A DNA stretch of 64,000 nucleotides from Negativibacillus massiliensis. GTDB lineage: Bacteria > Bacillota > Clostridia > Oscillospirales > Ruminococcaceae. Below the pieces are notes generated by a model. It was not told the DNA's origin, searched no databases, and saw nothing but the letters and a program-made list of their open reading frames with translations. Within the stretch, counting starts at the first letter, position 1, and every line of letters begins with the position of its first letter. Where the stretch lies: contig NZ_FTRU01000008.1 in assembly GCF_900148495.1 (NCBI RefSeq), forward strand, positions 1,302,001 to 1,366,000, written 5' to 3'. Positions 1 to 64,000 of this stretch are shown piece after piece. A program made the position numbers and the translations under genes.

Positions 1-689
1 AGAATTTCATGGTATCCAGCATCAACGTTGTCCATGTCTCTTCTGAAACGGTCTTTGTCCAGTTTTTCATGGGTGGTTGCATCCCAGAAGCGGCAGGTAT
101 CTGGAGAGATTTCGTCAGCCAGAACGATGGTACCGTCAGACAGTTTACCAAACTCAAGTTTGAAGTCTACCAGATCAACGTTAACTTCTTTGAAGTACTC
201 TTTGAGGATCTCGTTGATCTTGAGTGCATAATTTGCGATCTGATCCAGTTCTTCTCTGGTGCACAGTTCCATTGCCAGTGCATGGTAATCGTTGATCAGT
301 GGGTCGCCCAGATCATCGTTTTTGTAGCTGTATTCCAGAACGGTTACAGGCAGTACTTTTCCCTCTTCGATGCCCAGACGTTTGGACATGGAGCCTGCTG
401 CGATGTTACGGATGATAACTTCCAGTGGAACAATTTTTACTTTTTTAACAACAGTTTCACGGTCGGACAGCTGTTCTACAAAGTGAGTTGGGATGCCTTT
501 GCTTTCCAGCATTTTCATCAGATGGTTGGTAACGCGGTTGTTGATTGCGCCCTTACCAAGGATGGTACCTTTTTTCAGTCCGTTAAAAGCAGTTGCATCA
601 TCTTTGTAATCAACGATGTACAGCTCTGGATCTTCTGTGGTATAAACTTTCTTTGCTTTTCCTTCGTAGAGCATTTCACACTTTTTCAT
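1..689 (-). CDS. purC: SAICAR synthetase PurC (3' end outside window)
   Basis: This is phosphoribosylaminoimidazole-succinocarboxamide synthase, which joins aspartate to CAIR with ATP in de novo purine synthesis. The reverse-strand translation begins [16 protein letters not shown] and continues with the family blocks 'DDATAFNG', 'GKGAINNRV', '[13 protein letters not shown]' and 'LVDFKLEFG'. The phosphate-binding EGKAKKVY start and the SPDTCR-type block near the left edge are both present. An AGGT-type ribosome binding site (GGAGGTAATTACA) precedes the ATG at 689. The gene runs off the left edge after about 229 codons, so only the last few residues are missing. It lies 77 bp downstream of purE on the same strand, consistent with a purE-purC operon. 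Confidence 0.95.
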
Positions 690-766
690 TGTAATTACCT
701 CCATAGCTTCTCTTGCCGTTATGTTGTTTGTCCGGCTTCTCTATTCAAATTAAATTTGAGACTTTG

Positions 767-1276
767 TTAGCAGCCCAGTTCTTCCTGAAGTTTCTTATCT
801 TTTTCCATGACGGATTTTTCCATTTTTTCTTTCATGGAAACCAGTTCCTGTGCCAGACGCTCATCGCTCAGTGCCAGCATCTGAACTGCCAGAATCGCTG
901 CATTTTCTGCACCGTTGATTGCAACGGTAGCAACCGGGATACCGGATGGCATCTGTACTGTTGCAAGCAGAGCATCCAGTCCATCCAGAGTGGAGGACTT
1001 AATCGGAATACCGATTACTGGCAGAGTGGTGTGTGCTGCAAGCACGCCTCCCAGATGAGCTGCCTTTCCTGCTGCTGCAATAATAACACCAAAGCCATTT
1101 GCCTTTGCATTTGCTGCAAATTCACTTGCCTGTGCAGGGGTGCGGTGTGCGCTCATAACATGAGCTTCTACCTCTACACCAAAAGATTTGAGCTTATCGA
1201 TTGCTGGTTTTACGGTTGGAAGGTCGCTGTCGCTTCCCATGATAACCGCAACTTTTTTTGCAGTATCGTTTGCCAT
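767..1276 (-). CDS. purE: N5-carboxyaminoimidazole ribonucleotide mutase PurE
   Basis: PurE converts N5-CAIR to CAIR, the step before PurC. The 169-residue length is normal for class I PurE. The N-terminal phosphate-binding block '[12 protein letters not shown]', the catalytic-His block 'VMSAHRTP' and the '[25 protein letters not shown]' region (given here only as a landmark) are typical; the last begins near residue 77. The ATG at 1276 is chosen because an AGGAGG lies 8 bp upstream. The reading frame stays open for 30 more codons, but those lie in the structured leader and are not conserved. purC follows. Expression is probably controlled by the leader attenuator annotated separately. Confidence 0.96.
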
Positions 1277-1578
1277 TTTCTTTTCCTCCTGTTCCAATTG
1301 GAGAATTTTGTACACAAAACAGCTCCAATTAAAAAATGCTGCGACAATTCCTGCCACAGCATACACTTTACCTGTATTTTAGTCTTGTTGTCTGTAAAAA
1401 TCCTGCACCTGTTGTGCAAAAAGCGCACACGATCCCCTGTCGCAGCTCAGAAGTGCACTGCTGGCTACACTTATTCCAGTTGCAATGCTGCCAACGAAAA
1501 ATAGTGTCGTTTTTCACAGTTCCTTCCTCCATTCTGTCCTTACAGGGGTGTTGGATTTTACATCAATTTGATATTCTT
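1277..1578 (-). promoter_or_regulatory. Long structured purE leader of unidentified class
   Basis: The transcript from the promoter at 1579-1607 would carry about 300 nt before purE. It can fold: CCCCTGT near the 5' end pairs with ACAGGGG about 110 nt later. Inside that helix lie ACAG/CTGT, AACGA/TCGTT and GCAGC/GCTGC stems, with an AAGTGT/GCACTT hairpin within the last. A terminator hairpin (1336-1362) follows, and then a second perfect hairpin AATTGGAG/CTCCAATT (1296-1330) just before the ribosome binding site. This layout suggests attenuation. I see no purine (G-box), T-box, ykkC/PRPP, THF or ZTP consensus, so the ligand, if any, is unknown. Confidence 0.5.
1330..1362 (-). terminator. Intrinsic terminator in purE leader
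   Basis: On the minus strand ATGCTGTGGCAG pairs with TTGTCGCAGCAT (12 bp including G-U pairs, GAA loop), followed by TTTTTTAATT. It sits upstream of purE, not after a gene, so it looks like a conditional attenuator. Confidence 0.65.
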
Positions 1579-1607
1579 ATTTTATCTGAATCCCGTCTAA
1601 AATGCAA
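1579..1607 (-). promoter_or_regulatory. Sigma-A type promoter for purE
   Basis: Minus strand: TTGCAT, 17-bp spacer, TAAAAT. It is the only good match upstream of the structured leader. Confidence 0.5.
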
Positions 1608-1794
1608 GTGTCCTGCAACAGCACTTGTAAAAATCGTACAGGTATTTTAATTTTTCATTTGTTTTCCGTGGATATTTGTTCATATTATCCATGTTCTGAC
1701 AAAATATTTTTCTCTTCTGCTGTGTTTGCTGCCTTTCCTTTTCTTCGTACAAAAAACTCTCTGCAATTTTCTTTTGTTTTTCTTTCGTTTTGTT
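1608..1794. other. AT-rich intergenic spacer
   Basis: Pyrimidine-rich on the + strand. No supported gene or repeat is seen; the open frames here lack ribosome binding sites and homology. Confidence 0.5.
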
Positions 1795-1830
1795 AAAAAA
1801 ATAAGTGCCTGAAAACAGGCACTTATTTTT
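1795..1830 (-). terminator. Terminator downstream of the SPFH gene
   Basis: ATAAGTGCCTG-aaaa-CAGGCACTTAT, an 11-bp perfect stem with T runs on both sides. It lies just after the stop of the gene at 1841-2785. Confidence 0.85.
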
Positions 1831-1840
1831 AAGATAAAAA

Positions 1841-2785
1841 CTATTTGGTTTCTTCTGTCTTTTTGTCTGTAACAATCTCTTTTACCGATGCTGCAAGACC
1901 AGCGAGAGACTGCATGTCGCTTGGGATAATCAGTTTGGTGGACTGACCATCTGCAACTTTTGCAAGGGCTTCGAAGCTCTTGAGGGTGAGCACCTTGTCG
2001 GTCGGTGCTGCTTCGTTTAACATCTTCAAGCTGTCTGCATAAGCCTGCTGAACTTTGAGGATAGCGGTAGCTTCACCGTCTGCTTCGCGGATTTTTGCTT
2101 CACGCACTGCGTCTGCTTTGAGGATTGCAGATTGTTTTTCTGCCTCGGCTTTCAGGATTGCTGCTTCTTTTTCACCTTCTGCAATCAGAACCTGGCTGCG
2201 TTTCTGACCTTCTGCACGAAGGATAGATTCACGGCGCTGACGTTCTGCCTTCATCTGTTTTTCCATTGCGTCCTGAATTTCTGCAGGAGGCAGGATGTTT
2301 TTCAGCTCAACACGGTTTACCTTGATGCCCCATTTATCGGTAGCCGTATCCAGTGTTGTGGTAATCTTGGTGTTGATCACATCACGGGAGGTCAAGGTGT
2401 GGTCCAGTTCCAGTTCACCGATGATGTTACGCAGGGTGGTTGCGGTCAGATTCTCGATTGCGGAAATGGGACGTTCTACACCATAGGTGAACAGTTTTGC
2501 GTCGGTAATCTGATAGAATACAACGCTGTCGATCTGCATGGTTACGTTATCTCTGGTAATAACTGGCTGTGGTTTAAAATCAACAACCTGCTCTTTTAAG
2601 GAAACTTTTTTTGCGATATGGTCTAAAAACGGAACCTTGAAATGCAAACCGTTTTCCCATGTCTGATAATAGGAACCCAGACGTTCTACAACAAATACCA
2701 TCGACTGAGGAACAATTTTGATACAGGAAACAAGCAAAACCAAGATAGCGATGATCAAAATAGCGATAATAATGATTGCTGTCAT
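1841..2785 (-). CDS. SPFH/Band 7 (stomatin/QmcA-like) membrane protein
   Basis: This 314-residue protein has an N-terminal membrane segment (residues 2-20, TAIIIIAILIIAILVLLV). An SPFH domain follows, starting 'VPQSMVFVVERLGSY', with the family motifs 'TSRDVINTKI' and 'WGIKVNRVELKNI'. Next comes an Ala/Glu-rich coiled coil of repeated 'EGEKEAAILKAEAEKQ' type. Such proteins form oligomeric scaffolds on membrane microdomains. The start at 2785 follows an AAAGGTGG ribosome binding site; an in-frame ATG 18 bp upstream lacks one. It is transcribed with the NfeD-type gene upstream, a common pairing in which the two proteins are thought to work together. Confidence 0.9.
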   Translation of the reverse strand: MTAIIIIAILIIAILVLLVSCIKIVPQSMVFVVERLGSYYQTWENGLHFKVPFLDHIAKKVSLKEQVVDFKPQPVITRDNVTMQIDSVVFYQITDAKLFTYGVERPISAIENLTATTLRNIIGELELDHTLTSRDVINTKITTTLDTATDKWGIKVNRVELKNILPPAEIQDAMEKQMKAERQRRESILRAEGQKRSQVLIAEGEKEAAILKAEAEKQSAILKADAVREAKIREADGEATAILKVQQAYADSLKMLNEAAPTDKVLTLKSFEALAKVADGQSTKLIIPSDMQSLAGLAASVKEIVTDKKTEETK

Positions 2786-2829
2786 AAAATTTCCACCTTT
2801 CAAAATATCATTTTATAATTTTGTTTTTG

Positions 2830-3276
2830 TTACAGCTTTTGAACATAAACAGTAACGCCTTCGATGCGGACAATGGAGACTTCTTCTCCAACTTCAAAAC
2901 TCTCTCCCCTGTTTTGTGCTGCGGCAGCCCAGTCAAGATTATCCACCATTACTCTACCCTTCTGATCAGGTGTAATTGGATGGATCACCTTTGCGGTCTG
3001 ACCCACAATACGGTCTGCATTGGTCTTCTGTTTCGGCGCAGACTGCAATTTTTTTACAAGAGGACGGCTTGCCATAAGACTGAGAGCTGAAACTGCAATA
3101 AACACCACAATCTGTGCAGTGCCCGAAAGTTCAAACAGAGAAACAATCAGTGCTGCGGCAGCTCCTAATGCAAACCATATCGCCACCAGCTGATAGGTGG
3201 CAACTTCCAGCACAATCAGCAAAATCACGAGGATTAGCCATAGAATCGGTGCAGCAGATAGCATAAAACTACTCAT
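2830..3276 (-). CDS. NfeD-like membrane protein
   Basis: A 148-residue protein with about three membrane segments in the first 75 residues ('ILWLILVILLIVLEVA', 'LVAIWFALGAAAALIV', 'IVVFIAVSALSLMAS'). A C-terminal OB-fold follows ('DRIVGQTAKVIHPI...GRVMVDNLDWAA...IVRIEGVTVYVQKL'), which is the NfeD C-terminal domain. The start is placed at 3276, behind AAGGAGTTGAAAAGA; an earlier in-frame Met has no ribosome binding site. It is the upstream partner of the SPFH gene, 44 bp away. This short form lacks the N-terminal ClpP-like protease domain found in long NfeD proteins. Confidence 0.88.
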   Translation of the reverse strand: MSSFMLSAAPILWLILVILLIVLEVATYQLVAIWFALGAAAALIVSLFELSGTAQIVVFIAVSALSLMASRPLVKKLQSAPKQKTNADRIVGQTAKVIHPITPDQKGRVMVDNLDWAAAAQNRGESFEVGEEVSIVRIEGVTVYVQKL

Positions 3277-3510
3277 TCTTTTCAACTCCTTTTCTGATAG
3301 GAACAACAAATTTTGAAAGCTTCCAGTAATAAATTTTGTGTCGTTCTCTATGGATTTATCATATCACAAACTGCTTTGCGAAACAATATCCGCCCTTTGT
3401 CAAAAAAGTCTTTTTTTGACAAAGGCGTTCGATTTTCTATCTATAGTCTATTCCGCTCGCTCCCGATTTCTTCCGATTGCTCGTTTTCTCTTCCTTTTGC
3501 TCTTACTTCA

Positions 3511-3545
3511 CAAAAAAAGAGCAGGTATTCCTCCTGCTCTTTTTT
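3511..3545 (-). terminator. Terminator downstream of the macro-domain gene
   Basis: AGAGCAGG/CCTGCTCT hairpin flanked by A7 and T5 runs, directly after the stop codon at 3546. Confidence 0.8.
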
Positions 3546-4067
3546 CTATCGTTTTGTCTGATATTGATCCTGCGCAATGTGGTAAACAATTTCTGTGCGT
3601 TCATCATGGCAGACAAACAGTACCTTCTCGATGGTATCGTTCTTTTTTAAAAACTCCATAATCTCCGACACTGCGATTTCGGCCGCTCTATTGACCGGAA
3701 AATGATAAGCGCCCGTGCTGATGGACGGAAATGCTATTGTTTTTATGTTATGTTCTGCCGCAAGATTTAAACAATTGCGGTAACAGCTGCGCAGCAGCTC
3801 TTCCTCGTTTGCCTGGCCGCCCTGCCAGATTGGACCGACCGTATGAATCACATATTTTGCCGGCAGCTGATATCCACCGGTTATCTTTGCTTCTCCGGTC
3901 GGGCAGCCATTCAGCTTGCGGCACTCCTCCAAAAGCTGTGGACCTGCTGCACGATGAATAGCACCATCAACACCCCCGCCTCCCAGCAGAGTATTGTTTG
4001 CCGCATTGACGATTGCTTCAGTAGCAACAGTCGTAATATCTCCTGTCACAATTTCAAATCGACTCAT
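3546..4067 (-). CDS. Macro-domain protein (ADP-ribose/O-acetyl-ADP-ribose hydrolase type)
   Basis: A 173-residue stand-alone macro domain. The YmdB/MacroD signature is clear: 'VTGDIT' at residues 7-12, then '[25 protein letters not shown]' from about residue 18 and '[14 protein letters not shown]' near residue 111, forming the ADP-ribose pocket. Proteins of this class remove acetyl groups from O-acetyl-ADP-ribose or ADP-ribose from proteins. The exact substrate cannot be read from sequence. The start at 4067 follows AAAGGGGATTGAAAG. It appears to be monocistronic, with its own terminator. Confidence 0.93.
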
Positions 4068-4270
4068 CTTTCAATCCCCTTTGGAATGAACTCTATCTGT
4101 TTCCTGTACTATTATAAACGTTCTTCTTTCGTTTTGCAACCGTTGCTTAGGAAAAACCACAAGAAATTGTGTCTTATCCTGTCTTATGCACAAGATTTTG
4201 TTATTGTACATTTCGACATCATCTGACAGAAAACCCGGATATTCCATCCAATCCAATCTTTTTAGAAGCA

Positions 4271-4309
4271 CAAAAAAAGATGGCTGGACAATCCAGCCAT
4301 CTTTTTTTA
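4271..4309 (-). terminator. Terminator downstream of the sulfite reductase fusion gene
   Basis: AGATGGCTGG-acaat-CCAGCCATCT with A7 and T7 flanks, 15 bp after the stop at 4325. Confidence 0.88.
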
Positions 4310-4324
4310 TTTTTATAAAGATTA

Positions 4325-6906
4325 TTAGCAGGTAGCTCCACCAACCAGATGGAGTTTTGCTCCGATAATCTGATCTTTTCTTTCCAGCAGTTCGTTGCCC
4401 AGAAGCTGTGCCTGAACATTTTCAAAGCCCAGACGCTCGATAGTATCAGAGAAACGTTCTCCGGTTTCACCCTGTTCTCTGAACAGCAGGATTGCTTTTT
4501 CGATGATCTGCATTACTTCTTCTTCCGAAGTGAATACAGGGTCCAGCGGTCTGCCGTGTGCATATTTCTTGCCCCAACGTCCGCCGATATATACGCGGTA
4601 GCCATACTGTCCATCCGGCATTGCCTTGAATGGGCAGGTATTGATGCAGCGTCCGCAGTTGTTGCAGATATCCTTATTGATGGTCAGAACACCATCCACT
4701 ACTTTTGCAGCTTTTACAGGACATGCGTTTTCAACCTGACAAACTTTGCATCCACGGCACAGATCTGCTTTAAAGCCTGGGATTCTCTGTCCAACGATAC
4801 CCAGGTCGTTGAGGTTTGGTTTTACGCAGTTGTTTGGACAGCCGCCAACTGCGATCTTGAATTTATGAGGCAGTTTGACATCTGCATAGCCTTTGAAGAA
4901 TCTGTCGTGGATCTTGTTGGACAGATCGAAGGTGTCTGCCAGACCATACTGACAGGTGGTACCCTTACAGGAAACAACCGGACGAACTTTGGAGCCAGTA
5001 CCGCCGGTCTCCAGACCGTACTCTTCTACAAATGCACGCAGATCATCGATCTTGTCATAAGGTACACCCTGAATTTCGATAGTCAGACGGGAGGTCATTG
5101 CAATTTCGCCGTTACCAAAGCGCTGTGCAGCTTCGGTGATGCACTGGCTTTCTTCTGCAGTGATCTTACCGTTGCGGGTGATGATACGAGCATTGAAATT
5201 ATCGGTTCCTTTATTATGCAAAAAGCCCCATGCTTTTACTCTCTTGATATCCTCTGCACTTACAGTAACCTGTCCGCTCTGTTTTGGCATAACATTGACT
5301 GCCAGGCCGCCTTCGAGAACCTTTGTATTGGTATAGCCAAAGAAGCGCAGACGGTTCTGCAGAAGGTATGCACGTTTACCCTTGTTGCAGATCAGCAGCA
5401 GTTTTTCCTCTTTGCCCAGTCCTTTTACTTCGCCGGTAACGGTGTTAAGATCAACATATGGTGCACCGGAAATGCTTGGCATCAGAGCAGCGTCTACAAT
5501 ACGGTAGCCCTCTGCCTTGCCCTGCATGAATTCTGCCGGTGTCATGCTGTCCATCTTGCCTTCCAGTTTATTCTTCAGCACGTTGATTGCAGTTACAAAT
5601 GGATGGATTGCAGTAGAAAATGGAGGTGCATAAGCCATATCCATGTTCTGCAGCTGGTCGATGGTTGCACCCATAGTCAGAGCAACAACACCGACATCGG
5701 TAACCTTGTCGACAGCACCGGAGCCCAGTACCTGAACACCCAGCAGTTTGCGGCTGTTCTTATCTGCAATCAGCTTGATGATAAACATACCTGCACCTGG
5801 ATAATAGTGTGCTTTGTCATCTGTTGCAATCACAACCGAGATCACATCATAGCCAGCTTTGTTTGCAGCTTCTTCGCTCAGACCGGTGCGGCCGCCGTTG
5901 AGTTCTGGCAGTTTTACAACAGCGGTACCCAGAACGCCCGGATAGCTGCTGTCTTCTCCACACATTGCCTCTGCCAGAGTTCTGCCTTCCATATTTGCGG
6001 AGGAACCCATTGGAGACCATGCACGCTCGCCGGTCAGACGGTTGGTTACGCAGACACAGTCACCTGCCGCATATACGCGTTTGGCAGATTGGTTTTCATC
6101 TGGCTGTCTACCAGAATGGTTCCGTTTGGCATCATTTCCAGACCAGTATCTTTTAAGAATGCAGTATTTGGACGGATGCCCAGAGACATAACAACAACAT
6201 CAGCTTTGAGTTCTCCATCCGGAATTTTTACGCCTGCTGCTTTGGAATCGCCGAGAACAGCTTCCAGACGGGTGTTAAGCAGAACTTTGATGCCTTTTTT
6301 CTCCAGATGACGTTTTGCGTAATCTGCCATCTCTTTATCAAATCCAGGCATAATCTGATCTGCCATATCAATTACGGTAACGCTCAAACCTTTTGCAGCC
6401 AGGTTTTCTGCTGCTTCCAGACCGATAAAGCCGCCGCCTGCGACTACTGCACGTTTTGCTCCGGTACGCTCAACATAGTCTCTGAGCTCGATTGCGTCAT
6501 CCGGGGTGCGCATGGTGAATACGCCTGGCAGAGATACGCCCTGAAGCGGAGGAACGATCGAAGAAGCACCGCATGCGATGACACATTCATCATAAGAATA
6601 GGTTTCTTCCATGCCGGTACGCAGATTTTTTGCAGCCAGCTGTTTTGCGGATGCATCCAGAGAGGTAACTTCTCTTTCTACCAGAACCTTTGCACCGGTC
6701 AGCTCGGTAAATTTAGCCGGTGTATTGACAATCAGCTGTTCTTTTTCTGGAATCAGTCCACCAACATAATATGGCAGGCCACAGCCAGCATAGGAAATGT
6801 CCTTTCCCTTGGTGAGGATGGTAACATCCGCTGCCGGATTCATGCGTTTTAATTTGGCTGCTGCTTTGGTTCCCGCAGCAACGCCCCCGATAATCAGTAC
6901 TTTCAT
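4325..6906 (-). pseudogene. CoA-disulfide reductase-rhodanese-siroheme sulfite reductase fusion, with frameshift
   Basis: This is one gene of about 860 codons read in two frames: 6906-6046, then 4325-6010 extended upstream. Part 1 is an FAD/NAD(P)-dependent CoA-disulfide/persulfide reductase ('IIGGVAAGT', active Cys42 in 'YAGCGLPYYVGG', NAD site 'VVAGGGFIGLEAAENLA'). Part 2 is a rhodanese domain with active-site loop 'CNKGKRA'. Part 3 is a siroheme/4Fe-4S sulfite reductase ('CKGTTC' and 'CPNNC' cluster ligands) with an inserted ferredoxin ('CRGCKVCQVENACP', 'CNNCGRCINTCP'). The frame breaks at 6071-6075, where minus-strand TATAT replaces an expected TAT before the GCGGCAGGTGAC (AAGD) FAD-binding motif; removing two bases restores the frame. 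Everything else is intact, so a recent mutation or a sequencing error is likely. The protein would link persulfide reduction to sulfite-to-sulfide reduction in the cytoplasm. Confidence 0.85.
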
Positions 6907-6986
6907 GGGATGCCTCTCTTTCTTTTCTGTTCAAGTTTTGATTCCCCGGATCTATTTTCTGTGATCCCCTTTACACATACAATTTT

Positions 6987-7015
6987 ATTATACTCCGTTT
7001 TTAATCATAAAGATA
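6987..7015 (-). promoter_or_regulatory. Possible promoter of the sulfite reductase fusion gene
   Basis: A perfect TATAAT on the minus strand at 6987-6992. The -35 position (TATCTT) is weak, so an activator may be needed. Confidence 0.35.
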
Positions 7016-7178
7016 GTATTTGCATCCCGATTTATCCATAATAATTTATTATGCTACTCTATGTAAATCCTTATGATAAAAGCAGTCCCATCCCGGAGAA
7101 TAAGACTGGAAAAATTGTGCTGAATATGCTACACTGACCTTGACATCCACATCGCCCACTGCCTGAAAGGAGACAGCC

Positions 7179-7676
7179 ATGATCTCTCTACATGAAATTA
7201 CCCCTGAGCTGATGCATCAATACTACCGCCAGTTTGAATCCGATCCCGATCTTTTCATGGACATGAGCCAGTACACCCCATATCAATATGACCCGGAAAA
7301 GGTTGATGCACGCTACCATGCAAAAAAAGCTTCCACTGACCGCAGGGATTTTTTCATCATGCGCTGTGGCAAGCCAGTTGGAGAAGTCATTCTCAAACAT
7401 ATCAACCTTGAAAATGGGGAGTGTGAACTATCGATTCATCTGCAAAATAATTCTGTCAAAAACCAAGGTATCGGTACACGAGCCGAACAGCTGTTGCTCG
7501 ACTATGCTTTCCGGGAGCTGAAGATGCGCGTAGTGTTTGCCGATGCTGTCCACAAAAATACGCGCAGCCAGCACGTGCTGGAGAAGGTGGGCTTTGAGTT
7601 TGTTGGAGAAGACAGTCTCTTCAAACATTACATAATCACTCAGGAGAGATACCGGGAGTTCTACAATAACCTCTAA
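7179..7676 (+). CDS. GNAT-family N-acetyltransferase (RimJ/RimL type)
   Basis: A 165-residue GNAT protein. The acetyl-CoA block 'NQGIGTRAEQLLLDYAF' and the following 'VHKNTRSQHVLEKVGFEFVGED' are the Acetyltransf_3 (RimJ/RimL-like) signature. The substrate may be a protein N-terminus or a small amine and cannot be read from sequence. AAAGGAGACAGCC precedes the ATG. It is divergent from the sulfite reductase fusion and convergent with the XRE regulator, with which it shares a terminator. Confidence 0.9.
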   Translation: MISLHEITPELMHQYYRQFESDPDLFMDMSQYTPYQYDPEKVDARYHAKKASTDRRDFFIMRCGKPVGEVILKHINLENGECELSIHLQNNSVKNQGIGTRAEQLLLDYAFRELKMRVVFADAVHKNTRSQHVLEKVGFEFVGEDSLFKHYIITQERYREFYNNL

Positions 7677-7694
7677 ACTGTAATCCGTCAAAAC

Positions 7695-7733
7695 AAGAGA
7701 TGGGGCATCTTTTTTAAGGATGCCCCATCTCTT
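7695..7733 (-). terminator. Terminator between convergent acetyltransferase and XRE genes
   Basis: AAGAGATGGGGCATC pairs with GATGCCCCATCTCTT (15 bp). The T-rich tail is better on the minus strand, but the hairpin can serve both genes. It overlaps the XRE stop codon. Confidence 0.75.
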
Positions 7734-8784
7734 ATTCTTCCACATACTGCCGATACAGCTTTGCAAAGCGCTCATCTTCCCACAAAAAGCGCCCTTCTTC
7801 TCCGGAATCCCTGATTTCCCGAAGGATGGATTTTGCAAGCATATTCCCTAAACTGGAATCCTGTTCTTTTTGCGGAAGATCTTGATAAAGCGTTGTTTTT
7901 TTCGGTTCCCACTTTTCCTGTAAAGCAGACAGCATTTGGGTGAGCAGCGCAAATGCCCGCTCTTTGTCCTTTTTTGCCATGACAATCTGAAAGTAGGTGC
8001 TGTATTTTCCATAATGCGTCAGCTCAAAAACATCTGCACTGGCTGATGCAATGTCTGCCAACCGCTCTGCTTGCTGGATGTTTTCTTCTTTTAATGCAAT
8101 ATCAATCAAAGACAGCAGGATAGACTGCACTTCCGTAATCTCGGAAAAGAGCTTTCGTTCCAGTGCTTCCTTTGCTTTGGGGTAATTTTTCTGTGCCGTA
8201 TCCAGCTGAGCTTGGAGATAGACCTTGTCCAGAGGGCGCTCGTTTTCTATCTCATCAAGAAGCTGTTGTGCCTGCTGATAATTCTGCTGTGTGATATAGC
8301 GGGAAACTAACATCCTTCTGGTTGTATTGTGAACCGCTGTGTCCTCACTGTCTAACAAACGATGATACAGTGCATCAATCTGCTGCTGATAGTTTTCCTT
8401 TTCCTCCACCCGGAAGAAGATCAGTCCGCCTTCCAGCACACTTGCTATCATGCAGATCAGTTTGTCACAGTTTGGATACTCCTGTATTTTCTCCATTGCC
8501 TGCGCAAACCCACATGCAAATCCTTGCTGGTGCATCGTTTCATAAACCTGATTGGCAAAGGCAGCAATCTCCTGCTCACTTAAGTTTTCCTGAAAGCACA
8601 TCAGGGTGTTCAAATCCACCCGCAGCAGCCTTGCCAACGCTGGAATCAATGTGATGTCGGGGTAACTGCTTCCGCTCTCCCACTTATTGACCGCCGGTGT
8701 AGATACCCCCAGATATCCCGCTACCTGCTCCTGTGTCAATCCCCGTTCCTTTCGGTATTTGCGGATCACTTCGTTCATCTTCAT
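7732..8784 (-). CDS. XRE-family transcriptional regulator with helical repeat C-terminus
   Basis: A 350-residue protein. Residues 6-60 form a helix-turn-helix of the lambda-repressor type ('IRKYRKERGLTQEQVAGYLGVSTPAVNKWESGSSYPDI'). The rest is all-helical with TPR-like periodicity ('NYQQAQQLLDEIENERPLDKVYLQAQLDTAQKNYPKAKEAL'). This is the common 'DNA-binding domain plus TPR sensor' layout in Clostridia, possibly responding to a peptide or partner protein. AGGAGGGATTAAC precedes the ATG at 8784. No target is evident; the neighbouring membrane DUF2812 gene is separated by 115 bp. Confidence 0.88.
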   Translation of the reverse strand: MKMNEVIRKYRKERGLTQEQVAGYLGVSTPAVNKWESGSSYPDITLIPALARLLRVDLNTLMCFQENLSEQEIAAFANQVYETMHQQGFACGFAQAMEKIQEYPNCDKLICMIASVLEGGLIFFRVEEKENYQQQIDALYHRLLDSEDTAVHNTTRRMLVSRYITQQNYQQAQQLLDEIENERPLDKVYLQAQLDTAQKNYPKAKEALERKLFSEITEVQSILLSLIDIALKEENIQQAERLADIASASADVFELTHYGKYSTYFQIVMAKKDKERAFALLTQMLSALQEKWEPKKTTLYQDLPQKEQDSSLGNMLAKSILREIRDSGEEGRFLWEDERFAKLYRQYVEE

Positions 8785-8899
8785 GTTAATCCCTCCTGTT
8801 TATATTTTCTGCTTTCAGTATAACAGGAGGACTGTTCCTGTACAATCGAGTCGTTGTTAAGAAAATCCGCAGAAAATTAACCAGCAGTTAAGCCTTTTA

Positions 8900-10300
8900 T
8901 CAAAGTTTTCTTTCCAGTACGGGAGCAGAAAGTTTCTCCCGAATCACCTTGATATCTTCGCTGTCCGGTTCCCAATCCAGTGAGATTCTGACAAGGAATC
9001 GATCCCAGCAAATAAGATATTCATTGAGCGGTGTTTTTTCCGCTCCAGCAACCGCATATTTCCGATAGACTCGGTCTGCCTGCCATCGTTCATCCTCAAT
9101 TGGAAAAAATTCCTCATCTTCGACCCACCAATCATCCTGTTGCAAACCGTTCAGACAAAGATCATACAGAACCGGCAGCCTTACCTCCACAATCTGATAA
9201 TAAAGTTCCGGAGCATTGGTTTCTCCCCGTTCTCTCTGCGCCGCTGCATAACACTTTGCAAGGATACTCTCGTCCTTTCTGGTCCACTTATAGCTGTAAA
9301 CGGTTTCTTCCATTTCTTTCATATCTTCCACCCGCAGCGGGATTTGATCATCATAAACTTCCCATTCGATTCCATCTTTGGAAAGGTAGATATCAACCGG
9401 CTGAGGGTCCAATTTTTCTTTCCAAACACTTTTCTCCCAGCCCAACTCCCAAGAAAGGATTCCTGCTGCACAAACCACACTAACTGCGACCATGACAAGT
9501 GTGGAAAGCGACTGATTTACTTTTCTCTTTTTCATCCAGACTCTCAGCCAGCTGCATATAGCAACCATAAAAAGAAACAGGCCTATACGGACCATAACAT
9601 AGATGCGATCTGATAAAGGATAAATCGTTACAAACGCAAGCACTACTGCGAAAAAAGAGAGCAGAATCAATCCTTTTGTCACCCAATGATTCCATCGAGT
9701 AAGTGTCACACACCTGCCGCCTGACCGGACAGATGCTTTGCTCGCACGATACCAGTTCCAATACCCCAAGATGGTCCACAGCAAATATACCAGAAAAGCC
9801 ACTGTGAAGACGGTTCCCCAAAAAATTGAGGAAATCGTCAATGCGGACAGTGGGGTTTTGATTAGGTTTACCCCAGAAGAAAAGGACAGTACACTCATAA
9901 TCAAAAGCAGGAATAGATTCGTTTTCAAATATTGCTGTCTCATGCAGAGATGGATGTTATCGAGTTTTGCCGCTTCATCCGTTTCGATTGGAATGGGATT
10001 TTCCTGCTCGCTGTAGAAAATCTGCATCTGCATCCACTCAGCGCACAGCCTCCAGCCTGCCTGCTCGCAGGATTCCAGAAAGATCTCCTGATTTTCGGTG
10101 TGCTGCATATTTTCATCCGAGGCTTCCCAGAAATAAGTCACCGCAAATTTGAGCTTCTGCGGCTGGATTTTGCGATATTTCCAGAATCCATTCCAAATTT
10201 TCTCCAGCATCCAGCCTTTCTGCGCCATCTTCTCCAGATGAATCGTAATGTTGTCATAATCGTAAAAGCTGAATCCTTCCATCCGATATCTTACCTTCAT
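8900..10300 (-). CDS. DUF2812-domain membrane protein (PadR-linked)
   Basis: A 466-residue protein. Residues 1-110 match the DUF2812 pattern ('DNITIHLEKMAQKGWMLEKIWNGFWKYRKIQP' and 'FLESCEQAGWRLCAEW'). Four or more membrane segments follow at about residues 130-155, 165-190, 210-230 and 240-290. The C-terminus is soluble and repeats the DUF2812-like 'YRYKWTRKDES'-type region. Its ATG overlaps the stop of the PadR gene by 4 bp, so the two are translationally coupled. DUF2812 proteins are typical partners of PadR repressors; their biochemical role is unknown. A shorter paralogous module lies at 18750-19606. Confidence 0.82.
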   Translation of the reverse strand: MKVRYRMEGFSFYDYDNITIHLEKMAQKGWMLEKIWNGFWKYRKIQPQKLKFAVTYFWEASDENMQHTENQEIFLESCEQAGWRLCAEWMQMQIFYSEQENPIPIETDEAAKLDNIHLCMRQQYLKTNLFLLLIMSVLSFSSGVNLIKTPLSALTISSIFWGTVFTVAFLVYLLWTILGYWNWYRASKASVRSGGRCVTLTRWNHWVTKGLILLSFFAVVLAFVTIYPLSDRIYVMVRIGLFLFMVAICSWLRVWMKKRKVNQSLSTLVMVAVSVVCAAGILSWELGWEKSVWKEKLDPQPVDIYLSKDGIEWEVYDDQIPLRVEDMKEMEETVYSYKWTRKDESILAKCYAAAQRERGETNAPELYYQIVEVRLPVLYDLCLNGLQQDDWWVEDEEFFPIEDERWQADRVYRKYAVAGAEKTPLNEYLICWDRFLVRISLDWEPDSEDIKVIREKLSAPVLERKL

Positions 10301-10620
10301 ACTCCTTCCTCCTCCCGCATGAACTGCTCATAATCCTGCATCTGCTTTTGCAGCCGCTGATATTCTTCTTTGAGCATCGCCTTACCCTCGTAGGTAATGA
10401 TATAATTCCGCTTCCTGCCCTCTGCCCGGGTTTGCCGGATTGCTCCCACTTCCTCAAAGCTTTCCAACAGGTTATACAGCGTACCTGGCCCGATCATTAC
10501 CCTGCCCTTGGTCATTTCCCGTACCTTTTCCATGATATCGGTTCCACAGCACTCTTCCCGCAGGCAGAGCAGAATATAAAACATCTGTTCGGTCAGTATC
10601 TGAAATTTTTCTCTCGGCAT
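10297..10620 (-). CDS. PadR-family transcriptional regulator
   Basis: A 107-residue winged-helix repressor: 'TEQMFYILLCLREECCGTDIMEKV' is followed by 'IGPGTLYNLLESFEEVGAIRQTRAEGRKRNYIITYEGKAML', the standard PadR N-terminal domain, and a short C-terminal dimerisation helix. The ATG at 10620 is chosen because GAGGTG lies 7 bp upstream; a GTG three codons earlier overlaps that site. It very probably autoregulates through the palindromic operators at 10653-10702 and controls the coupled DUF2812 gene. Confidence 0.92.
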   Translation of the reverse strand: MPREKFQILTEQMFYILLCLREECCGTDIMEKVREMTKGRVMIGPGTLYNLLESFEEVGAIRQTRAEGRKRNYIITYEGKAMLKEEYQRLQKQMQDYEQFMREEEGV

Positions 10621-10652
10621 CCAGGTCACCTCTTTTCTATTAATCTCAAGTT

Positions 10653-10708
10653 ATATCGAATATCGATATTTCTACTTTGATTATAATATCGATATTCGAT
10701 ATTGTCAA
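10653..10708 (-). promoter_or_regulatory. PadR promoter with two palindromic operator copies
   Basis: On the minus strand, consensus TTGACA (10703-10708) and TATAAT (10680-10685) are separated by a 17-bp spacer. The spacer itself is ATATCGAATATCGATAT. A reverse-complement copy lies downstream at 10653-10669. The repressor would sit between -35 and -10 and just after the start site. Confidence 0.8.
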
Positions 10709-10710
10709 TG

Positions 10711-10742
10711 TAAAGAAATGCACACCCAGTAAAGGTGTGCAT
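10711..10742 (-). terminator. sigK terminator
   Basis: ATGCACACC-cagtaaa-GGTGTGCAT stem directly after the sigK stop, with T-rich flanks on both strands. Confidence 0.75.
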
Positions 10743-10746
10743 TTTT

Positions 10747-11454
10747 CTAATATCTGTTGTAGGCTGTCGTTTCATTAAAATAATCTTTCAGTTTTTCCAA
10801 CGCTTTTTTCTCGATGCGGGACACATAGGAACGGGAAATATCCAGCTTTTTAGCCACCTCACGCTGCGGCAGAGGACGGACATTGTATAATCCATACCGA
10901 TAGGTTAGTATTTTCTGCTCCCTTGGTTCCAGATTCTGTTCGATAAAGTGATAGAGCTTCTGTGACTGGATGCTCAGGTCAATGCTGTCCAGGATGTTTT
11001 CATCGTCCTGCACAATATCCATCAGAGTGATGGAATTTCCATCCTTATCAATATCAATCGGGTCGCTAATGGAGATGTCCTGCATACTCTTTCTCTTCTG
11101 CCGAAAGTGCATGAGGATCTCATTTTCAATACATCTGCTTGCATAGGTCGCAAACTTGGTTCCCTTGCTGCTGTTAAAGCTGTTTGCTGCTTTAATGAGT
11201 CCTATTGTGCCAATCGAAATCAAATCCTCCTGATCCCGATAGCTGGCGTAATATTTCTTGATGATGTGGGCAACCAAGCGCAGATTGTGTTCAATCAGCT
11301 TGTTTTTTGCCTGCTCATCCCCTTCCTGTATGCGCTCCAGACACTCTTCTTCCTCTTCCTTAGACAGGGGCTTTGGAAAAGATCCGCTGCCGGTCACGTG
11401 AAGCGCCAGATAAATCATGTTGCACAGTGCCACCAATACCATTGCTGAATACAT
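10747..11454 (-). CDS. sigK: Sporulation sigma factor sigma-K, uninterrupted
   Basis: This late mother-cell sigma factor has 235 residues. The N-terminus (MYSAMVLVALCNMIYLALHV) is a hydrophobic pro-sequence-like segment followed by 'FPKPLSKEEEEECLERIQEGD'. Region 2 reads 'NLRLVAHIIKKYY...DLISIGTIGLIKAANSF' and 'FATYASRCIENEILMHFR'. Region 4 ends 'REVAKKLDISRSYVSRIEKKALEKLK'. The ATG at 11454 follows GGAGGAATGAAACG. The gene is complete and not split by a skin element, but its promoter region ends only about 190 bp from the left att half-site of the split cotJC gene. A candidate sigma-E promoter is annotated at 11510-11538. Confidence 0.93.
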   Translation of the reverse strand: MYSAMVLVALCNMIYLALHVTGSGSFPKPLSKEEEEECLERIQEGDEQAKNKLIEHNLRLVAHIIKKYYASYRDQEDLISIGTIGLIKAANSFNSSKGTKFATYASRCIENEILMHFRQKRKSMQDISISDPIDIDKDGNSITLMDIVQDDENILDSIDLSIQSQKLYHFIEQNLEPREQKILTYRYGLYNVRPLPQREVAKKLDISRSYVSRIEKKALEKLKDYFNETTAYNRY

Positions 11455-11509
11455 CGTTTCATTCCTCCAGATTTCTCCCAATATTTGATGCACAAGGCAT
11501 GTTAATGTT

Positions 11510-11538
11510 ATAATATGCCCTATTTGCACAGATTTTGT
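11510..11538 (-). promoter_or_regulatory. Candidate sigma-E promoter of sigK
   Basis: Minus strand ACAAAAT, 14-bp spacer, CATATTAT. The -10 agrees with the sigma-E pattern CATAnnnT and sigK is normally a sigma-E target, but the -35 is imperfect. Confidence 0.4.
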
Positions 11539-11587
11539 TTGTCCATTTTTTAATAGGAAGAAATCATAGAATTGCAAGCGATTCTTT

Positions 11588-11755
11588 TTACTCCGATTTA
11601 AGAAAACTCCTGTCAAGGTTTACAGCAGTTTCAAATAAAAACAATATCTTAAAGAGATTGGGTCCACCCAACTGAGAGATGATTACTTTTGCAGCAGCCG
11701 CATTTGGATGGGCAATCTTAACCGGATACTCCAGTTTTTTTGAATATGTCCACAT
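11588..11755 (-). CDS. cotJC: CotJC 5' fragment, cut at the left att half-site
   Basis: The first 32 codons are a normal CotJC start ('MWTYSKKLEYPVKIAHPN', then 'AKVIISQLGGP'). After that the reading frame enters unrelated sequence ('NLFKILFLFETAV...') and stops after 55 codons. CotJC is a spore-coat manganese-catalase-like protein, and all its metal-ligand residues lie in the missing part. The gene has its own AGGAGG overlapping the cotJB stop, so the operon start is intact. The missing remainder lies at 23080-23613 on the same strand and in the frame needed for joining at the shared core. Whether this fragment makes a stable peptide is doubtful. Confidence 0.85.
   Translation of the reverse strand: MWTYSKKLEYPVKIAHPNAAAAKVIISQLGGPNLFKILFLFETAVNLDRSFLKSE
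11644..11671. other. Left recombination half-site (attP-type arm outside, attB-type arm inside)
   Basis: Plus strand: arm ATATCTTAAAGAGATTGGGT (11644-11663), then the shared core CCACCCAA (11664-11671). The outer arm is the mirror image, in 15 of 20 positions, of the outer arm at 23608-23627. The inner side is cotJC coding DNA. Confidence 0.75.
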
Positions 11756-11767
11756 GATCTCTTCCTC

Positions 11768-12073
11768 CTATCTCTGTGATGGATTTTCTGCCGCACTTTG
11801 GTTGTGTTCAAGATCCCACGGCCACGGATCATCCACCCAGTTCCATCTGGTGTCTCCCTCCATTACGGTCGGTTCCAATGCACCAAATTGTTTTACATAT
11901 TCTGCTTTTGCCTGATCTAAAAGCTGCTGATGCTTGCTGTAATATTTTAAAGCCTGTTGGTCATCCGGATGGCTATCCAGAAAGAGTCCGGCTTCAATCA
12001 GGGCAAATTCGCACATCTGAATTCGTTTCATCAGTACCTGACGGATGTTACTTTGCTGCATGTTTGCCTGCAT
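11768..12073 (-). CDS. cotJB: Spore coat protein CotJB
   Basis: A 101-residue CotJB: 'LMKRIQMCEFALIEAGLFLDSHPDDQQALKYYSKHQQLLDQAKAEY' with the conserved tail 'WNWVDDPWPWDLE'. It is made in the mother cell and deposited in the coat together with CotJA and CotJC. The start at 12073 follows GGAGGCGG and overlaps the end of cotJA by 26 bp, which indicates tight coupling. The AGGAGG for cotJC overlaps its stop codon. Confidence 0.92.
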   Translation of the reverse strand: MQANMQQSNIRQVLMKRIQMCEFALIEAGLFLDSHPDDQQALKYYSKHQQLLDQAKAEYVKQFGALEPTVMEGDTRWNWVDDPWPWDLEHNQSAAENPSQR

Positions 12074-12266
12074 TCAAAACCGCCTCCTCTCCGATAAATG
12101 GTTTGTCAAGCTGAGAAAAAATGGTTCCCCGCTCTAATCCCAAACCTGCTTCGTATAAATCTTCCCATTCCTGCCGCGGCACATAGGCCATTGCCAGGGA
12201 AATCGGCTGACTGGTAAACACCGCGCATCCGCTGGTGTTCTCTTTATCCTCTCGCTGAAACAGCAT
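12048..12266 (-). CDS. cotJA: Spore coat protein CotJA
   Basis: A 72-residue CotJA-type protein: 'SQPISLAMAYVPRQEWEDLYEAGLGLERGTIFSQLDKPFIGEE' matches the coat-associated CotJA core (the 'AYVP.Q.W...Y....L..GT.F..L..PF' pattern). AAGGAGCG precedes the ATG at 12266. It is the first gene of cotJA-cotJB-cotJC, and the operon is cut only in cotJC. Confidence 0.9.
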   Translation of the reverse strand: MLFQREDKENTSGCAVFTSQPISLAMAYVPRQEWEDLYEAGLGLERGTIFSQLDKPFIGEEAVLNAGKHAAK

Positions 12267-12322
12267 GGTCTGATCGCTCCTTTTCTGGGTTTTGTTATTG
12301 TGCAGACTTTGGTCTACATCAA

Positions 12323-12350
12323 CAAACTATGCCCGCAAAATCCCCATGGT
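12323..12350 (-). promoter_or_regulatory. Possible mother-cell (sigma-K/E-like) promoter of cotJA
   Basis: Minus strand AC, 17 bp, then CATAGTTTG about 55 bp upstream of cotJA. The -10 fits CATAnnnT, but the -35 is minimal. Confidence 0.25.
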
Positions 12351-12488
12351 TCCTCTCTTTCCGAGACTATCACTGCCTGTCTTCTCAAGCGAAGTGCTTC
12401 TTTTTTAAAAAACAATCTGCCAACTGCTGCAATTTATCTATTATCAAAACATCCTTTTTTCTTTCCCCAGTGTTCTTCCTTCCGTTCC

Positions 12489-13142
12489 TTACCGATTAAG
12501 GGCAAATACATTTTTTTGAAAGTCAATGATCCCCTCCTTTTTTAACTTACCAAGCTCCACCGTCATAGCGCTTCGGTCGACCGAAAGATAATCTGCCAGT
12601 TGCTGACGGTTAAATGGAATCTCAAACTGCTGTTTTCCCAAACGAATGGCCTGTCGGGACAAAAAGGTCAGCAGCTTTTCTCTGGTTGTTTTTTGAGAAA
12701 GGATGTCCACTTTGACGTTCATCTGGTAATTTTTTTTCGCACAAATCTCCAGAAGATTCCGAATCAGTCGATTGTGAAACTGACAGGAAGAAGAACAGGT
12801 TGTCAGGACACGATTTACCTGTAAAAACAAGATCTCACTTGCTTCTTCCGCGATGACCTGCACATCCGAGGCTTGGTTAAGACAGGCAAAGGTCTCACCA
12901 AACACATCCATTTCCCCTAGAAGAGCCACAATGGAACGATTTCCCCAGTAATCATTGCGCTGGACCGTCACTGTTCCGGAAAAAATAATTCCGATCTCCT
13001 CAATTTTCTCCCCTTCCTGAAAGATGGTCTCACCTTTCTCATATTTTTTTATCTTTGCCTGAAGGCAATTTAAAATAAGCGAAATCTCCTGTTCATTAAG
13101 TCCCTGCATCAGGGCAATCTTTGTAAGATTTTTGTTTTCCAT
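12489..13142 (-). CDS. Crp/Fnr-family transcriptional regulator
   Basis: A 217-residue protein. Residues 10-120 form a cyclic-nucleotide-binding-like beta barrel ('YEKGETIFQEGEKIEEIGIIFSGTVTVQRND...GEMDVFGETFAC'). Residues 150-215 form a winged helix ('TTREKLLTFLSRQAIRLGKQQFEIPFNRQQLADYLSVDRSAMTVELGKLKKEGIIDF'). This C-terminal pattern is typical of Clostridia regulators placed next to redox proteins such as hybrid-cluster protein. No N-terminal cysteine cluster of the Fnr type is seen. It is divergent from a 4Fe-4S protein gene, with a palindrome between them, so it likely controls that gene and itself. Confidence 0.92.
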   Translation of the reverse strand: MENKNLTKIALMQGLNEQEISLILNCLQAKIKKYEKGETIFQEGEKIEEIGIIFSGTVTVQRNDYWGNRSIVALLGEMDVFGETFACLNQASDVQVIAEEASEILFLQVNRVLTTCSSSCQFHNRLIRNLLEICAKKNYQMNVKVDILSQKTTREKLLTFLSRQAIRLGKQQFEIPFNRQQLADYLSVDRSAMTVELGKLKKEGIIDFQKNVFALNR

Positions 13143-13166
13143 TTTTCATTTCCCTTCTTTTTATTT

Positions 13167-13182
13167 TGTTGGAAAAACAACA
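13167..13182. promoter_or_regulatory. Palindrome between Crp/Fnr and ferredoxin genes
   Basis: TGTTG-GAAAAA-CAACA, a candidate Crp/Fnr-family operator in the divergent promoter region (a spaced dyad of the right overall length). No direct evidence of binding. Confidence 0.4.
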
Positions 13183-13264
13183 GCTTTTTTCTTTATATTA
13201 TAGTATCCTAGTGTTAACAAATCTATCCTCAACTGTAATTGAGTCTATAAGGAGAAAGAAAAGT

Positions 13265-13981
13265 ATGATTCGAAAGATTGTTTCTATTAACGAAGAACGC
13301 TGCAATGGTTGTGGTCTGTGCGCAAAAGCCTGTCACGAAGGTGCCATTGCCATGATAAATGGAAAAGCTAAACTTATCCGCGATGATTACTGTGATGGTC
13401 TTGGCGACTGCCTGCCGGCATGTCCAATGGATGCGATCCGCATTATTGAAAGAGAGGCCGCTGCTTATGATGAAGAGGCTGTCAAGGCAAGACAGGGCGA
13501 AAAATCAAAATCAGCTGCTTCTCCCTGCGGCGGTCATTCCTGCCCCAGTTCCCGCGCCAAAACCTTTGTTCGCCCGACCCCAGTCAATGCCGCTGACTCC
13601 TTCTCTCAGCCAATGCAGAGCCAGCTTTCGCAGTGGCCAGTACAGATTCGTCTGGTTGCTCCCAATGCACCATACTTTGAAAATGCACATCTGTTGATTG
13701 CGGCGGACTGCACCCCATTTGCCTATGCCGATTTTCACAACCGCTTTATCAAAAATCGCATTACACTGGTTGGTTGTCCAAAACTTGACCCGGTTGATTA
13801 CTCGGAAAAACTGACCGCTATCTTGAAAAATCACAATATTAAAAGCGTTACCCTTGTGAGAATGGAAGTCCCTTGCTGCGGCGGATTGGAACAAGCTCTA
13901 AAAAAAGCACTGACCGACTGCGGAAAACTGATTCCATGGCAGGTTCATGTCATTTCGACCGATGGCAGACTTCTGGATTAG
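13265..13981 (+). CDS. 4Fe-4S ferredoxin-type protein
   Basis: A 238-residue protein. Residues 1-60 carry a dicluster-like region: 'CNGCGLCAKACHEGAI' is a full 4Fe-4S motif, and 'CDGLGDCLPACPMDAI' is a second motif with wider CX4C spacing. A linker contains 'CGGHSC'. The C-terminal part ('APYFENAHLLIAADCTPFAYADFHNRF...LVGCPKLD...VRMEVPCCGGLEQALKKAL') resembles the iron-sulfur proteins found beside hybrid-cluster protein and Crp regulators in Clostridia. The ATG at 13265 follows AAGGAGAAAGAAAAG. It is divergent from the Crp/Fnr gene, which probably activates it under reducing or nitrosative conditions. No hcp gene is present here. Confidence 0.85.
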   Translation: MIRKIVSINEERCNGCGLCAKACHEGAIAMINGKAKLIRDDYCDGLGDCLPACPMDAIRIIEREAAAYDEEAVKARQGEKSKSAASPCGGHSCPSSRAKTFVRPTPVNAADSFSQPMQSQLSQWPVQIRLVAPNAPYFENAHLLIAADCTPFAYADFHNRFIKNRITLVGCPKLDPVDYSEKLTAILKNHNIKSVTLVRMEVPCCGGLEQALKKALTDCGKLIPWQVHVISTDGRLLD

Positions 13982-14002
13982 TCCATCTTCGGTATTATTT
14001 TA

Positions 14003-14038
14003 CCGCTTCTGCACCTGAAAACGGCAGAGGCGGTTTTT
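14003..14038 (+). terminator. Terminator downstream of the ferredoxin-type gene
   Basis: CCGCTTCTGC/GCAGAGGCGG stem followed by TTTTTCTTT. Confidence 0.85.
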
Positions 14039-14144
14039 CTTTGTCGAAAAGCCTGATAGATTTCACAAAAAGTTTTTTTCTTTTGCCAGAATCTGTGTTA
14101 TAATACATCCGTATAAAATCCATGTTACTTTATGAGGTGAAAGA

Positions 14145-15146
14145 ATGCCTGTTCTTAATATCATGTTAATCTTACTGATTGTATTTGTTGTGATTCTGCT
14201 GCTGATTCTTTCTGTCAGACGGCATATTGCCATCAAACTTGCGCTGGAAGCAATTGCTCCAAGAGACATCAGCTACGGTGCGGTCCTCAGCCAGGAAATC
14301 ACCCGCAACCATATTGACCGTTCTCTGATGGACTTAAAATACGATAAGCTCTTTTTAAAGAATGCCCGCGGTCAGGAACTGATTGCCCGTCTGTATCTTG
14401 CCTCAGCTCAGACTGACCATTACATTCTGTTTTTGCATGGCTACAACTATCCTTGGGTCGGTGCGCTCAAATATCTGCCGATGCTGCTCGAACGAGGATT
14501 CAATGTCCTTGTACCTGACCAGCAGGCACAGGGAGAAAGTCAGGGCGATTTTATCACCTTTGGTGCATTGGAAAGTGACGATGCATTGGAGTGGCTGACA
14601 CAGATTACCCGCCACGCACGACTCAACGGCTTTGAGCGGGCACGTACCGGTATCATGGGGGAATCCATGGGTGCGGTCACTGCGCTGCTTGCCATGGAAA
14701 AAGCAAATTCTCCATCAGTGCCGCTGGAAAACAAACCATTGTTCTGTATCGCTGACTGTCCTTTCTCTGATTGGGACAGCATGATGACCCTTCAGTTTCA
14801 AAAGAGAAGTTCTCTGAGTCCAAAACTTCTGCTCCCGCTGGTCAAGCTGATTATCAAAACTAAAACAGGCGTGGACATGAGCAGTATCTCTGCGGTGCAG
14901 GCTGCCAAAAACATCCGGGTTCCTGTCCTCCTGTTCCATGGCACAAAAGATCCGCTGGTCCCCTGCTCGATGAGTAAGGAAATTGCCAAGGCAAACCCGA
15001 ACATCACCTTTTGTCCGGTAGAAGGTGCAAAACACATGAACTGCTACACTACAAATCCGCAGGAATACTGCCGCCAGATTGACCAACTACTTACAAAAGT
15101 TCCATTTGAAAATCAAGCTGCGGAAGAAATCGCAGTCTATCTGTAA
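14145..15146 (+). CDS. Membrane-anchored alpha/beta hydrolase
   Basis: A 333-residue protein with an N-terminal membrane anchor (residues 5-23) followed by a serine hydrolase domain. The oxyanion block is 'FLHGYNYPW', the nucleophile elbow 'GIMGESMGA' (Ser in GESMG), the acid lies in 'HGTKDPLVP', and the catalytic His in 'EGAKHMNCY'. This is the BAAT/YqkD-like group of exported or membrane-bound hydrolases found in Firmicutes; the substrate is unknown. GAGGTGAAAGA precedes the ATG. A TATAAT at 14099-14104 lies about 40 bp upstream. Confidence 0.87.
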   Translation: MPVLNIMLILLIVFVVILLLILSVRRHIAIKLALEAIAPRDISYGAVLSQEITRNHIDRSLMDLKYDKLFLKNARGQELIARLYLASAQTDHYILFLHGYNYPWVGALKYLPMLLERGFNVLVPDQQAQGESQGDFITFGALESDDALEWLTQITRHARLNGFERARTGIMGESMGAVTALLAMEKANSPSVPLENKPLFCIADCPFSDWDSMMTLQFQKRSSLSPKLLLPLVKLIIKTKTGVDMSSISAVQAAKNIRVPVLLFHGTKDPLVPCSMSKEIAKANPNITFCPVEGAKHMNCYTTNPQEYCRQIDQLLTKVPFENQAAEEIAVYL

Positions 15147-15156
15147 AAACATAAAA

Positions 15157-15190
15157 AACCTCCACTTTTCCGTGGAGGTTTTCTTTTTTC
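15157..15190 (+). terminator. Terminator downstream of the hydrolase gene
   Basis: AACCTCCAC-ttttcc-GTGGAGGTT followed by TTCTTTTTTCC. It lies between convergent genes and may serve both. Confidence 0.85.
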
Positions 15191-15200
15191 CATTTTTTGA

Positions 15201-15680
15201 TTAGCCGTACAACGGGATAAACATTGCATACGGTGCTGTAAAAATCGCCAAAGCAAGACAAAGTTTGTGAATCTGCTCACCAGAAAGCTCATCCTGCAAT
15301 TTTTGAAAGGAAAAGCGTTTATTCAAGAAGAAAATCAGTACTCCCGCAAGCAACACTCCTGGAATGGCGATTATCGTTGTTGCCGGGAATAAAATCAGAT
15401 TAAACGGCAGTTTCAGCCAATCCGAAACAAGCATCAGAACAAAGATGAGTGCTGCACCTATAAAGTCGCTGAGAAAGCCAATCAGCCAAATCCGAACAAT
15501 GCTTTTTTTCCAAAGGTATAGCCGGTTTTCCAGATGAAGAGCATACATTGCCAAAAGCAGCACCACGCTGTCGATCACAAAATTTGCCGGCAGCAGAATC
15601 AACCACAAAACACTCGGCCAGATAAAAAACATCCAGATTGGAAACAGCAGATTATAAAGCCGTATTTCTTTTTTTCTCAT
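15201..15680 (-). CDS. Uncharacterised small membrane protein
   Basis: A 159-residue protein with four to five membrane segments (about residues 12-30, 33-48, 62-85, 93-118 and 140-157). A basic N-terminus is present ('MRKKEIRLYNLLFP'), and a basic cytosolic stretch 'NKRFSFQKLQDELSGEQIHKLC' precedes the last segment. I do not recognise a characterised family. AGGGGAGGGAGAAGC precedes the ATG at 15680. It is divergent from the ABC transporter gene. Confidence 0.75.
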   Translation of the reverse strand: MRKKEIRLYNLLFPIWMFFIWPSVLWLILLPANFVIDSVVLLLAMYALHLENRLYLWKKSIVRIWLIGFLSDFIGAALIFVLMLVSDWLKLPFNLILFPATTIIAIPGVLLAGVLIFFLNKRFSFQKLQDELSGEQIHKLCLALAIFTAPYAMFIPLYG

Positions 15681-15782
15681 GCTTCTCCCTCCCCTAAAAT
15701 TTGCCCTTTTTCTTTTATTCTATCATACAAATTCTACTTTGACCATTCTTTTCAGAGATTACGTCTATCCTTTCACAATGGA

Positions 15783-15811
15783 TTGAAAAAACATACAGAA
15801 TCGTGTATGAT
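15783..15811 (+). promoter_or_regulatory. Sigma-A promoter of the ABC exporter operon
   Basis: TTGAAA, 17 bp, TATGAT, followed by a GAGGAG ribosome binding site and the ATG at 15850. Confidence 0.6.
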
Positions 15812-15849
15812 AGAAAGGAATGTAAAAAGTATGTGAGGAGTGTGTTATC

Positions 15850-17568
15850 ATGCTGAAATCGTTTGCCCGCTACTACAAACCGCACTGGAAGCTGTTTGTA
15901 CTGGACATGGTATGCGCGCTGATTGCGGCCAGCTGCGACCTGATGTACCCTGTCATTTCCCGAAACATCATCAACACCTACATTCCGGACAAAAATCTCC
16001 AGTTGATTTTTTCCTGGTGTGCAGCGCTTCTGGTCATCTATATCATCCAGACCATTATGCAGTATATCATGCAGTATCAGGGTCATGTTGTGGGTGTTCG
16101 CATGCAGGCAGACATGCGCCGCGACGTCTTCACCCATCTGCAAAGACTTCCATTCTCCTACTTTGATGAACACAAAACCGGTGTCATCATGTCCCGAATC
16201 GTCAACGACCTGATGGATATTTCCGAGTTTGCTCACCATGGTCCGGAAGACCTGTTTATCTCAGCAGTAACCATCATTGGCTCCTTCATTATCCTGTGTA
16301 CTGTCAACGTTCCACTGACATTGCTTACCTTTATCATGATTCCGTTTTTGGTTTTATTCATCGTGAAAAAGCGCACTGCAATGACCGTTGCTTTCCGCAA
16401 AAACCGAATCGAAATTGCGGAAGTAAACGCAAGTCTGGAAAACTCGATTGCCGGCGTGCGTGTTGCCCGCGCTTTTACCGGAGAAGCAGAAGAACAGAAA
16501 AAGTTTAATGAAAACAACCAGCGCTACGTTGCAGTTCGTGAAAAAGCCTACCGCGTTATGGCAGAGTTTTTCTCTGGTACCAACTTCCTGACTGCCATGA
16601 TGAATGTTATCATTCTGGCTGGCGGCGGATACTGCGTTTATGCCGGTGTCATCACTGTCGGCGATATGGTTGCTTACATGCTGTTTATCAACATGTTCGT
16701 GACCCCAATTAAGAAGCTGATCCAGTTTGTCGAAATGTTCCAGAACGCCATCACCGGCTATGTTCGCTTTGAAGAACTGATGAACGTACAGCCGGAAAAA
16801 GAAGATGAGCATGCGCAGGAACTGACCGATGTTAAGGGCGAGATCACCTTTGACAATGTTACCTTCCAGTATGATGAAGGCAAAGAGGTACTTTCTAACA
16901 TCTCGCTCACCTTCCCGCAGGGCAAGATGGTTGCTATTGTCGGCCCTTCCGGCGGCGGTAAAACGACTCTCTGCCACCTGATTCCTCGTTTCTATGAGAT
17001 TTCCAGCGGAAGCATCTCGGTAGATGGTCACGACATCCGCACCGTCACCCGTTCTTCCCTTCGCCAGAAAATCGGTATTGTTCAGCAGGATGTCTTCCTC
17101 TTTACCGGAACCATCTTTGACAATATCGCCTACGGCAAGCTGGGTGCTTCCCGTGAAGAAGTCATTGAAGCTGCTAAAAAAGCAAACATCCACGATTACA
17201 TTATGAGCCTTCCAGAAGGCTATGAAACCTTTGTCGGTGAGCGCGGTGTCAAACTTTCGGGTGGTCAGAAACAGCGTATCTCGATTGCACGTGTCTTCTT
17301 AAAGAATCCTCCAATCCTTGTTCTGGATGAAGCGACCTCCGCTCTAGACAATGTGACCGAAAACTACATTCAGGATTCGCTGGACGAACTGTGTAAGAAC
17401 CGTACCACTATCGTGGTTGCACACAGACTTTCCACCATCAAGCATGCAGATGAAATCATCGTTATGGACCGTGATGGCATTCAGGAACGCGGCACTCATG
17501 CTCAGCTGCTGGAAAAAGAAAACGGTATTTACAAGGAACTGTACGAAGCACAGTTTGCAAGAATCTAA
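15850..17568 (+). CDS. ABC exporter, fused permease and ATPase
   Basis: A 572-residue half-transporter of the MsbA/LmrA type that would work as a homodimer or heterodimer. Residues 15-310 form the six-helix exporter domain (coupling region 'RMQADMRRDVFTHLQRLPFSYFDEHKTG'). The ATPase carries Walker A 'GPSGGGKTT' near residue 365, signature 'LSGGQKQRISIAR', Walker B 'ILVLDEAT' and the switch 'VVAHRLST'. Substrates of this subgroup are usually lipids, drugs or peptides and cannot be read from sequence. GAGGAGTGTGTTATC precedes the ATG. A small membrane protein gene follows 26 bp downstream and ends at a shared terminator. Confidence 0.93.
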   Translation: MLKSFARYYKPHWKLFVLDMVCALIAASCDLMYPVISRNIINTYIPDKNLQLIFSWCAALLVIYIIQTIMQYIMQYQGHVVGVRMQADMRRDVFTHLQRLPFSYFDEHKTGVIMSRIVNDLMDISEFAHHGPEDLFISAVTIIGSFIILCTVNVPLTLLTFIMIPFLVLFIVKKRTAMTVAFRKNRIEIAEVNASLENSIAGVRVARAFTGEAEEQKKFNENNQRYVAVREKAYRVMAEFFSGTNFLTAMMNVIILAGGGYCVYAGVITVGDMVAYMLFINMFVTPIKKLIQFVEMFQNAITGYVRFEELMNVQPEKEDEHAQELTDVKGEITFDNVTFQYDEGKEVLSNISLTFPQGKMVAIVGPSGGGKTTLCHLIPRFYEISSGSISVDGHDIRTVTRSSLRQKIGIVQQDVFLFTGTIFDNIAYGKLGASREEVIEAAKKANIHDYIMSLPEGYETFVGERGVKLSGGQKQRISIARVFLKNPPILVLDEATSALDNVTENYIQDSLDELCKNRTTIVVAHRLSTIKHADEIIVMDRDGIQERGTHAQLLEKENGIYKELYEAQFARI

Positions 17569-17594
17569 CTGTAAAAAAGGGAGGGATACTTATC

Positions 17595-17918
17595 ATAAAA
17601 AAGATCCTGTTATTTTGCAAAACTAATCCGGTTTTCAAAACGATACTTTTCTGCATTTCCCTTCTTTTCCCTCTTTTGTGCTACCTGTTTCTTACCGGTA
17701 CCCCAATCGATCCATTTCATTTTGTGTGGGTCGCATTCTACGGTTCCTTGTTTGTCTGCCTGTCCTTTCGATCAATCTGGCTAAAGTTACTGATCTGCGG
17801 TATCAACCTGTTAACTGTTTCCGGTTTTACCTTTATTGCGCTGATGGGCGGCACTGACATCATTCTTGCAGTTATCTGGAATGCCCTTGTTCCCTTTTTA
17901 CCAAACCCTTGGTATTAG
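17595..17918 (+). CDS. Small hydrophobic protein with apparent ATA start codon
   Basis: A 107-residue protein with about three membrane segments ('TILFCISLLFPLLCYLFL', 'FVWVAFYGSLFVCLSF', 'LLICGINLLTVSGFTFIALMGG'). A strong AAGGGAGGG site lies 9 bp before an in-frame ATA at 17595 (ATC at 17592 is the alternative). The next canonical start, TTG at 17676, has no ribosome binding site and would remove a membrane segment. A non-standard start is therefore inferred. It sits 26 bp after the ABC exporter and shares its terminator, so it may be an accessory subunit. Family not recognised. Confidence 0.6.
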   Translation: MKKILLFCKTNPVFKTILFCISLLFPLLCYLFLTGTPIDPFHFVWVAFYGSLFVCLSFRSIWLKLLICGINLLTVSGFTFIALMGGTDIILAVIWNALVPFLPNPWY

Positions 17919-17930
17919 ACACTAAAAAAG

Positions 17931-17975
17931 ATTGCCCTTCCTTTCCTGATGTTTTGAGGAAGGGCAATTGTTTTA
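17931..17975 (+). terminator. Terminator of the ABC exporter operon
   Basis: ATTGCCCTTCCT pairs with AGGAAGGGCAAT, followed by TGTTTTATCTTT. Confidence 0.85.
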
Positions 17976-18007
17976 TCTTTCAACTTTATCTTTCAGGAGG
18001 AAATCAC

Positions 18008-18592
18008 ATGACCGAACGGGAAAAAATGCTGGCAGGAGAGCTATACGACTGCGGCGACAAAGAACTTTTGACCCAGTGGCACAAAGCAAAAAATCTGACC
18101 CGAGATTACAACAATACCGATTCTGAAAATCTAGCAGAAAAAGACCGCATCCTCAGCGAACTGCTCGGCGGGCGAGGCAAAAATTTGTGGATCACAGCTC
18201 CTTTTTATGTTGACTACGGAAACAACATTTACTTTGGAAACAACTGCGAGGTCAACATGAATTGCACCTTTCTGGACGACAACAAAATTGTGATCGGCAA
18301 TAATGCCCTGATTGCACCAAATGTCCAGATTTACACTGCCTTCCACCCCACAAACGCCAGAGAACGCTTTGGGGAGCCTAAGCCAGATGGTTCCTTTGAA
18401 TTCTGCAAAACCAGAACTGCCCCGGTTATCATTGGGGACAATGTATGGATTGGCGGAGGAGCTATTATTATGCCGGGCGTCACCATCGGGGACAACGTGG
18501 TTATCGGCGCAGGAAGTGTCGTTACCAAAGATATTCCAAGCAATGTGATCGCTTACGGCAATCCCTGCCGCATTGCAAGAAAAAACGACTAG
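18008..18592 (+). CDS. Maltose/galactoside O-acetyltransferase-like enzyme (left-handed beta helix)
   Basis: A 194-residue hexapeptide-repeat acetyltransferase. The N-terminal 'MTEREKMLAGELYDCGDKEL' is the Mac/maltose acetyltransferase cap. The beta helix follows: 'ITAPFYVDYGNNIYFGNNCEVNMNCTFLDDNKIVIGNNALIAPNVQIYTA'. The catalytic His is in 'YTAFHP', and the tail reads 'VIGAGSVVTKDIPSNVIAYGNPCRIARK'. It transfers acetyl from acetyl-CoA to a sugar hydroxyl. The ATG at 18008 follows CAGGAGGAAATCAC. It stands alone after a terminator. Confidence 0.92.
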   Translation: MTEREKMLAGELYDCGDKELLTQWHKAKNLTRDYNNTDSENLAEKDRILSELLGGRGKNLWITAPFYVDYGNNIYFGNNCEVNMNCTFLDDNKIVIGNNALIAPNVQIYTAFHPTNARERFGEPKPDGSFEFCKTRTAPVIIGDNVWIGGGAIIMPGVTIGDNVVIGAGSVVTKDIPSNVIAYGNPCRIARKND

Positions 18593-18749
18593 GCTTCGCT
18601 ACAAATTTTGAACATCCTCTTTTCCCACAAGACTTGAGAACAGAGGGTGTTTTATTTTTGAATATCTTTTTTGAAATAAAAATTAATCTTTTGTTCAGAC
18701 AAACTGATTTCCAGAATCGCGTGAATAAGAATATCGTATATCTTTTATT

Positions 18750-19286
18750 CTAGAATAAATCGGCAGCACACTGCTCCAACTTTTTTCTTTTTTGACTGTT
18801 TTTTCTCGCTTGCTTTAACATTATCACACCTAGAACAGCAAGAAACATTGGCAAAATAATAAGTGCATGATCTTTTTTTACTGCTGGGATTGCTGTAAAA
18901 AACATAAAGAAAAAACATACTCCTGACAGAACATAAAATATTTGTTCCATTTTCCTGTATTGTTGTTTCTTGGATTCTGCATCACTGTATAGCTCAAAAA
19001 CACCCTTATCCGATAATTTTCTTAAAACTACCCAAAATAATCTTTGCTGTACTATCTCTATATCTCCTTCTTCCTTTAAAAAAGTCAGGTACTCCTCTTT
19101 TTCTTGTTCATCCTCCGGCAGAATATCAATTCGATATGTATACTGTCTTTTATCAGAATGCTCAAAGATATAGATTCCCAAACAGTTTTTTTTCATATTC
19201 CATCCTTTATCTGCCATCTCGTTGAGCCACTGCTCTTCTTTATCTTTATCAAAATAAAACTTCCATCTTACCAGTTTTTCTTTCAT
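18750..19286 (-). CDS. Short DUF2812-domain membrane protein
   Basis: A 178-residue protein. Residues 1-95 are DUF2812 ('WKFYFDKDKEEQWLNEMADKGWNMKKNCLGIYIFEH' and 'YLTFLKEEGDIEIVQQRLFWVVLRK'). Two membrane segments follow at about residues 118-135 and 140-160, then a basic tail. It overlaps the PadR stop by 4 bp, as in the larger module at 8900-10620. The two modules are paralogous in plan but differ in length and operator. Function unknown. Confidence 0.82.
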   Translation of the reverse strand: MKEKLVRWKFYFDKDKEEQWLNEMADKGWNMKKNCLGIYIFEHSDKRQYTYRIDILPEDEQEKEEYLTFLKEEGDIEIVQQRLFWVVLRKLSDKGVFELYSDAESKKQQYRKMEQIFYVLSGVCFFFMFFTAIPAVKKDHALIILPMFLAVLGVIMLKQARKNSQKRKKLEQCAADLF

Positions 19287-19606
19287 TCTGCTTCCTCCTC
19301 CCGCATCAGATGACTGTTATTTAACATCTCGGTTAATCGATCACACTCTGCAAAAAAAGCCCTTCGTCCTTCTTCGGTAATTAAATATTCTTTTTTCTTC
19401 CTCGAATCATTCTGCTGACTGTAAAGGGAGATCCATCCCCGTTCCTCCAGCATCTTTAACGCTCCATATAATGTTCCTGCCCCAAGTACCAACCTTCCAT
19501 TGGTCAGTTCCTGTACTTCCTGTATAATGCCATATCCATGCTTTGGCTGACGCAGTGCAAGCAGTACATAAAACAGCGCGTCGGTCAATGGCTGCATTCG
19601 TTCCAT
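19283..19606 (-). CDS. PadR-family transcriptional regulator
   Basis: A 107-residue PadR winged helix: 'LTDALFYVLLALRQPKHGYGIIQEVQELTNGRLVLGAGTLYGALKMLEERGWI' and 'RKKKEYLITEEGRRAFF'. AGGAGGCGATAAA precedes the ATG. It is translationally coupled to the DUF2812 gene. An ATATATCGT/ACGATATAT palindrome and a consensus promoter lie immediately upstream, so autorepression is likely. It differs clearly from the PadR at 10297 and should bind a different operator. Confidence 0.92.
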   Translation of the reverse strand: MERMQPLTDALFYVLLALRQPKHGYGIIQEVQELTNGRLVLGAGTLYGALKMLEERGWISLYSQQNDSRKKKEYLITEEGRRAFFAECDRLTEMLNNSHLMREEEAE

Positions 19607-19620
19607 TTTATCGCCTCCTG

Positions 19621-19679
19621 ATATATCGTTTTACGATATATTTTAGTTATAATATATCATCTGTCGAGTGGTTTGTCAA
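19621..19679 (-). promoter_or_regulatory. PadR promoter and palindromic operator
   Basis: Minus strand TTGACA (19674-19679), 17 bp, TATATT (19651-19656). The perfect palindrome ATATATCGT-TTT-ACGATATAT (19621-19641) lies just downstream of the likely start site. Confidence 0.75.
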
Positions 19680-19727
19680 TCAGATTTTATAAGTTATCCT
19701 AAGCTAACACATTTTTATTAATATTGA

Positions 19728-19787
19728 TTGACATATTAGTTAGTCTGTGCTAAACTTACACCAGCAAGAAAAGTTAGCATTAGCTAA
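19728..19787 (+). promoter_or_regulatory. feo promoter and iron-type operator
   Basis: TTGACA (19728-19733), 17 bp, TAAACT (19751-19756), then the palindrome TTAGC-ATTA-GCTAA (19774-19787) in the leader. A related palindrome lies before feoB. This is the type of site bound by DtxR-family repressors; the local DtxR-like protein at 22559 is the obvious candidate. Confidence 0.7.
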
Positions 19788-19815
19788 TTATATGAAATGA
19801 AGTGAGGGAGGAATT

Positions 19816-20028
19816 ATGATGCCATTAACTTTTGCATCTGTTGGTCAAACTGCTGTAATTCAAAGGATCACCGGAAAAGATGATGTCCGTCAGCATCTGG
19901 CAGAGCTTGGCTTTGTCGCTGGAGAAAAAGTCACCATTATTTCATCCAATGGCGGCAACCTCATTTTGAACATTAAAGGCAGCCGAATTGCTCTGGATGC
20001 CTCGATGGCACAGAGAGTTATGTTGTAA
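19816..20028 (+). CDS. feoA: Ferrous iron transport protein FeoA (first copy)
   Basis: A 70-residue SH3-like FeoA domain: 'TAVIQRITGKDDVRQHLAELGFVAGEKVTIISSNGGNLILNIKGSRIALDASMAQRVML'. FeoA is a small cytosolic partner of FeoB needed for Fe(II) uptake. GAGGGAGGAATT precedes ATG-ATG at 19816/19819. It is first in feoA-feoA-feoB-dtxR, downstream of an iron-type operator. Having two different FeoA proteins in one operon is common in Clostridia. Confidence 0.93.
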   Translation: MMPLTFASVGQTAVIQRITGKDDVRQHLAELGFVAGEKVTIISSNGGNLILNIKGSRIALDASMAQRVML

Positions 20029-20091
20029 GAATCATACTGCATCCCCAATATCAGAATGGATGAGTGTGTAATATAATCAGGAGGGATTGTG

Positions 20092-20316
20092 ATGAAAACA
20101 TTAAAGGATGTGAAACCCGGCCAGACGGTTACGATCGTCAAGCTGCATGGAGAAGGTGCTGTTAAGCGCCGCATCATGGATATGGGATTGACCAAAGGAA
20201 CCGAGGTCTTTGTCAGAAAGGTTGCTCCTCTGGGAGACCCAATCGAAGTGAATGTCCGCAGCTACGAACTTTCTTTGCGAAAAGCTGACTGCGAGCAGAT
20301 TGAAGTGACAGCATAA
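20092..20316 (+). CDS. feoA: Ferrous iron transport protein FeoA (second copy)
   Basis: A 74-residue FeoA domain: 'LKDVKPGQTVTIVKLHGEGAVKRRIMDMGLTKGTEVFVRKVAPLGDPIEVNVRSYELSLRKADCEQIEV'. It has the GxxxxRRxxDMGxxxG and APLGDP motifs of typical FeoA and is the more canonical of the two copies. The ATG at 20092 is preferred over a GTG one codon earlier. CAGGAGGG lies 6 bp upstream. Confidence 0.93.
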   Translation: MKTLKDVKPGQTVTIVKLHGEGAVKRRIMDMGLTKGTEVFVRKVAPLGDPIEVNVRSYELSLRKADCEQIEVTA

Positions 20317-20331
20317 TTTTTTGAATGTAAG

Positions 20332-20345
20332 TTAGCAATTGCTAA
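20332..20345. promoter_or_regulatory. Iron-type operator upstream of feoB
   Basis: Perfect 14-bp palindrome TTAGCAATTGCTAA, similar to the operator in front of feoA. It suggests a second regulated start within the feo operon. Confidence 0.65.
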
Positions 20346-20382
20346 TCAAGCAATAACTGCAATGAAGAAAAGAGGATGGACC

Positions 20383-22527
20383 ATGGAGTACAAAATTGCA
20401 TTAGCAGGAAATCCAAACTGCGGAAAAACAACCATGTTTAATGACCTGACCGGAAGCAGCCAGTACGTCGGCAACTGGCCAGGTGTTACAGTAGAAAAAA
20501 AAGAAGGAAAGCTCAAAGCAAACAAACAGGCAATCATTCAGGATTTACCAGGCATCTACTCCCTTTCCCCATACACATTGGAGGAAGTTGTCAGCAGAAA
20601 CTATTTGGTCACCCAGCATCCTGACGCAATGATCAACATTGTGGATGCTTCCAATCTGGAACGAAATCTTTATCTGACCACCCAGCTGCTGGAAATTGGA
20701 GTGCCAATGGTGATTGCGCTGAACATGATGGATCTTGTCCGCAAAAATGGAGATAAGATTGACGTTGCAAAGCTTTCACAGGCTCTTGGCTGTCAGATTA
20801 TCGAGACCAGTGCTCTGAAAGGAGAAGGAAGCGCTGAGGTTGCAAAAGCAGCGCTGACCCTTGCTCAGAGAAAATCGCTTGCACCAAAACCGCTTTCCTT
20901 CGACCCAAAACTGGAAGAAACTCTTGCAATGATTCAAAAACAGATTGCCGGAAACTGTGATCCAAACAATCTTCGCTGGTTTGCAATCAAGCTTTTTGAA
21001 CGCGATGAAAAAGCAATGGAACAGCTCAATCTTTCCGCAGCTGTACTGGATCAGATCGAAGCGCTGCGTCAGGAAGCCGAGCGTGAATTTGATGACGATG
21101 CAGAAAGCATCATCACTCATGAGCGCTATCAGGCAATTTCCCGCATTCTCAAAACCTGCTATCAGAAACAGCAGACAAAACAGAGACTTACCACCAGCGA
21201 TAAAATCGATAAGATTGTTACAAACCGCATTCTTGCGCTTCCTATCTTTGCGCTGGTCATGTTTGTAGTTTACTATCTTTCCATCTCCACTGTGGGAACG
21301 ATGATGACCGACTGGGTCAATGATGTTCTGTTTACCGAAATAATTCCTCCAGCAGTGGAAGGATGGCTCACCGCTGCCAATACCGCTCCATGGCTCCAGT
21401 CTCTGGTTCTGGATGGCATCATCGCCGGTGTCGGTGCTGTACTTGGCTTCCTGCCTCAGATGATGGTTCTCTTCCTGCTGCTCGCACTTTTGGAAGACTG
21501 CGGTTACATGGCACGTATTGCCTTTATCATGGACCGTGTTTTTCGTCGTTTTGGTCTGTCGGGTAAATCCTTTATCCCAATGCTGGTCGGTCTGGGCTGC
21601 GGCGTTCCTGCTGTTCAGGCAAGCCGTACCATTGAAAATGACCGCGACCGCAAGATGACCATTATGACAACCACCTTTATCCCATGTTCTGCAAAACTTC
21701 CTATCATCGGTCTGATTTCCGGCGCATTGTTCCATGGTTCTGGCTGGGTTGCAACTTCCGCTTACTTTGTCGGTATTGCTGCAATCATTGTTTCCGGCAT
21801 CATCTTAAAGAAAACGAAACTCTTTGCCGGTGACCCTGCTCCATTTGTTATGGAACTTCCAGCTTACCATATTCCAAGCGTAAAAGGCGTTCTGATCCAC
21901 ATGTGGGATCGTTCCAAAGCCTTTGTCCGTAAGGCAGGTACCATTATTTTCCTGTCTTCCGCACTCATTTGGTTCCTTTCCAACTTTAACTTCAGTTTGC
22001 AGATGGTCGAAACTCCAGATTCCATTCTGGCTTCTATCGGCCGCGTAATTGCACCAATCTTTGCTCCTCTTGGATGGGGACACTGGGAAGCCGCAGTCGG
22101 CAGCTTTGCTGGTCTGGTGGCAAAAGAAAACCTGGTAAGCGTTATGGCAATCCTTTATGGCTTTGCTGAGGTAGCAGAAAACGGCGATGAGATGTGGTCG
22201 GTATTTGCACAGAACTTCACCATGATTTCTGCATACTCCTTCCTTGTCTTTAACCTGCTGTGCGCTCCTTGCTTTGCTGCAATCGGTGCAATCCGTCGTG
22301 AGATGGGAAGCGGCAAATGGACCTGGATTGCAATTGGCTATCAGTGTCTCTTTGCTTACGTTGTATCCTTGATTATCTACCAGATTGGCAACCTTCTGCT
22401 GGGGGGTACCTTCGGACTTGGAACGGTTGTTGGCATTATCCTTCTGGCTGCCATGGTTTATCTGATGGTTCGTCCAAACCCGGAAGAACGCACCAGAAAA
22501 CTGAAAGTTGCCAAGACTGCTGCTTAA
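20383..22527 (+). CDS. feoB: Ferrous iron transporter FeoB
   Basis: A 714-residue Fe(II) transporter. The N-terminal GTPase has G1 'GNPNCGKTT', the G3 region 'DLPGIYSLSPYTLEE' and G4 'NMMD'. A helical GDI-like domain follows (about residues 170-270). The membrane part carries two Gate motifs, including 'VGLGCGVPAVQASRTI' and 'FIPCSAKLPIIGL', with cysteines implicated in iron passage. The ATG at 20383 follows AGAGGATGGACC; an ATG seven codons earlier has no clear site. It is co-transcribed with the feoA genes and a DtxR-like regulator. Confidence 0.96.
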   Translation: MEYKIALAGNPNCGKTTMFNDLTGSSQYVGNWPGVTVEKKEGKLKANKQAIIQDLPGIYSLSPYTLEEVVSRNYLVTQHPDAMINIVDASNLERNLYLTTQLLEIGVPMVIALNMMDLVRKNGDKIDVAKLSQALGCQIIETSALKGEGSAEVAKAALTLAQRKSLAPKPLSFDPKLEETLAMIQKQIAGNCDPNNLRWFAIKLFERDEKAMEQLNLSAAVLDQIEALRQEAEREFDDDAESIITHERYQAISRILKTCYQKQQTKQRLTTSDKIDKIVTNRILALPIFALVMFVVYYLSISTVGTMMTDWVNDVLFTEIIPPAVEGWLTAANTAPWLQSLVLDGIIAGVGAVLGFLPQMMVLFLLLALLEDCGYMARIAFIMDRVFRRFGLSGKSFIPMLVGLGCGVPAVQASRTIENDRDRKMTIMTTTFIPCSAKLPIIGLISGALFHGSGWVATSAYFVGIAAIIVSGIILKKTKLFAGDPAPFVMELPAYHIPSVKGVLIHMWDRSKAFVRKAGTIIFLSSALIWFLSNFNFSLQMVETPDSILASIGRVIAPIFAPLGWGHWEAAVGSFAGLVAKENLVSVMAILYGFAEVAENGDEMWSVFAQNFTMISAYSFLVFNLLCAPCFAAIGAIRREMGSGKWTWIAIGYQCLFAYVVSLIIYQIGNLLLGGTFGLGTVVGIILLAAMVYLMVRPNPEERTRKLKVAKTAA

Positions 22528-22558
22528 ATTTTAATTCTCTGAAAGGAGCCTGATCGAC

Positions 22559-22981
22559 ATGAAACTGACCTCCGGCAAATTGCGCTACCTGCTGACAATC
22601 GCAGCTTTGGAACGAGCTTCCGAGTTAAAAATTTCTTCCCGCGTACGCTGCATCGATATTGCCGTACAGTTGGGAATTTCCAGAGCTTCGGTCTGCAAAA
22701 TGCTTTCTTCCCTTTGCAAAGAAGGGCTGATCGAACAGGCTCCGGACAAATCGCTGCACATCACTCCATTTGGACACGAATTAGCTCAGCAGTATGAAGA
22801 GCAGTATCATCAATTATGTCCTGTTTTTCAAAGCCTTGGACTAAGTGAATTTGATGCTCAGGAATGTGCAATGGCACTGCTCTCTCAACTTCCAGAACAA
22901 ACCCTGAAAAACGTTTGTTCCTGCCTTTCCTCAGAAAACCTTGCTCAATTGTTTCACCATTTTTCTCAGATGTCCGCATAA
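22559..22981 (+). CDS. DtxR/MntR-type metal-dependent repressor
   Basis: A 140-residue protein. The N-terminal winged helix ('LRYLLTIAALERASELKISSRVRCIDIAVQLGISRASVCKMLSSLCKEGLIEQAPDKSLHITPFGHELA') is a DtxR-family DNA-binding domain. A shortened dimerisation/metal-binding domain follows ('GLSEFDAQECAMALLSQLPEQTL'), where Cys and Glu could be ligands. There is no C-terminal SH3 domain. It lies 31 bp after feoB and is the natural candidate to bind the TTAGC/GCTAA palindromes upstream. Family placement is strong; metal specificity is inferred from context. Confidence 0.85.
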   Translation: MKLTSGKLRYLLTIAALERASELKISSRVRCIDIAVQLGISRASVCKMLSSLCKEGLIEQAPDKSLHITPFGHELAQQYEEQYHQLCPVFQSLGLSEFDAQECAMALLSQLPEQTLKNVCSCLSSENLAQLFHHFSQMSA

Positions 22982-23025
22982 ATGCTGACATACAAAAGAT
23001 TCTCCAACTCTCTTTTTTACAAAAC

Positions 23026-23064
23026 AAAAACGGACGCTTCTATTGTGCGTCCGTTTTTGTTTTA
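23026..23064. terminator. Bidirectional terminator between dtxR-like gene and cotJC 3' part
   Basis: AAAAACGGACGC-ttctattgt-GCGTCCGTTTTT followed by GTTTTAT. It serves the feo operon and would also end a reconstituted cotJABC transcript. Confidence 0.88.
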
Positions 23065-23079
23065 TATTTTTTTGACACT

Positions 23080-23613
23080 TTATTTCTGTCTGTTTTTTCG
23101 GTTTACGTCAAACTCCGGATTAAATGCATAAAAGTTTTTGCTGTCCAGCTGCTCCTGCGCAATTCGAAGCATCTCACCAAACCGCTGGAAATGTACAATT
23201 TCTCTTGCACGCAAAAACTTGATTGGTTCCCTGACATCCGGATCATCCACCAGTCGCAAGATATTGTCGTAGGTGACACGCGCTTTCTGCTCTGCTGCAA
23301 GGTCTTCTACCAAGTCACAAATAATATCTCCGGTCGACTGAAGGGTGGATGCGGAAAAAGGAACACCGGATGCAGCCTGCGGATAGATGCCGGTTGTGTG
23401 ATCGACAAAGTAAGCTTCCATTCCGCCTTCCTTGATTTCTTCCACACTCAATCCTTTGGTCAACTGGTACAGGATTGCGCTGACCAGTTCAATATGTGCC
23501 AGCTCTTCTGTACCAATATCGGTCAGCCCTGCTTTGATCTGTCCCCATGGAGCAGTGTAACGCTGGCTTAAGTATCGTGTCGCTGCACCAAGCTCTCCAT
23601 CTGGACCACCCAA
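23080..23613 (-). CDS. cotJC: CotJC 3' part (manganese-catalase-like coat protein), cut at the right att half-site
   Basis: This supplies CotJC residues 29 to the end: 'QLGGPDGELGAATRYLSQRYTAP', metal-ligand regions 'GTEELAHIEL', 'DLAAEQKARVTYDNIL' and 'REIVHFQRFGEML'. It has no usable start: the only upstream in-frame ATG (23667) lies inside a terminator hairpin without a ribosome binding site. Joined to the fragment at 11588-11755 across the shared core (CAG TTG GGT GG | T CCA), the frame gives a 205-residue CotJC of normal family length. It is therefore a silent half-gene in the present arrangement. Confidence 0.88.
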   Translation of the reverse strand: MGGPDGELGAATRYLSQRYTAPWGQIKAGLTDIGTEELAHIELVSAILYQLTKGLSVEEIKEGGMEAYFVDHTTGIYPQAASGVPFSASTLQSTGDIICDLVEDLAAEQKARVTYDNILRLVDDPDVREPIKFLRAREIVHFQRFGEMLRIAQEQLDSKNFYAFNPEFDVNRKNRQK

Positions 23614-23627
23614 TTGCAATAAGATAT
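23606..23627. other. Right recombination half-site
   Basis: Core CC (23606-23607) followed by arm ACCCAATTGCAATAAGATAT (23608-23627). The reverse complement of the left outer arm matches it in the first 7 and last 8 of 20 positions, exactly the split dyad expected of a large-serine-integrase attP. The shared 8-bp core with the left site is CCACCCAA (23606-23613). Confidence 0.75.
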
Positions 23628-23631
23628 GAAA

Positions 23632-23668
23632 AGAATGGGCGCCTTTTTTTATCAGAAAGGCGCCCATT
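23632..23668 (-). terminator. Terminator insulating cotJC 3' part from phage lysis genes
   Basis: AATGGGCGCCTT pairs with AAGGCGCCCATT, followed on the minus strand by CTTTT. It lies 3 bp after the stop at 23672. Confidence 0.75.
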
Positions 23669-23671
23669 TTA

Positions 23672-24028
23672 TTAATCTGTAGGACTCATTTTGTCCTTTA
23701 GCACAGTTACCCTGTCTTTTACTGGAAGCTCCCGCAAATCCTCCATCAACTTGGTTACTGTACCATTGCCGCCGAGATTATGATACTCGGTGTACATTTT
23801 CTCGGCAGCCTCCAAACCGTGCAGAGTGATCCAGCCACGCTCGGTGTAATGATAATATGCCTGCACCACCCGATCACGCAGCAGTGCCTGAATTCCAAAC
23901 TCAATTGCCTTTTGCCGACAGTCTTCCTGTTTTTGTCGATTCCACATCATCTTGACGATAAAACTCAGTCCGGTCAAAATTCCCGAAAACAACGCTTCCA
24001 GCCAATATTTTGCCAGCCATTCCACCAT
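23672..24028 (-). CDS. Phage-type small membrane protein next to holin
   Basis: A 118-residue protein with one N-terminal membrane segment (residues 5-25, 'WLAKYWLEALFSGILTGLSFIV'), a basic stretch, and a helical domain 'AIEFGIQALLRDRVVQAYYHYTERGWITLHGLEAAEKMYTEYHNLGGNGTVTKLMEDLRELPV'. The 'GxQALLRDRxxQAYxHYxxxG' pattern is familiar from prophages of Clostridia, where the gene sits beside holin and lysin. Its exact role is unknown. The start at 24028 follows AGAGGCGGTATAAA. Confidence 0.72.
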   Translation of the reverse strand: MVEWLAKYWLEALFSGILTGLSFIVKMMWNRQKQEDCRQKAIEFGIQALLRDRVVQAYYHYTERGWITLHGLEAAEKMYTEYHNLGGNGTVTKLMEDLRELPVKDRVTVLKDKMSPTD

Positions 24029-24029
24029 T

Positions 24030-24368
24030 TTATACCGCCTCTTTTGTTCTGTGCTTTGTATCCAGCCCCAAGTCTTTCCAGGCATTCTCGATGGCAATTC
24101 GAACAGTATCCATATCAATCTTGATTCCATGTTTTTGGCATTGCGATTCAATATAGCTGCTCACCCATTCGAGCTTTTCTTCTCCTTTTCCCTGTGCATC
24201 AAAAATAATCTCCGCTGCCTGCACACCTGCCAGTGCATAATTCTTTACTGTTTCCCACTGAACATTGGTAAGCTTTGTACGAATAAGCGGCACAATCACA
24301 CTTGTTACCAGCACCGAAAGCAGTCCGATCAGCGCGGCAACAATCTGGGTAATATCAATATCCTGCAT
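24030..24368 (-). CDS. Phage holin, LL-H type
   Basis: A 112-residue protein: one N-terminal hydrophobic segment ('ITQIVAALIGLLSVLVTSVIVPLI', residues 6-30) and an amphipathic helical tail ('WETVKNYALAGVQAAEIIFDAQGKGEEKLEWVSSYIESQC'). This matches the LL-H holin family, whose members form membrane lesions that let endolysin out. It lies between the endolysin and the small membrane protein, 1 bp from the latter. Confidence 0.82.
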   Translation of the reverse strand: MQDIDITQIVAALIGLLSVLVTSVIVPLIRTKLTNVQWETVKNYALAGVQAAEIIFDAQGKGEEKLEWVSSYIESQCQKHGIKIDMDTVRIAIENAWKDLGLDTKHRTKEAV

Positions 24369-24396
24369 ATTTTCCTTCCTTTCTTTTTGTCATCTT

Positions 24397-25161
24397 TTAT
24401 ACTGTTTTTACTGTTCCTGCAAAACCCTTTTTCTTCAGGTCATCACAGGTGATCTGCGCTTTTTTCTCTGTGTCAAAACGACCTACACAAACACGATCTA
24501 TTTCCTTTACACTGTAAACAAACGCATAGTATCCTTTGTCTGCAAGTTTGCTGCACAGTCCTTCTGCTAAATCATGTGCTTTGGAAAAGGTTTTCACTTC
24601 TACCGTATAGGGCAGATATTTTGCCATATCGTCCACCTCCTCTTCTATCTTGCTGTAATCAATGAAAGGACACTCCATCCAGTGGGTCCAGGCTGTTGCA
24701 CCTCTTCCTCGCAGTGGGGTTTTGACTGCGCCGCGATTTCCGGCACACTCAATTACCCATCCATTTCCAATATAGACCCCAACATGTCCCTGCATATAAA
24801 CACAGATTCCTGCGCGCTCTGGGATGGTGTCGATTGTCCCTTTTCGGGTAGCAGCATCGTACATCATTCCGGTATTATAGTCGAGATCCGCTCGGTAGAT
24901 CGGCTTGTTTTCTTTGTCAGACCACATACAGTAACCTTTAATTAGCCCCACACAGTCACATGCTGTCTGTCCAAGGTGTTTTTTGTGGATCTCTTTGTTT
25001 GCTCCTCCATTATAAAGCGGGTACTGTTTGGCTTTTGTTTCCAAAAGACTCTCGGTCAGTTTGTTGCCAAAGGTTCCCCAGACATACCACCATTTTTCAT
25101 TGAATGCTTTTTGAGCGTGTTTGATAAGTCCCTCTGGCGTTTTTCCTGTTACAATCGGCAT
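24397..25161 (-). CDS. NlpC/P60 endolysin with C-terminal SPOR-like repeat
   Basis: A 254-residue cell-wall hydrolase. The catalytic region is NlpC/P60-like: Cys in 'TACDCVGLIKGY', His in 'AGICVYMQGHVGVYIGNGW'. Residues 185-254 ('PYTVEVKTFSKAHDLAEGLCSKLADKGYYAFVYSVKEIDRVCVGRFDTEKKA') resemble a SPOR peptidoglycan-binding domain. There is no signal peptide, as expected for holin-dependent release. AAGGAGAATGGTAAA precedes the ATG. It is the first gene of the lysis cassette. Confidence 0.88.
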   Translation of the reverse strand: MPIVTGKTPEGLIKHAQKAFNEKWWYVWGTFGNKLTESLLETKAKQYPLYNGGANKEIHKKHLGQTACDCVGLIKGYCMWSDKENKPIYRADLDYNTGMMYDAATRKGTIDTIPERAGICVYMQGHVGVYIGNGWVIECAGNRGAVKTPLRGRGATAWTHWMECPFIDYSKIEEEVDDMAKYLPYTVEVKTFSKAHDLAEGLCSKLADKGYYAFVYSVKEIDRVCVGRFDTEKKAQITCDDLKKKGFAGTVKTV

Positions 25162-25359
25162 TTTACCATTCTCCTTTCTTCACTTTATTTACTGACAGTT
25201 ACACAAACAGATACGTTTCGACAAAAATTATCTCCCCCTTTATAAAGTATGTCATCTCAAATCTTCCTGTTCTTGTGATTTGTCCACATCTTTACTCCCT
25301 CCTATCTTACTTTCATCTCTCTGCTGTCAAAACAGCCTGTCCTCCCTTCATCCATACCC
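25162..25359. other. Intergenic region upstream of endolysin
   Basis: AT- and pyrimidine-rich. No convincing promoter, repeat or small gene is visible. Confidence 0.5.
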
Positions 25360-25402
25360 AAAAACAAAAGGAAAGTTGCATTAAAAAATACAACTTTCCT
25401 TC
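25360..25402 (-). terminator. Terminator of the small candidate RDF gene
   Basis: AGGAAAGTTG/CAACTTTCCT stem followed on the minus strand by TTTTGTTTTTGGG. Confidence 0.7.
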
Positions 25403-25460
25403 TGTTTCATAAAATTTTTTATCTCGTCTTACCCAAAAACTTTTCTTATTCTAAATCCGG

Positions 25461-25703
25461 TCAAAAAAGTGTTTCATTCTCACTCTTCTTTTCTCCTTCT
25501 AAATGTTGTGTGCCGATATAATCGGACATCACTCTCCCTGCACGCTCCATCATCTCCTGAACCATTTTTTCCCATTCCTCTGCTAAAATATGGTGTTCTT
25601 CCTGTATCTTATTTCCCTGGACATATAAAACCGTGCTCACCGGCAATACCGTTTCATCATTTAGACGGATAAAACTTGTTGCACTGAAATTTTTTCCCGA
25701 CAC
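25461..25703 (-). CDS. Small protein divergent from serine recombinase, candidate directionality factor
   Basis: An 80-residue protein with a GTG start at 25703, 8 bp after GGGAGG. The N-terminal half is beta-like ('SFIRLNDETVLPVSTVLYVQG'), the C-terminal half helical and acidic ('EEHHILAEEWEKMVQEMMERAGRVMSDYIG'). I do not recognise a characterised family. Small proteins encoded beside large serine integrases often act as recombination directionality factors that switch the enzyme from integration to excision, as SprB does in SPbeta. The position, size and coiled-coil-like helix fit that role, but this is inference. Confidence 0.6.
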   Translation of the reverse strand: MSGKNFSATSFIRLNDETVLPVSTVLYVQGNKIQEEHHILAEEWEKMVQEMMERAGRVMSDYIGTQHLEGEKKSENETLF

Positions 25704-25811
25704 GACGCACACCTCCCATTCATCCTATGCTTTCCGCTCTGTTTTTTATGATACTATCCTTCTTTTTGGGGATAACAGCTGCATATCCTTTCTTAAAAAG
25801 GAGGGTTATGT

Positions 25812-27260
25812 ATGAAAATTGCTGCTGCTTACATCCGTGTTTCCACCGATGACCAGCTGGAATATTCCCCTGACAGCCAGCTTGTACAGATTCACCGCTA
25901 CGCTAAAACAAACGGCTTTACCCTGCCAGAGGAATACATCTTTATAGAAGAAGAGGGGCGTTCCGGCCGATACAGCGTAAAACGTCCTGAGTTTTTGCGA
26001 ATGATTTCCACCGCAAAAAAGAAGCCCAAACCTTTTGATGCAATTCTGGTTTGGAAGTATTCCCGTTTTGCCCGCAGCCGTCAGGACAGCATCATTTACA
26101 AGTCTATGCTGCGCAAGGAACTGGGAATCGAGGTCATCTCAATCAGCGAAAATCTGGGTGATGACAAGATGTCCATTATCACCGAGGCGATCATTGAGGC
26201 GATGGACGAATTTTACAGCGTAAACCTTGCCGAAGAAGTGACCCGCGGTATGGCGGAAAAAGCCCGCCGGGGCCAGCCCCTGACCTACGCTCCCTTTGGC
26301 TATCGCATCGAGAACAAACGCTATTTTCCTGATCCAGACACTGCCTTGCTGGTACAGATGATCTATTCCGATTTTCTGTCCGGCATGGGCTATCGGGAAA
26401 TTGCGCAAAAGCTTGACCAAATGGATGTTCGCACCCGATTTGGCAATCGGATGGAAAGCCGAAATATCGAATATATCTTAAAAAATCCTGTGTATATCGG
26501 GAAAATCCACTGGAATCCGGGTACAAAGATGCAACGTAGTGTCTTGCCAAACTCCGCTATTCTTTCCGATGGTGAGCATCCCGCTTTGGTAAGCCTTGAT
26601 GACTGGAATGCTGTTCAGAAACGAATCAAAGAGTTAAAAACACTCTATCAAAAAAAGGCAAAATCCGCCGTCATCCCCGAACATGAATTTGCCCTTCGGG
26701 GACTGGTGCGGTGCAGCAGCTGCGGCTCGACTCTGGTAAACAGCGGCAATAGCTCTCTTCAATGCAATGCCTATGCCCGTGGCCGGTGCAGCGTATCCCA
26801 TGCAATCAACCGGGAACATCTGACCCAGTTGGTTCTTTCCACCATACAGACCGACTTTGCAGAAAGCCGCTTTCAACTGAATCTGCCAAAATCTGCTCCA
26901 AGTATTGACCCTTTTACCCTTCTGCAAAACCAGTTGGAACGGGAACAGATGAAATTAAAACGGATTCAGCAAGCCTACGAAGCAGGTGTTGATACTCTGA
27001 AAGAGTATTCCCGAAGCAAGGAAAAACGAACCGCCTGTATTCGTCAGCTGCAAGAACAACTGGAAAAACTGTGTCTCTCTTCCAACCCCAGCTTAGATGA
27101 CAACCGCCATTATGTCAGCAATCAGTCTCTTTCCCTTCTTGCCTTTTTAAAAGACCCGAACAACTCAGAAAAGGAGAAAAACATCCTGCTGCGTTCATTG
27201 ATTGAAAAAGTCGTGTTTGATCGTCAGAAAAACAGCATCGAAATATCCTACTATTTGTAA
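25812..27260 (+). CDS. Large serine recombinase (site-specific integrase/excisionase)
   Basis: A 482-residue recombinase of the SpoIVCA/phiC31 class. The catalytic domain has Ser11 in 'YIRVSTDDQ', 'GRSGRYSVKRPEF', and 'VWKYSRFARSRQDS' with conserved arginines. The recombinase domain reads 'PFGYRIENKRYFPDPDTALLVQMIYSDFLSGMGYREIAQKLD' and '...RNIEYILKNPVYIGKI'. A zinc ribbon follows (CxxC in 'CSSCGSTL' and CX6C in 'CNAYARGRC'), then a coiled coil at about residues 375-425. All parts are present, so it should be active. AAAGGAGGGTTATGT precedes the ATG. It lies 2.2 kb from the right att half-site and is the obvious enzyme for the split cotJC gene. Confidence 0.94.
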   Translation: MKIAAAYIRVSTDDQLEYSPDSQLVQIHRYAKTNGFTLPEEYIFIEEEGRSGRYSVKRPEFLRMISTAKKKPKPFDAILVWKYSRFARSRQDSIIYKSMLRKELGIEVISISENLGDDKMSIITEAIIEAMDEFYSVNLAEEVTRGMAEKARRGQPLTYAPFGYRIENKRYFPDPDTALLVQMIYSDFLSGMGYREIAQKLDQMDVRTRFGNRMESRNIEYILKNPVYIGKIHWNPGTKMQRSVLPNSAILSDGEHPALVSLDDWNAVQKRIKELKTLYQKKAKSAVIPEHEFALRGLVRCSSCGSTLVNSGNSSLQCNAYARGRCSVSHAINREHLTQLVLSTIQTDFAESRFQLNLPKSAPSIDPFTLLQNQLEREQMKLKRIQQAYEAGVDTLKEYSRSKEKRTACIRQLQEQLEKLCLSSNPSLDDNRHYVSNQSLSLLAFLKDPNNSEKEKNILLRSLIEKVVFDRQKNSIEISYYL

Positions 27261-27345
27261 TTTTAACGCATTTATTTTCTTGTTGTATTTTTATTTTTCT
27301 CTGTTGATCCCTTTTCTCTTATAATACATACTCTCCAATAAACAA

Positions 27346-27388
27346 AAACTGCCGCAAAGACAAAAATTAAAGTCTTTGCGGCAGTTTG
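27346..27388. terminator. Bidirectional terminator between recombinase and carrier protein genes
   Basis: AAACTGCCGCAAAGAC pairs with GTCTTTGCGGCAGTTT (16 bp perfect). It lies between convergent genes. Confidence 0.88.
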
Positions 27389-27389
27389 T

Positions 27390-27632
27390 TTACTGCAAAT
27401 ATTTCCTGCACAGATTTAAAATTCCATCCAGAGTTCGAAACTCATTTCGGTCTACCTGGGTTGGCTGAATGGAGATGCCGATATCCTCCAGTCCATCCAA
27501 CAGGGAGATAAACCCCAGACTATCCAGCAACTCACTGTCCAGCAGATCGACCCCATCTTCCAGCGCCTGTTCACTGCCGCAGGCTTCCACCAGTAAACTT
27601 TTTACTGCCTGTTCCAACTGCATATCATTCAT
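27390..27632 (-). CDS. dltC: D-alanyl carrier protein-like acyl carrier (DltC type)
   Basis: An 80-residue carrier protein. The phosphopantetheine site is the Ser in 'LLDSELLDSLGFISLLDGLE', with the DSL motif seen in DltC. The surrounding 'FISLLDGLEDIGISIQPTQVDRNEFRTLDGI' matches D-alanyl carrier proteins. It overlaps the DltA-like gene by 4 bp. Together they could activate and hold D-alanine or another amino acid. No DltB (transferase channel) or DltD is present nearby, so the product's destination is unclear. Confidence 0.85.
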   Translation of the reverse strand: MNDMQLEQAVKSLLVEACGSEQALEDGVDLLDSELLDSLGFISLLDGLEDIGISIQPTQVDRNEFRTLDGILNLCRKYLQ

Positions 27633-29086
27633 TCCTGCAACATCCTCTCCAGTGCATGAAAGTCACATTTCCCCCGCTCGTTCATCGGCATTTTTTCTAC
27701 TGCAATCCATCTTTTTGGCAGCATATAGGAAGGTAAAGCAGAAAGCAGTCGCTGTTTGCATTCACTTAGCGGCAGTCCTTTCCCGTTCCACTCGACAATC
27801 GCTGCAAGTCCCCGCACTTCTCCTGCTTTTTGAATCGGCAGTACCACCGCAGCATTTACTTCTTTCCAACACAAAAGCGCCGCTTCGATCTCTCCGGGTT
27901 CAATCCGGTATCCTTTATATTTGATTTGCCGGTCGATTCTTCCAAGATACCAGAGCAATCCATCCCGAATCATCCCTTTGTCTCCGGTACAGTAAAGCCT
28001 TTCTCCTGCAAAGCTTCCAAATCCGCCTTGAAAAGCTCCAACATAACCGTTGCCGACACTCTTTCCGACAATGGCAATCTCTCCCGGAGTCCCCTCCGGC
28101 AACGGCACTTTATCTTCATCCAATATGAGCAATTTTGACGCTGCGCTCTTTACCTCTCCAACTGGAAGTGTGCCCGATCTTTCCTGCACTTCTACCGCAC
28201 AAACAGCGCAGGCTGCCTCGGTAGGACCATAAGCATTGATAATGCTAAGTTTCGGAAATCGTTCATGCAGCGTTTCCACAGTGCGGGAGGGAAGTGCTTC
28301 TCCACAAAGAAAGATGGCCTTTAGCTGCGGCATCAGCTGCTGACTGAAGATCTCATCGCACAAACACAAGCGTATAAAAGACGGCGTGCAGGTCAAACGT
28401 ACTGCACTGCTTTCCTGCAAAGTGCGGTATAACACCGTCAGATCCTGCTGTTCTTCCCGTTTCAGTGCCCAAACAGTCGCACCTGCGGCAAAACAAGGCC
28501 AAAGATCCGCTACCGAAAGATCAAAGGAAAACTGCGACTGATTGACCGTTATTCCTTGACCACATTTTGCAATAGCTGGTATGGACAACATCCATTCAAC
28601 AAAATTTTCCAGTGCAGCAAGAGAAATTCGTACGCCTTTGGGCATTCCGGTACTTCCCGAAGTAAACAGCCAATAGGCATCCCGTAAAGGGTTATCCGGC
28701 AAACTAATTTCTCCTGATTCATGATATTCACTGTATCTCTCTCCCAGAAAAATGGCACCCAGTTTTTCTGCTGCCGGATACTCCCCGCAGGTGAGGATTG
28801 TCTTTGCCCCAGACTGCTGATAGATTTGCTCGATTCGCTTTATCGCCTGCCCGGGATCTACGGGAAGATATGGTCTTGCTGCCATAAGGCAAGCCAACAA
28901 GGAAATCGGCATTCCGATTTCCTTCTCTCCGAATATCATGACTGGACCGCTTTCCTTCTTTAACCACACCGACAAAGCCGCTGCCCTTTCCCAAAGCTGC
29001 CGATAACTTAATTTTTCCTCTTGATTTTGGTAAGCTATCCGGTCTGGATGTTCTTTTGCATGTGCTGCTATTGCTTCTAAGAGCAT
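27629..29086 (-). CDS. dltA: D-alanine-D-alanyl carrier ligase-like adenylating enzyme (DltA type)
   Basis: A 485-residue AMP-forming adenylation enzyme. The P-loop-like A3 motif is 'YWLFTSGSTGMPKGVRIS', A5 'NAYGPTEAACAVCAVEV', A7 'LYCTGDKGMIRDGLLWYLGRIDRQIKYKGYRIEPGEIE', and the A10 lysine lies in 'MNERGKCDF'. Length and the 'FDLSVADLWPCFAAGATVWAL' block fit DltA. The start at 29086 follows GAGGGG. The gene is downstream of a VanW gene and coupled to a DltC-like carrier, without DltB/DltD, so a full teichoic-acid D-alanylation system is not shown here. Confidence 0.87.
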   Translation of the reverse strand: MLLEAIAAHAKEHPDRIAYQNQEEKLSYRQLWERAAALSVWLKKESGPVMIFGEKEIGMPISLLACLMAARPYLPVDPGQAIKRIEQIYQQSGAKTILTCGEYPAAEKLGAIFLGERYSEYHESGEISLPDNPLRDAYWLFTSGSTGMPKGVRISLAALENFVEWMLSIPAIAKCGQGITVNQSQFSFDLSVADLWPCFAAGATVWALKREEQQDLTVLYRTLQESSAVRLTCTPSFIRLCLCDEIFSQQLMPQLKAIFLCGEALPSRTVETLHERFPKLSIINAYGPTEAACAVCAVEVQERSGTLPVGEVKSAASKLLILDEDKVPLPEGTPGEIAIVGKSVGNGYVGAFQGGFGSFAGERLYCTGDKGMIRDGLLWYLGRIDRQIKYKGYRIEPGEIEAALLCWKEVNAAVVLPIQKAGEVRGLAAIVEWNGKGLPLSECKQRLLSALPSYMLPKRWIAVEKMPMNERGKCDFHALERMLQE

Positions 29087-29109
29087 TCTTTTTCCCCTCG
29101 ATTTCAAAC

Positions 29110-29940
29110 CTAATCCTGACGGATTTGTTCTGGTGGGATAAGCTTTGGATCATACATAACGCGGGAATGGTTATCCAGCACCAGTTCCTTTGCTACTTCC
29201 TGTCCGCTCTCCCGATCAATCACCCTGCGGTACACCTTGCTAATTCGATACCAGCCATCTGCTTCTTTGCGATAATGGTTATCTTCCTCCACAATCCGAT
29301 AGCGGTATAGAAATGGTTTTGTGGTCCGCAGTTCTCCGCACAAATCAGTATCGCTCAACCAGAACAGCAGCTGTACCGGCTGATCTGTCGTATTTTTAAA
29401 CTGATAGTCGATATTTTTATAAAAGACAGAAGTCCCTGTTCCAAAGGGAACAGTCCTGCGCTCATCTGGAAACAGTGCATCAGAGTGATGATGCAGTTCG
29501 GTCACTGTCATCGGACTGTTGAGCACCAGCCAGTGTACCATATTGGCAAGCTGACACAGCCCTCCTGCAATTCCTGCTTTCATCTGGCTTCCTGCAATTA
29601 CCAGCCCCTGAGTATATCCTTCTTTCTCGGTTGGATGTCCCACCAACCCCCAAAAGGAAAAGGTCTGTCCCGGCTCAATGATAATTCCGTTTAATTTGGC
29701 CGCTGCAATCTGAAGGTTAACCTTTTTCCCTTCCTGCAACTGCATCTCCACTCCATGCAGATGGCGCATCAGCAAGGAAGTATGCCCTTTTACCAGACAA
29801 GGCAGCGGCGTTGGGTCCAAATGTTTTGCATAATGCTCCCCACTCAGGCAGGTTTTCAGATCACGCAGGAGATATTCCTTGCGCAAAGAAATCCAGTATC
29901 CCACCGGACCTCTTTGACAGAGCAGTTTTCGAGGACTCAT
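29110..29940 (-). CDS. VanW-family protein
   Basis: A 276-residue protein with the VanW core: 'QIAAAKLNGIIIEPGQTFSFWGLVGHPTEKEGYTQGLVIAGSQMKAGIAGGLCQLANMVHWLVLNSPMTVTELHHHSDALFPD'. The 'GGLCQLANMVHW' and 'HHHSD' motifs are diagnostic. VanW occurs in some vancomycin-resistance clusters and widely in Clostridia; its biochemical role is unknown. No signal peptide is seen. The ATG at 29940 follows GGGGGAGAGCAG; the frame extends about 80 codons further but without a site. It is followed by the DltA/DltC-like pair, suggesting a shared cell-wall role. Confidence 0.88.
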   Translation of the reverse strand: MSPRKLLCQRGPVGYWISLRKEYLLRDLKTCLSGEHYAKHLDPTPLPCLVKGHTSLLMRHLHGVEMQLQEGKKVNLQIAAAKLNGIIIEPGQTFSFWGLVGHPTEKEGYTQGLVIAGSQMKAGIAGGLCQLANMVHWLVLNSPMTVTELHHHSDALFPDERRTVPFGTGTSVFYKNIDYQFKNTTDQPVQLLFWLSDTDLCGELRTTKPFLYRYRIVEEDNHYRKEADGWYRISKVYRRVIDRESGQEVAKELVLDNHSRVMYDPKLIPPEQIRQD

Positions 29941-30082
29941 CTGCTCTCCCCCTCTCCATCTGTCAAAACCATTTTTCAAATGAATCAAATGGTTTCGTAT
30001 GATAGATTTATTATAGCATACTCCTTCTTTATTTTCCAGACATTTGTGGAAAATAAAGGATTTTCCCCAAAAATAATATTTT

Positions 30083-30115
30083 TCCAAAAGAAAAAGCGCA
30101 GCCTTCACTGCGCTT
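30083..30115 (-). terminator. Terminator of the small coiled-coil membrane protein gene
   Basis: AAGCGCAG/CTGCGCTT stem followed on the minus strand by TTTCTTTTGG, 5 bp after the stop at 30120. Confidence 0.75.
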
Positions 30116-30119
30116 ACAA

Positions 30120-30371
30120 TTAAAAGATTCCTCTGCCTTTCATCATGCCCAAAATAACACAAACTACAATCGCAACCCCACAAGCTGCAATCAAATAATC
30201 GATATACTTGACCGGAACATTCCGAAAATTATCATAAAATCTCTCTTTGGCATTACTGGACTGCATCTGACTTTCTTTTTCTTTTAGCTGCTCTTCTCTC
30301 TTTTGCAGAGCTTCTTCTCTCTCCCGCAAAAGTTCCTCTTTTTTTGCCAGATCCTCTTCCCGGTTGTCCAT
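30120..30371 (-). CDS. Small coiled-coil protein with C-terminal membrane anchor
   Basis: An 83-residue protein. Residues 3-35 form a highly charged coiled coil ('EEDLAKKEELLREREEALQKREEQLKEKES'). Residues 55-75 form a membrane segment ('YIDYLIAACGVAIVVCVILGMM'), leaving a short tail. Family not recognised; similar tail-anchored mini-proteins are common in Clostridia. The start at 30371 follows AGGGAGGTTTATGG. It appears monocistronic. Confidence 0.7.
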   Translation of the reverse strand: MDNREEDLAKKEELLREREEALQKREEQLKEKESQMQSSNAKERFYDNFRNVPVKYIDYLIAACGVAIVVCVILGMMKGRGIF

Positions 30372-30512
30372 CCATAAACCTCCCTTCCAAAAAGAAAACA
30401 CGGGAAATTCCGCCAATCTTCTGATGTCAGAATTCCCCGTATTTTTCCTATGCTATCTCATTACACACTGATAAAACAGACAGCACAAAGCTTTGTATTT
30501 TCCAAGCTGATA

Positions 30513-31523
30513 TTATTTCTTAGCAAGGTATTTACGAAGGTCGAGTGCAACTGCAACGATGATAACGAGACCCTGTACGATGAAGGTGTAAGCTGGGTCT
30601 ACACCGAGGAACTGCAGACAAATCTTCAAAGTTTCAAATACCAGTACGCCGACCAGTACGCCGCTGACACGACCAACACCACCGTTGGTGGATACGCCGC
30701 CGATAGTACAAGCTGCGATAGCTTCCAGCTCATAACCAAAACCGGTTGCTGTAGAAGCACCACCTGCTTTTGCACCCAGCAGGAAGCCGCCCAGAGCGTA
30801 CATAACAGCAGCCAGAACATAGATTCGAATCAGAGTTGCAGATACATTGACACCGGCAACCTGTGCAGCACTTTCGTTGCCGCCGATTGCGTACATATAT
30901 TTACCATGGCGGGTCTTGTTGTAAAGGAACCACATGAAGATACCTACTGCCAGTGCAATCAGTGCCAGATATGGGATGACAAAGAAAGAACCGTTTGCAA
31001 CGTTGGTGTAGCTCTGTTTATAACCACCCATTGGCTGGTTGTTTGTGATAACGCTGCACAGACCATAAACGATTGTCTGCATACCCAGGGTAGCGATGAA
31101 TGGTGGAACCTTCAGGAAAGCGATAACACAACCACTGATTGCACCAAAAATAGCACAGATCAGCAATACAATAATCAGACCGCCGATAACCGGGATATCT
31201 GGAAGCCATGGAAGCATACGAGCACTGTAGTCTACGCTCTGCAGAAGCATTGCAGAAAGACATGCAGACAAACCTACCATACGTCCAGCGGACAGGTCGG
31301 TACCTTTAGTGATCAGACATCCGGATACACCACAGGCAATGATGAAACGTGGGGAAACGTTTACAACCAGGTTTCTAAAGTTGTTGACACTAAAGAAGTT
31401 ATCGGTGCTGATACCAACAACCAGTGCCAGAAGTACGATCAAAATAATGATCGCGTTATTGGACAAAAAGTTTTTTACACTTTTTGATGTAATTGGACTA
31501 CCTTTCACTTGCGCTTGTACCAT
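30513..31523 (-). CDS. mglC: Sugar ABC transporter permease (MglC/RbsC type)
   Basis: A 336-residue BPD_transp_2 permease with 8-10 membrane segments. It includes the family blocks 'GVSGCLITKGTDLSAGRMVGL', 'FLKVPPFIATLGMQTIVYG' and 'IGGNESAAQVAGVNVSATLIRIYVLAAVMYALGG', and ends with the 'VAYTFIVQGLVIIVAVALDLRKY' type tail. It forms the channel of an MglBAC galactose/glucose-type uptake system. AAGGAGGAAATAATTC precedes the ATG. It is the last gene of mglB-mglA-mglC. The MglC-like N-terminal extension supports galactoside/glucose over ribose. Confidence 0.92.
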   Translation of the reverse strand: MVQAQVKGSPITSKSVKNFLSNNAIIILIVLLALVVGISTDNFFSVNNFRNLVVNVSPRFIIACGVSGCLITKGTDLSAGRMVGLSACLSAMLLQSVDYSARMLPWLPDIPVIGGLIIVLLICAIFGAISGCVIAFLKVPPFIATLGMQTIVYGLCSVITNNQPMGGYKQSYTNVANGSFFVIPYLALIALAVGIFMWFLYNKTRHGKYMYAIGGNESAAQVAGVNVSATLIRIYVLAAVMYALGGFLLGAKAGGASTATGFGYELEAIAACTIGGVSTNGGVGRVSGVLVGVLVFETLKICLQFLGVDPAYTFIVQGLVIIVAVALDLRKYLAKK

Positions 31524-31537
31524 GAATTATTTCCTCC

Positions 31538-33046
31538 TTATTCAAACTGTGTAGCCAGTTCCATGATATTCTCCTGGTTTGCTTTATCTCCATCGATAAA
31601 TCCGGTAACTCGACCGTCACACATAACCATGATGCGGTCAGACATACCGATCAGTTCGCCCATTTCGGAAGAAATCATGATAATAGACTTACCCTGTCGT
31701 GCAAGTTCTTCAATAATACAGTAAATTTCATATTTTGCGCCGACGTCGATACCGCGGGTTGGTTCATCCAGAATAAAGACATCCGGATCGTTTGCCAGCC
31801 AACGGCTGATCAGAACTTTCTGCTGGTTACCACCCGACAGAGACTGAATCAGTGTCTTGGAAGATGGTGTTTTGATCGAAAGTTTTGCTACATTATCCTG
31901 TACCAGTTTTTCGATCTTTTTATCATCCAGCATAATGCCGCCGACCAGATATTTGTTCAGCGAAGCGATGGAAACGTTATCTGCAATCGACAGAACACCC
32001 AGAATACCGGTTGCGCGGCGGTCTTCTGTCAGCATCGCAATTCCTTTTTTAATCGCATCCGCAGGCTGATTGATGGTCAATTCTTTTCCTGCATAGCGGA
32101 TATGACCCTTGGAGTGGCAGCGCAGGCCAAACAGACCTTCCATCAATTCGGTACGCTGTGCACCAACCAGACCAGCTACACCCAGAATCTCACCCTTGCG
32201 CACATTGAAGCTGACATTGCGGAAGCTCTTTGGATTGATCGAAGTGAAATCCTCAACTTCAAATACAACATCACCCGGAACATTGTGACGCTCTGGATAA
32301 AGATTTGTCAGCTCACGACCAACCATCTTGGTGATGATGGTGTCAATGTCCAGATCTTTCGCTGCCCAGGTTCCGATATACTGACCATCTCGCATGATGG
32401 TAACTTCGTCGGAAATTCTCAAAATCTCATCCATCTTGTGGCTGATGTATACAATTGCAACGCCTTTGCTGCGCAGTTCGTTTACGATTGTAAACAGAGC
32501 CTCTACCTCAGCCGCAGTCAACGAAGAGGTTGGCTCATCCAGAATCAGTACCTTACAGTCAGCGGATACTGCTTTTGCAATCTCAACCAGCTGCATCTGG
32601 GATACACTCAAAGTTCCCAGTTTTGCCTTAGGATCAAAATCCAGATGAACTTCCTTTAAAACTCTTGCTGCATCCTCGTACATCTTTTTATGGTCAATCG
32701 TTTTGATTGGTCCATAAGATTTTACCGGATAGCGGCCAACATAAATGTTTTCACCGATGCTGCGCTCTGGAATTGGCTGCAATTCCTGATGCACCATGGC
32801 GATACCTTTGTGCAGTGCATCCAGAGGGTTCAAAATCTTGATCTTTTCTCCCTCATAGTAGATCTCGCCTTCATCCATGTGGTAAATACCAAACATACAT
32901 TTCATCAAGGTAGATTTACCTGCACCATTTTCTCCCATCAGTGCGTGTACCGTGCCCGGACGCAGTCTTAACTGTGCATGGTCCAATGCCTTAACACCCG
33001 GAAAGGTTTTGACGACACCACGCATTTCCAAACGATATTCAGACAA
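31538..33046 (-). CDS. mglA: Sugar ABC transporter ATP-binding protein (MglA type), TTG start
   Basis: A 502-residue double ATPase. The first domain has Walker A 'GENGAGKSTLMKC', signature 'LSVSQMQLVEIAKA' and Walker B 'VLILDEPT'. In the second, Walker A is degenerate ('GLVGAQRTELMEG') while the signature 'LSGGNQQKVLISR' and 'VFILDEPTRGIDVGAK' are kept. This asymmetry is normal in the sugar (CUT2) family. The start is a TTG at 33046, 8 bp after GGGAGG; no ATG or GTG is in frame with a site. It lies between mglB and mglC. Confidence 0.93.
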   Translation of the reverse strand: MSEYRLEMRGVVKTFPGVKALDHAQLRLRPGTVHALMGENGAGKSTLMKCMFGIYHMDEGEIYYEGEKIKILNPLDALHKGIAMVHQELQPIPERSIGENIYVGRYPVKSYGPIKTIDHKKMYEDAARVLKEVHLDFDPKAKLGTLSVSQMQLVEIAKAVSADCKVLILDEPTSSLTAAEVEALFTIVNELRSKGVAIVYISHKMDEILRISDEVTIMRDGQYIGTWAAKDLDIDTIITKMVGRELTNLYPERHNVPGDVVFEVEDFTSINPKSFRNVSFNVRKGEILGVAGLVGAQRTELMEGLFGLRCHSKGHIRYAGKELTINQPADAIKKGIAMLTEDRRATGILGVLSIADNVSIASLNKYLVGGIMLDDKKIEKLVQDNVAKLSIKTPSSKTLIQSLSGGNQQKVLISRWLANDPDVFILDEPTRGIDVGAKYEIYCIIEELARQGKSIIMISSEMGELIGMSDRIMVMCDGRVTGFIDGDKANQENIMELATQFE

Positions 33047-33075
33047 CTCACTTGCCTCCCTCTGCGTCTAAATGC

Positions 33076-33240
33076 CGTCAGTTGATTTCAGAAACAAGCC
33101 AAAACTTGGTTTCCTGCTTCTGAAATCAGCTGACGCAAATAGTTTTTCCTGCCAGAAAACTGGCCTTTAAATTGCTGATTTTCAGCTTATTGGTTTTCAC
33201 AACATTAAGAAAGGTGCGTGTGCGTCCTGCGCACACGCAC
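33076..33240 (-). promoter_or_regulatory. Two strong hairpins in the mglB-mglA intergenic RNA
   Basis: An interrupted stem CGTCAG..GATTTCAGAA / TTCTGAAATC..CTGACG (33076-33135) and a perfect GTGCGTGTGC/GCACACGCAC hairpin (33214-33240) lie between the binding-protein gene and the ATPase gene. Neither has a good T tail. They probably stabilise the mglB part of the mRNA or act as a partial terminator, giving more binding protein than ATPase. Confidence 0.6.
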
Positions 33241-33272
33241 CCCGAAATTCTTAACTATTGTGCCGTTACCAA

Positions 33273-34355
33273 TTATTTGATAAATTCGCTTGCATTGTCT
33301 GGAGTTACTTTGACATAGTCAACGTAAACAGACTGTTCGCCTTCAGCATATGTTTTGCCGCCCAGCAGTTCTTCCATGCATGCTACTGCCTGTGTTGCCT
33401 GGCTCTGTGCGTCGTTGAGTACAGTACCGGTCAGGTTGCCGTTAACAACTTCGTTGAGAGCTGCATCCAGAGCATCAACACCTACCAGGTAGATGTCTTC
33501 GTTTACAGTGCGGCCAGCAGCCTGGATAGCCTGCAGAGCACCGATTGCCATATCGTCGTTGTTGCAGAATACAACTTCGATCTGATCACCGAATTTTGCA
33601 AGGTCGTTCTGTGCGATTTCCTGACCTTTGTTACGGTCCCAGTCACCACGCTGGAGGTCGAGCTGTTCAACTTCCATACCAGCATCGGTCAGAGCTTTTA
33701 CAGAGTATTCTGTACGCAGCTGAGCGTCGATGTTTTCAGGGTCGCCCTGGATCATAATGTAGGAAACTTTACCGTCGCCGTTGATATCACCTTTGTTTTC
33801 GGTTTCCAGAATGATTTCGCCCTGGAAGGTACCGGACTGAGCTGCGTCACAGCCAACATAAACGAGTTTGTCGTATGCTGCCATCTGTTCAGCGGTAGGC
33901 TCACGGTTGATCAGTACGGTTGGGATGTTTGCCTGTTTAACAGCTGCGATGATAGTGTCAGCAGCAGATGTCATAACTGGGTTGATGATCAGTGCGTCAA
34001 CGCCCTGAGTAATGAAGGTGTTAACCTGCTCGGTCTGTTTTGCCTGGTCGTTGTTGCCGTCTACAACGGATACTTCATAGCCTTTTTCTTCCAGGATTGC
34101 CTGAAGAGCGTTACGGTATGTAGTCATGAAAGCGTCGTCGAATTTGTAAATACATACGCCGACTTTACCGCCAGCTGGAACTTCTGCAGCAACTTCTTCA
34201 GCAGTTTCTTCTGCTTTTTCAGCAGGAGCCTCTTCTTTGGTTTCCTCTGTGGTTGCTGTGTTTTCTTCTGTTGGTGCTGCAGTTTCACTGCCACCGCAAG
34301 CAGCCATGGATAATACCATACAGCCAGCCAGAATCAGCGCAAGAATCTTTTTCAT
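33273..34355 (-). CDS. mglB: Galactose/glucose-type substrate-binding lipoprotein (MglB type)
   Basis: A 360-residue lipoprotein. The signal peptide ends in the lipobox 'LSMAACGG' (Cys at residue 20), followed by an acidic/Thr-rich linker 'EENTATTEETKEEAPAEKAEE'. The periplasmic-binding-protein fold follows: 'KVGVCIYKFDDAFMTTYRNALQAILEEKGYEVSVVDGNNDQAKQTEQVNTFI' and 'VFCNNDDMAIGALQAIQAAG'. The latter two match galactose/glucose-binding proteins. It captures sugar outside the membrane for MglAC. A consensus promoter lies at 34481-34509, and a hairpin CTACAGGA/TCCTGTAG sits in the leader. Confidence 0.92.
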   Translation of the reverse strand: MKKILALILAGCMVLSMAACGGSETAAPTEENTATTEETKEEAPAEKAEETAEEVAAEVPAGGKVGVCIYKFDDAFMTTYRNALQAILEEKGYEVSVVDGNNDQAKQTEQVNTFITQGVDALIINPVMTSAADTIIAAVKQANIPTVLINREPTAEQMAAYDKLVYVGCDAAQSGTFQGEIILETENKGDINGDGKVSYIMIQGDPENIDAQLRTEYSVKALTDAGMEVEQLDLQRGDWDRNKGQEIAQNDLAKFGDQIEVVFCNNDDMAIGALQAIQAAGRTVNEDIYLVGVDALDAALNEVVNGNLTGTVLNDAQSQATQAVACMEELLGGKTYAEGEQSVYVDYVKVTPDNASEFIK

Positions 34356-34480
34356 GGAAAATCTCTCCTTTGTTTTGTTGCAGAAAACATTTTGGATTCA
34401 TCATTGCGATGTGAATCCATCACTTTTTGTTATCTGCAAAATAATTTCTACAGGATTTCTTTCCTGTAGTTGTTGTGAAT

Positions 34481-34509
34481 ATGATATCAGTTTTTTGGAT
34501 AAAAGTCAA
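34481..34509 (-). promoter_or_regulatory. Sigma-A promoter of the mgl operon
   Basis: Minus strand TTGACT, 17 bp, TATCAT, about 125 bp before mglB. A CTACAGGA-TCCTGTAG hairpin (34447-34468) lies in the leader. Confidence 0.7.
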
Positions 34510-35228
34510 TAAAACAAGTTATTTTAAAGCATTTTTTTATTGGTTTTTACAAAAATTGTGTGCTTTCACAAAAAACTCAAAAAACTTTGTGGCTTTTACC
34601 AATTGAATTTCTTAAATCTTTTATAGTTAAAATTTAATCAAAGATCACCTTTTGTTAAAAATCATCCTGTTATTTTTTGTGTTTTTGCACATTTGTTCGT
34701 CTAAAAGGGAGATCCATCCCACGTTTCAAAAATTACTGCTCCTTATGTGGTGCTGTCCCGCTAGAAAATCGTTCTGAAGTTAACTCTGTAAGTACATAAG
34801 TTCTCAACAAGCATGAAAACTTTTGAAGGAAAGTATTTCTTTTAATAAAGAAGTATCTTTCCTTATCAGATTTCGCAGGGATTTTCTGGAGACTGATTTA
34901 TCCTGATTTGTAGTCGTGCAGGGAACCACAGAACTTGGCATGAGTCTTAATTGATACCAAAGATAAATCGAAACAAACATTGGAAACTAATCTGCTTAAA
35001 CTAAACTTACCACAATGTGTTAACTATAAAATTAAGATTCAAAAGATTCTATTATCGAGGTAATTTAAGACTGCCTCGACTTTTTTATTCACTTTAGCCT
35101 GATAACATGATAACATATTGCTTAAAAAATTACGTTATCTTTGTGAAAAATCACCGTCATTTTATACAGATAAACATACCCTAGTTTAAAAAATACAGAA
35201 AATTTATAGAGAAAAACCATGTTTTTGT
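34510..35228. other. Long AT-rich intergenic region, possible non-coding RNA
   Basis: About 720 bp without a supported gene. From about 34700 the sequence is less AT-rich and contains an interrupted inverted repeat GGAAAG..TTTCTT / AAAGAA..CTTTCC (34829-34863). It ends in a terminator-like hairpin at 35055-35087. I found no protein with a ribosome binding site and no known RNA consensus. Confidence 0.4.
35055..35087 (+). terminator. Terminator-like hairpin in the mgl-hut intergenic region
   Basis: TCGAGG, 13-nt loop, CCTCGA, then C and TTTTTT. There is no protein gene before it on the + strand, so it may end an unrecognised RNA. Confidence 0.5.
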
Positions 35229-35257
35229 TTGACACTACCTGATCCATCTGTTATCTT
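35229..35257 (+). promoter_or_regulatory. Sigma-A promoter of the hut cluster
   Basis: TTGACA, 17 bp, TATCTT, about 70 bp before hutH. Confidence 0.65.
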
Positions 35258-35325
35258 GAATATAAAGAGGAAATATTTTTCCACATTGAATCGATTTTAT
35301 TTTTTAAGAAAAGGTGAGTGTCAAA

Positions 35326-36894
35326 ATGATTATGAATCCATCTATCATCAAAGATGTTGTCATCGACGGTCACAGTCTGACAATCGAGTCATTTGTTGCA
35401 GTTGCACGATTTGGCGCAAAAGTCAGTGTTGCCAAAGAAGCTCTGGATGCAATGCAGAAATCCCGTGATCTTGCCGAAAAAATTGCTTCCGAAAAACGTG
35501 TTGCATATGGCATCACCACAGGTTTTGGCGATTTTGCCCGCGTTGCTGTTCCAGAAGAGATGTCCAACACTCTTTCCACTAATCTAATTCTGAGCCACTG
35601 CACCGCTACCGGCGATCCTTATTCCGAAGAAGTTGTCCGCGGCATGCTGCTTCTGCGTGCAAACGCTCTGTGTGGCGGCGTATCCGGCGTTCGCCCTGTA
35701 CTGGTTACCATGATGGCAGAAATGCTCAATAAAGGCGTTCATCCAGTTGTTCCACAGAAGGGTTCTCTGGGTGCTTCCGGCGACCTCGCTCCGCTGGCAC
35801 ACATGTCCCTGCCGCTGCTTGGTAAGGGCAGAGCGGTTTATCAGGGTGTTGAGATGGACGGCGGCGAAGCAATGGAAAAAGCTGGCATCAAAACACTGGA
35901 TACACTGGTTTGCAAGGAAGGTCTGGGATTGACAAACGGAACCTGCGCTATGACATCCGTAGGTACCCTTTCCCTGTATGATACTATCTGTGCTGCACAG
36001 CTTGCTGACCTGATCGGCTCCATGACTATGGAGGGCTTAACCGGTCTGCTTAATGCATTTGACGAACGTGTTCATGCTGTTCGCGGCCACAAAGGACAGA
36101 TGATGGTTGCTAAAAACTTCCGTCTGCTGACCGAAGGCTCCGAAATTCTGAAAAACTGCCAGTCCGATCGCGTACAGGATGCTTATTCCCTGCGCTGCAT
36201 TCCACAGGTACATGGTGCAATCCGCGATGCAATCGAATATGTAAAAGAAAAAGTATCCATCGAGCTCAATGCCGTTACCGACAACCCGCTTGTTTTCCTG
36301 GACGATGAAAATGTTATCTCCGGTGGAAACTTCCATGGCGAACCGATGGCTCTCGCATTCGACTTTTTGGGTATCGCCTGCTCGGAGATTGCAGACATTT
36401 CCGAACGCCGCACCGAGCGCATGGTCAATGCCGCACTTTCTAACGGTCTGACTCCATTCCTCACCACCGAGGGCGGTGTTAACTCCGGTTATATGATCGT
36501 TCAGTATTCCGCAGCTTCGATGGTTTCGGAAAACAAGGTATTGGCTCATCCTGCATCGGTAGACTCCATCCCATCTTCCGCAAACCAGGAGGATATGGTT
36601 TCGATGGGAACCACCGCTGCAAGAAAGTCCGGCTGGATTGTACAGAATACACTCTCTGTACTGGCTGACGAGCTGCTGACCGCATGTCAGGCAATCGACA
36701 TCCGCCGCAGACTGAACACCCACGGACAGGGCATTTCCCCAGTTCATCAGAAGGTTTATGACCGTGTCCGCAAAGATGTTGCTTTCTATGAAACCGACCG
36801 CGAACTGTGGCAGGATATCAAGGCATGTGAAAAACTGGTTCGCAGCGGTGAACTACTCGACATTGTAAGAGAAACTGTTGCTGATTTCGAATAA
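35326..36894 (+). CDS. hutH: Histidine ammonia-lyase
   Basis: A 522-residue lyase converting L-histidine to urocanate and ammonia. The MIO prosthetic group forms from Ala-Ser-Gly in 'GSLGASGDLAPLAHM'. Other family blocks are 'YGITTGFGDFARV', 'QDAYSLRCIPQVHGA', 'ELNAVTDNPLVF' and 'SSANQEDMVSMG'. The start is ATG 35326: the AAAAGGTGAG ribosome binding site overlaps an earlier in-frame GTG, which excludes that codon. It is first in hutH-hutU-ftcD-hutI-fchA, for histidine fermentation to glutamate. Confidence 0.96.
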   Translation: MIMNPSIIKDVVIDGHSLTIESFVAVARFGAKVSVAKEALDAMQKSRDLAEKIASEKRVAYGITTGFGDFARVAVPEEMSNTLSTNLILSHCTATGDPYSEEVVRGMLLLRANALCGGVSGVRPVLVTMMAEMLNKGVHPVVPQKGSLGASGDLAPLAHMSLPLLGKGRAVYQGVEMDGGEAMEKAGIKTLDTLVCKEGLGLTNGTCAMTSVGTLSLYDTICAAQLADLIGSMTMEGLTGLLNAFDERVHAVRGHKGQMMVAKNFRLLTEGSEILKNCQSDRVQDAYSLRCIPQVHGAIRDAIEYVKEKVSIELNAVTDNPLVFLDDENVISGGNFHGEPMALAFDFLGIACSEIADISERRTERMVNAALSNGLTPFLTTEGGVNSGYMIVQYSAASMVSENKVLAHPASVDSIPSSANQEDMVSMGTTAARKSGWIVQNTLSVLADELLTACQAIDIRRRLNTHGQGISPVHQKVYDRVRKDVAFYETDRELWQDIKACEKLVRSGELLDIVRETVADFE

Positions 36895-37395
36895 CCAGGC
36901 TGAGCCTGGACCCTGTTTCGCGCTTTGGTTTCGTGTGAAATTGCAGTTTCAGCACACGGCAATCGCTCGCGTTAACACACTCGCTCATTCGATGAAAACA
37001 AAAGTTTTCGTCCACCTTTTTCAAAAGGTGGTGGTGTCCAGAGGCAACGCCTTTGGTCGCTCACCGCAGTGAGCGAAACTCTTTATCGTCAGGCGCTCAT
37101 TGGGAGAGCTCGAGAACCTTTTTGCAAGAGAAAAGGTTCTCGAAAACCGATTGCGAGCAGTGAGCAAACTCAAAAATTATCCAGTGGATGATTTTTGACG
37201 GCTGGAATCAGCTCCGTTTTCCATCTGCACCGTTGCGTGCAGATGCGCACTGACGTGCGGCAGCCCCGAACAGAGATAGTGCCACTATTGATTTATATTT
37301 TGTTGTTTTGTGTCACAGGGGCGTTGCCCCCGTACCTCCATGAGCTTTTTGAAAAAAGCTCAACCAAAAACTTTATTTATTACATACAATTCCTT
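36895..37395 (+). repeat. Modular intergenic repeat, copy 1 (hutH-hutU)
   Basis: About 500 bp without a gene, built from modules shared with 39478-39918 and 42146-42600. Module A is a run of small perfect hairpins: GAAAACaaaaGTTTTC, CCACCTTTT/AAAAGGTGG and TCGCTCACCGCAGTGAGCGA (near 37055-37078). Module B runs from TGACGTGCGGCA (about 37252) through CACAGGGGCGTTGCCCCC to GAGCTTTTT-gaaa-AAAAGCTC (about 37341-37362). Parts between the modules vary. Confidence 0.75.
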
Positions 37396-37438
37396 TTATT
37401 TAATACCATTTCATTTCATAAAAACAGGAGGTTTTATT

Positions 37439-39472
37439 ATGGACTACAATCCACAGGACGCTATGATTATCAAGCTCGACTATGAACTTCCCGAATATCC
37501 AACATTCGTTGAGGGTATTCGCCGCGCTCCAAGACGAGAATCTCATCTGACCGAGTCCGATAAGGCACTCGCAATCAAAAACGCTTTGCGCTATATCCAT
37601 CCTGACCACCATGAACAGATGGCAATGGAATTTGCAAAAGAGCTGGATGAGCATGGCCGCATCTACGGCTACCGTTTCCGCCCACAGGGTGAACTGCACG
37701 GCAAGCCAATCGACCAGTATAAAGGTAACTGCATCGAAGGCAAAGCTTTCCAGGTTATGATCGACAACAACCTCGACTTTGATGTTGCGCTTTATCCATA
37801 CGAACTGACCACCTATGGTGAAACCGGTCAGGTTTGCCAGAACTGGATGCAATACCGCCTGATTAAAAAATATCTGGAAGTTCTGACCGATGATCAGACC
37901 CTCGTTATTGAATCCGGTCATCCACTTGGTCTGTTTAAATCCCACAAGACTTCTCCTCGTGTCATCATCACAAACGGTCTGATGATCGGTATGTTCGATA
38001 ATCAGCAGGCATTCAACCGTGCTGCTGCTCTGGGCGTTGCAAACTATGGTCAGATGACCGCCGGCGGCTGGATGTACATCGGTCCACAGGGTATCGTACA
38101 TGGTACCTTCAACACCTTGCTCAATGCTGGTCGTTTGGTTCTAGGCGTTCCGAAGGAAGGCAACCTCGCAGGCAAACTGTACGTTACCTCCGGTTTGGGC
38201 GGCATGTCCGGTGCACAGGGTAAAGCTGCTGATATTGCTGGCGCTGCTTCGATCATTGCTGAGGTTGACATTTCCCGTATCATGACCCGTTATACACAGG
38301 GCTGGGTAGATAAATACACCGACAGTCTGGAAGAAGCACTGAATTGGGCACTGGAAGCACAGAAAGCGAAAGAGCCTTGTGCGATCGCTTACCACGGCAA
38401 CGTTGTTGACCTGCTGGAATTCCTACTGGAGAAAAACATCCACGTTGACCTGCTCTCCGACCAGACTTCCTGCCATGTACCATACGACGGCGGTTACTGC
38501 CCACAGGGTCTGACCTTTGAACAGCGTACCGAAATGCTGGACAAAGACCCAGAAGGCTTCAAGGAACTTGTAAACAAAACTCTGCGCCATCACTATGAGC
38601 TGATCTGCAAGATGCATGAACAGGGAACCTACTTCTTTGACTACGGCAACAGCTTCCTGAAAGCAGTTTATGATGCTGGTGTTCCAGAAATCTGCAAGAA
38701 CGGCCACGACGAAGTAGACGGCTTCATCTTCCCATCCTATGTTGAAGACATCCTCGGCCCATGCCTGTTCGACTACGGCTATGGTCCATTCCGTTGGTGC
38801 TGCCTGTCCGGTAAACCGGAAGACCTCGATGCAACTGATGCTGCTGCAATGGAATGCATCGATCCAAACGCACGTTATCAGGACCGCGACAACTGGATCT
38901 GGGTTCGCGATGCTAAGAAGAACAAACTGGTTGTTGGTACCCAGTGCCGTATCCTGTATCAGGACGCTTACGGCAGAACCAAGATCGCGCTCAAATTCAA
39001 CGAAATGGTTCGTCAGGGCAAGATCGGTCCGGTTATGCTCGGTCGTGACCACCATGATACTTCCGGTACAGACTCCACCTTCCGTGAAACCTCCAACATC
39101 AAGGATGGTTCCAACATTATGGCAGATATGGCAGTTCAGTGCTTTGCAGGAAACTGCGCACGCGGCATGAGCCTGGTTGCTTTGCACAACGGCGGCGGTA
39201 CCGGTATCGGTAAAGCGATCAACGGCGGCTTCGGTATGGTTCTGGATGGTTCCGCACGCGTGGATGAGATCCTGAAAGTTTCGATGATCTGGGACGTTAT
39301 GAGCGGTGTTGCACGTCGTTCCTGGGCTAGAAACGAGCACTCGATTGAAACCTGTGTTGAATTTAACCAGTCCCATCCAGGTCAGTATCATGTTACCCTG
39401 CCTTACATTGCAGATGATGAAATCGTTGCAAAGGCTGTTAAGACCATGACCGGTCATCACGAAGCAAAATAG
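37439..39472 (+). CDS. hutU: Urocanate hydratase
   Basis: A 677-residue NAD-dependent urocanase, which adds water to urocanate to give imidazolone propionate. NAD-binding and active-site blocks are clear: 'GQMTAGGWMYIGPQGIVHGT', 'GLGGMSGAQGKAADIAG', 'YDGGYCPQGLTFEQRTEML' and the catalytic Cys region 'GYGPFRWCCLSGKPEDL'. The 'HNGGGTGIGKAINGGFGMVLDGS' block lies near the C-terminus. The ATG at 37439 follows CAGGAGGTTTTATT; the reading frame is open upstream through the intergenic repeat, but that part is not coding. Confidence 0.95.
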   Translation: MDYNPQDAMIIKLDYELPEYPTFVEGIRRAPRRESHLTESDKALAIKNALRYIHPDHHEQMAMEFAKELDEHGRIYGYRFRPQGELHGKPIDQYKGNCIEGKAFQVMIDNNLDFDVALYPYELTTYGETGQVCQNWMQYRLIKKYLEVLTDDQTLVIESGHPLGLFKSHKTSPRVIITNGLMIGMFDNQQAFNRAAALGVANYGQMTAGGWMYIGPQGIVHGTFNTLLNAGRLVLGVPKEGNLAGKLYVTSGLGGMSGAQGKAADIAGAASIIAEVDISRIMTRYTQGWVDKYTDSLEEALNWALEAQKAKEPCAIAYHGNVVDLLEFLLEKNIHVDLLSDQTSCHVPYDGGYCPQGLTFEQRTEMLDKDPEGFKELVNKTLRHHYELICKMHEQGTYFFDYGNSFLKAVYDAGVPEICKNGHDEVDGFIFPSYVEDILGPCLFDYGYGPFRWCCLSGKPEDLDATDAAAMECIDPNARYQDRDNWIWVRDAKKNKLVVGTQCRILYQDAYGRTKIALKFNEMVRQGKIGPVMLGRDHHDTSGTDSTFRETSNIKDGSNIMADMAVQCFAGNCARGMSLVALHNGGGTGIGKAINGGFGMVLDGSARVDEILKVSMIWDVMSGVARRSWARNEHSIETCVEFNQSHPGQYHVTLPYIADDEIVAKAVKTMTGHHEAK

Positions 39473-39477
39473 CAGGC

Positions 39478-39918
39478 GAAAACAAAAGTTTTCGTCCACC
39501 TTTTGAAAAAGGTGGCGGATTCTAAAGGCAGAGCCTTTAGTCGCTCACCGCAGTGAGCGAAACTCTTTATCCGTGAAAGCGCATTTTCGGGGGTTTGGAC
39601 CCCTTTTGCAAGTGAAAAGGGGTCCAAGAACCGATTTCGATTACAAACCGTCCTCAAAAATTATCCTGTGGATGATTTTTGACAGTACCAGTTTAAATCT
39701 GGTACTTGCTGAGCCTGGTTGCTGTTCGCCTACGGCGCAAAGACGGGCGGTAGGTGCTTCCCATCTGCACAAGTGTGTGCAGATGCGCACTGACGTGCGG
39801 CAACCCCAAACAGGGACTAATACCTTTATTGATTTTTATATTTTTGTACGGTGTCACAGGGGTTTCACCCCCGTACCCCCATGAGCTTTTTGAAAAAAGC
39901 TCAACCAAAAACTTTTTC
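39478..39918 (+). repeat. Modular intergenic repeat, copy 2 (hutU-ftcD)
   Basis: The same modules as copy 1. Module A: GAAAACaaaaGTTTTC, CCACCTTTTgaaAAAGGTGG, CTAAAGGCAGAGCCTTTAG and TCGCTCACCGCAGTGAGCGA at 39478-39561. A middle segment with ATTATCCTGTGGATGATTTTTGAC follows, then Module B from TGACGTGCGGCA (39792) to the GAGCTTTTT/AAAAAGCTC hairpin (about 39882-39902). Confidence 0.75.
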
Positions 39919-39958
39919 ATTTTGAAGTTTTTATTTTCCATAAAGGAGTCTGATTACT

Positions 39959-40855
39959 ATGGCAAGAATTATTGAATGCGTACCAAACTGTTCTGAAGGC
40001 AGAAATAAAGAAGTAATCGAATATATCGCTGATGCTGTCCGCAGTGTTCCGGGCGTTGCACTGATGGACTACTCCTCTGATGAAAACCATAACCGCAGCG
40101 TGTTCACCATCGTTGGTGACCCTGACCAGATGGCAGAGGCTGCTTTCCGCTTTGCAAAAGCTTGTGTTGAAAAGATCGATATGACCAAACATCACGGTGA
40201 ACATCCTCGTATGGGCGCAGTTGACGTTATCCCATTCACTCCAGTTAAGGATGTTCCAATGGAAGAATGTATCGAAATTTCCAAAAAAGTAGGTCAGAGA
40301 ATCTGGGAAGAACTGGGTATGCCGGTTACTCTGTACGAAGAATCCGCTACTGCTCCACACAGAAGAAACCTCGCTGCAATCCGCAAAGGTCAGTTTGAAG
40401 CAATGCCGGAAAAACTCAAAGACCCACAGTGGTACCCAGACTACGGCAACCATGAAATCCATCCAACTGCTGGTATCGTTGCAGTCGGCGCACGCTTCCC
40501 ACTGGTTGCTTTCAACATCAACCTCTCTACCTCCGATGTTGAGATTGCTAACAAGATTGCAAAAACCATCCGTGAATCCTCCGGTGGTATGCGCTGGGTA
40601 AAATCCATCGGTGTTATGCTGGAAGAAAGAAACACCGCTCAGGTTTCTATCAATATGACCAACTACACCAAGACTCCAATCTACCGCGTTTATGAAACTG
40701 TTCGTTTCGAAGCTGCAAGATACGGCGTACATATCATCGGTTCCGAGCTGATCGGTATTGTTCCAATGGATGCTCTGGTTGAAACCGCTGAATACTATCT
40801 GAAGCTGGAAAACTTCGACAAAGACAATCAGGTTATGGAGAAACACCTCCTGTAA
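39959..40855 (+). CDS. ftcD: Glutamate formiminotransferase (monofunctional FtcD)
   Basis: A 298-residue enzyme moving the formimino group from formiminoglutamate to tetrahydrofolate. It contains only the transferase half: 'IIECVPNCSEGRNKEVIE', 'HHGEHPRMGAVDVIPFTP' and 'GARFPLVAFNINLSTSDVEIA'. In animals this domain is fused to a cyclodeaminase; here the cyclodeaminase is the separate gene at 42635. AAAGGAGTCTGATTACT precedes the ATG. Confidence 0.94.
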   Translation: MARIIECVPNCSEGRNKEVIEYIADAVRSVPGVALMDYSSDENHNRSVFTIVGDPDQMAEAAFRFAKACVEKIDMTKHHGEHPRMGAVDVIPFTPVKDVPMEECIEISKKVGQRIWEELGMPVTLYEESATAPHRRNLAAIRKGQFEAMPEKLKDPQWYPDYGNHEIHPTAGIVAVGARFPLVAFNINLSTSDVEIANKIAKTIRESSGGMRWVKSIGVMLEERNTAQVSINMTNYTKTPIYRVYETVRFEAARYGVHIIGSELIGIVPMDALVETAEYYLKLENFDKDNQVMEKHLL

Positions 40856-40877
40856 TTTTAAAAAAGGAGGATCTACC

Positions 40878-42119
40878 ATGAAACCTTCCCTGTTGATTTA
40901 TAATATCGGTATGCTCGCCACCGCCTGCGGCAATTCTGCCCATGGCGGCAAGGCACAGGGCGAAATCCAGATCATCGAAAACGCTTATGTTGCTGTAGAA
41001 GAGAACAAAATCGTTGCTGTCGGAGAGGGTGAAGTTCCTGCTGATCTGCGCTGTGACGGCTGCAAAACTATCGATGCGAACAATAAACTGGTCACAGCAG
41101 GCCTTGTAGACGCGCACACTCACCTTGTCTTTGGCGGTTGGCGTGAACACGAGCTTGCATTAAAGCTGCATGGCGTGCCTTATCTGGACATTCTGGCGCA
41201 GGGCGGCGGCATTCTTTCCACCGTTTGCAGCACCAGAAAAGCAACCGAGGATGAACTGTTTGACAAAACAGCTAAAGCCCTTGACACCATGCTTTCTTTG
41301 GGAACCACAACCTGTGAAGCAAAGAGCGGTTATGGTCTGGACTTTGAAAATGAATTAAAACAGCTAAACGTTGTAAAACGCTTGCAGGAAAGCCAGCCAG
41401 TCGAACTTGTTTCCACCTTTATGGCAGCTCATGCACTTCCAGAAGAGTATAAGGATGACCGTGAGGGTTATCTCTCCCTCATCATCGACAAGATGCTTCC
41501 TTATGTCGCAGAGCATAAACTGGCTGATTTCTGCGATGTGTTCTGTGAAACCGGTGTATTCACCGCCGAAGAATCCCGCCGCATCCTCACTGCTGCTCAA
41601 AAACATGGACTGGGAGCTAAAATCCATGCGGACGAAATCGACCCAATCGGCGGCTCAGTTCTTGCCGGAGAGATCGGTGCAGTTTCTGCCGAACACCTGA
41701 TTGTATGCCCGGATGAGGGAATCGCATCGATGGCAAAGGGCGGCACAATTGCCTGTCTGCTGCCGGCAACCTCCTTCTATCTGGGTGCAACCTTTGCTCC
41801 TGCCAGAAAGATGGTAGAAGCAGGTGTTCCAGTCGCAGTTGCAAGCGACTTTAACCCGGGCTCGACCCCGAACCTTTCCTTACAGCTTGCAATGAACATT
41901 GCCTGCTATCGTTACCGACTGACCCCAGAAGAAGTTCTGACTGCTGCCACCTTAAACGCTGCTGCAGCTATCGGCAAAGCTGACCAGATCGGCACTGTCG
42001 AGGTCGGAAAGCAGGCTGATCTGCTGATCTGGGATGCAGACAATTTGAACTTTATCTTCTACCGTTACGGAAACAATCTGGTTCAGACTGTAATTAAAAA
42101 TGGTAAGGTTGTAAAATAA
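40878..42119 (+). CDS. hutI: Imidazolonepropionase
   Basis: A 413-residue metal-dependent amidohydrolase opening imidazolone propionate to formiminoglutamate. Metal and substrate blocks: 'GLVDAHTHLVFGGWREHE' (HxH), 'STFMAAHALPEEYK', 'IHADEID' and 'ASDFNPGSTPNLSLQLAMNIACYRYRLTPEE'. AAAAGGAGGATCTACC precedes the ATG, 22 bp after ftcD, so the two are one transcript. The order ftcD before hutI differs from the reaction order but is common in Clostridia. Confidence 0.95.
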   Translation: MKPSLLIYNIGMLATACGNSAHGGKAQGEIQIIENAYVAVEENKIVAVGEGEVPADLRCDGCKTIDANNKLVTAGLVDAHTHLVFGGWREHELALKLHGVPYLDILAQGGGILSTVCSTRKATEDELFDKTAKALDTMLSLGTTTCEAKSGYGLDFENELKQLNVVKRLQESQPVELVSTFMAAHALPEEYKDDREGYLSLIIDKMLPYVAEHKLADFCDVFCETGVFTAEESRRILTAAQKHGLGAKIHADEIDPIGGSVLAGEIGAVSAEHLIVCPDEGIASMAKGGTIACLLPATSFYLGATFAPARKMVEAGVPVAVASDFNPGSTPNLSLQLAMNIACYRYRLTPEEVLTAATLNAAAAIGKADQIGTVEVGKQADLLIWDADNLNFIFYRYGNNLVQTVIKNGKVVK

Positions 42120-42145
42120 AAGTTTTACTCAATTTTTTTCAAAAA

Positions 42146-42600
42146 GCAGGCTGAGCCTGCACCCTGTTCGCCTACGGCGCAAAGACGGGTAGTGAGAGGA
42201 CAAAAACAGAAGTTTTCGTCCACCTTTTTCAAAAGGTGGCGGATTCTAAAGGCAGAGCCTTTAGTCGCTCACCGCAGTGAGCGAAACACTCCAAAATAAA
42301 ATAATAAAAATATCAAAAACGATAGAGGCTGGATTCTATTTTGGTGCTGCGGTACGGCAGTACCCTGCCTGTGTAAATACAGGCAGCTGTCTGTTCTGGC
42401 TTTCGCGACACATCGCTGTACGCTAGGCACACTTGCCGTGTGCCACGCACTGACGTGCGGCAGCCCCAAACAGGGACTGTGCCCCTATCGATTTTTATAT
42501 TTTTTGTGAAGTGTCACAGGGGCGTTGCCCCCGCACCCCCATGAGCTTTTTGAAGAAAAGCAAGTTAGAAAACAAGTTTTCAACTACCAAAAACTTTTTT
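42146..42600 (+). repeat. Modular intergenic repeat, copy 3 (hutI-fchA)
   Basis: Module A lies at about 42212-42290 (CCACCTTTTTCAAAAGGTGG, CTAAAGGCAGAGCCTTTAG, TCGCTCACCGCAGTGAGCGA). A unique insert follows, with GTACGGCAGTAC and CCTGCCTGTgtaaatACAGGCAG hairpins. Module B runs from TGACGTGCGGCAGCCCC (42451) to a degraded GAGCTTTTTGAAGAAAAGC (about 42543). The last hairpin is broken in this copy. Confidence 0.75.
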
Positions 42601-42634
42601 ATGACCTCCTATCTTTTGAAAGGATGATTTTCCG

Positions 42635-43261
42635 ATGAAACTGACCGAAATGAAAGTTAATGAATTTATCTCTGTCCTTGCTTCGGATGCACCTGCTCCG
42701 GGCGGCGGCTCTGCTTCTGCTCTGGCTGGCGCAATGGGCGTTGGTCTTTCCAAAATGGTTGCTGCTCTCACTCTGGGCAAACCAAAATACGCTGAATATG
42801 AAGAAAAGGTTCAGCAGATCTTCGATCGCGCTGATAAACTCACCAAAGAGCTGGTAAACGGCATCGACCGCGATACCGAAGCTTTTGATGGTGTATCTGC
42901 TGTTTTTGCAATGCCAAAATCCACTGACGAGGAAAAAGCTGCCCGCAAGGAAGCAATGCAGAAAGCACTCAAGGAAGCTACTCTGGTTCCATACTCCATT
43001 ATGGAGCTGTGTCTGGAATCGCTCACTGTAGTTGAAATGGGCTTAGGCTGCACTAACACCAACGCTGCAAGCGATCTGGGTGTTGCATCCCTCAACCTCA
43101 AATCCGCTGTACAGGGCGCATGGCTCAATGTTCTGATCAATCTCGGCGGCATCCGCGACGAGGCATTCGTAAATGAATACCGCACCAAAGGCGAGGAAAT
43201 CCTCCAGAAGGCTCTTCCTCTGGCAGACAAAATCTACAACGAGATTCTGCAGAGCCTCTAA
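42635..43261 (+). CDS. fchA: Formiminotetrahydrofolate cyclodeaminase (FchA type)
   Basis: A 208-residue helical FTCD_C domain that converts formimino-THF to methenyl-THF and ammonia. Family blocks: 'FISVLASDAPAPGGGSASALAGAMGVGLSKMVAALTLGK', then 'IDRDTEAFDGVSAVFAMPK' and 'TNTNAASDLGVASLNLKSAVQGAWLNVLINLG'. AAAGGATGATTTTCCG precedes the ATG. It completes the histidine route by returning the one-carbon unit to folate. Confidence 0.93.
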   Translation: MKLTEMKVNEFISVLASDAPAPGGGSASALAGAMGVGLSKMVAALTLGKPKYAEYEEKVQQIFDRADKLTKELVNGIDRDTEAFDGVSAVFAMPKSTDEEKAARKEAMQKALKEATLVPYSIMELCLESLTVVEMGLGCTNTNAASDLGVASLNLKSAVQGAWLNVLINLGGIRDEAFVNEYRTKGEEILQKALPLADKIYNEILQSL

Positions 43262-43279
43262 GTTAATCCACATAAAACC

Positions 43280-43317
43280 AAACAGAGCTTTTCTTTCGGG
43301 AAAGGCTCTGTTTTTTT
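43280..43317 (+). terminator. Terminator of the hut cluster
   Basis: AAACAGAGC..TTTC/GGAAA..GCTCTGTTT followed by TTTTTTT, 19 bp after fchA. Confidence 0.85.
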
Positions 43318-43737
43318 ATGCTCATATCACTTCGACCGAATGCTTCATTTCCCGCCAGAATTTTGGAGAATTCTAAATTTCTTTTCTTCTGCACGCGGGA
43401 AATTGCCAATCCTGCCATATCCTGCCCTTTGCTGTCTGCAATATTTCCCGAGAACAAACGACAAATACCAATCTTCTTATTTTGTAAAGCATGTATCTAT
43501 GATTTATCACATTGTTTCACCCTGCAACAACTACTATAACTCCTGTTTTATTATTATTTTCTGTTGTTTTATTTCCTTTTCTTTTATTTTCTTTACTTTA
43601 CTTTTCTTTGTGGTATTATTTTAAAAGATATGCCGGTTTCTTATTCTTTAATTCCCATTTCTTTTTTGAAAACTGCCATTTTTCTTTTCTTGCAAATCAG
43701 GCAGGGATATGATATATTTCCATTATCAGGTATCAAT
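43318..43737. other. AT-rich intergenic region with one interrupted inverted repeat
   Basis: TTTCCCGC-CAGAA (43348-43360) faces TTCTG-cac-GCGGGAAA (43387-43402), enclosing AGAATTCT. It has no T tail and no gene. The rest is T-rich and featureless. Confidence 0.45.
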
Positions 43738-43750
43738 GAGGTGATTGATT

Positions 43751-44059
43751 TTGAACTCATCAACCATTGCTGCGTTGCTCATTTTTTTCATGATCATTCT
43801 GCCTCTGCTTCATCGGAGAAAGATGCTCATGTTTCAGCAGCAGATTCGATTCACTGGGTCAAAGGAGCGATTACAAATGATGGAACTTGCCAAACGTTTT
43901 CTTGGAAAAAACTGCATTATCTATTACTTTGATTCTCAGGCACGCGGCGTGATCACCCAAGTGGATGACGATGCGATCCTGCTCCAGACAAAACGCGGCG
44001 AAGAATTGTTAAACTTAAATTTCATTACCCGAATTATGGAATATCCGTCTAAAAAATAA
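43751..44059 (+). CDS. Small membrane-anchored protein, function unknown
   Basis: A 102-residue protein. One N-terminal membrane segment ('STIAALLIFFMIILPLLHR', residues 4-22) is followed by a basic stretch and a beta-rich C-terminal domain ('LAKRFLGKNCIIYYFDSQARGVITQVDDDAILLQTKRGEELLNLNFITRIMEYP'), which resembles a small SH3/Sm-like barrel. The probable start is TTG 43751, 7 bp after GAGGTG; a TTG at 43745 is too close to the site. Family name not recognised. Convergent with ftsH. Confidence 0.68.
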   Translation: MNSSTIAALLIFFMIILPLLHRRKMLMFQQQIRFTGSKERLQMMELAKRFLGKNCIIYYFDSQARGVITQVDDDAILLQTKRGEELLNLNFITRIMEYPSKK

Positions 44060-44063
44060 TATA

Positions 44064-44103
44064 AAAAAGGCTGTCAGTTTCATACTGACAGCCTTTTGTT
44101 TTG
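44064..44103. terminator. Bidirectional terminator between small membrane protein gene and ftsH
   Basis: AAAAGGCTGTCAGT-ttcat-ACTGACAGCCTTTT with A- and T-rich flanks. Confidence 0.88.
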
Positions 44104-44109
44104 ACTATT

Positions 44110-45957
44110 TTACTCTTGTTCTTCCTGAGATTTTACCGGAGCATTTAAAATTTCCATAAACTCTTCGCCGGTAATGGTTTCCTTTTCCAGCAGATAAGAA
44201 GCTAGCTCATGAAGTTTTGGCATGTTTTGCAGCAAGATTTCTTTTGCATGATCATGACACTGTGCAATCAGGGTGCAAACCTCCTGATCGATTTTTGCAG
44301 CGGTCTCTTCTGAGCAGGCAAGCGATGCATCCCCACCCAGATACTGATTGTTCACTGTTTCCAATGCCATCATACCGAAATTATCACTCATACCAAGACG
44401 GGTAACCATCGCGCGGGCAAGCTTGGTTGCCTGTTCGATATCGTTGGATGCACCCGAGGTGATGGAACCGAAGATAACCTCTTCTGCCACCCTTCCGCCG
44501 GTATAGGTTGTGATTTTATCAATCGCTTCCTCCTTGCTCATCAGCAAGGTATCCTCTTCCTCTACCTGCATGGTGTAGCCCAGTGCACCGGAAGTTCTTG
44601 GTACAATGGTGATTTTGTGCACCGGAGCAGAATGTTTCTGCATTGCAGCCACCAGCGCATGTCCGATTTCATGGTATGCCACAATCTTTTTATCCTTCTC
44701 TGATACCACAGCACTTTTTCTCTGGTAACCTGCGATAACTGTTTCCACTGCTTCTTCCAGGTCACCCTGTTCAACCTGTGTACGGTTATTTCGTACCGCA
44801 CGCAGTGCAGCTTCGTTGACGATATTAGCAAGTTCTGCACCGGAAGCACCTGCAGTTGCTCTTGCGATAACAGAATAGTCAATATTTGGAGCCATCTGTT
44901 TATCTTTTGCATGAACCCTCAAAATGGCCTCTCTGCCTGCAAGGTCAGGTAATTCAACCGGGATTCTTCGGTCAAATCTTCCTGGACGGAGCAACGCCTT
45001 ATCCAGAGTTTCCGGACGGTTGGTAGCTGCCAGAATCACAACACCTTTTTTACCATCAAAGCCGTCCATCTCGGTCAGCAGCTGGTTCAAGGTCTGTTCG
45101 CGTTCATCGTTTCCGCCCATTACACCACTGTCACGTTTTTTACCGATTGTATCGATCTCATCGATAAACACGATACATGGTGCCTTTTCCTGTGCCTGGC
45201 GGAACAGATCTCTGACCCTTGCCGCACCGGCACCAACAAACATCTCTACAAATTCCGAACCAGAAATAGAAAAGAATGGTACGCTCGCTTCACCGGCAAC
45301 TGCTTTTGCAAGCAAGGTTTTACCGGTTCCTGGAGGGCCTACCAGCAGTGCACCTTTTGGCATCTGTGCGCCAATTGCCTCATATTTCTTCGGATTGTGC
45401 AGAAAGTCAACAATTTCTCCCAGTGCTTCTTTCGCTTCATCCTCACCGGCAACGTCGGCAAAGGTTTTGCCAGTTTGTGCTTCCACATAGACCTTTGCAT
45501 TGCTCTTGCCAAAGGTCATGGCATTTCCTCCGCCCATTTTCTTTTGCAAGGTTCTGGAAAGCAGCTGCCCTACTCCAACAAACAGCAGAATCGGGAAGCC
45601 GACACTGATCAGCAGATACAGCAGCGGCGACATTGGCTCCTGGATTTCCTTGCCATAGATGACGTCCGCAGCTTCCAGTTTGTCCACCAGATTCGGGTCA
45701 CCCATGTTTCCGGTAACATAGATATTCCAGTCTTCCTGGTCTTTCAGAATGTACTCAATTTTCTGATCCTGAACCTCTACCTGCTGAATTTGACCTTCAT
45801 TGAGCTGATTCATGAAGGTACTGTAATCGACCTCACGCTCGGTGCGGCGAAACAGACTTGGGAACAAGAAAGTATTGAGCAGCATAAAAACCAGCAGCGC
45901 AATGACGTAATAATAAATCATCGGCTTTTTTGTTTTTGGATTTTTTATATCGTTCAT
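44110..45957 (-). CDS. ftsH: ATP-dependent zinc metalloprotease FtsH
   Basis: A 615-residue membrane-bound AAA+ protease that degrades misfolded membrane proteins and some regulators. Two membrane segments (about residues 13-31 and 108-128) flank an extracytoplasmic loop. Walker A 'GPPGTGKTLLAKA' lies near residue 207, Walker B 'CIVFIDEIDTIGKKRDSG', the second region of homology 'NRPETLDKALLRPGRFDR', and the zinc site 'HEIGHAL' near residue 435. GGAGTGGGATGACAT precedes the ATG. Monocistronic, with a shared terminator. Confidence 0.96.
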   Translation of the reverse strand: MNDIKNPKTKKPMIYYYVIALLVFMLLNTFLFPSLFRRTEREVDYSTFMNQLNEGQIQQVEVQDQKIEYILKDQEDWNIYVTGNMGDPNLVDKLEAADVIYGKEIQEPMSPLLYLLISVGFPILLFVGVGQLLSRTLQKKMGGGNAMTFGKSNAKVYVEAQTGKTFADVAGEDEAKEALGEIVDFLHNPKKYEAIGAQMPKGALLVGPPGTGKTLLAKAVAGEASVPFFSISGSEFVEMFVGAGAARVRDLFRQAQEKAPCIVFIDEIDTIGKKRDSGVMGGNDEREQTLNQLLTEMDGFDGKKGVVILAATNRPETLDKALLRPGRFDRRIPVELPDLAGREAILRVHAKDKQMAPNIDYSVIARATAGASGAELANIVNEAALRAVRNNRTQVEQGDLEEAVETVIAGYQRKSAVVSEKDKKIVAYHEIGHALVAAMQKHSAPVHKITIVPRTSGALGYTMQVEEEDTLLMSKEEAIDKITTYTGGRVAEEVIFGSITSGASNDIEQATKLARAMVTRLGMSDNFGMMALETVNNQYLGGDASLACSEETAAKIDQEVCTLIAQCHDHAKEILLQNMPKLHELASYLLEKETITGEEFMEILNAPVKSQEEQE

Positions 45958-46111
45958 ATGTCATCCCACTCCTTTTCTCCAAAACATTTTTTATGTATAA
46001 ATGTATCATAGTGCAAAATTTCACTAAAATCAATCATTCTACCCTTTTCTTTACAAAAAGTTCGTTTCATACATAATTTATATTATTACTGACATTTATA
46101 AAATCATACAC

Positions 46112-46145
46112 AAAAAGCCCGGAAAACAAGTTTCCGAGCTTTTTG
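46112..46145 (-). terminator. Terminator of the cysteine-rich mini-protein gene
   Basis: AAAAGC-c-CGGAAA / TTTCCG-a-GCTTTT stem with one mismatch and T runs on both strands. Confidence 0.75.
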
Positions 46146-46183
46146 CTTCTGGGAATCCTTCCCAACCCTATCTGGCGATGCGA

Positions 46184-46375
46184 TTAGTCGCAGCAGCAGT
46201 TGCAGTTACAGCTGCAGCCACAGTTGTTGTTGCAACCGCAGCTATTGCCGCCGCAGCTGTTGTTGGAAGAGCTGCCATTGCAGCCACATCCACAGCCATT
46301 GCAGTTAAAGCTGCAGCCGCCACAGCAGAAGATCAGGATGAGAATCAGAATCCACCAGTTATTGTTACCGTACAT
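46184..46375 (-). CDS. Cysteine-rich mini-protein (chorion high-cysteine-like)
   Basis: A 63-residue protein: 'MYGNNNWWILILILIFCCGG' is a hydrophobic N-terminus, followed by Cys/Gly/Asn/Ser repeats ('CNGCGCGCNGSSSNNSCGG', 'CGCNNNCGCSCNCNCCCD'), with about 19 cysteines. AGGAGGTACTTATTT precedes the ATG, so it is a real gene despite the low complexity. Similar 'high-cysteine chorion-class' mini-proteins occur in spore-forming Clostridia, often with unknown role; metal binding or a spore/envelope structural role is possible. It is divergent from clpC. Confidence 0.75.
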   Translation of the reverse strand: MYGNNNWWILILILIFCCGGCSFNCNGCGCGCNGSSSNNSCGGNSCGCNNNCGCSCNCNCCCD

Positions 46376-46665
46376 AAATAAGTACCTCCTAATGATTGAT
46401 TTCAGACTATACTATGAAGAACGGTGAAAAACGGTTACTGACTTTTTTGGAAGATGCAAAACATTTTTTAACCTGTTTTCGGAATAAATCGCCGGTCAAA
46501 TCCAATATTCTGCTATGTCAGGACAGCGCTCGTGATGTATTTTTCCTGTCATCCTTCTCAAAAGCGTTTTGCAAACGTTTTTTCCGCTGTTCATTAACAG
46601 TATAAGCATCCGCCACAAAAAGTGTGATTCTATTCTGAAACAAAATTTCAAAGGATGGTGACCTT
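46376..46665. other. Divergent promoter region, cysteine-rich gene / clpC
   Basis: About 290 bp. It contains the near-palindrome CGTTT-TGC-AAACG (near 46564-46576). I see no canonical CtsR heptad repeats (GGTCAAA-type) and no CIRCE element. Confidence 0.4.
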
Positions 46666-49164
46666 ATGTTTCGATTCCGCGGATTTACCCCCCGCGCCAA
46701 TGATGCAGTCAACCTTGCGCTCTCGCAGGCGTGTCTGCTGGGACATACCTATATCGGAAGTGAACATCTTCTCCTCGGTCTGCTGCTGGAAGACAGCGGC
46801 GCCGCCTATCATTGTCTGACACAAAATGGAGTGGAGCCAGAAGCGGTGCTTGACCTGCTGATCAAAACGGTGGGGCGGGGCATCCAGTCCAAGCTCTCTC
46901 CTTCCGATATGACCCCGAGATGCCGCCGTATTCTGGAACAGAGCATTCTGGAAAGCCGAAAAAACAACTGCGAAACGGTCGGCAGTGAACATATCCTGAT
47001 GTCCCTGCTTCGGGAAAAGGATTGCTACGCCGTCCGTTTTCTTGCCCAGCTGGGTGCAGATCCTATCATTCTTTATCGCCAGCTTTGTCAGGCAATGGAT
47101 TTTTCTGGCGACCTCTCCAGCACCCTTCCCCTGGGACAGTCAGAAGGAAGCCAGAGCTTTTCCAGAAAAAAAGAATCTTATCACACCGTCCTGCTGGATA
47201 AATTCGGTCGCGACTTGACCGAAAAAGCCAAAAACAAACTGCTCGACCCTGTCATCGGGCGGGAAAACGAAATCGAACGGGTAGTTCGAATTCTGTCCCG
47301 CCGAAGCAAAAACAATCCCTGCCTAATTGGGGAGGCTGGTGTTGGAAAGACCGCTATTGCCGAAGGGCTTGCCCAGCGCATCGCACAGGGAAAGGTTCCG
47401 CAGGTCTTACAGAACAAGCGGCTGATTGCGCTGGACCTTGTCTCGATGGTGGCAGGGACAAAATACCGCGGCGAATTTGAAGAACGGGTTAAAAATCTGA
47501 TGGATGAGGCTGCCAAGGCAAAGGATGTTATCCTGTTTATCGATGAAATCCACAACATCATCGGTGCAGGCGCCGCCGAAGGCTCGATTGATGCCGCCAA
47601 TATCTTAAAACCCCAGCTTTCCCGCGGAGAAATCCAGCTGATGGGCGCAACCACCATTGCAGAATACCGCCGCTATATCGAAAAGGATTCTGCACTGGAG
47701 CGCAGATTTCAAAGTGTTCTGGTCGAAGAACCCAGCGAAGAGCAGGCAATCCAGATTCTGCGCGGCATTCTTCCCCGCTATGAACAGCATCACGGCGTAC
47801 ACATCACAGAAGAAGCAATCGGAGCAGCTGTACGTCTTTCCCGCCGCTACTTAAGCGAACGCTTTCTTCCGGACAAAGCCATCGACCTGATGGATGAAGC
47901 CTCCGCCAAGGTCGCCCAGCAGGACTGCTGCAAGCCAAACAGCGACTACCGCCGGCTGGATGAAACCTATCTCGACTTAAAAGAAAAAAAGGAGGCGGCA
48001 ATCCTCCGTCAAGATTTTGAACAGGCTGCCATCCTGCGTGATCAGGAGTCTCAGGCTCTGGAAAAACTGACGCTATTTTCTGAGCAGCTCCAGCGCCGAC
48101 AAAGCTGCAAAAAGCGCCCTGTCACCGCTTCAGATATTGCCCAGATCGTTTCGGAAAGCACCGGCATCGAAGTCTCCTCCCTGATGTCTCGCCTGCTTCC
48201 CAAATCAGACCAGTCCCGTCGGCTGCTTTCTCTGGAAGAAAATCTTTCCAAACGGGTCATTGGACAGCCGGAAGCAGTCAGCGCGGTCTCCCGTGCAATC
48301 CGCCGTTCCCGCGTAGGGCTAAACGACCCGCACCGTCCTGCCGCGTCCTTCCTCTTTCTGGGTCCAACCGGCGTAGGAAAAACCGAGCTGTGCAAAGCCC
48401 TTGCCGAGGAACTGTTTGGCTCGGATGAATGTATGATCCGGCTGGATATGTCCGAGTATATGGAAAAGCACTCGGTGTCCCGCATGATCGGCTCGCCACC
48501 CGGATATATCGGCTTTGAGGAAGGCGGCCAGCTCACCGATCGTATCCGCCGCAAGCCATACTCGGTCGTGCTGCTGGATGAAGTGGAAAAGGCACATCCG
48601 GATGTACTCAATCTCCTGCTGCAAATTTTGGAAGAAGGCAGCCTCAAAGACTCGCAGGGACGGCGTGCAAGCTTTCAAAATGCTGTCATCATCATGACCT
48701 CAAACCTTGGTGCGCGTTACTTCTTCGAAAAAGGCCCATTAGGATTTGAGCTGCATCAATCGGAAGATCGTTCCCGACTTTCCTCCAAGACCTCATCTTA
48801 TGTTATGGAAGAACTGCGGCACCATTTCTCTCCTGAATTTTTAAACCGTATTGATGAGACCATCCTGTTCTATAAACTGGGAGAAAATGAGCTCGACCAG
48901 ATCTGCCAGAATCTTCTTAATCAGCTTTCTCAGCGCATCGGAGCGCTGGATGTTTCTCTTGAGTGTACTCCTGCTGCCAGAAAACAGCTGTGCGCCAAGG
49001 GATACAGCCCGCAGTACGGAGCAAGACCGCTGCGCCGCGCTGTCCAGAAGATGATTGAAGACCCTGCTGCCGAGATGATTTTAAGTGGAAAACTTCTGCC
49101 AGACAGCACCCTCGTCTGCGACTTTTCTCCGGACGAACAGGAAATCCATCTGGCATGCAAATAA
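46666..49164 (+). CDS. clpC: ATP-dependent Clp unfoldase ClpC
   Basis: An 832-residue Hsp100 unfoldase. The Clp_N double repeat occupies residues 3-140 ('FTPRANDAVNLALSQACLLGHTYIGSEHLLLGLL'). The first AAA+ has Walker A 'GEAGVGKTAI' and 'ILFIDEIHNIIGAG'. A UVR-like middle segment is present ('LKEKKEAAILRQDFEQAAILRDQE'), and the second AAA+ has Walker A 'GPTGVGKTEL' and the sensor block 'NRIDE'. It feeds ClpP. It stands alone here, without the ctsR-mcsA-mcsB genes that usually accompany clpC. AAAGGATGGTGACCTT precedes the ATG. Confidence 0.93.
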   Translation: MFRFRGFTPRANDAVNLALSQACLLGHTYIGSEHLLLGLLLEDSGAAYHCLTQNGVEPEAVLDLLIKTVGRGIQSKLSPSDMTPRCRRILEQSILESRKNNCETVGSEHILMSLLREKDCYAVRFLAQLGADPIILYRQLCQAMDFSGDLSSTLPLGQSEGSQSFSRKKESYHTVLLDKFGRDLTEKAKNKLLDPVIGRENEIERVVRILSRRSKNNPCLIGEAGVGKTAIAEGLAQRIAQGKVPQVLQNKRLIALDLVSMVAGTKYRGEFEERVKNLMDEAAKAKDVILFIDEIHNIIGAGAAEGSIDAANILKPQLSRGEIQLMGATTIAEYRRYIEKDSALERRFQSVLVEEPSEEQAIQILRGILPRYEQHHGVHITEEAIGAAVRLSRRYLSERFLPDKAIDLMDEASAKVAQQDCCKPNSDYRRLDETYLDLKEKKEAAILRQDFEQAAILRDQESQALEKLTLFSEQLQRRQSCKKRPVTASDIAQIVSESTGIEVSSLMSRLLPKSDQSRRLLSLEENLSKRVIGQPEAVSAVSRAIRRSRVGLNDPHRPAASFLFLGPTGVGKTELCKALAEELFGSDECMIRLDMSEYMEKHSVSRMIGSPPGYIGFEEGGQLTDRIRRKPYSVVLLDEVEKAHPDVLNLLLQILEEGSLKDSQGRRASFQNAVIIMTSNLGARYFFEKGPLGFELHQSEDRSRLSSKTSSYVMEELRHHFSPEFLNRIDETILFYKLGENELDQICQNLLNQLSQRIGALDVSLECTPAARKQLCAKGYSPQYGARPLRRAVQKMIEDPAAEMILSGKLLPDSTLVCDFSPDEQEIHLACK

Positions 49165-49169
49165 GGGTA

Positions 49170-49200
49170 GAAAAAAAGCCGGTTTTTCCCGGCTTTTTTG
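49170..49200. terminator. Bidirectional terminator between clpC and mscS
   Basis: AAAGCCGG-ttttt-CCGGCTTT with A7 and T6 flanks between convergent genes. Confidence 0.88.
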
Positions 49201-49204
49201 ATTC

Positions 49205-50230
49205 TTATATATCCACCGCATCGGCATCCACCTGCTGCCAGGATTCAAGATCCTGGTGCAGGTCTTTTTTCTCCACAAAGATGTCTTCCTTGCCGACAAA
49301 GTCAGCCGGCTTTTCATAAGGAACCGTGACCAGATGAGGATATGGAAATCCAACTCCGTTTGCATCAAACATCTCTTTGATGGCAAGGCGCATTCCGCGC
49401 TCCACTTCCCACTGCTTCATCGGCTTTACCTTGCAGATAATTCCGATATCGACACTGGATTCTCCCAGATTGATAATTCCCTGTACAAAAGGAGGTTCCT
49501 CAATGAGCTCTGCATATTCCTGCGCATACTTGTTGACTGCTCGTTCCAAAAGCTCTATGACCTTGCGGGTATCCGACTCATAGGCAGTGGAAACGGTAAT
49601 AGAGGCCACCGAAGTTCCCTTGTTATAGTTGATGACACGGGTGATGGTTCCGTTTGGAATGATGATCTGGTCACCCTTGGCCGAGCGAAGATAGGTCACT
49701 CGCATGGCAGTCGCTTCTACGGTTCCCTCAACATCGTCGATCTTGATATAATCCCCGACAGAAAACTGATTTTCAAAAATCATGAACATTCCCGATACCA
49801 CGTCACGAACCAGGTTCTGGGCACCAAAACCGATTGCCAAGCTTCCGATTCCCGCAGTGACCAAAAGGTTATTGAGCGGTTTTCCCATTCCCAGGATGCT
49901 CAGCACGATCAGAAAAACAAAGAAGTAGATGGCATAACGGGCAACACTTCGGAACAGGGTCATCAGCGTTCGGGTTCGCTTTGCCACCGGTGTATTATTT
50001 TGATATTTTTCATTCTGCATGACCTTCGTTGTCACCGATGACACGATTTTCAGCGCAAGTCTTGCAAGCAGAATAATAATCAGAATGGAAAAAAGTGCCC
50101 ACAGAATATTTCCCCGGTTTTTCAGGATCTTTTCAATCAGCCCATACAGATTCTGTTTAAATTGACCGCTGACTGTAACGACCTCTTCCACCAGATCGGT
50201 CTGTGCGACTTCAAGCAATGCTGTTATCAT
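49205..50230 (-). CDS. Small-conductance mechanosensitive channel (MscS family)
   Basis: A 341-residue channel with three membrane segments (about residues 42-62, 95-115 and 125-150). The pore-lining segment is followed by the MscS beta domain: 'AGIGSLAIGFGAQNLVRDVVSGMFMIFENQFSVGDYI', 'GTVEATAMRVTYLRSAKGDQIIIPNGTI'. It releases solutes during osmotic downshock. The N-terminal 30 residues are periplasmic. It ends near a shared terminator and is 11 bp downstream of the nucleotidyltransferase gene, so it is co-transcribed with it. Confidence 0.92.
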   Translation of the reverse strand: MITALLEVAQTDLVEEVVTVSGQFKQNLYGLIEKILKNRGNILWALFSILIIILLARLALKIVSSVTTKVMQNEKYQNNTPVAKRTRTLMTLFRSVARYAIYFFVFLIVLSILGMGKPLNNLLVTAGIGSLAIGFGAQNLVRDVVSGMFMIFENQFSVGDYIKIDDVEGTVEATAMRVTYLRSAKGDQIIIPNGTITRVINYNKGTSVASITVSTAYESDTRKVIELLERAVNKYAQEYAELIEEPPFVQGIINLGESSVDIGIICKVKPMKQWEVERGMRLAIKEMFDANGVGFPYPHLVTVPYEKPADFVGKEDIFVEKKDLHQDLESWQQVDADAVDI

Positions 50231-50241
50231 TCATTCTCTCC

Positions 50242-51006
50242 TTATATCTTCAAAATGTCCAGCATTCTGCTGTCGATTTCCCACATATTATTGTCACTGT
50301 GCTGTTTTAAAAACAGCTGAAGCAGGCGCTGCGTGCACACTAACATCGGCTGGCGCGCGAACTCTCTCGGGTAGGTCGCCTGCAGTCGAAACAGAAAATC
50401 CCGATCTAGTGTGCGGTAGTCCTTAAACTGATGCTGTTCCTTTTTTTCGTAGTAACACTCTAACCGCACCAGTTTATCGCGGACAAACTCCATACGGGAA
50501 AGAACATACAGAAAGTTTTCCCGCTGGATCTCAAACAAAATTCCCCGCAAAGCATAGATAATCTCAAACTCCCACTCAAGCAGGGTATCGCGGAAGGTCT
50601 GCTGGTCCATCCCCTCCAGCTGGGAGTTGTGCATCCGGTTTAAAACCTTTCCGGTCTTATCCGTCAAAATCTTCCACTGCGCCGAACGCACCTGCAGCGC
50701 CTCGGTAGGAAGAAGCACGACATCAAACTCAAGGCCGTTGCGCAGAAAAACATACAGAAACATTCCCTGCGGAAGTTCTTTCTGCCGGATATAAAGCGCA
50801 TCGTTAAACAATTTATCCAGTCTGACCCGAAGCATCGGAACCTGTTCGGGAAGAAAGGTCGATAAAATCAGATCAATGTCCGAATATTCATCCGGAAATT
50901 TTTCCACACCCGAACCGACCTGTACAATCCCCTCGATTTCGGGGTAGGTGGAAATCACCGTTGCCGCCTGAATCAACAGCTTTGCCCGCTCTTTTTCGGT
51001 ATACAT
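50242..51006 (-). CDS. Nucleotidyltransferase-domain protein
   Basis: A 254-residue protein with an N-terminal Pol-beta-like domain: 'VQVGSGVEKFPDEYSDIDLILS' gives the GS-x-DxD metal/nucleotide motif. The third acidic residue probably lies in 'GLEFDVVLLP'. The helical C-terminus is unlike kanamycin enzymes. The target is unknown; the layout resembles the ANT(6)/AadE-like group in Clostridia. The ATG at 51006 lies just before the dnaI stop, after GGGGTGAG. The 24 further upstream codons overlap dnaI and lack a site. Confidence 0.8.
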   Translation of the reverse strand: MYTEKERAKLLIQAATVISTYPEIEGIVQVGSGVEKFPDEYSDIDLILSTFLPEQVPMLRVRLDKLFNDALYIRQKELPQGMFLYVFLRNGLEFDVVLLPTEALQVRSAQWKILTDKTGKVLNRMHNSQLEGMDQQTFRDTLLEWEFEIIYALRGILFEIQRENFLYVLSRMEFVRDKLVRLECYYEKKEQHQFKDYRTLDRDFLFRLQATYPREFARQPMLVCTQRLLQLFLKQHSDNNMWEIDSRMLDILKI

Positions 51007-51010
51007 AAAC

Positions 51011-52033
51011 TCACCCCATAATCTTGCTCTGAATCCGAACATCCCGTCCAATAAACTCAAACTGTGTATAGCCGCCAAACAGTCTGGATGCCAGTCGGTC
51101 CGTATATCGCTTGCTGATATCCGGGAAGGAAAGATTGGTACTGATGATGGTCGGTCTTCCCTCCAGGAGTCTGGTGTTGATGATATTATAAATCATTGAG
51201 GTTACAAACTGGCTTAAGAACTCGGTTCCAAGGTCGTCCAGAATCAACAGATCACATTCCAGCACCAGTGACAGATAGCTTTGTTCCTCTTCCTGATTGG
51301 AATAGGAAAATTTCTCCTTTTCCAGCCTTGCCAGCAGATTCTGTGCCGAACCGTAGATGACACCATATCCCTTATTGATAACCTCGCCGGCAATCGCCAG
51401 CGAAAGATGGGTCTTGCCAAGTCCGGTGTTGCCCAAAAACAGAAGGCTTGGGGACGCAGTGACGTGATGACCGATTCTTTTTTGGGTATCCGCTGAAAAA
51501 TTCTGTGCATACTCCATGCAGAACTTTTTGATCTGGCTCATCCTCTGATACGGAATCACACCATTTGCCAGAGGGTTCGGGCTGTAATAGTCCAGTGAAA
51601 AGTTTTCAAAGCGGCAGTCCTGCGGGCGCGTTGCTCCCAGAAAATCAAATGCCGCTTCCCGCAGCAGAGCAAGAAAACACTCACATTTTTTTGAGCCGAC
51701 ATAGCCGCTGTCCTTACATATCTTGCAGGTATGCCCATCATCTCGATATACCTCCAGCAATCCCGCCGCTGCAAGCAGATCATCCCGCTGCTTTTGCAGT
51801 CCAAGGCTCTGCTGCTTTAATCGTTCGATGATGGTTTCCACTTGATCTGGTGAACCTGCCACTGCCTGAATAGTCTTCATTCCAATCTGGGCAAGCTCCT
51901 TATCATATTTTTCTATCTGAGGCAGAAGTGCGTAGATCTCCCGCCGGTGCATCAGCGTCTGTTCGTTTGCCTGCTGGCGCCGTGCTGACAGCACCGCTGA
52001 CGCCTGCTGATAAATTTCCCTTGGGTAACCCAT
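51011..52033 (-). CDS. dnaI: Primosomal helicase loader DnaI/DnaC-like ATPase
   Basis: A 340-residue protein. The N-terminus is a coiled coil, then a zinc-binding CX2C...CxC block ('CKICKDSGYVGSKKCECFL'). The AAA+ domain has Walker A 'FLGNTGLGKTHLS', Walker B 'CDLLILDDLGTE' and sensor 'ISTNLSFPDI'. It loads the replicative helicase with DnaD. A dnaD-type gene lies 630 bp upstream with one gene between, supporting a primosome cluster. AGGAGGAAGTGT precedes the ATG. Confidence 0.9.
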   Translation of the reverse strand: MGYPREIYQQASAVLSARRQQANEQTLMHRREIYALLPQIEKYDKELAQIGMKTIQAVAGSPDQVETIIERLKQQSLGLQKQRDDLLAAAGLLEVYRDDGHTCKICKDSGYVGSKKCECFLALLREAAFDFLGATRPQDCRFENFSLDYYSPNPLANGVIPYQRMSQIKKFCMEYAQNFSADTQKRIGHHVTASPSLLFLGNTGLGKTHLSLAIAGEVINKGYGVIYGSAQNLLARLEKEKFSYSNQEEEQSYLSLVLECDLLILDDLGTEFLSQFVTSMIYNIINTRLLEGRPTIISTNLSFPDISKRYTDRLASRLFGGYTQFEFIGRDVRIQSKIMG

Positions 52034-52076
52034 ACACTTCCTCCTTTTAATCTAAAACACAACTCTCAAACTCTCA

Positions 52077-52625
52077 CTATTTGGATACTTTGCGCAGCTT
52101 TAATGAAACTCCCTGGCTTTCTGCCGCCTGCTTGAGAAGCCGCGACGCGGCAGCTGCCTTTTCCCGCAGCGGCTGTTTTAAAATCTGCTCATCCTGCAGC
52201 TGGCAAATCATGTCCTCCAGTCTGCTTTCTTCCAGAAGATTTACCGCAGTGGAGTATAAGGTCTTTTTTCGTCCGTCATTAAATTGTTCGAGCAAAAAGT
52301 GCAGAATCTGCTCTTTTCGCTTCTGCTCATCACAATACGCTTTTATGCCGATGATTCTTGCTTTCTCAATATCTTTTTTCTGATTTTGATGGGTAATAAA
52401 TGAGTCTGCTTCATCAATATTTTGATATTTAGAACAGGGGTATTCTTTGCACAAAAAGCAGTATTCCACCTTATCGTGTTCTAAGCTGCACCGCGCAATC
52501 GCACAGGACTGGTTCCCCTCTCCCTGTCCGCATCCAGGGCAGTATTTGCCCAGGTACATCGGACACAGCGCACAGTTTAAACCGCACAGAGAAAACCAGC
52601 GGTCGTTTCTTTCAAAGCCCTTCAT
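52077..52625 (-). CDS. DUF3795-domain cysteine-rich protein
   Basis: A 182-residue protein. The N-terminal 70 residues carry an unusual zinc-finger-like pattern ('SLCGLNCALCPMYLGKYCPGCGQGEGNQSCAIARCSLEH' and 'EYCFLCKEYPCSKY'), typical of DUF3795. The rest is helical and charged. Function unknown; metal binding is likely from the eleven cysteines. It lies in the dnaD-dnaI cluster and is probably co-transcribed. Confidence 0.82.
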   Translation of the reverse strand: MKGFERNDRWFSLCGLNCALCPMYLGKYCPGCGQGEGNQSCAIARCSLEHDKVEYCFLCKEYPCSKYQNIDEADSFITHQNQKKDIEKARIIGIKAYCDEQKRKEQILHFLLEQFNDGRKKTLYSTAVNLLEESRLEDMICQLQDEQILKQPLREKAAAASRLLKQAAESQGVSLKLRKVSK

Positions 52626-52666
52626 CTTCTATCAAAGACCTTTCTGTCCTTCCATACTCAAAAATA

Positions 52667-53698
52667 TTATTCCGGCTTTACCCCACCGTACGTAATAAAC
52701 TGCTGGATCTGGTCAAAATCAATAGAAGATGCCTCTGTTTTTGCCATTGCCTTAGCGCTCTGACGTTCGTTGACTGCATCCTTTGGATTGGTGATTCCCT
52801 TTTCGTGCCAGCTTGTCAGAATCTTGTTAGTGTAAGGAAATGAAACCTTTCCAATCTGGTCGATGGTGCGCTCATAGGCAAGTTTAACCATCGAGATATC
52901 AAAATGATATTCCATAAACCAGGTGTCGATATATTTCTGTTCCTGTTTTGTTAGGCTCCTGTCGTGAATACCAAATGCTGCCCGCACCTGTCCCTGTGCG
53001 CTGTCCTGCTGCTGGCGGCGGGTCAGATATTCCTCTGCCTGCTCATAAGTATAGATCTGTTCGGACATCATATCAGTAAGCAGCTTTGACAGTGCACGCA
53101 CATTTCCTCTGTTTTGTGAACAGCAGTGAGCGGTTGCAAGCAGGATATATTCCGGCGGCAGACCAGCGTAGGTATAAAATGACACCACTGTTTCAATCTC
53201 GCTTCGGGTGAGCACCTTGCCCATCTGAACCTGTACAGCATCCACAAGCTGCTGAATGCTGTTATCATCCTTTGCCAATGTGTGGATCTCATCGATCGCC
53301 ATGGTCTTTTTCTGTGCGCGAAGTCCCATCGATACCCGCGCATTTTGTTCCTTTGCCGCTACGGAAACTGGCTGCTGCAACACAGGAGAAGATGTCTGTC
53401 GGGATGTCGGCTGTGGTGCAGTGTACGCAGTCGTTTGCTGCACCGCTTGCGCGGAGGAATCTCTGTTTAAAATTCCTTCTCCTGCCCAGAAATCCAGAGC
53501 CTCCAGCACCTGAGAAACATCCAGAAGCAGCCTGTCTGCCAGATACTGCGGCTGAATCGTTTTCATCTGTGCCTGATGTTGCATCAGATACAACAGTACC
53601 CTCAGTGCCTGTCCGGAAGCGATGCACAAAGTCTGCTCCGAAAGTGTCGGAAGAGCAAACACCGATGAAAAGCTCGAATAATTGATGCTGTAGTTCAT
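52667..53698 (-). CDS. dnaD: DnaD-domain primosomal protein
   Basis: A 343-residue protein. The N-terminal winged helix ('ASGQALRVLLYLMQHQAQMKTIQPQYLADRLLLDVSQVLEALDFWAGEGIL') is followed by a variable Gln/Ala linker and one or two DnaB_2/DnaD C-terminal domains ('GKVLTRSEIETVVSFYTYAGLPPEYILLATAHC', 'FPYTNKILTSWHEKGI' with the YxxxIxxxW signature). It remodels origin DNA and recruits DnaI. The ATG at 53698 is where homology starts; the frame is open far upstream without sense. Confidence 0.88.
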   Translation of the reverse strand: MNYSINYSSFSSVFALPTLSEQTLCIASGQALRVLLYLMQHQAQMKTIQPQYLADRLLLDVSQVLEALDFWAGEGILNRDSSAQAVQQTTAYTAPQPTSRQTSSPVLQQPVSVAAKEQNARVSMGLRAQKKTMAIDEIHTLAKDDNSIQQLVDAVQVQMGKVLTRSEIETVVSFYTYAGLPPEYILLATAHCCSQNRGNVRALSKLLTDMMSEQIYTYEQAEEYLTRRQQQDSAQGQVRAAFGIHDRSLTKQEQKYIDTWFMEYHFDISMVKLAYERTIDQIGKVSFPYTNKILTSWHEKGITNPKDAVNERQSAKAMAKTEASSIDFDQIQQFITYGGVKPE

Positions 53699-53917
53699 AA
53701 ACCCGAATCCCTGCCCTTTTTGATCATAACTTGTTTTTTTATTATACCAAAAAAACATGCTCTTGTTAAGCACCCGCCAAACTCTCTTGCAAAAATTCCT
53801 GTTTTTGCCACTTAGGGCAAAATGAAATGGATGATAGACAGAAATCCTCAACAGGTATATAATAAACACATGGTTTTTGTATTTCCTGTATCTTTTATAT
53901 AAAGGAGTGACTGTTTT

Positions 53918-54763
53918 ATGATCGGCGATCTGCACTGTCACAGTAAACTTTCCGATGGCTCCACCAGCCTGGAAGATATTGTTTTTTATGCCAAACGGGC
54001 AGGACTGGACGTTCTTGCCCTGACCGACCATGACACCATGTCCGGTATCTCCCGAACCGAGATTCTGGGCAAACGCTACGGAATCACCATCCTTCCTGGT
54101 GTGGAAATTTCCACCTACGATGAACAAACCGGACGCAGAGTCCATATTCTGTGTTATCTTCCGCAAAAGCCGGACCGTCTGGCAGGTCTGCTTGCCCGCA
54201 CGCTGGAAGAACGCCGTCGTTCTGGAGAACAGATGATCGAACAGGTAACCCGCTATTTCCCGGTAACCCCGGAACATATCCTGCGGTATGCTGCGGCAAG
54301 CAACTCGATTTATAAGGTACACATCATGCAGGCTCTTCTGGATCTGGGGTATGACACCGCTATCTATGGTCCTTTGTATCAGGAACTCTTTTCAGATAAG
54401 GGCGGAAAATGTCTGGTTAAAACCGTTTACCCAAAGCTTGATGAGGTTTTGGAGACAGTTCGAAGTGCCAACGGTGTCGCTGTTTTTGCGCATCCAAGCG
54501 TTTACCGTTCGATGGATCTGGTAAAGCATCTGGCACCTTCTGGACTGATCGATGGAATCGAAGTATATCATCCGCGCAACACCCCAGAAGACCAGCAGGT
54601 TCTCCTGAAGCTGTGTGAGGAAAACAACCTAATTGTTACCGGAGGAACTGATTTTCATGGAAGCTATGCTTCCCGAAAGGCAAATCCGCTGGGAACATGT
54701 GTCACAGATGAAGACAACCTGAAAAAGATCTTCCGCCGCGCAAAAGAACTTGAAGAAAGGTGA
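53918..54763 (+). CDS. PHP-domain phosphoesterase (nucleoside 3',5'-bisphosphate phosphatase-like)
   Basis: A 281-residue PHP enzyme. Metal ligands: 'GDLHCHSKLSDG' (HxH), 'VLALTDHDTMSG', 'LPGVEIST', 'VHILCYLP', 'VAVFAHPSVY' and C-terminal 'TGGTDFHGSY'. These match the YciV/TrpH group that removes a phosphate from 3',5'-nucleoside bisphosphates or short RNAs. AAAGGAGTGACTGTTTT precedes the ATG. It is first in a small + strand group with the TSCPD gene. Confidence 0.9.
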   Translation: MIGDLHCHSKLSDGSTSLEDIVFYAKRAGLDVLALTDHDTMSGISRTEILGKRYGITILPGVEISTYDEQTGRRVHILCYLPQKPDRLAGLLARTLEERRRSGEQMIEQVTRYFPVTPEHILRYAAASNSIYKVHIMQALLDLGYDTAIYGPLYQELFSDKGGKCLVKTVYPKLDEVLETVRSANGVAVFAHPSVYRSMDLVKHLAPSGLIDGIEVYHPRNTPEDQQVLLKLCEENNLIVTGGTDFHGSYASRKANPLGTCVTDEDNLKKIFRRAKELEER

Positions 54764-54817
54764 TGAATCTGTTAAAATAGATTCGTTAACATATCTTTTT
54801 GCGAAGGGATGATAGAC

Positions 54818-55069
54818 ATGTCTTTTGAGTACCATACCGAAGGAACCTGTGCCCGCAACATTATTTTGGAAATGGACGGCGACATCATCAAAAATGTACA
54901 GTTCATCGGCGGATGCAACGGAAATCTGAAAGGAATCAGCGCTCTGATTCGCGGACAGAAAGCACAGGACGTCATTGAACGCGTTAAAGGCATTCAGTGC
55001 GGACCAAAATCCACATCCTGTCCAGATCAGCTGGCTCATGCACTGGAGGCATATCTCAGCCAGAGATAA
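54818..55069 (+). CDS. TSCPD-domain protein (TIGR03905 family)
   Basis: An 83-residue single-domain protein: 'FEYHTEGTCARNIILEMDGDIIKNVQFIGGCNGNLKGISALIRGQKAQDVIERVKGIQCGPKSTSCPDQLAHAL' carries the name-giving TSCPD motif. This domain also ends some ribonucleotide reductases, but the short family is of unknown function. The second ATG (54818) is preferred because AAGGG directly abuts the first one. Confidence 0.9.
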   Translation: MSFEYHTEGTCARNIILEMDGDIIKNVQFIGGCNGNLKGISALIRGQKAQDVIERVKGIQCGPKSTSCPDQLAHALEAYLSQR

Positions 55070-55141
55070 TCTGACAAAAATCCTGCTTTCACACAAAGCA
55101 GAGTTGGGACAAACCCCCAACAGGAGGAAAGGAGTTCTGAC

Positions 55142-55861
55142 ATGACACCATTTGTTTTTAGCCAACCGCAGATCGTTTGGACGCTTTGCGTCTTTACTGC
55201 ATGCAGTTTTCTTTTTCTGCTCAGTGCGTTCTGGTTGTGTCGCAAACAGCCTGCCAGACTCCTTGATTCTCTTTGTCTCTGCCAGCAGACTGCCTGCGAC
55301 GAGGAAGGGGTTCGTCTGGCCTTTGGCAAATCCAGCTCTGCAAACCTTGACCCTTCGGAAGAAGAAATCGACCGTTATTTTAAGCACAAACAGTCGCACA
55401 ACATTGAACACGCGCGGCATCTCGGCTCCCTTTTGGGAGAAGATATCCTCTCCTTCCGTCCGGAGCTGGAATACTCTTATCTTACTTCCTGGGAATTAAA
55501 TCATGTCCGGATGCTGTACCTGTTTGTCACCGAGGACTGTGTCCGCCATTTTATCAAGGATTCCATCCTTCTCAATCTGGTTCTGGCACAGATTAACGAT
55601 ATCCTCTCTCTGCGTCTTCCTGATTTTTATAACTATGGAAATTTCTCGCAGTATCGTTCCTACACTGTCTACAAGATGTGTCTGGACGAAAACCGCCATT
55701 CCTTCCCGGAAGAAAAAGCGGTGCAGATCGGTCGATGCTGGGCAAAAATGATTGGCAAACCGGATGACGAGCATCTTTCTTTGATTGGAAGCAAATTCTA
55801 CCTCATGATGAAAAGCAGATGTGAACAGCGTCTACTCAACACCTCATTCACCTGTATTTAA
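55142..55861 (+). CDS. Membrane-anchored protein of unknown function
   Basis: A 239-residue protein. One N-terminal membrane segment ('IVWTLCVFTACSFLFLLSAFWLC', residues 11-33) leads to a soluble helical domain with several acidic and His-rich stretches ('KHKQSHNIEHARHLGSLLGEDIL', 'LTSWELNHVRMLYLFVTEDCVRHFI'). I recognise no family. CAGGAGGAAAGGAGTTCTGAC precedes the ATG, 72 bp after the TSCPD gene; a terminator follows it. Confidence 0.68.
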   Translation: MTPFVFSQPQIVWTLCVFTACSFLFLLSAFWLCRKQPARLLDSLCLCQQTACDEEGVRLAFGKSSSANLDPSEEEIDRYFKHKQSHNIEHARHLGSLLGEDILSFRPELEYSYLTSWELNHVRMLYLFVTEDCVRHFIKDSILLNLVLAQINDILSLRLPDFYNYGNFSQYRSYTVYKMCLDENRHSFPEEKAVQIGRCWAKMIGKPDDEHLSLIGSKFYLMMKSRCEQRLLNTSFTCI

Positions 55862-55873
55862 TGAAAACCTATC

Positions 55874-55910
55874 GGCAATTTCCCTTGTTGGAAATTGCCT
55901 TTTTCTTTTG
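55874..55910 (+). terminator. Terminator of the PHP-TSCPD group
   Basis: GGCAATTTCC-cttgtt-GGAAATTGCC followed by TTTTTCTTTT. Confidence 0.85.
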
Positions 55911-55925
55911 GAAAGGAGTTTTATC

Positions 55926-56426
55926 ATGCTGTATCCTATTGGCAGCCATTCCCCATCTCTGCACCCTTCCTGCAAGATAGCACCTACTGCGGTCATTGCC
56001 GGGGCGGTCTCTCTTTCATCTGATGTCAGTGTCTGGCATCACGCTGTGTTGCGTGCAGACAAAGACCAAATCCAGATTGGTGCAGGAAGCAACGTTCAGG
56101 ACAACTGCACCATCCATGTTGATGCCGGATTCCCCTGTATTGTTGGCGAAGGGATCACAATTGGACATGGTGCGATCCTGCATGGATGCACCATCGGCAA
56201 CCACTGTACCATCGGCATGGGCTCCATTATCCTCAACGGTGCTATCATTGGGGATAATTGCATTGTAGGAGCTGGAGCGCTCATCACACAAAATATGGTC
56301 ATCCCTGACGGTTCGATGGTATTTGGTTCCCCGGCAAAGGTTAGACGACCGCTTACCGAAGAGGAAATTGCTCACATTCGACACAGTGCTGCCGAATATA
56401 TCGAGTCTGCCAGAGAACAGCTGTAG
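55926..56426 (+). CDS. Gamma-carbonic anhydrase-like hexapeptide protein
   Basis: A 166-residue left-handed beta-helix protein. 'PTAVIAGAVSLSSDVSVWHHAVLRADKDQIQIGAGSNVQDNCTIHVDAGFPCIVGEGITIGHGAILHGCTIGNHCTIGMGSIILNGAIIGDNCIVGAGALIT' matches the YrdA/CaiE-like gamma-CA family, with the zinc ligands His in 'CTIHVD', 'GHGAILHG'. Whether it is an active carbonic anhydrase is uncertain. AAAGGAGTTTTATC precedes the ATG. Confidence 0.92.
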   Translation: MLYPIGSHSPSLHPSCKIAPTAVIAGAVSLSSDVSVWHHAVLRADKDQIQIGAGSNVQDNCTIHVDAGFPCIVGEGITIGHGAILHGCTIGNHCTIGMGSIILNGAIIGDNCIVGAGALITQNMVIPDGSMVFGSPAKVRRPLTEEEIAHIRHSAAEYIESAREQL

Positions 56427-56552
56427 CCATTCCTGTTTTTCGCTCCCCATTTTATACAGCATCTTTTGTTCCGCTCACTTTCTGAACGTTTCGGACTGCC
56501 CCCGTTCAGCGGGCTGCACGCTTAGCGGGCATCCTGCCCGCCCAAAAGCTTA

Positions 56553-56855
56553 TCAGAAGCCCGGCTTTTCCTTAACATTTGCCAGAAGTTCTTTTTGTTC
56601 TGGATGCTCTGCAAACCAGCTTTGTGCGCCCCGGCATTCCAGCAGCAGCTTTATCTGTCTGCGGTATAATTCCCCACATAGACTTTGCCAGATCTCATTC
56701 TTTTTTTCCTCTGTGGTTTCTTTTTCAAAGCGAAAATCGGTCAGGCGATAAATTCCCTTCTTGTGGAAGAGAAGCAAAAAACTGCCGATCTTCTCTTCTT
56801 CATAAAACGACAGCGTCAACCGTCCTCTCTGATTTTCTTCCCTGCAATCCGGCAT
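56553..56855 (-). CDS. Small uncharacterised protein
   Basis: A 100-residue charged protein: 'GRLTLSFYEEEKIGSFLLLFHKKGIYRLTDFRFEKETTEEKKNEIWQSLCGELYRRQIKLLLECRGAQSWFAEHPEQKELLANV'. It looks like a mixed alpha/beta fold with no membrane segment. Not recognised. The ATG at 56855 follows AGGAAGGAGAAGAAAA; sixteen upstream codons have no site. Confidence 0.65.
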   Translation of the reverse strand: MPDCREENQRGRLTLSFYEEEKIGSFLLLFHKKGIYRLTDFRFEKETTEEKKNEIWQSLCGELYRRQIKLLLECRGAQSWFAEHPEQKELLANVKEKPGF

Positions 56856-56943
56856 TTTTCTTCTCCTTCCTGTTTTCCTGTCCTTTTTTATATGATACCT
56901 CATTATACCATATTTCTTTGTCGAATCAACAAAGAGTGTTTGG

Positions 56944-57579
56944 TTAAATGAGCTTTATCAGTCCCAGCACAATCAAAAGAGCCCCTGCCACCCAGCTAAT
57001 GTCCTGTTCGTGCTTTCTGGAAAAGCGGATTCCCGTTCGACAGCCCAGATGAACGGCAAAAAGATTGATAAACATTGCAATCAAAAAAATCAACCAGTGA
57101 CTGACATCCAGAATTCCGGCACCCACACCGGCTGCCAGACCATCCACGCTGAGCGCTGCTGCAAGGCTGATTGCCTCCGGTACAGACAGTGACTGAGAAC
57201 GGTTAAAGTCCGCCTGAGCAGAATCGACGCAGACCTGCAAAAAGATTTTGAGATTTTTCCGGTAAAAAACCATTCCTTCTTTGTTCTCACAGCATCGCCG
57301 GAGCAGTTCCTTGATGACGCCGTCAAACAGACGTACACTTCCCATCATGACTAGAATTATACAGCCAATAACAGCCCCTGTACGCGGTGAAATCCAGTTT
57401 CCAATCCATCCACCCAACGAGATTGCAAGCCATAAACTTGCAGAACAGGTCAGACTGATAGCTAATACAGACCGAAACGGCACCATGATTTTCTGGGTCC
57501 CCAGCGCAACCCCCGCGGTAAAGGTATCCAGACTGAGCGCCAACACCAGAAAAAACGCCTGGAAAATGGAAAAAAGCAA
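56944..57579 (-). CDS. ytaF: YtaF-like sporulation membrane protein (MntP fold), TTG start
   Basis: A 211-residue protein with six membrane segments in two repeats. Each repeat has an Asp motif: 'FLVLALSLDTFTAGVALG' (residues 10-27) and 'AALSVDGLAAGVGAG' (about residues 142-156), the pattern of the MntP/YtaF metal-efflux-like family. A cytosolic loop with 'LRRCCENKEG' separates the halves. YtaF is a sporulation-associated member; transport activity is not shown. The start is TTG 57579, 8 bp after AAGGGG. Confidence 0.82.
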   Translation of the reverse strand: MLFSIFQAFFLVLALSLDTFTAGVALGTQKIMVPFRSVLAISLTCSASLWLAISLGGWIGNWISPRTGAVIGCIILVMMGSVRLFDGVIKELLRRCCENKEGMVFYRKNLKIFLQVCVDSAQADFNRSQSLSVPEAISLAAALSVDGLAAGVGAGILDVSHWLIFLIAMFINLFAVHLGCRTGIRFSRKHEQDISWVAGALLIVLGLIKLI

Positions 57580-57756
57580 ACAATCATCCCCTTAAAAACA
57601 GTTCTGTATCCATTGTATGAGGCTCAAAAATATCTGGTGAAAACATCAATCTACAAAATTCCATCTTTTTCTAAAAAAATGCTTGACTTTTTCATTCCGC
57701 TTTGCTATAATATAAAAGCACTCGCGAGTTGAGTGTACGCAGCGAATAACATCTAT

Positions 57757-57848
57757 GGAAAGATGGCTGAGCTGGTCTAAGGCGCACGACTGGAAATCGT
57801 GTGTGCCCTATAAAGGCACCGAGGGTTCGAATCCCTCTCTTTCCGCCA
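57757..57848 (+). tRNA. tRNA-Ser (GGA anticodon)
   Basis: The acceptor GGAAAGA pairs with TCTTTCC, with discriminator G and encoded CCA. The anticodon loop is CTGGAAA (anticodon GGA). A long variable arm (TGTGCCCTATAAAGGCACC) is typical of serine tRNA. The T loop is GGTTCGAATCC. It is followed by a terminator. Confidence 0.95.
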
Positions 57849-57849
57849 A

Positions 57850-57887
57850 AAAAGAGTCTTCACTTTTGTGGAGACTCTTTTTTTATA
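57850..57887 (+). terminator. Terminator after tRNA-Ser
   Basis: AAAGAGTCT-tcacttttgtgg-AGACTCTTT followed by TTTTTAT. Confidence 0.85.
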
Positions 57888-57899
57888 TGAAATGGGAAG

Positions 57900-58075
57900 G
57901 GATTCGATTGAGCCGACATAAAAATTTTTAATTTTTATGGAAAAACAGTCCGGTGGACTGTTTTTAGGCGAGGGGTAACGGAGTGAATCCCTCTCTTTCC
58001 GCCAAAAAGAAGTTCCAAAATGGAACTTCTTTTTTTGTTTTAATGAAAAAATTTGATTGATTCGACATAAAAATC
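57900..58075 (+). repeat. Duplicated tRNA-Ser 3' end with second terminator
   Basis: GAATCCCTCTCTTTCCGCCA (57985-58004) repeats the last 20 bases of tRNA-Ser, again followed by a hairpin plus T run (AAGAAGTTCC/GGAACTTCTTTTT). The trailing GATTGA..CGACATAAAAAT also occurs after both copies (from 57907 and 58055). An AAAAACAGTCC/GGACTGTTTTT hairpin lies between. It looks like a scar or tandem duplication at a tRNA integration site. Confidence 0.6.
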
Positions 58076-58089
58076 TTTCGAAAAACACT

Positions 58090-58225
58090 TACAGTTTATG
58101 GGTACACCGTAGTGCGTCCGCACACTAATATGCGGACGCAGCAGAAAGCTTCAAAAGCCCCTATCGTTTCTATTTTGAAGTGCCACAGGAGCGTTGTTCC
58201 CATATTCCCACAATCTTTCATTTTT
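58090..58225 (+). repeat. Decayed copy of the hut-region intergenic repeat (module B)
   Basis: GTGCGTCCGCACactaaTATGCGGACGC, then 'CCCCTATCGTTTCTATTTTGAAGTGCCACAGGAGCGTTG' (positions about 58158-58196) line up with module B of the repeats at 36895-42600. Hairpins are degraded. Confidence 0.45.
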
Positions 58226-58243
58226 TCTTATACATATAAAATC

Positions 58244-58276
58244 AAAAGGCAGCTTGTTTCCAAGCTGCCTTTTTTG
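58244..58276. terminator. Terminator after the MATE transporter gene
   Basis: AAAAGGCAGCTTG-ttt-CCAAGCTGCCTTTT stem, T runs both ways, 7 bp after the stop at 58283. Confidence 0.85.
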
Positions 58277-58282
58277 CATAAT

Positions 58283-59665
58283 TTAAGAATATAACGACTG
58301 ACCATCCGGCATTTGTTCTCGTTTGCGCAGAATCTTTCCGATCATAGAAAGAAAGATAATGCTGCTGAAAATGCCGCAGAAAATGTCGACAACCGGCTCC
58401 GCATAGAATGCTGCACTTGCTCCCCAGAAAACTGGGAACAAAAGGGTCAGCACCAGGAACAACACTTTTCGGAATACCGAAAGAGAAACCGAAATCTTAA
58501 CAATTCCCAAGGCGGTAAGTCCGTCCACAAAAGCATATTGGAACGCAAGCGGAATAACGCCAAAGGTAAATACCTTGATTGCCCAAACCGACAGATCGAT
58601 GTAGGCTGGGTCCTGGGTAAACAGCATAACGAACACGCCCGATATTGTCTGGGAAATGATAAACATAATAAGACAGAATAAAAATGCAATCTTGACGATC
58701 TGCTTTTCCCCTTTTTTGATGCGGTCAATATTTTTTGCACCATAGTTAAAGCTCAAGATCGGCTGCGTTCCGCTGGTGATACCGCCGAGCGGGAGGGTTA
58801 CAATCTGCATATAGCTCTGTACGATCGTTGCACAGGCAATCAGCATGTCGCCCTGTGCCCCACCGTATTTCTGTAAAACGGTGTTGAGTGCAATAATCAG
58901 TACACTGTCTCCGGCAATGATAATAAATGGACAGAAGCCAAACGAGAGGACACGGAGCATAATTCGGGAAGAATATCCCTTGAAGCTGATGCGGACATGT
59001 GCTCTGTCGCTAAACAAAAACCAGAGAACAAACATACAGGAACAAGCCTGAGAGATAACGGTTGCAATCGCCGCACCTTTAACACCCATTCCAAAAACAA
59101 AGATGAAAACAGGGTCCAAAATAATGTTCATAATCGCACCGATAATGGTGGTCAACATCGCTTCATTTGCAAAACCCTGACAGGTGATGAACTGATTAAG
59201 TCCCGCCGTCAAAATCGCAAAAACAGTTCCCGCAACATAAAAGGTAAGATAACTGTTCGCATATGGGAAGGTCTGTTCACTGGCACCAAAAAACATCAGC
59301 ATCGGTTCGCGAAAAGCAATTGCCAATGCAGTAAGGATTCCGGACAATACCAGAAGCATTACAAAACAGTTTGCCAGGATATTTTCCGCACCTTCCTGAT
59401 CCTCTTCACCCATGCGCATTGCCAGAAGCGGTGCTCCGCCGATTCCGACCAAAAATGCAAAGGAGGAAATCAGCGTTACAATCGGCCCGCAGACTCCTGC
59501 TCCCGCCAGAGCAATTTCTCCGACATCCTTGATGTTTCCGATGTACATTCGGTCAACGATACTGTAAAGGACGTTGACAAACTGTGCAAGCATCGACGGA
59601 ATTGCAAGTCTTTTTACAAGCTGTTTGATATCATCTTTTCCAAGATCATTTTGTTTTCGAACCAT
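58283..59665 (-). CDS. MATE-family efflux transporter
   Basis: A 460-residue, twelve-helix MATE transporter in the Clostridia branch ('LVKRLAIPSMLAQFVNVLYSIVDRMYIGNI', 'GADPLLAMRMGEED'-like 'GGAPLLAMRMGEEDQEGAENILANCF', and 'LNQFITCQGFANEAMLTTIIGAIMNIILDPVFIF'). These pumps exchange Na+ or H+ for cationic drugs or metabolites; the substrate cannot be read here. AAAGGAGGAGAAGA precedes the ATG. Confidence 0.93.
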   Translation of the reverse strand: MVRKQNDLGKDDIKQLVKRLAIPSMLAQFVNVLYSIVDRMYIGNIKDVGEIALAGAGVCGPIVTLISSFAFLVGIGGAPLLAMRMGEEDQEGAENILANCFVMLLVLSGILTALAIAFREPMLMFFGASEQTFPYANSYLTFYVAGTVFAILTAGLNQFITCQGFANEAMLTTIIGAIMNIILDPVFIFVFGMGVKGAAIATVISQACSCMFVLWFLFSDRAHVRISFKGYSSRIMLRVLSFGFCPFIIIAGDSVLIIALNTVLQKYGGAQGDMLIACATIVQSYMQIVTLPLGGITSGTQPILSFNYGAKNIDRIKKGEKQIVKIAFLFCLIMFIISQTISGVFVMLFTQDPAYIDLSVWAIKVFTFGVIPLAFQYAFVDGLTALGIVKISVSLSVFRKVLFLVLTLLFPVFWGASAAFYAEPVVDIFCGIFSSIIFLSMIGKILRKREQMPDGQSLYS

Positions 59666-59742
59666 TCTTCTCCTCCTTTAACGGGACAAATATTTTCACG
59701 ATTTCATCATGACGACATTTTGTCCGCTCTCTTACCGCATAT

Positions 59743-59772
59743 AGTTTACATGAATCGGTATTTGAATGTCAA
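59743..59772 (-). promoter_or_regulatory. Promoter of the MATE transporter gene
   Basis: Minus strand TTGACA, 18 bp, TAAACT, about 80 bp before the ATG. Confidence 0.5.
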
Positions 59773-59874
59773 CTATTTTTCCAGAGTAAAAATGAAGCTT
59801 GTAAAGATTTATTAACATTTGAGTAAAAACTATTTTTACATTACAATAATTCTGTTGAAATAGGTGGAAATACG

Positions 59875-59908
59875 AAAAAAAAGCAGCAGTTTTTAACTGC
59901 TGCTTTTT
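59875..59908 (-). terminator. proC terminator
   Basis: AAAAGCAGCAGTT-ttt-AACTGCTGCTTTT with A/T flanks, 27 bp after the proC stop. Confidence 0.85.
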
Positions 59909-59934
59909 CCTCTGATTCTATTGATTTTCTGTTA

Positions 59935-60735
59935 TTATGCCATGCGATGGGATTTGTCTGCGCAAGCTCTCATTGCTTCGATGATTGCACTGCGGAAACC
60001 TTTTTCTTCCAGTACACGCACTGCTTCAATGGTAGTTCCTGCTGGAGAACAAACTGCATCTTTTAACTCTGCTGGATGTTTTCCTGTTTCCAGAACCATC
60101 TTTGCAGCACCCACAACAGCCTGTGCTGCAAACTGATATGCTTTTGCTCTTGGCATACCGTCCATAACAGCAGCATCTGCCATAGCCTCAATCATGATAT
60201 AAACATAAGCTGGTGCACTGCCCGAAGCAGAAACAACCGCATCCATCATGTATTCCTTTACAACCTCTACACGTCCGCAGCTTGCCAGCAGTTTTTTGAT
60301 CCATTCCAGCTCATCTGCTGTAATGTTCTTGTTTGGGCAGACAGCAGTCATACCTTCTCCAATCAGTGCTGGAGTATTTGGCATTGCACGGATGATTTTC
60401 TGACCTTTTGCAAACAGTCCTGCCAGCTTATCCAGAGAAAATCCAGGAGCAATGGTCAGAACGATGGTATCTTTCGAGATGATTGGGCGGATTTCTTCAA
60501 TAACCTCTACATAAAACTGTGGTTTTACCGACAGAACAATAATTTCACTTTCGGTTGCCAGTTTTTTGTTATCATCGGTTACTTCAATCTCAAATTTCTG
60601 TGCAACATTTTTTCTTGCAGCCTCAAAAATTTCTGCGCCCATGATTTCTTCTTTTTTCAGCAGACCAGACGAGATAATTCCGCCGATAATTGCTCCTGCC
60701 ATATTGCCGCATCCAATAAATCCAATTTTCTTCAT
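59935..60735 (-). CDS. proC: Pyrroline-5-carboxylate reductase
   Basis: A 266-residue NAD(P)H enzyme making proline from pyrroline-5-carboxylate. The N-terminal Rossmann motif is 'KIGFIGCGNMAGAIIGGI'; 'LSVKPQFYVEVIEEI', 'RAMPNTPALIGEGMTAVCP' and the C-terminal signature 'VSASGSAPAYVYIMIEAMADAAV...ELKDAVCSPAGTTIEAVRVLEEKGFRSAIIEAM' are all present. The ATG at 60735 follows GGAGGAATTTACG. Confidence 0.96.
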   Translation of the reverse strand: MKKIGFIGCGNMAGAIIGGIISSGLLKKEEIMGAEIFEAARKNVAQKFEIEVTDDNKKLATESEIIVLSVKPQFYVEVIEEIRPIISKDTIVLTIAPGFSLDKLAGLFAKGQKIIRAMPNTPALIGEGMTAVCPNKNITADELEWIKKLLASCGRVEVVKEYMMDAVVSASGSAPAYVYIMIEAMADAAVMDGMPRAKAYQFAAQAVVGAAKMVLETGKHPAELKDAVCSPAGTTIEAVRVLEEKGFRSAIIEAMRACADKSHRMA

Positions 60736-60772
60736 CGTAAATTCCTCCATCTTCTACTCTCTTCACAATATT

Positions 60773-61534
60773 TTATGGCTTGATTGCCTTTGTTGCATAA
60801 AAAGTTGGCACATTCTTCTCATGCAAAAATCCAGTACCATTGGTATCCTGATAGATTCCCTTCAGGATAAATCCTGCTTCCAGCTGTCCTCCGATCTGTT
60901 CCTCAATCGTATGGGAAAACTGAAAACCATCATCATGCTTGACACAGTCCTCATACTGTTCCTGATTCTGTAGCGGATCAAATGGAAGCGAATAATGAAT
61001 GGTTGTTTCATCCTCTCCGGTAAACAGATAATTGAAACCATTGTCAAAACCTGCCAGCAGAATGCCGCCTTTTTTCAGAACACGGAAACATTCCTTCCAA
61101 ATTGGTTTGACATCCTTTACATAACAATTAGAGACCGGATGAAAAATCAAATCGAAGCTCCCGTCATCAAAAGGGAGTGGTTTTGTCATATCTGCCTGAA
61201 CCAGTTGGATTTCATAGCCTTCCCTTGCAGCAACCATCTCTTCTTTTTTCAGCTGCTCTTTGGAATAATCCAATACCGTACATTCTGCACCCAGCGCCGT
61301 AAAAATTGGCATCTGCTGTCCTCCGCCGCTGGCAAGGCCAAGAATCTTCGCTCCCTGCATGGTACAAAACCACTCTTTTGGAACCGGCTTTGTTGGTGTC
61401 AGTAAGACTGACCAATTTCCCTGTTTGGTTTTCTCCCAGGTTTCATGGTCGATCTCCTTCCCCCATTCCCATCCATCGCGAACCCACTGATCAATGGTGC
61501 GGGCATTATGTTCTGTATAGTTTTGAGATATCAT
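60773..61534 (-). CDS. SAM-dependent class I methyltransferase
   Basis: A 253-residue methyltransferase. The SAM site is 'AKILGLASGGGQQMPIFTALGAECTVLDYSKEQLKKEE' (motif I near residue 64), then 'VQADMTKPLPFDDGSFDLIFHPVSNCYVKDVKPIWKECFRVLKKGGILLAGF' (motifs II-IV). The substrate is unknown; the N-terminal 'YTEHNARTIDQWVRDGWEWG' is typical of this UbiE-like Firmicutes subgroup. It lies 37 bp upstream of proC and may be co-transcribed. Confidence 0.88.
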   Translation of the reverse strand: MISQNYTEHNARTIDQWVRDGWEWGKEIDHETWEKTKQGNWSVLLTPTKPVPKEWFCTMQGAKILGLASGGGQQMPIFTALGAECTVLDYSKEQLKKEEMVAAREGYEIQLVQADMTKPLPFDDGSFDLIFHPVSNCYVKDVKPIWKECFRVLKKGGILLAGFDNGFNYLFTGEDETTIHYSLPFDPLQNQEQYEDCVKHDDGFQFSHTIEEQIGGQLEAGFILKGIYQDTNGTGFLHEKNVPTFYATKAIKP

Positions 61535-61773
61535 TTCTTCTGTCCTACAAAATACTTTTTCATGAATTCTATAATTAATATTTTAAAATTCATTTCCAAG
61601 AAATATTTTTCTTATATATTCACTCCGAAATGATACTTTTCTTTAATTCTCATTATACTATATATTCTGCTTTCAGGGCAACAGAAAACTTGTGAAATAT
61701 TAAACAAAAATAAGCGGTGGAAAACCACCGCTTTGACATATATTTGACAGATACTAATTTTTTTGTAATTTAC

Positions 61774-61807
61774 AAAAGAAAAACCCCACCACATTGTGAT
61801 GGGGTTT
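61774..61807 (-). terminator. Terminator of the tRNA-Val/tRNA-Lys pair
   Basis: Minus strand AAACCCCA-tcacaatgtgg-TGGGGTTT followed by TTCTTTTG, directly after the tRNA-Lys CCA. Confidence 0.8.
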
Positions 61808-61883
61808 TGGTGACCTATCGGAGACTCGAACTCCGGACACCCTGATTAAAAGTCAGGTGCTCTACCGACTGAGCTAATAAGTC
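61808..61883 (-). tRNA. tRNA-Lys (TTT anticodon)
   Basis: Acceptor GACTTAT/ATAGGTC, D arm GCTCAGTCGGTAGAGC, anticodon loop CTTTTAA, T arm TCCGGAGTTCGAGTCTCCGA, encoded CCA. It directly abuts tRNA-Val. Confidence 0.95.
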
Positions 61884-61959
61884 TGGTGGGAACTACAGGG
61901 CTCGAACCTGTGACCCTCTGCTTGTAAGGCAGATGCTCTCCCAGCTGAGCTAAGCTCCC
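61884..61959 (-). tRNA. tRNA-Val (TAC anticodon)
   Basis: Starts GGGAGCTTAGCTCAGCTGGG, anticodon loop CTTACAA, T arm with GGTTCGAGCC, ends GCTCCC-compatible TTCCC-ACCA. First of a two-tRNA unit with no gap before tRNA-Lys. Confidence 0.95.
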
Positions 61960-62056
61960 GAAGCTGGTTTGCTGTCTGTCGTGACAACGTTTTATATTAT
62001 ATCCTATGTTTTTTGTTTTGTCAACACCTTTTTTCAAAAAATTATAATTTTTTTGA

Positions 62057-62090
62057 AAAAAATAGGGTTCCGAAATCGGAACCCTATTTT
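62057..62090 (-). terminator. Terminator of the transglutaminase-like gene
   Basis: AATAGGGTTCCGA-aa-TCGGAACCCTATT, 13-bp stem, T-rich on the minus strand. Confidence 0.88.
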
Positions 62091-62105
62091 GAATCGTCAT
62101 AGCGA

Positions 62106-63095
62106 TTATTTTGCTTTGTAGCTAGCGGTTGCCAGAGTTGGGTATTTCTGTGTAGAATCTTTTACACGTTTGTCGTTCTTAACGGTTCCGGTCAGGAAGT
62201 AATCGTAGATCAGAACGCTCTTGCTGTTGCCGCCTTTGGTCTGTGGGTCATCCCAGTCGGTGTCAACCTGATACCATTTGCCGTCATCCATCTGAACATA
62301 GTTCCAAGCATGGGTACCTTTTTCGCCGAGGTTGTTTGTAGCATTACCAACAACGATCAGACATGGGATACCTTTCTGGTCACAAGCATATTTGAATGCT
62401 TTTGCGTAACCATCGCAAACAGCTTTACCCTCAACCAGTGGGCCTACTGCCTGATGCTGATTGTGAGTTGCTTTATCTGGGTTAGCTGGGTACTGAGTAC
62501 CGTTAACGATTGCATCATGGATTGCTTTTACCTGAGCATATCTTGTGGAACCAGTCATTTTTGCAACTGCGTTGTTCATCTTTGTTGTGGTGTTTTTGAT
62601 TGCAGTTGTGTTGAGCTTGGAAGCTTTTTCACCGGTTTTGTCAGGTGTACCATAAGCGGTAGTTGGACGTGGGTAGAAGGTCAGGGTGTTGTGGTCATCG
62701 CTGATTACGATGTTCTGTCTGGTTGGATCCAGCCAGAAGATTTCTGGATGTTCGTCAAAAATCATCTGTACGGAAGTCTGGAATGCGTTATAAACCTGAG
62801 CTTCAGTATAACCTTTAATGCTTACAGTAATTTTATTTTTGTTTGCACGCAGACCACTTACAAAAGCATCATGCATTGCAAGAGCAAGTTTGTTGCCTGC
62901 AAGCTGAGTTTTGCAAAAATCATATCCTTTAGAGGATGTGGTAGTTTTGCTGGTTGTTGTTGTGGTGGTAGTAGTGCTGGTAGTTTTTTCACTTGTGGTC
63001 TTGCTTGTAGTCTTGCCCAGTGCAGCAGAGCTGGTAACAGCCATGCTCAGTACCATTGTCATGGCAAGAACTGCAGAAAGGATCTTCTTAAACAT
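62106..63095 (-). CDS. Secreted transglutaminase-like protein with Thr/Ser/Lys linker
   Basis: A 329-residue exported protein. The signal peptide 'MFKKILSAVLAMTMVLSMAVTSSAA' ends with an AxA-type site near residue 25. A low-complexity Thr/Ser/Lys segment follows (about residues 26-56). The catalytic domain carries the triad Cys in 'GKAVCDGYAKAFKYACDQKGIPC', His in 'THAWNYVQMDDGKWYQVDTDWDDP', and Asp in that second block. Such domains are often peptidases or protein cross-linkers at the cell surface. A consensus promoter is at 63158-63186. Confidence 0.9.
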   Translation of the reverse strand: MFKKILSAVLAMTMVLSMAVTSSAALGKTTSKTTSEKTTSTTTTTTTTSKTTTSSKGYDFCKTQLAGNKLALAMHDAFVSGLRANKNKITVSIKGYTEAQVYNAFQTSVQMIFDEHPEIFWLDPTRQNIVISDDHNTLTFYPRPTTAYGTPDKTGEKASKLNTTAIKNTTTKMNNAVAKMTGSTRYAQVKAIHDAIVNGTQYPANPDKATHNQHQAVGPLVEGKAVCDGYAKAFKYACDQKGIPCLIVVGNATNNLGEKGTHAWNYVQMDDGKWYQVDTDWDDPQTKGGNSKSVLIYDYFLTGTVKNDKRVKDSTQKYPTLATASYKAK

Positions 63096-63157
63096 TTTTT
63101 CTCCTCCTAAAACAAAGTCTGCCTGTTTTCCGTTTCCGAAAACTTTAAGCTGACTTC

Positions 63158-63186
63158 ATTATACAACATTCCTTGTCCAGAGTAAA
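63158..63186 (-). promoter_or_regulatory. Promoter of the transglutaminase-like gene
   Basis: Minus strand TTTACT, 17 bp, TATAAT, about 60 bp before the ATG; AGGAGGAG ribosome binding site. Confidence 0.6.
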
Positions 63187-63206
63187 GAAAAATTTTGTAA
63201 AAATTT

Positions 63207-63908
63207 TTATTTTTGTCTGAAATTTTCCAGATTATCCTGCATTTCTTTCCAGATGCTCCAGGAATAGTAATAGATGAGAATGCTTACCAAAATCATGCTG
63301 ACGATCAGCACAATAACACAAGCAAGATCCGGCAAAAAGACAGCCGATATTAGGCCAATCAATCCTGCTGTAATGTAGGCATATCCGGCAAAACGCTGCG
63401 TGTGCATCCAGACATTCTCGTCCGAAAGAGCATAACGGGTGCGAAATCCGTGTTTCCTCTTAAACCTATATTCCCACGAAACCTTTGGCAGATAGTTTCC
63501 GGTCACAATAATCACAAGAGACATCAGACCGCAAACCACCCTTCCAAAGGAAAGATCCAGAATATTGATCTGCGGATTGACCGTCATGTACAAGATCATC
63601 GGCTGAATTATATTAAAGATTGCCAGAGTCAAAAGCCCTCCTGCCTTAATTCCTTTAGGTTGTCTGCCAAAAGAATCTTTGAGCAGCAGACTCCCCACCA
63701 AAATAACGATCGCAGCTGGAATCAGCAGTTCATATCGACTTCCATATCGGTCAGGTGTTCCGCTTACTCCCCAATGTACCGCTATGGTATCCGGCAATGA
63801 CGGCAGCAAAATGAGAACCTCCAGCAACGGAATCAACATCAGCAGTACAACCGCTACTCTCCAAAATCGGATATTCCGAACTGTCCTTTCGTTTGTCTGT
63901 TTCATCAT
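63207..63908 (-). CDS. SdpI-like immunity/membrane protein (DUF1648 plus SdpI)
   Basis: A 233-residue protein with about six membrane segments. The N-terminal DUF1648 block ('LLPSLPDTIAVHWGVSGTPDRYGSRYELLIPAAIVIL') is followed by the SdpI domain ('GNYLPKVSWEYRFKRKHGFRTRYALSDENVWMHTQRFAGY'). In B. subtilis SdpI gives immunity to the SdpC toxin and acts as a receptor that sequesters the SdpR repressor. GAGAGAGGGATT precedes ATG-ATG. A possible ArsR-type gene end lies just upstream, as in sdpRI operons. No SdpC-type toxin is seen in the window. Confidence 0.85.
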   Translation of the reverse strand: MMKQTNERTVRNIRFWRVAVVLLMLIPLLEVLILLPSLPDTIAVHWGVSGTPDRYGSRYELLIPAAIVILVGSLLLKDSFGRQPKGIKAGGLLTLAIFNIIQPMILYMTVNPQINILDLSFGRVVCGLMSLVIIVTGNYLPKVSWEYRFKRKHGFRTRYALSDENVWMHTQRFAGYAYITAGLIGLISAVFLPDLACVIVLIVSMILVSILIYYYSWSIWKEMQDNLENFRQK

Positions 63909-63943
63909 AATCCCTCTCTTCCAGACACAGCATTCCTTTTTGA

Positions 63944-64000
63944 TTATGGATTTTCCTTTTCATCATTCTTTTCATCCTGATGGGAAAACTGTGCAATCCA
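63944..64000 (-). CDS. 3' end of an upstream gene (possibly ArsR/SdpR-type regulator)
   Basis: Nineteen codons from the right edge to TAA: 'WIAQFSHQDEKNDEKENP'. The charged C-terminal tail and the position directly before an SdpI-type gene fit a small ArsR-family autorepressor, but most of the gene is outside the window. Confidence 0.4.
   Translation of the reverse strand, partial: WIAQFSHQDEKNDEKENP

Follow-up and report, generated by a model that had tools for sequence, protein, structure and literature searches.

The cotJC gene of Negativibacillus massiliensis, which we take to be a sporulation (spore-coat) gene, is split in frame into two parts within the 64,000-nucleotide stretch of DNA analysed here (the window). 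The two half-sites at the split are the attL and attR hybrids of a single attP × attB pair of a large serine recombinase (LSR), a reading made without recombination data. The layout is inside out: host DNA lies between the gene parts, and the recombinase lies outside them with a phage remnant. Because of this arrangement, a circle excised by recombination of both sites would carry the rebuilt cotJABC operon; cotJC would be restored on that 12-kb circle and not on the chromosome, where attP would stay. This outcome is inferred, again without recombination data.

The split gene, its hybrid sites and the phage remnant

The cotJC gene is encoded on the minus strand, with a 5′ part (about codons 1–31; 11664–11755) that ends at 11664 and a 3′ part (23080–23607; to codon 205, with the Mn_catalase domain PF05067) that begins at 23607. 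The split falls at the codons of a conserved GGP motif, at about codon 31–33. The reciprocal join restores a complete in-frame CotJC, beginning MWTYSKKLEYPVKIAHPNAAAAKVIISQLGGPDGELGAATRYLSQRYTAPWG..., with CAGTTGGGTGGTCCAGATGG as the junction sequence. No further cotJC match was found in a genome-wide search of this genome, G000. The 11,942 bp between the crossovers (segment 11664–23607, no strand) are host DNA with a cotJC half at either end, and could be released as a circle with an intact cotJABC. The genes of this block are, in order, the 5′ part of cotJC, cotJB (11768–12073, minus strand, PF12652), cotJA (12048–12266, minus strand, PF11007), an FNR-type regulator, a ferredoxin, a hydrolase, an ABC transporter, an acetyltransferase, DUF2812/PadR, two successive FeoA genes, FeoB, a winged-helix regulator and the 3′ part of cotJC. 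The in-frame gene and this layout are shown directly by the data. An ordinary prophage between the sites was considered and rejected, since the 12 kb are host genes and the LSR is outside.

On the left flank, a sigma-K-like gene (10747–11460, minus strand) is uninterrupted. Two PadR + DUF2812 gene pairs are also present on the minus strand, at 8900–10629 and 18750–19606, with the left att site between them. The left pair sits between sigK and an HTH gene, two genes that are directly adjacent in the sister genome G002.

The left hybrid site (11644–11685) consists of a phage arm at 11644–11663, ATATCTTAAAGAGATTGGGT, the core CC at 11664–11665 and a cotJC arm at 11666–11685. The right hybrid site (23586–23627) has its cotJC arm at 23586–23605, its core CC at 23606–23607 and its phage arm, ACCCAATTGCAATAAGATAT, at 23608–23627. 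Neither site is assigned a strand. An 8-bp word, CCACCCAA, is common to both present sites, at 11664 and 23606. Joining 11644–11665 to 23608–23627 gives a 42-bp attP, ATATCTTAAAGAGATTGGGT-CC-ACCCAATTGCAATAAGATAT, whose arms are complementary at 16 of 20 positions (counted from the centre, 1–7, 10 and 13–20). An initial annotation, made from the sequence alone, had described this site as two 20-bp arms around CC, obtained by joining the DNA left of 11665 to that right of 23607, and had given the arm pattern as seven matched, five unmatched and eight matched positions. Both claims held, except that position 10 pairs too. Its further claim that such symmetry would not arise by chance also held. 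In the null, every pair of window positions with any common 8-mer was joined likewise, in both orders, and the best dyad was taken over every centre in the core; window-wide, 1 of 127,474 null joins reached 16.

Unjoined, the present hybrid sites score 10/20 and 6/20; for attB, the reciprocal join, the score is 10/20. With up to 3 mismatches allowed, no intact copy of the joined attP was found elsewhere in the 2.88-Mb genome. The expected features of an LSR att system, namely, a long attP dyad around a dinucleotide, a weaker attB dyad and a short common core (here the 8-bp word), are all met. Since a 16/20 dyad is rare in the null and CotJC comes out of the reciprocal join whole and in frame, we read the pair as the products of attP × attB recombination. 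The reciprocal join plays no part in the dyad test. The dyad and the frame each point, independently, to a single conservative recombination at the CC/GG dinucleotide. The large-serine-integrase attP architecture recognized by the initial annotation is supported on independent grounds: the cotJC frame is restored, an intact LSR gene lies 2.2 kb from the right site, and the same GG/CC centre is found in relatives. That both ends were made by one recombination event, as the annotation also proposed, is supported as well, but the proposal was incomplete on topology. It missed the inside-out layout, in which the DNA between the arms is host DNA with both gene halves rather than the element.

The phage remnant, of ~3.7 kb, lies right of 23607, and beyond it host genes are found again (an AMP-binding enzyme, VanW). 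On the minus strand, it encodes a phage protein of unknown function (phrog_4105; 23672–24151), a phage holin (24030–24368; PF09682), a probable lysin with a SPOR domain (24397–25161; PF05036), the lysin role being inferred from position, and an 83-aa conserved protein, orf25461 (25461–25712). The LSR gene is on the plus strand (25812–27260). The 482-aa product is intact, with complete Resolvase, Recombinase and zinc-ribbon domains, as in an LSR system. The orf25461 gene has been retained beside the LSR gene despite the loss of most phage genes, and has a homologue (48%) in the G002 prophage. It is a possible candidate for the directionality factor, by position alone; the factor itself has not been identified. 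We conclude that the element is related to the prophage found within cotJC in G002 and is degraded, with the holin, the lysin, the small protein and the intact LSR left. A search of IMG/VR found no phage with a close LSR or with an intact attP.

Split cotJC genes in the genus and the family

The split in G002 falls at the same cotJC codon as that in G000. The C-terminus of an LSR lies about 120 bp from the 5′ part of cotJC, which is followed by cotJB, cotJA, FNR, ferredoxin, hydrolase and ABC genes, in the order seen in the window. The 3′ part has a similar right arm beside it and is on a separate contig, adjoining restriction genes; an LSR N-terminal part of 80% identity is on a further contig with phage repressor genes. 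We consider G002 to have the ordinary form of the split gene. The G002 DNA downstream of the 3′ part of cotJC and that downstream of the FeoB-regulator block map to remote positions in G000 (C1:450 kb and C1:692 kb). Gene order around cotJ, thus, differs between the two genomes, and the mapping does not fix the path of the permutation. In a third genome, G003, a right arm of closely similar sequence is present at the codon of the G000 split, and cotJC is split again near codon 47–65. In G003:C172 (L055 1253–3524), the ABC-transporter gene of the cotJ neighbourhood directly adjoins the 3′ part of cotJC, possibly a hint of fluid gene order around the split cotJ in the genus. G003 is not supported as a second inside-out case in the genus, as the DNA left of the ABC gene does not match.

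As a separate observation, sigK is also split in four relatives in the genus: G001 (L105 10328–17215), G002 (L106 8460–10536), G003 (L107 2003–2365) and G004 (L108 611–2435). An LSR gene is inside or adjoins the split in G001, G002 and G004, as in skin-like elements; in G003, the 5′ part alone was found, with foreign DNA after it.

In the wider family, 297 genomes of completeness ≥95% were surveyed, and 223 had a cotJC match. The best match was essentially full-length in at least 114 genomes and a high-identity partial match in at least 36. These two counts are lower bounds, and contig ends may account for some of the partial matches. Two sets of genomes were searched in full, the second of them chosen for partial best matches or good assemblies and so not a random sample. 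In these sets, cotJC fragments end near codons 32, 64, 135 and 175, and almost all of the junctions examined have an LSR gene that lies tens to a few hundred bases from one fragment. Genomes G010, G059, G124, G194, G214, G244 and G297 have two or three splits. Element size varies between 2.6 kb in G100, with one LSR, and about 90 kb in G018; the LSR gene is the only large gene of the G100 element (L170 1704–4931), which is among the smallest here.

A tree of 59 LSR sequences places all 24 codon-32 LSRs in one clade (support 100/100). Codon 64 has two lineages, and codons 135 and 175 have one main lineage each. The tree needs 7 site-label changes, against a mean of 30 after shuffling. Some of the LSRs were gathered by similarity to the LSR of the window, the adjacent site not being a selection criterion. 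We conclude that cotJC is a multi-site LSR target in the family, split nearly always with an LSR beside one end.

The attP was rebuilt in the same way for 13 codon-32 junctions. In 11 of these (G000, G002, G024, G032, G016, G059, G188, G214, G224, G124 and G194), the highest-scoring dyad has a GG of the same cotJC region at its centre and 9–16 of 20 positions complementary, and recurrence at the same codon is, in this respect, shown. An ATATC-type outer arm is common to G000, G024, G214 and G224 on both sides and is found in G002 on one side. The lowest scores (G188, G002, G032) are weak taken alone. The reconstructions for G035 and G100 gave no clean register, and a naive search for the core was unsuccessful in G100, G188 and G035, where the cores were 3–6 bp long or off register; these three are not used as strong support. 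The survey bears on the initial annotation in two ways. Dyads on the same GG/CC centre recur when the joined site is reconstructed in relatives, and an uninterrupted cotJC frame extends across the site in many of them. Element-free relatives carrying both arms would have refuted it and were not seen; the G000 genome has no intact attP, and cotJC is uninterrupted in many relatives.

The ordinary order, with both cotJC parts on one contig, is found in about 30 genomes, so that the skin-class feature of an element between the gene parts, which fails in G000, is met in those relatives. Two further genomes depart from the ordinary order. G126, a single-contig genome of 2.69 Mb, has codons 1–64 at 198.6 kb and codons 59–184 at 873.3 kb (L190 3115–3306, L191 2767–4712). 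The pieces are on the same strand, permuted and 674 kb apart, with the LSR adjoining the 3′ part; the joined attP scores 16/20 around GG, and the reading frame joins correctly. In contig 23 of G010, codons 1–64 and 61–136 are on opposite strands about 31 kb apart (L079 3955–5798, L080 7536–7763), with a 10-bp common core and a 14/20 dyad at the junction. Since the pieces are on opposite strands, cotJC would be rebuilt there by inversion and not by excision.

Proposed mechanism and rival explanations

We propose that an LSR of the cotJC-specific lineage recombined a phage-type attP with an attB inside cotJC, giving the two half-sites. In the mother cell, during sporulation, the LSR and a directionality factor would recombine both sites, releasing the 11,942-bp circle with the intact cotJABC operon and its own upstream region and leaving attP on the chromosome. 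The gene would then function from the circle in the mother cell, which dies anyway. Because the mother cell is terminal, a circle-borne cotJ operon would suffice, provided that recombination is confined there. By analogy with skin, SPbeta and gin, the LSR alone would carry out attP × attB recombination, and a small directionality factor would permit attL × attR. As a whole, this explanation, combining one LSR recombination, a permuted order and release of the circle in the mother cell, is the one that we favour, by a modest margin. The att pair and the intact LSR are shown; the activity of the LSR, the timing in sporulation, the directionality factor and the origin of the permutation are inferred, with no expression or recombination data. 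A scan for sigma-E and sigma-K consensus sequences upstream of the LSR gene, orf25461 and cotJA did no better than shuffles.

If both phage and chromosome were ordinary, a single integration could not have produced this map, because host DNA with both gene halves lies between the arms. Two routes to the permuted order are possible. A cotJ-bearing circle may have integrated into a chromosomal attP in one attP × attB event, a route matched by the single event of the initial annotation. Alternatively, a later rearrangement, a block exchange, may have followed an ordinary integration.

The rival that survives best has the same LSR origin and holds that the split is now a dead scar: with most phage genes gone, the directionality factor perhaps among them, and the order permuted, rejoining of the halves no longer takes place, which leaves the strain with a cotJC pseudogene. 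For it are the loss of most phage genes, a layout that no longer allows excision to restore cotJC on the chromosome, and the cost of excision in an ordinary cell, which would lose FeoAB and other genes. Against it, both cotJC parts and the LSR gene are free of stops and frameshifts and are conserved against G002, and cotJB and cotJA are open reading frames. In the comparison of G000 with G002, dN is 0.09 for the 3′ part of cotJC, with dS saturated, and dN is 0.13 and dS 1.3 for the N-terminal part of the LSR. Both have been conserved although cotJC is split in both genomes; that conservation is shown, and it says nothing about the time since the permutation. We judge the dead scar a serious contender, but clearly less likely than the favoured reading and well short of an even chance.

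A second rival, which we consider very unlikely, is that the permuted order is an assembly error and that cotJC is, in the actual chromosome, interrupted by an ordinary element. In its favour, there are no reads with which to check the assembly, and about 30 relatives have the ordinary order. Against it, the window is within a 1.69-Mb contig of an 8-contig assembly, and only 8 bp are common to both sites, too short for a misjoin. Moreover, the three unusual junctions (the sigK side, the LSR/AMP-binding gene and the regulator/3′ part of cotJC) are unrelated unique sequences, and the single-contig relative, G126, is permuted too. Finally, that the dyad is a chance inverted pattern, as can arise in AT-rich intergenic DNA, where a terminator-like hairpin (23626–23676) does start at the outer end of the right arm, is all but excluded by the null, the in-frame product of the reciprocal join and the common dyad centre in independent relatives, combined.

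Our favoured reading, mother-cell release of the circle, can be extended. It is tempting to suggest that cotJC is a "scrambled" gene: the germ line would keep its pieces in permuted (G000, G126) or inverted (G010) order, and serine recombinases dedicated to each site would put them together in the dying mother cell alone; the two parts of this claim stand together and are no more than possible. If so, a working cotJC in G000 would exist only on the excised 12-kb circle, assembly in G126 would split the chromosome, and assembly in G010 would flip a 31-kb segment.

Known gene-intervening elements and the meaning of the cotJC series

The mechanism belongs with the gene-intervening elements of sporulation genes: skin, SPbeta in spsM, vfbin, vrin, gin and yin (PMC4191935, PMC5595907, PMC10747680). 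As with skin in sigK of B. subtilis and C. difficile, a sporulation gene of the mother cell is interrupted, in frame, by phage-derived DNA that brings a site-specific serine recombinase of its own, and joining of the att sites restores the protein; these skin-class features are met here. Skin, however, targets sigK and lies between the sigK parts, so that its excision restores sigK on the chromosome, whereas the cotJC parts in G000 enclose host DNA. The SPbeta prophage in spsM (PMC4191935) likewise combines a large serine integrase with a prophage in a spore-envelope gene, but it is an intact prophage of ordinary topology, in contrast to the 3.7-kb remnant of G000, which is outside the segment to be excised. 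The elements vfbin (spoVFB), vrin (spoVR), gin (gerE, PMC5595907) and yin (yabG, PMC10747680) are also in sporulation genes, and gin, which is without phage genes, resembles the 2.6-kb LSR-only element of G100. For each of them, a single site in a single gene has been reported; cotJC is split at four or more sites, which separate LSR lineages serve, and also occurs in a permuted form.

In C. difficile, the prophage phi027 (PMC11222575, PMC12122855) is found beside a CotJC homologue, but it is described as adjacent to the CotJC-like gene, at attR, and not as splitting it. Site-specific clusters of diverse LSRs that converge on one conserved host-gene site have been described (PMC10083194); the main-text examples there are a Mg-chelatase/ATP-dependent protease and a prolyl isomerase, and catalase is absent from the main text. 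In the literature searched, no description of cotJC as a split gene was found; most subscription journals and all preprints were outside the search, and priority is unproven. What is new here is the target gene, its several dedicated sites and the inside-out order of G000, which fails one defining feature of the class.

The known sporulation rearrangements are a handful of cases with one site per gene and the element inside the gene. cotJC is hit repeatedly, at four or more preferred cut sites, with one or two LSR lineages mainly responsible at any one site, and it is split in a large share of the genomes of a gut-associated family. Having many LSRs whose attP/attB pairs can be reconstructed at a single conserved locus may aid in decoding LSR site specificity. 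The series is also natural material for asking whether such insertions are parasitic safe harbours or developmental switches, and the permuted case poses the sharper question of whether a gene rebuilt on excised DNA can be of use, given that the cell is terminal.
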